A DNA stretch of 10,124 nucleotides. Source: a candidate division TA06 bacterium SM23_40. GTDB lineage: Bacteria > LJUI01 > SM1-40. Positions 1 to 10,124 of the stretch are shown here, in pieces (position 1 is the first letter of the stretch; every line of letters starts with the position of its first letter). The position numbers and the translations under genes were made by a program. Where the stretch lies: positions 1 through 10,124 of the forward strand of contig LJUI01000167.1 in the NCBI GenBank assembly GCA_001303705.1. The letters are read 5' to 3'. The notes below the pieces were generated by a model. The model was not told the origin of the DNA, did not search any database, and saw only the letters and a program-made list of their open reading frames with translations.

Positions 1-41
1 TTGCCATCCTGTTGCCATGTATGGTATGCTTCCCTCTATGG

Positions 42-48
42 AAGGAGG
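42..48 (+). promoter_or_regulatory. Shine-Dalgarno site fixing the transposase start
   Basis: The motif AAGGAGG lies five bases before ATG 54. This makes ATG 54 the start rather than the TTG at position 12 in the same frame, which has no such site. The peptide from ATG 54 begins MPRHSPFLIDLT, the expected beginning for this transposase subgroup. The short direct repeat TTGCCAT (1-7 and 12-18) lies just upstream; a weak promoter (TTGCCA 1-6, TATGCT 25-30, 18-base spacer) could overlap it. Confidence 0.75.
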
Positions 49-53
49 GAATC

Positions 54-1203
54 ATGCCGAGACACAGCCCATTTCTCATCGATCTGACCGTCGAGGAGCG
101 AGAGGTTCTCAGGAGTCGGAGCCGGCAATATACGTTACCGTATCGTGACGTCATACGGGCCCGGCTTATCCTGCTTGCCGCTGAAGGCCTGTTCAACAAA
201 CAGATCGGAGAGCTGCTGAACCTCCCACGTGAGGTCGTCAGCAAGTGGCGAAAACGCTTCTATTTTGAGCGCCTCGCGGGACTGGAAGACCGACCGCGCA
301 GAGGACGCCCTGCGGTCTTTTCCCCCTCGGATCGTGTGTGAGGTCAAGGCACTGGCCTGCGCACTGCCAGCTGAAACCGGACGTTCGCTTTCGCGCTGAA
401 GCCGGGAGGACCTGAGGCGAGAAGTCATCGAACGCGGGATCGTGGCCGAGATCAGCGGCACCACGATCTGGCGGTGGCTCAGCGATGATGCCCTCCGGCC
501 CTGGACGCGGCGCAGTTGGGTCTTCCCCCGTGATCCCGAGTTTGCCGAGAGAGCGGGCAGGGCACTCGATCTGTATCATCGCATCTGGCAGGCACAGCCC
601 CTCGGCCCCAACGACTTCGTCCTGTGCGCGGACGAGAAGACCCAGCTTCAGATCCGGGAACGATGCCATCCGATCAGCCCGCCCGCTCCCGGTCGCCTGA
701 TGCGGGTTGAACACGAATACCGTCGTCATGGGGTCTGCGCCTACCAGGTGGCCCGGGATGTCCATCGCGCCAGGCTGTTCGGGCACGTCGTTCAGAGCTC
801 GACCATCGAACACTTCGATCGGCTGGTTGCTCAGGTGATGACCACGGCTCCCTACCGATCGGCAACCCGGGTGTTCTGGATCGTTGACAACGGCACCATC
901 CACCGTGGCCAGCGTGCCATCGACCGCCTCCAGACCCGATGGCCGAACCTCGTGCTGGTGCATCTGCCCCTGCATGCAAGCTGGCTCAATCAGGTAGAGA
1001 TCTACCTGTCCATCGTGCAGAGAAAGGTACTCACTCCTGATGATTTTACCAGCTTCGGCCAGATCGCAGATCGCATCCTGGGCTTTCAGTCTCACTACCA
1101 GGAGGTTGCCCGTCCCTTCGACTGGAAGTTCACACGCCAGGACCTGGCTCGCACGCTCGACCGCGTGCAGGACTACCGGATGCGACCTGCCCACGCGGCG
1201 TAA
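54..1203 (+). pseudogene. IS630-family DDE transposase, broken by a frameshift and a nonsense codon
   Basis: This is the transposase of an IS630-type insertion sequence (cut-and-paste, TA target), now inactivated. Residues 1-96 read in one frame (54-341) and hold a helix-turn-helix at about 48-68 (NKQIGELLNLPREVVSKWRK), the end-binding part. The frame then changes: from 331 the protein continues in the frame +1 to it (IVCEVKALACALPAETGR...), which an extra base in the T4C5 run near 317-325 would explain. That frame meets TGA at 397-399 in the context LSR-stop-SRED, where relatives as I recall them have Trp, so TGG to TGA is likely. It then stays open to TAA 1201-1203. The catalytic triad is present: Asp codons at 631 (CADEKT) and 886 (IVDNGTIH), Glu at 997 (ASWLNQVEIY). 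Repaired, the protein would be about 382 residues, near full length. No terminal inverted repeats could be matched; the left end may lie outside the window. A programmed -1 frameshift is unlikely, because the shift is in the other direction and the TGA would remain. Confidence 0.9.
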
Positions 1204-1424
1204 TCTTCAAGAATACGTGATAGAACTTCTGAACTGATGTACTAGTTACAACTGCTGCTCATCCTACGCCAAGTATGGGCGGCATGTCAAGGAGGAAAGG
1301 CAACAATCAGCACCGACCGATTCCCACAGCTTCGTCACATGTATCAAGGAAATCCTGTGCCATATTTGTGCCAACTTCGTGCATCACTCCTCGTAATTGA
1401 CCGCACTCATCGTAGTCATCGTAA

Positions 1425-1469
1425 AACGAACTTCCGCCTTCTGGGACAATGAGTCAGGCGGAAGTCGTT
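1425..1469. repeat. Strong inverted repeat / stem-loop (9 + 4 bp)
   Basis: ACTTCCGCC at 1430-1438 pairs perfectly with GGCGGAAGT at 1457-1465, around an 18-base loop. Below a single bulged A at 1429 the stem continues as AACG (1425-1428) with CGTT (1466-1469). Read on the minus strand the stem is followed by TCGTTTTA-like sequence, so it could act as a weak intrinsic terminator for leftward transcription. On the plus strand no T-run follows. No gene that it would terminate is visible. Confidence 0.6.
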
Positions 1470-1620
1470 GCTTGACAGCCCCGTATGAAATTGTGCTCCG
1501 TACGGATTTCAAGTCCGCTGCGTTACCAGTCAGGACTAGCCCTCCGCGGCTGCCTGCCTCATCACTGACGAGCTCGAGAAGATCGTGAGATAGGAGTACT
1601 GGAGAACGCCCACAACAAGC

Positions 1621-1695
1621 CGCGGGGTGTCCCCTAAGCGCGAGCGCGGTCGGCTGGTTCACTCACGCAGTAGATGTCAGGTCGGACACCCCGCG
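1621..1695. repeat. Perfect 12-bp inverted repeat bounding a 75-bp element
   Basis: CGCGGGGTGTCC at 1621-1632 has its exact reverse complement GGACACCCCGCG at 1684-1695, with 51 bases between. The pairing stops sharply at both ends of the arms. The interior has no open reading frame of note and contains the GC-rich stretch GCGCGAGCGC (1638-1647). A short non-autonomous mobile element (MITE-like) or a structured RNA or DNA hairpin are both possible. I did not find a target-site duplication, nor matching arms on the IS630 remnant, so it is not assigned to that element. Confidence 0.7.
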
Positions 1696-1703
1696 ATTAC
1701 ATA

Positions 1704-1739
1704 CTGGTCAGCGGTATATCCTATGAGTCCGCTGTCCAG
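1704..1739. repeat. Imperfect stem-loop next to the 75-bp element
   Basis: CTGGTCAGCGG (1704-1714) faces CCGCTGTCCAG (1729-1739). All bases pair except one T-T mismatch, around a 14-base loop. It starts nine bases after the 12-bp inverted repeat ends, so the two structures sit in tandem. There is no T-run after it, so a terminator role is not supported. Confidence 0.5.
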
Positions 1740-2254
1740 GTCGTATTGTTCCATGTCAGGTGGATCGGAGTCCTCGTCGCTATCTGTCTCCTGTTCTCAG
1801 TATGTGGACATAATATTGCTCGTCCCGGCACGTCCTGTATCATCTCGACTCAGATGCTCTCATGCCTCAGGTCACGACTGTAACGGATCGATCCAGCTTC
1901 CGGCCGACATACGCGCCCGAACGCTGCACTCGTAAGAAGCAATATCCGTGCCCATGTGCCGGCGATCGGTACGAGGGAGGTGCCGCGTCCCGCGTCAGTG
2001 CGCCGGCTCACTAACCTCGCCCGCATCAATAGATTCCCACACACACACGCACGTGCGTCTGCCATCGGGAAGCGGGCCGCACAATGATGATGTTCGGCGG
2101 CTCGTACAACCGTTGGGGGATGATACCCACGCCGGGCGGCAGTTCTCCGATACCGTCTATCTAACGAGCGAACTGGCAAGCCTTATCTTCCCTGTGCCGA
2201 TTTCCCCAACACGTGTGTGATAACTCCCAGCAGCCACGCGGCCACCGATCGGTA

Positions 2255-2283
2255 TTGACACTGCCTGACCCGCCCAGTAGAAT
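2255..2283 (+). promoter_or_regulatory. Near-consensus sigma-70 promoter for the binding-protein gene
   Basis: TTGACA at 2255-2260 matches the -35 consensus fully, the spacer is exactly 17 bases, and TAGAAT at 2278-2283 matches the -10 consensus in five of six bases. Transcription would begin near 2290, giving a leader of roughly 35 bases before TTG 2326. A promoter this close to consensus suggests strong or default expression unless an operator overlaps it. None is obvious, though the palindrome ACACGTGT (2209-2216) lies about 40 bases upstream. Confidence 0.75.
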
Positions 2284-2313
2284 GCGAGAACCTGCGCCAG
2301 TGTTTTCAGCTAT

Positions 2314-2318
2314 GGAGG
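2314..2318 (+). promoter_or_regulatory. Ribosome binding site supporting a TTG start
   Basis: GGAGG lies seven bases before TTG 2326, good spacing for initiation. The nearby ATG at 2312 is in another frame and soon hits a stop. The TTG start gives a complete signal peptide, which later starts would remove. Confidence 0.7.
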
Positions 2319-2325
2319 TCGCCCG

Positions 2326-4383
2326 TTGTATAGAAGCGTGAGGTGTGCCCTGCTGGCGTTCTGCCTTGTTGCCCTCGCCCCGGGATGCAGACGAGAGGGC
2401 GAAGCACCGCGCCACGCGGAGTCCGGTGCCAGGCTCGTGATCGGAGTGACGGCCCTTCCCTCGGCGGCCAACCCGCTGGTGCCGGACTATTCCCGGACAG
2501 CGGATGTCGGCGACATCCTCTACGCGTCACTGCACACGGACGGCGCTGACGGCAAGATCGTGCCTGCCCTGGCAAAGCGCTGGGCATTCTCCGAGGATCT
2601 GCGCGATATAATCTTCCAGATACGTGATCAGGCAATCTGGAGTGATGGTACACCGATCTCGTCCGCCGATATCCTGTTCACGCTGGAGAGGATCAGTGAT
2701 CCCGCCTCCCGAGCGCGATGCGCCTCGTCTGTAGGCCTCATCCAGAGCGTCGAGTGCCCGGGAGAGGAGACCGTCGTCTTCGGGTTTGCGAACGTATTCT
2801 CCCGTCAACTCCGCTGCACCGGGTTCCCGGTACTGCCCCAGCACGTGCTGCGAGGGATCGTCGACCTGTCATCGCCTGACCTCAGATGGCCCCTGGTATC
2901 GAGCGGCCCGTTCATGTTGGCGGCGCGGGAGGATGGCCGGTTCGTCGAACTCGCCGCCAATCCGCGGCACTTCGGCGCCCCGCCCTCCGTCGATGCGATC
3001 GTCCTGTGGCAGGCTCAGGACGGCGAGGCACTTGCCCGCGAACTTGGCCTCGGCCACCTCGACGTAGTAGACGGACTCCCCCCGCGTTACTACGAGCAGC
3101 TCAGGAGCGACGGGGAGATCCTGCTCCATCGGCATCCCGGGAGTTCCGTCATCTTCCTCGCCTGGAACCTGCACGACCCTCTCGTCTCGTCCCTCGATGT
3201 GCGCCGGGCGCTCACTCATGCGATCAACAGGCGTCAACTCGTGGATGGTCCGCTGTATGGTCTGGGAGATGTTGCACACGGGCCGCTGCCATCCACGTTC
3301 TGGGCCGCCAGAGAACAGCAGGGCAGGATACCGGCCTTCGACACTACGGCAGCCAACAGCATGCTCGAACAGGAAGGATGGAGGCGAAGACCGCGGAGGA
3401 GATGGCGCGAGAAGGAGAGACGGCCGCTCGAGCTCACCCTCCTGGTCGACCACGCGATCCCGGCGGGAGAAGAGATCGCCCGGGTGGTTGCCGATCAGCT
3501 GGCGGGCGTAGGAGTCTCGCTCGAGATCGCAGTCCTCGAGCCCGATACCCTTGCCCAGCGGCTCCAAGACGGGACCTTCACCGTCGCCCTTCTCGAGCGC
3601 ACCGTGCGGAGCGATTTCGAGCCCGCGACATGGTGGCACTCCGATCCTCATCTCGGATGTCTCAATGTGGGAGGATATGCCTCGGCTTCCGTCGACAGTC
3701 TGCTGCAACGCATCGATCGAAAGCTGAGAGAGGAGGAGACAGCCGAGGAGTGGGCGCTGCTCCAACAGCGCCTGCTGGATGATCTGCCCTGCACCGATCT
3801 CGTCGAACCGGAGAGGATCGTGGCAGTCAATCGAAGGGTGCGCGGGTTTGATGGCCGCGACCCGAATCTGTACCGACAACTCGATCGCTGCTGGATTCCG
3901 AGAGGTGAGCGTGTCACCCTAGAGATAGCGAGCCTGGGGATGATCCCGGAGGAGCAGATCGAGGCCGCGCCCCGCCCGACTCCGATCCTAACACCGCCAC
4001 CGCCATTGCCCCGAGCGGAGGAGATAGTAGAGGTGGCCGAACCGGCCGTTCTCGAGAGCGACACGGCACAGACGTCGACCCAGACAGGTACATCACCCCC
4101 GTTCCACGAACCGGTCGTCGTCGATCCCCGGATCCTGACACTTGCACCTGCAGTCTATCCCACGTCGGCCAAGCCCATGCGAGCCCAGGGGGTAGTCGAG
4201 GTCGAGGTGCTCGTCGGACCGGACGGTCAACCGCGAAGAACGCGCATCGCTTCGTCGTTCGGCCATCCCGCCTGCGAGCGGGCAGCAATGGAGGCGGCCA
4301 TGGCGTCCCGGTTCACGCCCGGAACGAGAGATGGTGTGCCCCGCGAGATGTGGGTCCGCATTCCCTACAACTTCCGCCCCTAG
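2326..4383 (+). CDS. Solute-binding lipoprotein (SBP family 5) fused to a TonB C-terminal domain
   Basis: A 685-residue exported protein. Residues 1-21 form a signal peptide (MYRSVR, then a hydrophobic run) ending LAPGC; Cys21 is the likely lipidated residue, although Pro at -2 makes this an imperfect lipobox. Residues about 36-525 are a family 5 extracellular solute-binding protein (DppA/OppA/NikA type, binding peptides, metals or other ligands for ABC importers). The evidence is WSDGTP at 105-110, SSADILFTLERISDP just after, and a FLAWNLHDPLVSSLDVRRALTHA-type block around 277-300. An Arg-rich stretch at 353-366 replaces the usual acidic DxDG-type loop. A proline-rich linker (about 548-562) leads to a TonB C-terminal domain at about 600-685: YP at 611-612, GVVEVEVLVGPDGQP, an AAMEAA helix, RFTPG and a final IPYNF. 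This domain normally touches TonB boxes of outer-membrane receptors. No permease or ATPase gene is adjacent. Ligand unknown. The two domain calls are firm; the joint function is inference. Confidence 0.9.
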   Translation: MYRSVRCALLAFCLVALAPGCRREGEAPRHAESGARLVIGVTALPSAANPLVPDYSRTADVGDILYASLHTDGADGKIVPALAKRWAFSEDLRDIIFQIRDQAIWSDGTPISSADILFTLERISDPASRARCASSVGLIQSVECPGEETVVFGFANVFSRQLRCTGFPVLPQHVLRGIVDLSSPDLRWPLVSSGPFMLAAREDGRFVELAANPRHFGAPPSVDAIVLWQAQDGEALARELGLGHLDVVDGLPPRYYEQLRSDGEILLHRHPGSSVIFLAWNLHDPLVSSLDVRRALTHAINRRQLVDGPLYGLGDVAHGPLPSTFWAAREQQGRIPAFDTTAANSMLEQEGWRRRPRRRWREKERRPLELTLLVDHAIPAGEEIARVVADQLAGVGVSLEIAVLEPDTLAQRLQDGTFTVALLERTVRSDFEPATWWHSDPHLGCLNVGGYASASVDSLLQRIDRKLREEETAEEWALLQQRLLDDLPCTDLVEPERIVAVNRRVRGFDGRDPNLYRQLDRCWIPRGERVTLEIASLGMIPEEQIEAAPRPTPILTPPPPLPRAEEIVEVAEPAVLESDTAQTSTQTGTSPPFHEPVVVDPRILTLAPAVYPTSAKPMRAQGVVEVEVLVGPDGQPRRTRIASSFGHPACERAAMEAAMASRFTPGTRDGVPREMWVRIPYNFRP

Positions 4384-4475
4384 CCCGCTTCCTCGCCGTA
4401 CATCACCTCGGGTCTCTCCCCCCGCACTGGCGAACAAGCCCGAAATCCGCGGAGCATGCTCCAACTCCGTCCATC

Positions 4476-4567
4476 GGCGTCCTGATACCGCGCCCATCCG
4501 TTTCCTCAGACCGCGTGCGATGGCGTTCTGATACCGAGCCCATCCGTCTCCTCAGACCGCATGCGCG
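4476..4567. repeat. 46-bp tandem direct repeat, two copies plus a fragment
   Basis: Unit 1 (4476-4521) and unit 2 (4522-4567) match at 40 of 46 positions, with shared cores CTGATACCG, GCCCATCCGT and TCCTCAGACCGC. A third, decayed copy starts at 4568 (AGCGTCCTG, then AGCCCATGGG). Copies are directly adjacent with no spacer, so this is not a CRISPR array. 46 is not a multiple of three, which argues against a repeated peptide. Confidence 0.85.
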
Positions 4568-4632
4568 AGCGTCCTGTGAGCCAGCCCATGGGCGTCGCGA
4601 GGCAGTGTTCGTGGGCATACATAATCTATCCC

Positions 4633-4812
4633 GTGGGCGCAGCCTGTATCGTGGGCGTAGCCCTCGTCATGAGCGTGGCCTGGGTCGTGCACATAGCCCG
4701 TGCCATGGGCGTAGCCCAGGTCGTGAGCGTAGCTCTGACCCTTGGCGTGGCTCGCGTCACGAGCGCACCTCGGGTCATGAGCGCAGCTTGTGTCAAGGGC
4801 GAAGCTTGGGTC
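4633..4812. repeat. 18-bp tandem repeat array, ten exact-length units
   Basis: Ten consecutive units of exactly 18 bases share a consensus close to RTGRGCGTAGCYTGGGTC. Positions 6, 11 and 18 are unchanged in all ten units, while positions 1, 4, 8, 9, 12 and 13 vary mostly by transitions. Position 12 is C in units 1-5 and T in units 6-10, so the array splits into two sub-blocks. Poorer copies of 17-18 bases flank it to about 4900, and a 22-base copy precedes it (4611-4632). Read in codons, plus gives a VGVAWV-like hexapeptide and minus a DPGYAH-like one. Neither has a start with a ribosome site, and substitutions do not clearly favour third positions in one frame. Role unknown; a minisatellite or protein-binding array is possible. 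Confidence 0.9.
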
Positions 4813-5020
4813 GTGGGTGGTCACAGCCTGTGCGCGTTGCCTGCGTCGTGGTCGCAACGTGCGCACCCTGGCGCCGTGTGTCATGGCCGCAGTCTACGTC
4901 ATGGCGTAGCCAGTTTCGTGATCGCATCACACACCTTCTGTTCACCGCGCCGCGTCGCACCGCAACTCGCTCTCCACGCAGGGACGGAGCCGCGGGCGGA
5001 CGCCCCCTGCTTCAAACAAG

Positions 5021-5049
5021 TTGACAAGCGGCAGACTCTGTGGTAAGAA
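5021..5049 (+). promoter_or_regulatory. Possible sigma-70 promoter for the kinase-activator gene
   Basis: TTGACA at 5021-5026 is a full -35 match and is followed after 17 bases by TAAGAA (5044-5049), a poor -10. Transcription would start about 165 bases before ATG 5223, so the leader would include the 14-bp repeats. The weak -10 suggests low basal or activated expression. No sigma-54 -24/-12 element was found in this tract by eye. Confidence 0.4.
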
Positions 5050-5118
5050 GGGAGCTGGCGGCGTCTTCGTCCGACGAAGGGCCAACTACGCGATGCCGGT
5101 TGGTGGGCGTGCCCTCGG

Positions 5119-5174
5119 CTCACAGGTCAGGGCTCCCCGGCCAAGATTCCCCGGCGAAGGCTCCCCGCCTATGC
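5119..5174. repeat. 14-bp degenerate tandem repeat in the leader of the kinase-activator gene
   Basis: CTCCCCGGCCAAGA (5133-5146) is followed directly by TTCCCCGGCGAAGG (5147-5160) and by a weaker copy CTCCCCGCCTATGC (5161-5174). A still weaker copy, CTCACAGGTCAGGG, precedes them at 5119-5132. The array ends about 50 bases before the start codon. It could be a regulatory binding array or simple slippage. Confidence 0.6.
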
Positions 5175-5222
5175 GTTTCAGCCCCACACGATGCCCCCTG
5201 GCGCTGAACGAGGATTGTCACC

Positions 5223-8200
5223 ATGACGAAGGAGCGGATCGGGAACTATGAGATACTGAGCGAATGTGGGCGAGGAGCACTCTCCCGCGTCCTCGAGGTT
5301 GTCGACTCCCGATCCGGAACAGTATGCGCCCTCAAGCAGGCGCTCAGCGAGAGCGAGGCGTGCCGCTGGCACCTCGTACAGGAGTTCGAGACGCTCTCGC
5401 GGCTCTCACATCCCAATATCATACGAGTACTCGACTGCGGCACCTCTGACGACGGCAGGTTCTACTTCACGATGGAGTACGTGGAGGGGGTGCCTGTCAC
5501 CCAGGCTCTCCAGGGGTACAGCAAGAACCTCGTCCATGTAATCGGTCAACTGCTTGATGCACTGATCTACATCCATTCCCAGGGTCTTGTCCACGGCGAC
5601 ATCAAGCCGACCAACATCCTCGTCGCCAAGGACGCGAGCGCCTCCGACCCACTTCCCCGAGCCCTGCTAACCGACTTCGGATTCTCACACCATCCCATCG
5701 CAGACTACCACGACAGGCTTGGAGGTACTATCGGGTACGCCGCTCCCGAACTGCTGAGGGGTGAGCAGCTCGACGGCAGAGCCGACCTCTATTCTCTCGG
5801 TCTCGTCATCTACCAGATACTGACCGGCAGGATTCCCTACCGGGCCGACCGGCCTATCGAAGTCCTCAGGGAGCAGTTCACCGAGGATCTGGATCCGCCG
5901 CGCTCGATCGCTCCGGATGTCTCTTCCGACGTAGACCAGCTCATCGAACGGCTCATCGCCCGGAGAGCATGCGATCGAGTATCATGTGCAGAAGAGGCGC
6001 GCGCTCTCCTGTCGCCCGACCATCCGGACCGGGCGCGCCCGACGATTCGATCAGGGGTAGTCTGGCGTCTTGCCCTCCCCTTCGTTGGACGGACTGAGGA
6101 GCGAGCGAAGGTCCACGAGCTCTATCAGCTCGCGTGTCAGGGAAAGGGACAGGTGGTTCTCGTCAAAGGCTGCAGGGGAATCGGCAAAAGTCGACTGCTC
6201 CGCGAGATCGCCGTCGAGCTCCAGCTACAGGGAGCACGGGTCGTGAGCGTCTCGTTCACCGGCTCCGCTCTCGACTCCCTCGAGGCGATCCAGCGGAGAT
6301 GGGGGCGATCGCCCTCCTCAGGGCGCGGCGAAATCTCGCCAGGGGACGACCGTGGAACGATGCGCCTGTTCAGACATATGCTCGACGATCTGACAGCCGG
6401 CACACACGCCCGACCGAAAGCGAGCCGAGCTATGGTCCTCATCATAGACGATGCACATCTCGCGGATCGCTCCTCCAGGGAGTTCCTGCGGTACATGCTC
6501 CACTCCATCCGTCAGCGGCATATCCTCGCCCTGCTCGCTGCGGGAAGCGACGAAGCGCTGGAACGTACCTTCACCACCAACGATCAGGATACGACACTCA
6601 CAACGATTCACCTCGATCCACTGAGCAGAATAGAGACGGTCTCTCTTGTCTCCCAGGCACTGGGCGCCCACGTCCAGGGAGATGAGATCTACGATGCTGT
6701 ATATGACGAGACCCGAGGGAATCCCCTCCTCATCAGGGATCGACTCGCAGCGGCAGACGGAACGACCGGGACACCTCTACCTGCGACGCGGCCGATCCTC
6801 TCAGAAGTCGCAGACAAGATTGGCGACACCATCGCGGCGCTCCCCGGTCTGGAGCGTGGCATACTCGCGGTCGCCGCTCTGGCGCCCGGCCGGACATCGA
6901 TCGGCCTCCTGACCGCCGTCCTCGACCAGGCCCCTGGTCCCCTGCTCGAGGCCCTTTCCGTGCTGGAGCGGAAACACATACTCACCGCCACCCGCACCGA
7001 GACATCAGGTCCACCCATCTATGAGTTCGATGACCGAACATCGCGAGACGTAGCATCAGAGTTGGTCTCGTCCGAAGAACGTCAGCATATCCATGCCCGC
7101 ATAGCGGGATACCTCTCCGAGTTGCCGTCCTCGGAGGAGGCGACGGTCGCTGCAGACATCGCCTACCATCTCCTCCAGGCCGGGCGAGACGTTGAAGCAC
7201 GTCCCCATGCGAGAAGGGCTGGATACTCTGCACTCCAGTATGGTGATCGCCACGCGGCGGCGCGATACCTCGCGGCGTCACTCCCTCCGGGGCACGGAGA
7301 GCGTCCCACCGATGAGGAGTGCAGCACGATCTCTTTGCTTGTCGAGCTGTACGAGAAGCTGGGGCAGCCGCTCGAGGCTGCCGAATGGCAGCAACGTCTC
7401 GTCGACACGAGACGACGCGACCAGGACCTCCCCGCGCTTCCCGAGCTCGAACGTCTGGAACTTCGTATGGCATCGCTCCTCAGAGCCGCCGGGCGGTACG
7501 ACGAGGCTCTGACGCATCTCTACAGTGTGGCGCAGGCAGACGATCCAGTACTGCGAGCCCGCGCGTCTGCGGAGCGCGCCCGGATCCACGGGCTCACCGG
7601 CCAGATCGAGATGGCGACGACTGCCGGCGACGAGGCGCTCGCACTGCTCAACTCGATCGAGGATCCTGGCGAGCGGAGTGCCGTTCTCCATGCAGGAGCA
7701 ATCGCTCACTGGCGGGCGCGAAATACCGAGAAAGCACTCATACTCTGTGACCGGGGCCTCGCCTCGGCCTCCAGGTCGTCAGACGAGGAGATGGAGGCGA
7801 GACTCTGGGGGCTGCGATCCATCCTCCTCGGTGAGACCGGAGCGTTCGAGGAGGCGCTCACAAGCCACGAGACAACCCTCCGCCTGCAGAGGCAGATCGG
7901 GGACGTGCGGGGCGAGATGCTCACCTACTACAATCTGGGCCGTCTGGCTCAGGACAGGGGTGATTGGCCCGAGGCGGTGAGGTACTTCAAAGGGGCCCTC
8001 CCCATCGCCGAACGCGTGGGTGACGCGTCCATGACAGCAAAGATCTGTCATGCCTATGCCGTTGTCAAGAAGGAGCAGGGAGAGTGGCCTGAGGCGGCCC
8101 GGCTCCTCGAGCAAAGCGCCGATCTCTATCGCCGTCTCGGCGAGCAGGCGGACTGGGCATCCTGCCTCGACAGCCTGGCCCTGATTAGGGCCGGTCAGGG

Positions 8201-10124
8201 AGAGGTGGACGAGGCGTTTGCGCTGCTCCAGCAGGGAATGGAGCTTCGCGAGCGTTCCAGCGGGAGGAGTTCCCTTGGCTTCAGTCACCAGAAGTTCGGC
8301 CAGCTGTACCTCGAACGGGAGCAGTTCCAGGAGGCGAAGAAATATCTGTCGAGAGCATTGAAGTCATTCGATGCGCAGGGCATATCGAACAAGGCTGCCG
8401 GGACTGCCATCCTCCTCGCGGAGACGAATATCCGACTTGGACATCTCGTAGCCGCTCGCCGTCTGATCGACCGGGCGCTCCGCCTCTGGGGCGATGCCTG
8501 TCCGGATCTGGATCGCGGGGATGCACACCGTGTACAGGCGCTCCTCGCGGCCGAGCGGCGACGTACGGAAGAAGCCAGACACCACTTCGATGAGAGCATC
8601 CGGATCCTCCGCAATCTGGGTGCCCGCCCTCTCCTGGCGAAGACCCTCACCCAGGTTGCGCGCTGGCTGCTCGAGGAACACCTAGCCCGAGCAGGGACCT
8701 CGAGAGACGAACGGGGAGTTGCCAGGGCGCAACCGCTCTCACCGAAAACCCACGAGTACCTGAAGGAGGTGAGAACCATTTATACCTCTATGGACGCAAA
8801 ACTATACTGGTCCGCGCTCGACGGGCTCGTCGATTCAGCATTCGACTTGCTCGGCCCGGGCGGGCCTGCCGTCCACGACCAGGACCGCCTCATGAGGGCC
8901 TTCTCCGAGTTCGGCCAGATCATCCAGCGGATCGACGACCGGCAGGCCCTGCTCACGGAACTCCTCGATCGGCTGATCGAGCTCCTGAGAGCAGAACGGG
9001 GCGCGCTCTTTGTCTGTCGCTCTGATCTCGACACGCCGTTTATGGCAGTGGGCAGAAACATGGACAGCGTCTCTGTAGACGATGCATCGAAACTCTCACG
9101 CCAGGCGGTCAGGGCTGCCACCGCCACTTCTCGACTCATCGTCGTAGGAGATGCGGAGAACGATCCGTCGTGGAAAGATTACCCGAGCATTCGCCTCAAT
9201 CACATCAGATCACTCCTCTGTGCGCCGCTCATAGTGGGAGGATCGGTAAAAGGTGCGCTCTATCTCGACAGCAGCCTCGAAGCAGACCTGTTCACCGAGG
9301 ACGCCCAGAGCTTCGTCGCCGGCCTGGCTGCCCTTGTGGGGGGCGTGCTCGACGCCTCCGACCTGTACGAGCGGACGCTGAGAGAGAACGTGCAGTTGCG
9401 GAGCCAGCTCGGAAAGCCACATGCGTTTCGCGACATCATCGGTGAGTCGCCCGCCCTGGCCCAGGCCCTCCAGCTCGCCGAGCGAGTAGCATCCACCGAC
9501 GTGGTCATTCTCGTCCAGGGCGAGACCGGGACGGGCAAGGATCTTCTGGCACAGGCGATCCACAACTGCAGCAGCCGGCGGGATGGACCGTTCCTCAGAG
9601 TCGATTGCGGGGCCCTTCCGGAGACGCTCCTCCAGTCCGAGTTGTTCGGCCACGCGAAAGGAGCATTCACCGGCGCCCACCGCCAGCGGAACGGCCTGAT
9701 CCGCCAGGCCGACGGCGGGACGCTCTTCCTCGACGAGATCGGGAATGCTCCCGAATCGGTGCAGCGGATGTTGCTAACGGTGCTTGAGTCTGGCGAGGTG
9801 AGGAGTATCGGCGACGATGCCTGGAAGAAGGTCGATGTGAGGATCATCTGCGCCACCAACCAGGACCTGGCTGCGCGCGCCGCGGGCAACAGGTTCAGAC
9901 AGGACCTCTTCTATCGAATCAGCGGGGTGACTGTCGAACTCCCGCGCCTCTGTGAGCGAGGCATGGACATTCTTCTCCTCGCCGAGCACTTCGTCGAACT
10001 CGCCGCCAAGCAGCTCAACCGGAATGTCCGTCGCTTCGATTCCTCGGTGCAGTCGTGTCTTACCCAACACAGTTGGCCCGGCAATGTCCGCGAGCTGCAG
10101 AACTGTGTCCAGCGGGCGGTCGCC
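5223..10124 (+). CDS. Ser/Thr kinase - AAA ATPase - TPR - GAF - sigma-54 activator fusion (3' end outside the window)
   Basis: One frame runs from ATG 5223 (GAGG at 5210-5213) to the window edge without a stop: 1634 residues so far. Residues about 9-260 are a Hanks-type Ser/Thr kinase with glycine loop GRGALS (16-21), ATP Lys38, catalytic HGDIKPTN (124-131, Asp126), DFG (151-153) and APE ending at Glu176, so it looks active. Residues about 285-520 are an AAA_16-type ATPase: FVGR 287-290, Walker A GCRGIGKS (316-323), Walker B LIIDDAH (Asp409-Asp410). About 640-1160 is helical with TPR repeats, clearest from 902 (YYNLGRLAQDRGDWPEAVRYF). About 1226-1385 is a GAF domain (LLCAPLIVGG, GALYLDS). From about 1423 comes a sigma-54 AAA+ domain: GESPAL, Walker A GETGTGKD (1433-1440), GAFTGA (1480-1485), FLDEIG (Asp1504-Glu1505) and WPGNVREL. 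No membrane segment is seen, so it is probably cytoplasmic. A Fis-type helix-turn-helix is expected beyond the edge. Target promoters and signal unknown. Confidence 0.93.
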   Translation, partial: MTKERIGNYEILSECGRGALSRVLEVVDSRSGTVCALKQALSESEACRWHLVQEFETLSRLSHPNIIRVLDCGTSDDGRFYFTMEYVEGVPVTQALQGYSKNLVHVIGQLLDALIYIHSQGLVHGDIKPTNILVAKDASASDPLPRALLTDFGFSHHPIADYHDRLGGTIGYAAPELLRGEQLDGRADLYSLGLVIYQILTGRIPYRADRPIEVLREQFTEDLDPPRSIAPDVSSDVDQLIERLIARRACDRVSCAEEARALLSPDHPDRARPTIRSGVVWRLALPFVGRTEERAKVHELYQLACQGKGQVVLVKGCRGIGKSRLLREIAVELQLQGARVVSVSFTGSALDSLEAIQRRWGRSPSSGRGEISPGDDRGTMRLFRHMLDDLTAGTHARPKASRAMVLIIDDAHLADRSSREFLRYMLHSIRQRHILALLAAGSDEALERTFTTNDQDTTLTTIHLDPLSRIETVSLVSQALGAHVQGDEIYDAVYDETRGNPLLIRDRLAAADGTTGTPLPATRPILSEVADKIGDTIAALPGLERGILAVAALAPGRTSIGLLTAVLDQAPGPLLEALSVLERKHILTATRTETSGPPIYEFDDRTSRDVASELVSSEERQHIHARIAGYLSELPSSEEATVAADIAYHLLQAGRDVEARPHARRAGYSALQYGDRHAAARYLAASLPPGHGERPTDEECSTISLLVELYEKLGQPLEAAEWQQRLVDTRRRDQDLPALPELERLELRMASLLRAAGRYDEALTHLYSVAQADDPVLRARASAERARIHGLTGQIEMATTAGDEALALLNSIEDPGERSAVLHAGAIAHWRARNTEKALILCDRGLASASRSSDEEMEARLWGLRSILLGETGAFEEALTSHETTLRLQRQIGDVRGEMLTYYNLGRLAQDRGDWPEAVRYFKGALPIAERVGDASMTAKICHAYAVVKKEQGEWPEAARLLEQSADLYRRLGEQADWASCLDSLALIRAGQGEVDEAFALLQQGMELRERSSGRSSLGFSHQKFGQLYLEREQFQEAKKYLSRALKSFDAQGISNKAAGTAILLAETNIRLGHLVAARRLIDRALRLWGDACPDLDRGDAHRVQALLAAERRRTEEARHHFDESIRILRNLGARPLLAKTLTQVARWLLEEHLARAGTSRDERGVARAQPLSPKTHEYLKEVRTIYTSMDAKLYWSALDGLVDSAFDLLGPGGPAVHDQDRLMRAFSEFGQIIQRIDDRQALLTELLDRLIELLRAERGALFVCRSDLDTPFMAVGRNMDSVSVDDASKLSRQAVRAATATSRLIVVGDAENDPSWKDYPSIRLNHIRSLLCAPLIVGGSVKGALYLDSSLEADLFTEDAQSFVAGLAALVGGVLDASDLYERTLRENVQLRSQLGKPHAFRDIIGESPALAQALQLAERVASTDVVILVQGETGTGKDLLAQAIHNCSSRRDGPFLRVDCGALPETLLQSELFGHAKGAFTGAHRQRNGLIRQADGGTLFLDEIGNAPESVQRMLLTVLESGEVRSIGDDAWKKVDVRIICATNQDLAARAAGNRFRQDLFYRISGVTVELPRLCERGMDILLLAEHFVELAAKQLNRNVRRFDSSVQSCLTQHSWPGNVRELQNCVQRAVA

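Follow-up and report, generated by a model that had tools for sequence, protein, structure and literature searches.

A family-5 solute-binding protein with a lipoprotein-type signal and a TonB C-terminal domain, conserved in three sampled little-known bacterial lineages

Introduction

Family-5 solute-binding proteins usually work with an OppC-type permease, and ordinary TonB has an N-terminal inner-membrane helix with a His residue for coupling to ExbB and ExbD. The window analysed here, a stretch of 10,124 nucleotides, is contig C147 in full, from a draft genome of 2.88 Mb, and one of its genes places a family-5 binding protein and a TonB C-terminal domain in the same frame. We focus on two questions: is this architecture real, and what could a TonB domain do at the end of a binding protein? 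The literature that we searched, consisting of open-access papers, contained no description of such a protein.

Domain organization and predicted structure

The frame of the fused gene, at 2326-4383 on the forward strand, is open throughout its 685 codons. It starts with TTG at 2326, 6 nt downstream of a ribosome-binding site, GGAGGT, that can be read at 2314-2319, and ends with a stop codon at 4381-4383. Residues 1-20 form a lipoprotein-type signal peptide, MYRSVRCALLAFCLVALAPG (2326-2385), followed by the codon for Cys21 (2386-2388), the residue expected to bear the lipid. A family-5 binding protein with both lobes complete in the structural model occupies residues 27-530 (2404-3915), a flexible spacer with the Pro-rich stretch PRPTPILTPPPPLP covers residues 531-599 (3916-4122), and the TonB C-terminal domain fills residues 600-685 (4123-4380). 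Pfam calls both domains above its curated cut-offs: SBP_bac_5 at residues 77-426 (2554-3603; E = 7.5e-57, 193.5 bits against a cut-off of 32.4) and TonB_C at residues 609-684 (4150-4377; E = 1.5e-17, 64.3 bits against 24.6). The latter match, a complete domain, spans profile positions 3-78 of 79, in agreement with the NCBIfam model tonB_Cterm (55.1 bits, cut-off 27.1). The first-pass annotation of this DNA had read the frame as a full binding protein joined through a Pro-rich spacer to a complete TonB C-terminal module, and had named the lack of a TonB_C match at residues 600-685 as grounds for abandoning that reading; the profile searches bear the reading out. A chance or weak match to TonB_C is ruled out by Pfam, NCBIfam and the structural matches to TonB.

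The full-length AlphaFold2 model, built from 44 sequences, has a mean pLDDT of 85.4, with both domains mostly at about 90 or more and spacer residues 547-592 below 50, predicted to be disordered. The best fold match of the binding domain is AppA (1xoc; E = 2.5e-42, TM 0.88 of the target), a structure solved with a nonapeptide and also the nearest by sequence (E = 7.4e-33); NikZ is likewise among the nearest folds. The tail modelled alone, from two sequences (pLDDT 85.7), takes up the TonB fold, as had been supposed from its letters, and is closest to TonB solved on receptors: TbpA:TonB (Z 12.6), FoxA:TonB (Z 10.3) and BtuB:TonB (Z 9.2), with FhuA-complexed TonB also among the matches.

The lipobox of the window protein, APGC, is imperfect, with an unusual Pro at -2, and the N-terminal hydrophobic peak reaches 1.54 at residue 4. 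Cys21, however, falls in an alignment column that holds Cys in each of the 13 fused proteins aligned, and canonical lipoboxes such as LSGC occur in relatives from another lineage (the third, described below); it is because of this Cys and these lipoboxes that we read the segment as a lipoprotein signal. Hydrophobicity of the sequence reveals no obvious second membrane helix, in line with the earlier expectation that none would remain after cleavage at Cys21. If the signal is cleaved there, ExbB/ExbD would have no helix to drive, and the TonB part would keep just its grip on receptors. The accompanying suggestion that Arg22 at +2 would favour sorting to the outer membrane is not supported: the +2 sorting rule is a rule of Enterobacteria and says little for these phyla.

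Distribution and origin of the fusion

The genome of the window is the sole representative of its phylum in our sample. Two further lineages were found, one by searching distant genomes (the phylum of genome G030, the second lineage) and one by a scan of 386 widely sampled genomes that scored the best two candidates in each (the phylum of G132, the third lineage). The second lineage has the two domains in the same order in 4/4 genomes, in proteins of 764-800 aa. The third has both in 10/10 genomes of four genera, with eight intact frames; of the other two, one runs off its contig and that of G394 is interrupted by unknown bases. The fused architecture is thus present in all 15 sampled genomes of the three phyla, and the protein is a family conserved throughout three sampled little-known lineages, no lone oddity. 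On the best two candidates per genome of the 386-genome scan, nearly all of the other sampled families either lacked the architecture or did not show it.

An error of assembly, which the first-pass annotation had raised as a threat to its reading, or one of frame is ruled out by the same domain order in 14 further genomes, in two further phyla, together with the good start site. Misplacement of the contig in a wrong bin is not favoured either, its tetranucleotide profile correlating with that of its own genome at 0.97.

Scanning named genomes gave no relative when the query was just the window protein; a rescan with an alignment brought up mainly binding proteins of the ordinary kind, the records of use being L131 and L163. 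The latter, from a WOR-3 metagenome, contains the start of a likely family member at 2652-3199 (+), whose first 157 matched residues share 47% identity with the fused proteins; its contig ends ahead of where a tail would be. A TonB-dependent receptor lies divergently from this start, at 153-2144 (-).

In a tree of binding domains, built with the TonB part left out, all three lineages fall into a single clade among 32 unfused relatives (support 98/98). The window branch is very long (1.92), and leaving it out brings no change that the data reject. The fused tails also cluster relative to the ordinary TonBs of the same genomes (90/92), a grouping that is based on 90 columns and is not conclusive. 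Since fused binding domains and fused tails each cluster, a single ancient fusion, inherited or transferred and kept since, is probably the origin of the family. Convergent fusion in three phyla is not favoured, as both domains group apart from unfused ones, with the caveat that the window branch is very long and the tails are short.

What lies between the domains has been kept less strictly. The spacer ranges from 70 to 135 residues; proline makes up 18% of it in the window protein and 23-30% in one sister lineage, whereas the other sister lineage has an acidic spacer with 4-7% proline. The description of the spacer as Pro-rich thus applies to the window and one sister lineage and fails in the other. 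Because the spacer has diverged into two such unlike kinds, its length and flexibility alone appear to matter. In the tail of the second lineage, the Tyr of the YP motif, which sits near the receptor box, is gone.

Permeases, receptors and neighbouring genes

No permease gene stands beside the fused gene in the window or in the neighbourhoods of 11 other genomes. In the second lineage, rho adjoins it, and in the third, its neighbours are a Peptidase_M19 dipeptidase gene and pyrE/pyrF (rho and the pyr genes being named from their sequences); in several third-lineage genera, this membrane dipeptidase gene is divergent from the fused gene. L099, on the other hand, the nearest unfused relative with a checked neighbourhood, is encoded beside OppB and OppC. 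Genome-wide, OppC_N was found in 0/15 fusion genomes against 11/14 controls, a count that comes from a single 53-position model applied to drafts 88-100% complete (12 of them at least 90%), so that a divergent permease could escape it; the same search readily detected the OppC of L099 (40 bits). The window protein is the only SBP_bac_5 protein of its genome, in which the permeases that can be named are of sugar or phosphate types, namely two MalF/MalG-like pairs and PstC.

Receptors show the opposite distribution. Plug-domain receptors occur in 15/15 fusion genomes, with three to six in each, against 3/14 controls, and the window genome has six. Several have TonB-box-like motifs near the N-terminus, e.g. 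LEELVVTASR and MKGIVVTATR. None is encoded next to the fused gene in the three complete lineages. The window genome also has a separate ordinary TonB (C129, 205 aa) with helix and His, and an ExbB/ExbD pair adjoining a receptor gene, which answers the earlier question of whether genuine TonB machinery exists alongside the fused protein.

Related domains also occur in other proteins of these genomes. In the window genome, a zf-HC2 anti-sigma-like protein (L003, 637-1743, on contig C146) follows an ECF-sigma-like frame and ends in a TonB_C match that is weak, right at the cut-off. In G132, two tandem family-5 lipoproteins stand directly before genes for a HAMP histidine kinase and a response-regulator-like protein, without a permease (L237, 5400-9905). 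The phylum of G132 also has a protein of 1118 aa with a chemotaxis-receptor (MCP) signalling domain and a C-terminal family-5 binding protein (L238, 3722-7075, and L115, 1-2994), a fusion that occurs in several genomes lacking OppC. The pairing is odd, as the signalling domain is normally cytoplasmic and the binding protein normally exported.

Comparison with known systems

The fused protein can be set against four known arrangements. First of all, it shares with TonB (Pfam PF03544; E. coli 1u07, 2gsk and 2grx) a complete beta-alpha-beta tail preceded by a spacer; the tail is 25-29% identical to solved TonB tails and has the YP and GxVxVxxxVxxDG motifs. It differs in that a lipoprotein-type signal and a binding protein of 500 residues stand in place of the His-bearing inner-membrane helix, and its gene lies outside any exbB/exbD operon. 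Second, like the Opp/Dpp/Nik lipoproteins (AppA 1xoc, NikZ 4oet, DppA), it has a lipoprotein-type signal and a complete two-lobed fold, but it adds about 155 C-terminal residues with the TonB domain, its gene is outside a transporter operon and OppC-type permeases are undetected in its genomes. Third, the contacts of E. coli TonB with the binding proteins BtuF and FhuD, reported in work cited in PMC3813593 and PMC9853854, are alike in their presumed working, with a TonB domain bringing a periplasmic binding protein to a receptor. As described there, however, two proteins meet transiently and TonB is energised, whereas the fused protein is one polypeptide without the TonB helix; BtuF and FhuD also belong to another class of binding protein than the family-5 domain. 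Finally, MxcH-type receptors (NCBIfam NF038079), whose first 85 positions the fused protein matches weakly, are a case in which TonB_C has moved to another part of an uptake system, although their TonB domain is N-terminal and fused to the outer-membrane receptor itself.

A proposed docking adaptor

The explanation that we prefer, and to which we give an even chance, is an adaptor in the periplasm, anchored by a lipid, which docks on TonB-box receptors through its TonB domain and takes the cargo that they release with its binding domain. After export and cleavage at Cys21, the protein would hang from a membrane by its N-terminal lipid. The helix-less gripping domain, judging from its fold and homology, would pair with the TonB box of receptors, and the binding domain, on its flexible spacer, could then capture what the receptor lets go into the periplasm. 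With grip and catcher in one chain, the binding site would be brought to the receptor's periplasmic mouth. The nearest structures, AppA and NikZ, suggest that the cargo is probably a peptide-like ligand or a metal chelate. With OppC-type permeases undetected, whatever is bound would have to be handed on to something else, which might be periplasmic peptidases or another permease.

Much of the evidence given above fits such an adaptor, which the first-pass annotation had proposed: two complete and confidently folded domains, a tail that matches TonB solved on receptors, one ancient fusion that was kept, receptors in every fusion genome, OppC detected in none, and the divergent dipeptidase gene. 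The idea of docking at a receptor gains support from these two counts, of receptors and of OppC. Furthermore, TonB without its transmembrane segment suffices to release cobalamin from BtuB, and BtuF takes it onward (PMC9853854); contacts of TonB with BtuF and FhuD have also been reported (cited in PMC3813593). Other observations weigh against it: the missing Tyr near the receptor box in the second lineage, the split of the spacer into two unlike kinds, the lack of an adjacent receptor gene, the limits of the OppC_N count and, in the third lineage, family-5 proteins whose histidine kinase neighbours or MCP fusions favour sensing as much as transport.

A bolder claim would be that the tail opens or holds the receptor without ExbB/ExbD, that the tied binding protein takes the cargo and that Opp-type importers have been dropped. 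We put this forward tentatively, at less than even odds; if true, nutrients fed in by receptors would be captured in the periplasm without a classical ABC permease. The idea that TonB brings binding proteins to a receptor, suggested by its contacts with FhuD and BtuF, does not lend itself to testing while the partners meet transiently; as a one-chain fusion has been kept over three lineages, it becomes testable with a single purified protein. The fusion also separates the gripping function of TonB from its energy function, with a helix-less tail conserved in every sampled genome beside ordinary TonB, and its genomes suggest that several uncultured phyla take up nutrients without permeases of the Opp type.

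Alternative explanations

The main rival holds that the protein regulates uptake and carries no cargo: as a ligand sensor or gate, the state of its binding domain would decide how far the tail occupies receptor boxes, throttling or competing with genuine TonB. We regard this as unlikely, at roughly one chance in five. The lack of a TonB-type helix, and hence of energy input, would suit it, as would the lack of an OppC permease to receive cargo. The permease-less family-5 proteins of the third lineage point the same way, and because of their HAMP histidine kinase neighbours or MCP fusions, family-5 domains in that phylum seem to have turned to sensing. The fused protein itself, however, has no signalling domain and gives no sign of ligand-dependent masking of the tail, and it would take a strong reason for every genome to retain a pure competitor.

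It is less probable still that the tail is a tether to some other envelope partner (a Tol or Bam component, a secretin or peptidoglycan) and simply holds a binding protein or chaperone in place. The tails of TonB and TolA have a common fold, TolA follows TonB in the list of structural matches, and the weak TonB_C tail of the zf-HC2 anti-sigma-like protein suggests that the module also has uses other than energy transduction. In both sequence and structure, however, the tail is nearer to TonB than to TolA, whose structures reach Z 7.2 or less against 9-12.6.

There is very little to recommend the view that the protein is an energised TonB into which a binding protein has been built, its signal left uncleaved in the inner membrane and coupled to ExbB/ExbD. 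The imperfect lipobox and weak hydrophobic peak of the window protein would fit; against this stand the invariant Cys and the canonical lipoboxes of the third lineage. Residues 1-21, which end at the lipobox Cys, also contain no His, a residue found at this place in the genomes' ordinary TonBs, and such a TonB is present besides.

Least likely of all is continued importer service through an ABC permease without a recognisable OppC_N segment, the tail being an accessory: the model is short, the drafts are incomplete in part and one of the six permease hits in the window genome (C88) is left unclassified, but none of 15 genomes, 12 of them at least 90% complete, yielded what was easily found beside L099.

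Other features of the window

An Rfam search of the whole window gave no match. Upstream of the fused gene, a transposase lies in two frames (3-341 and 442-1203, +), a helix-turn-helix part and then DDE_3; it is IS630-type-like and probably frameshifted. Tandem repeats of 18, 36 and 46 bp lie at 4476-4812, in the interval that separates the fused gene from the one after it. At 5223-10124 (+) is a giant regulator that is ended by the contig end and has, in a single chain, protein kinase, AAA, TPR repeat, GAF and sigma-54 activator domains.
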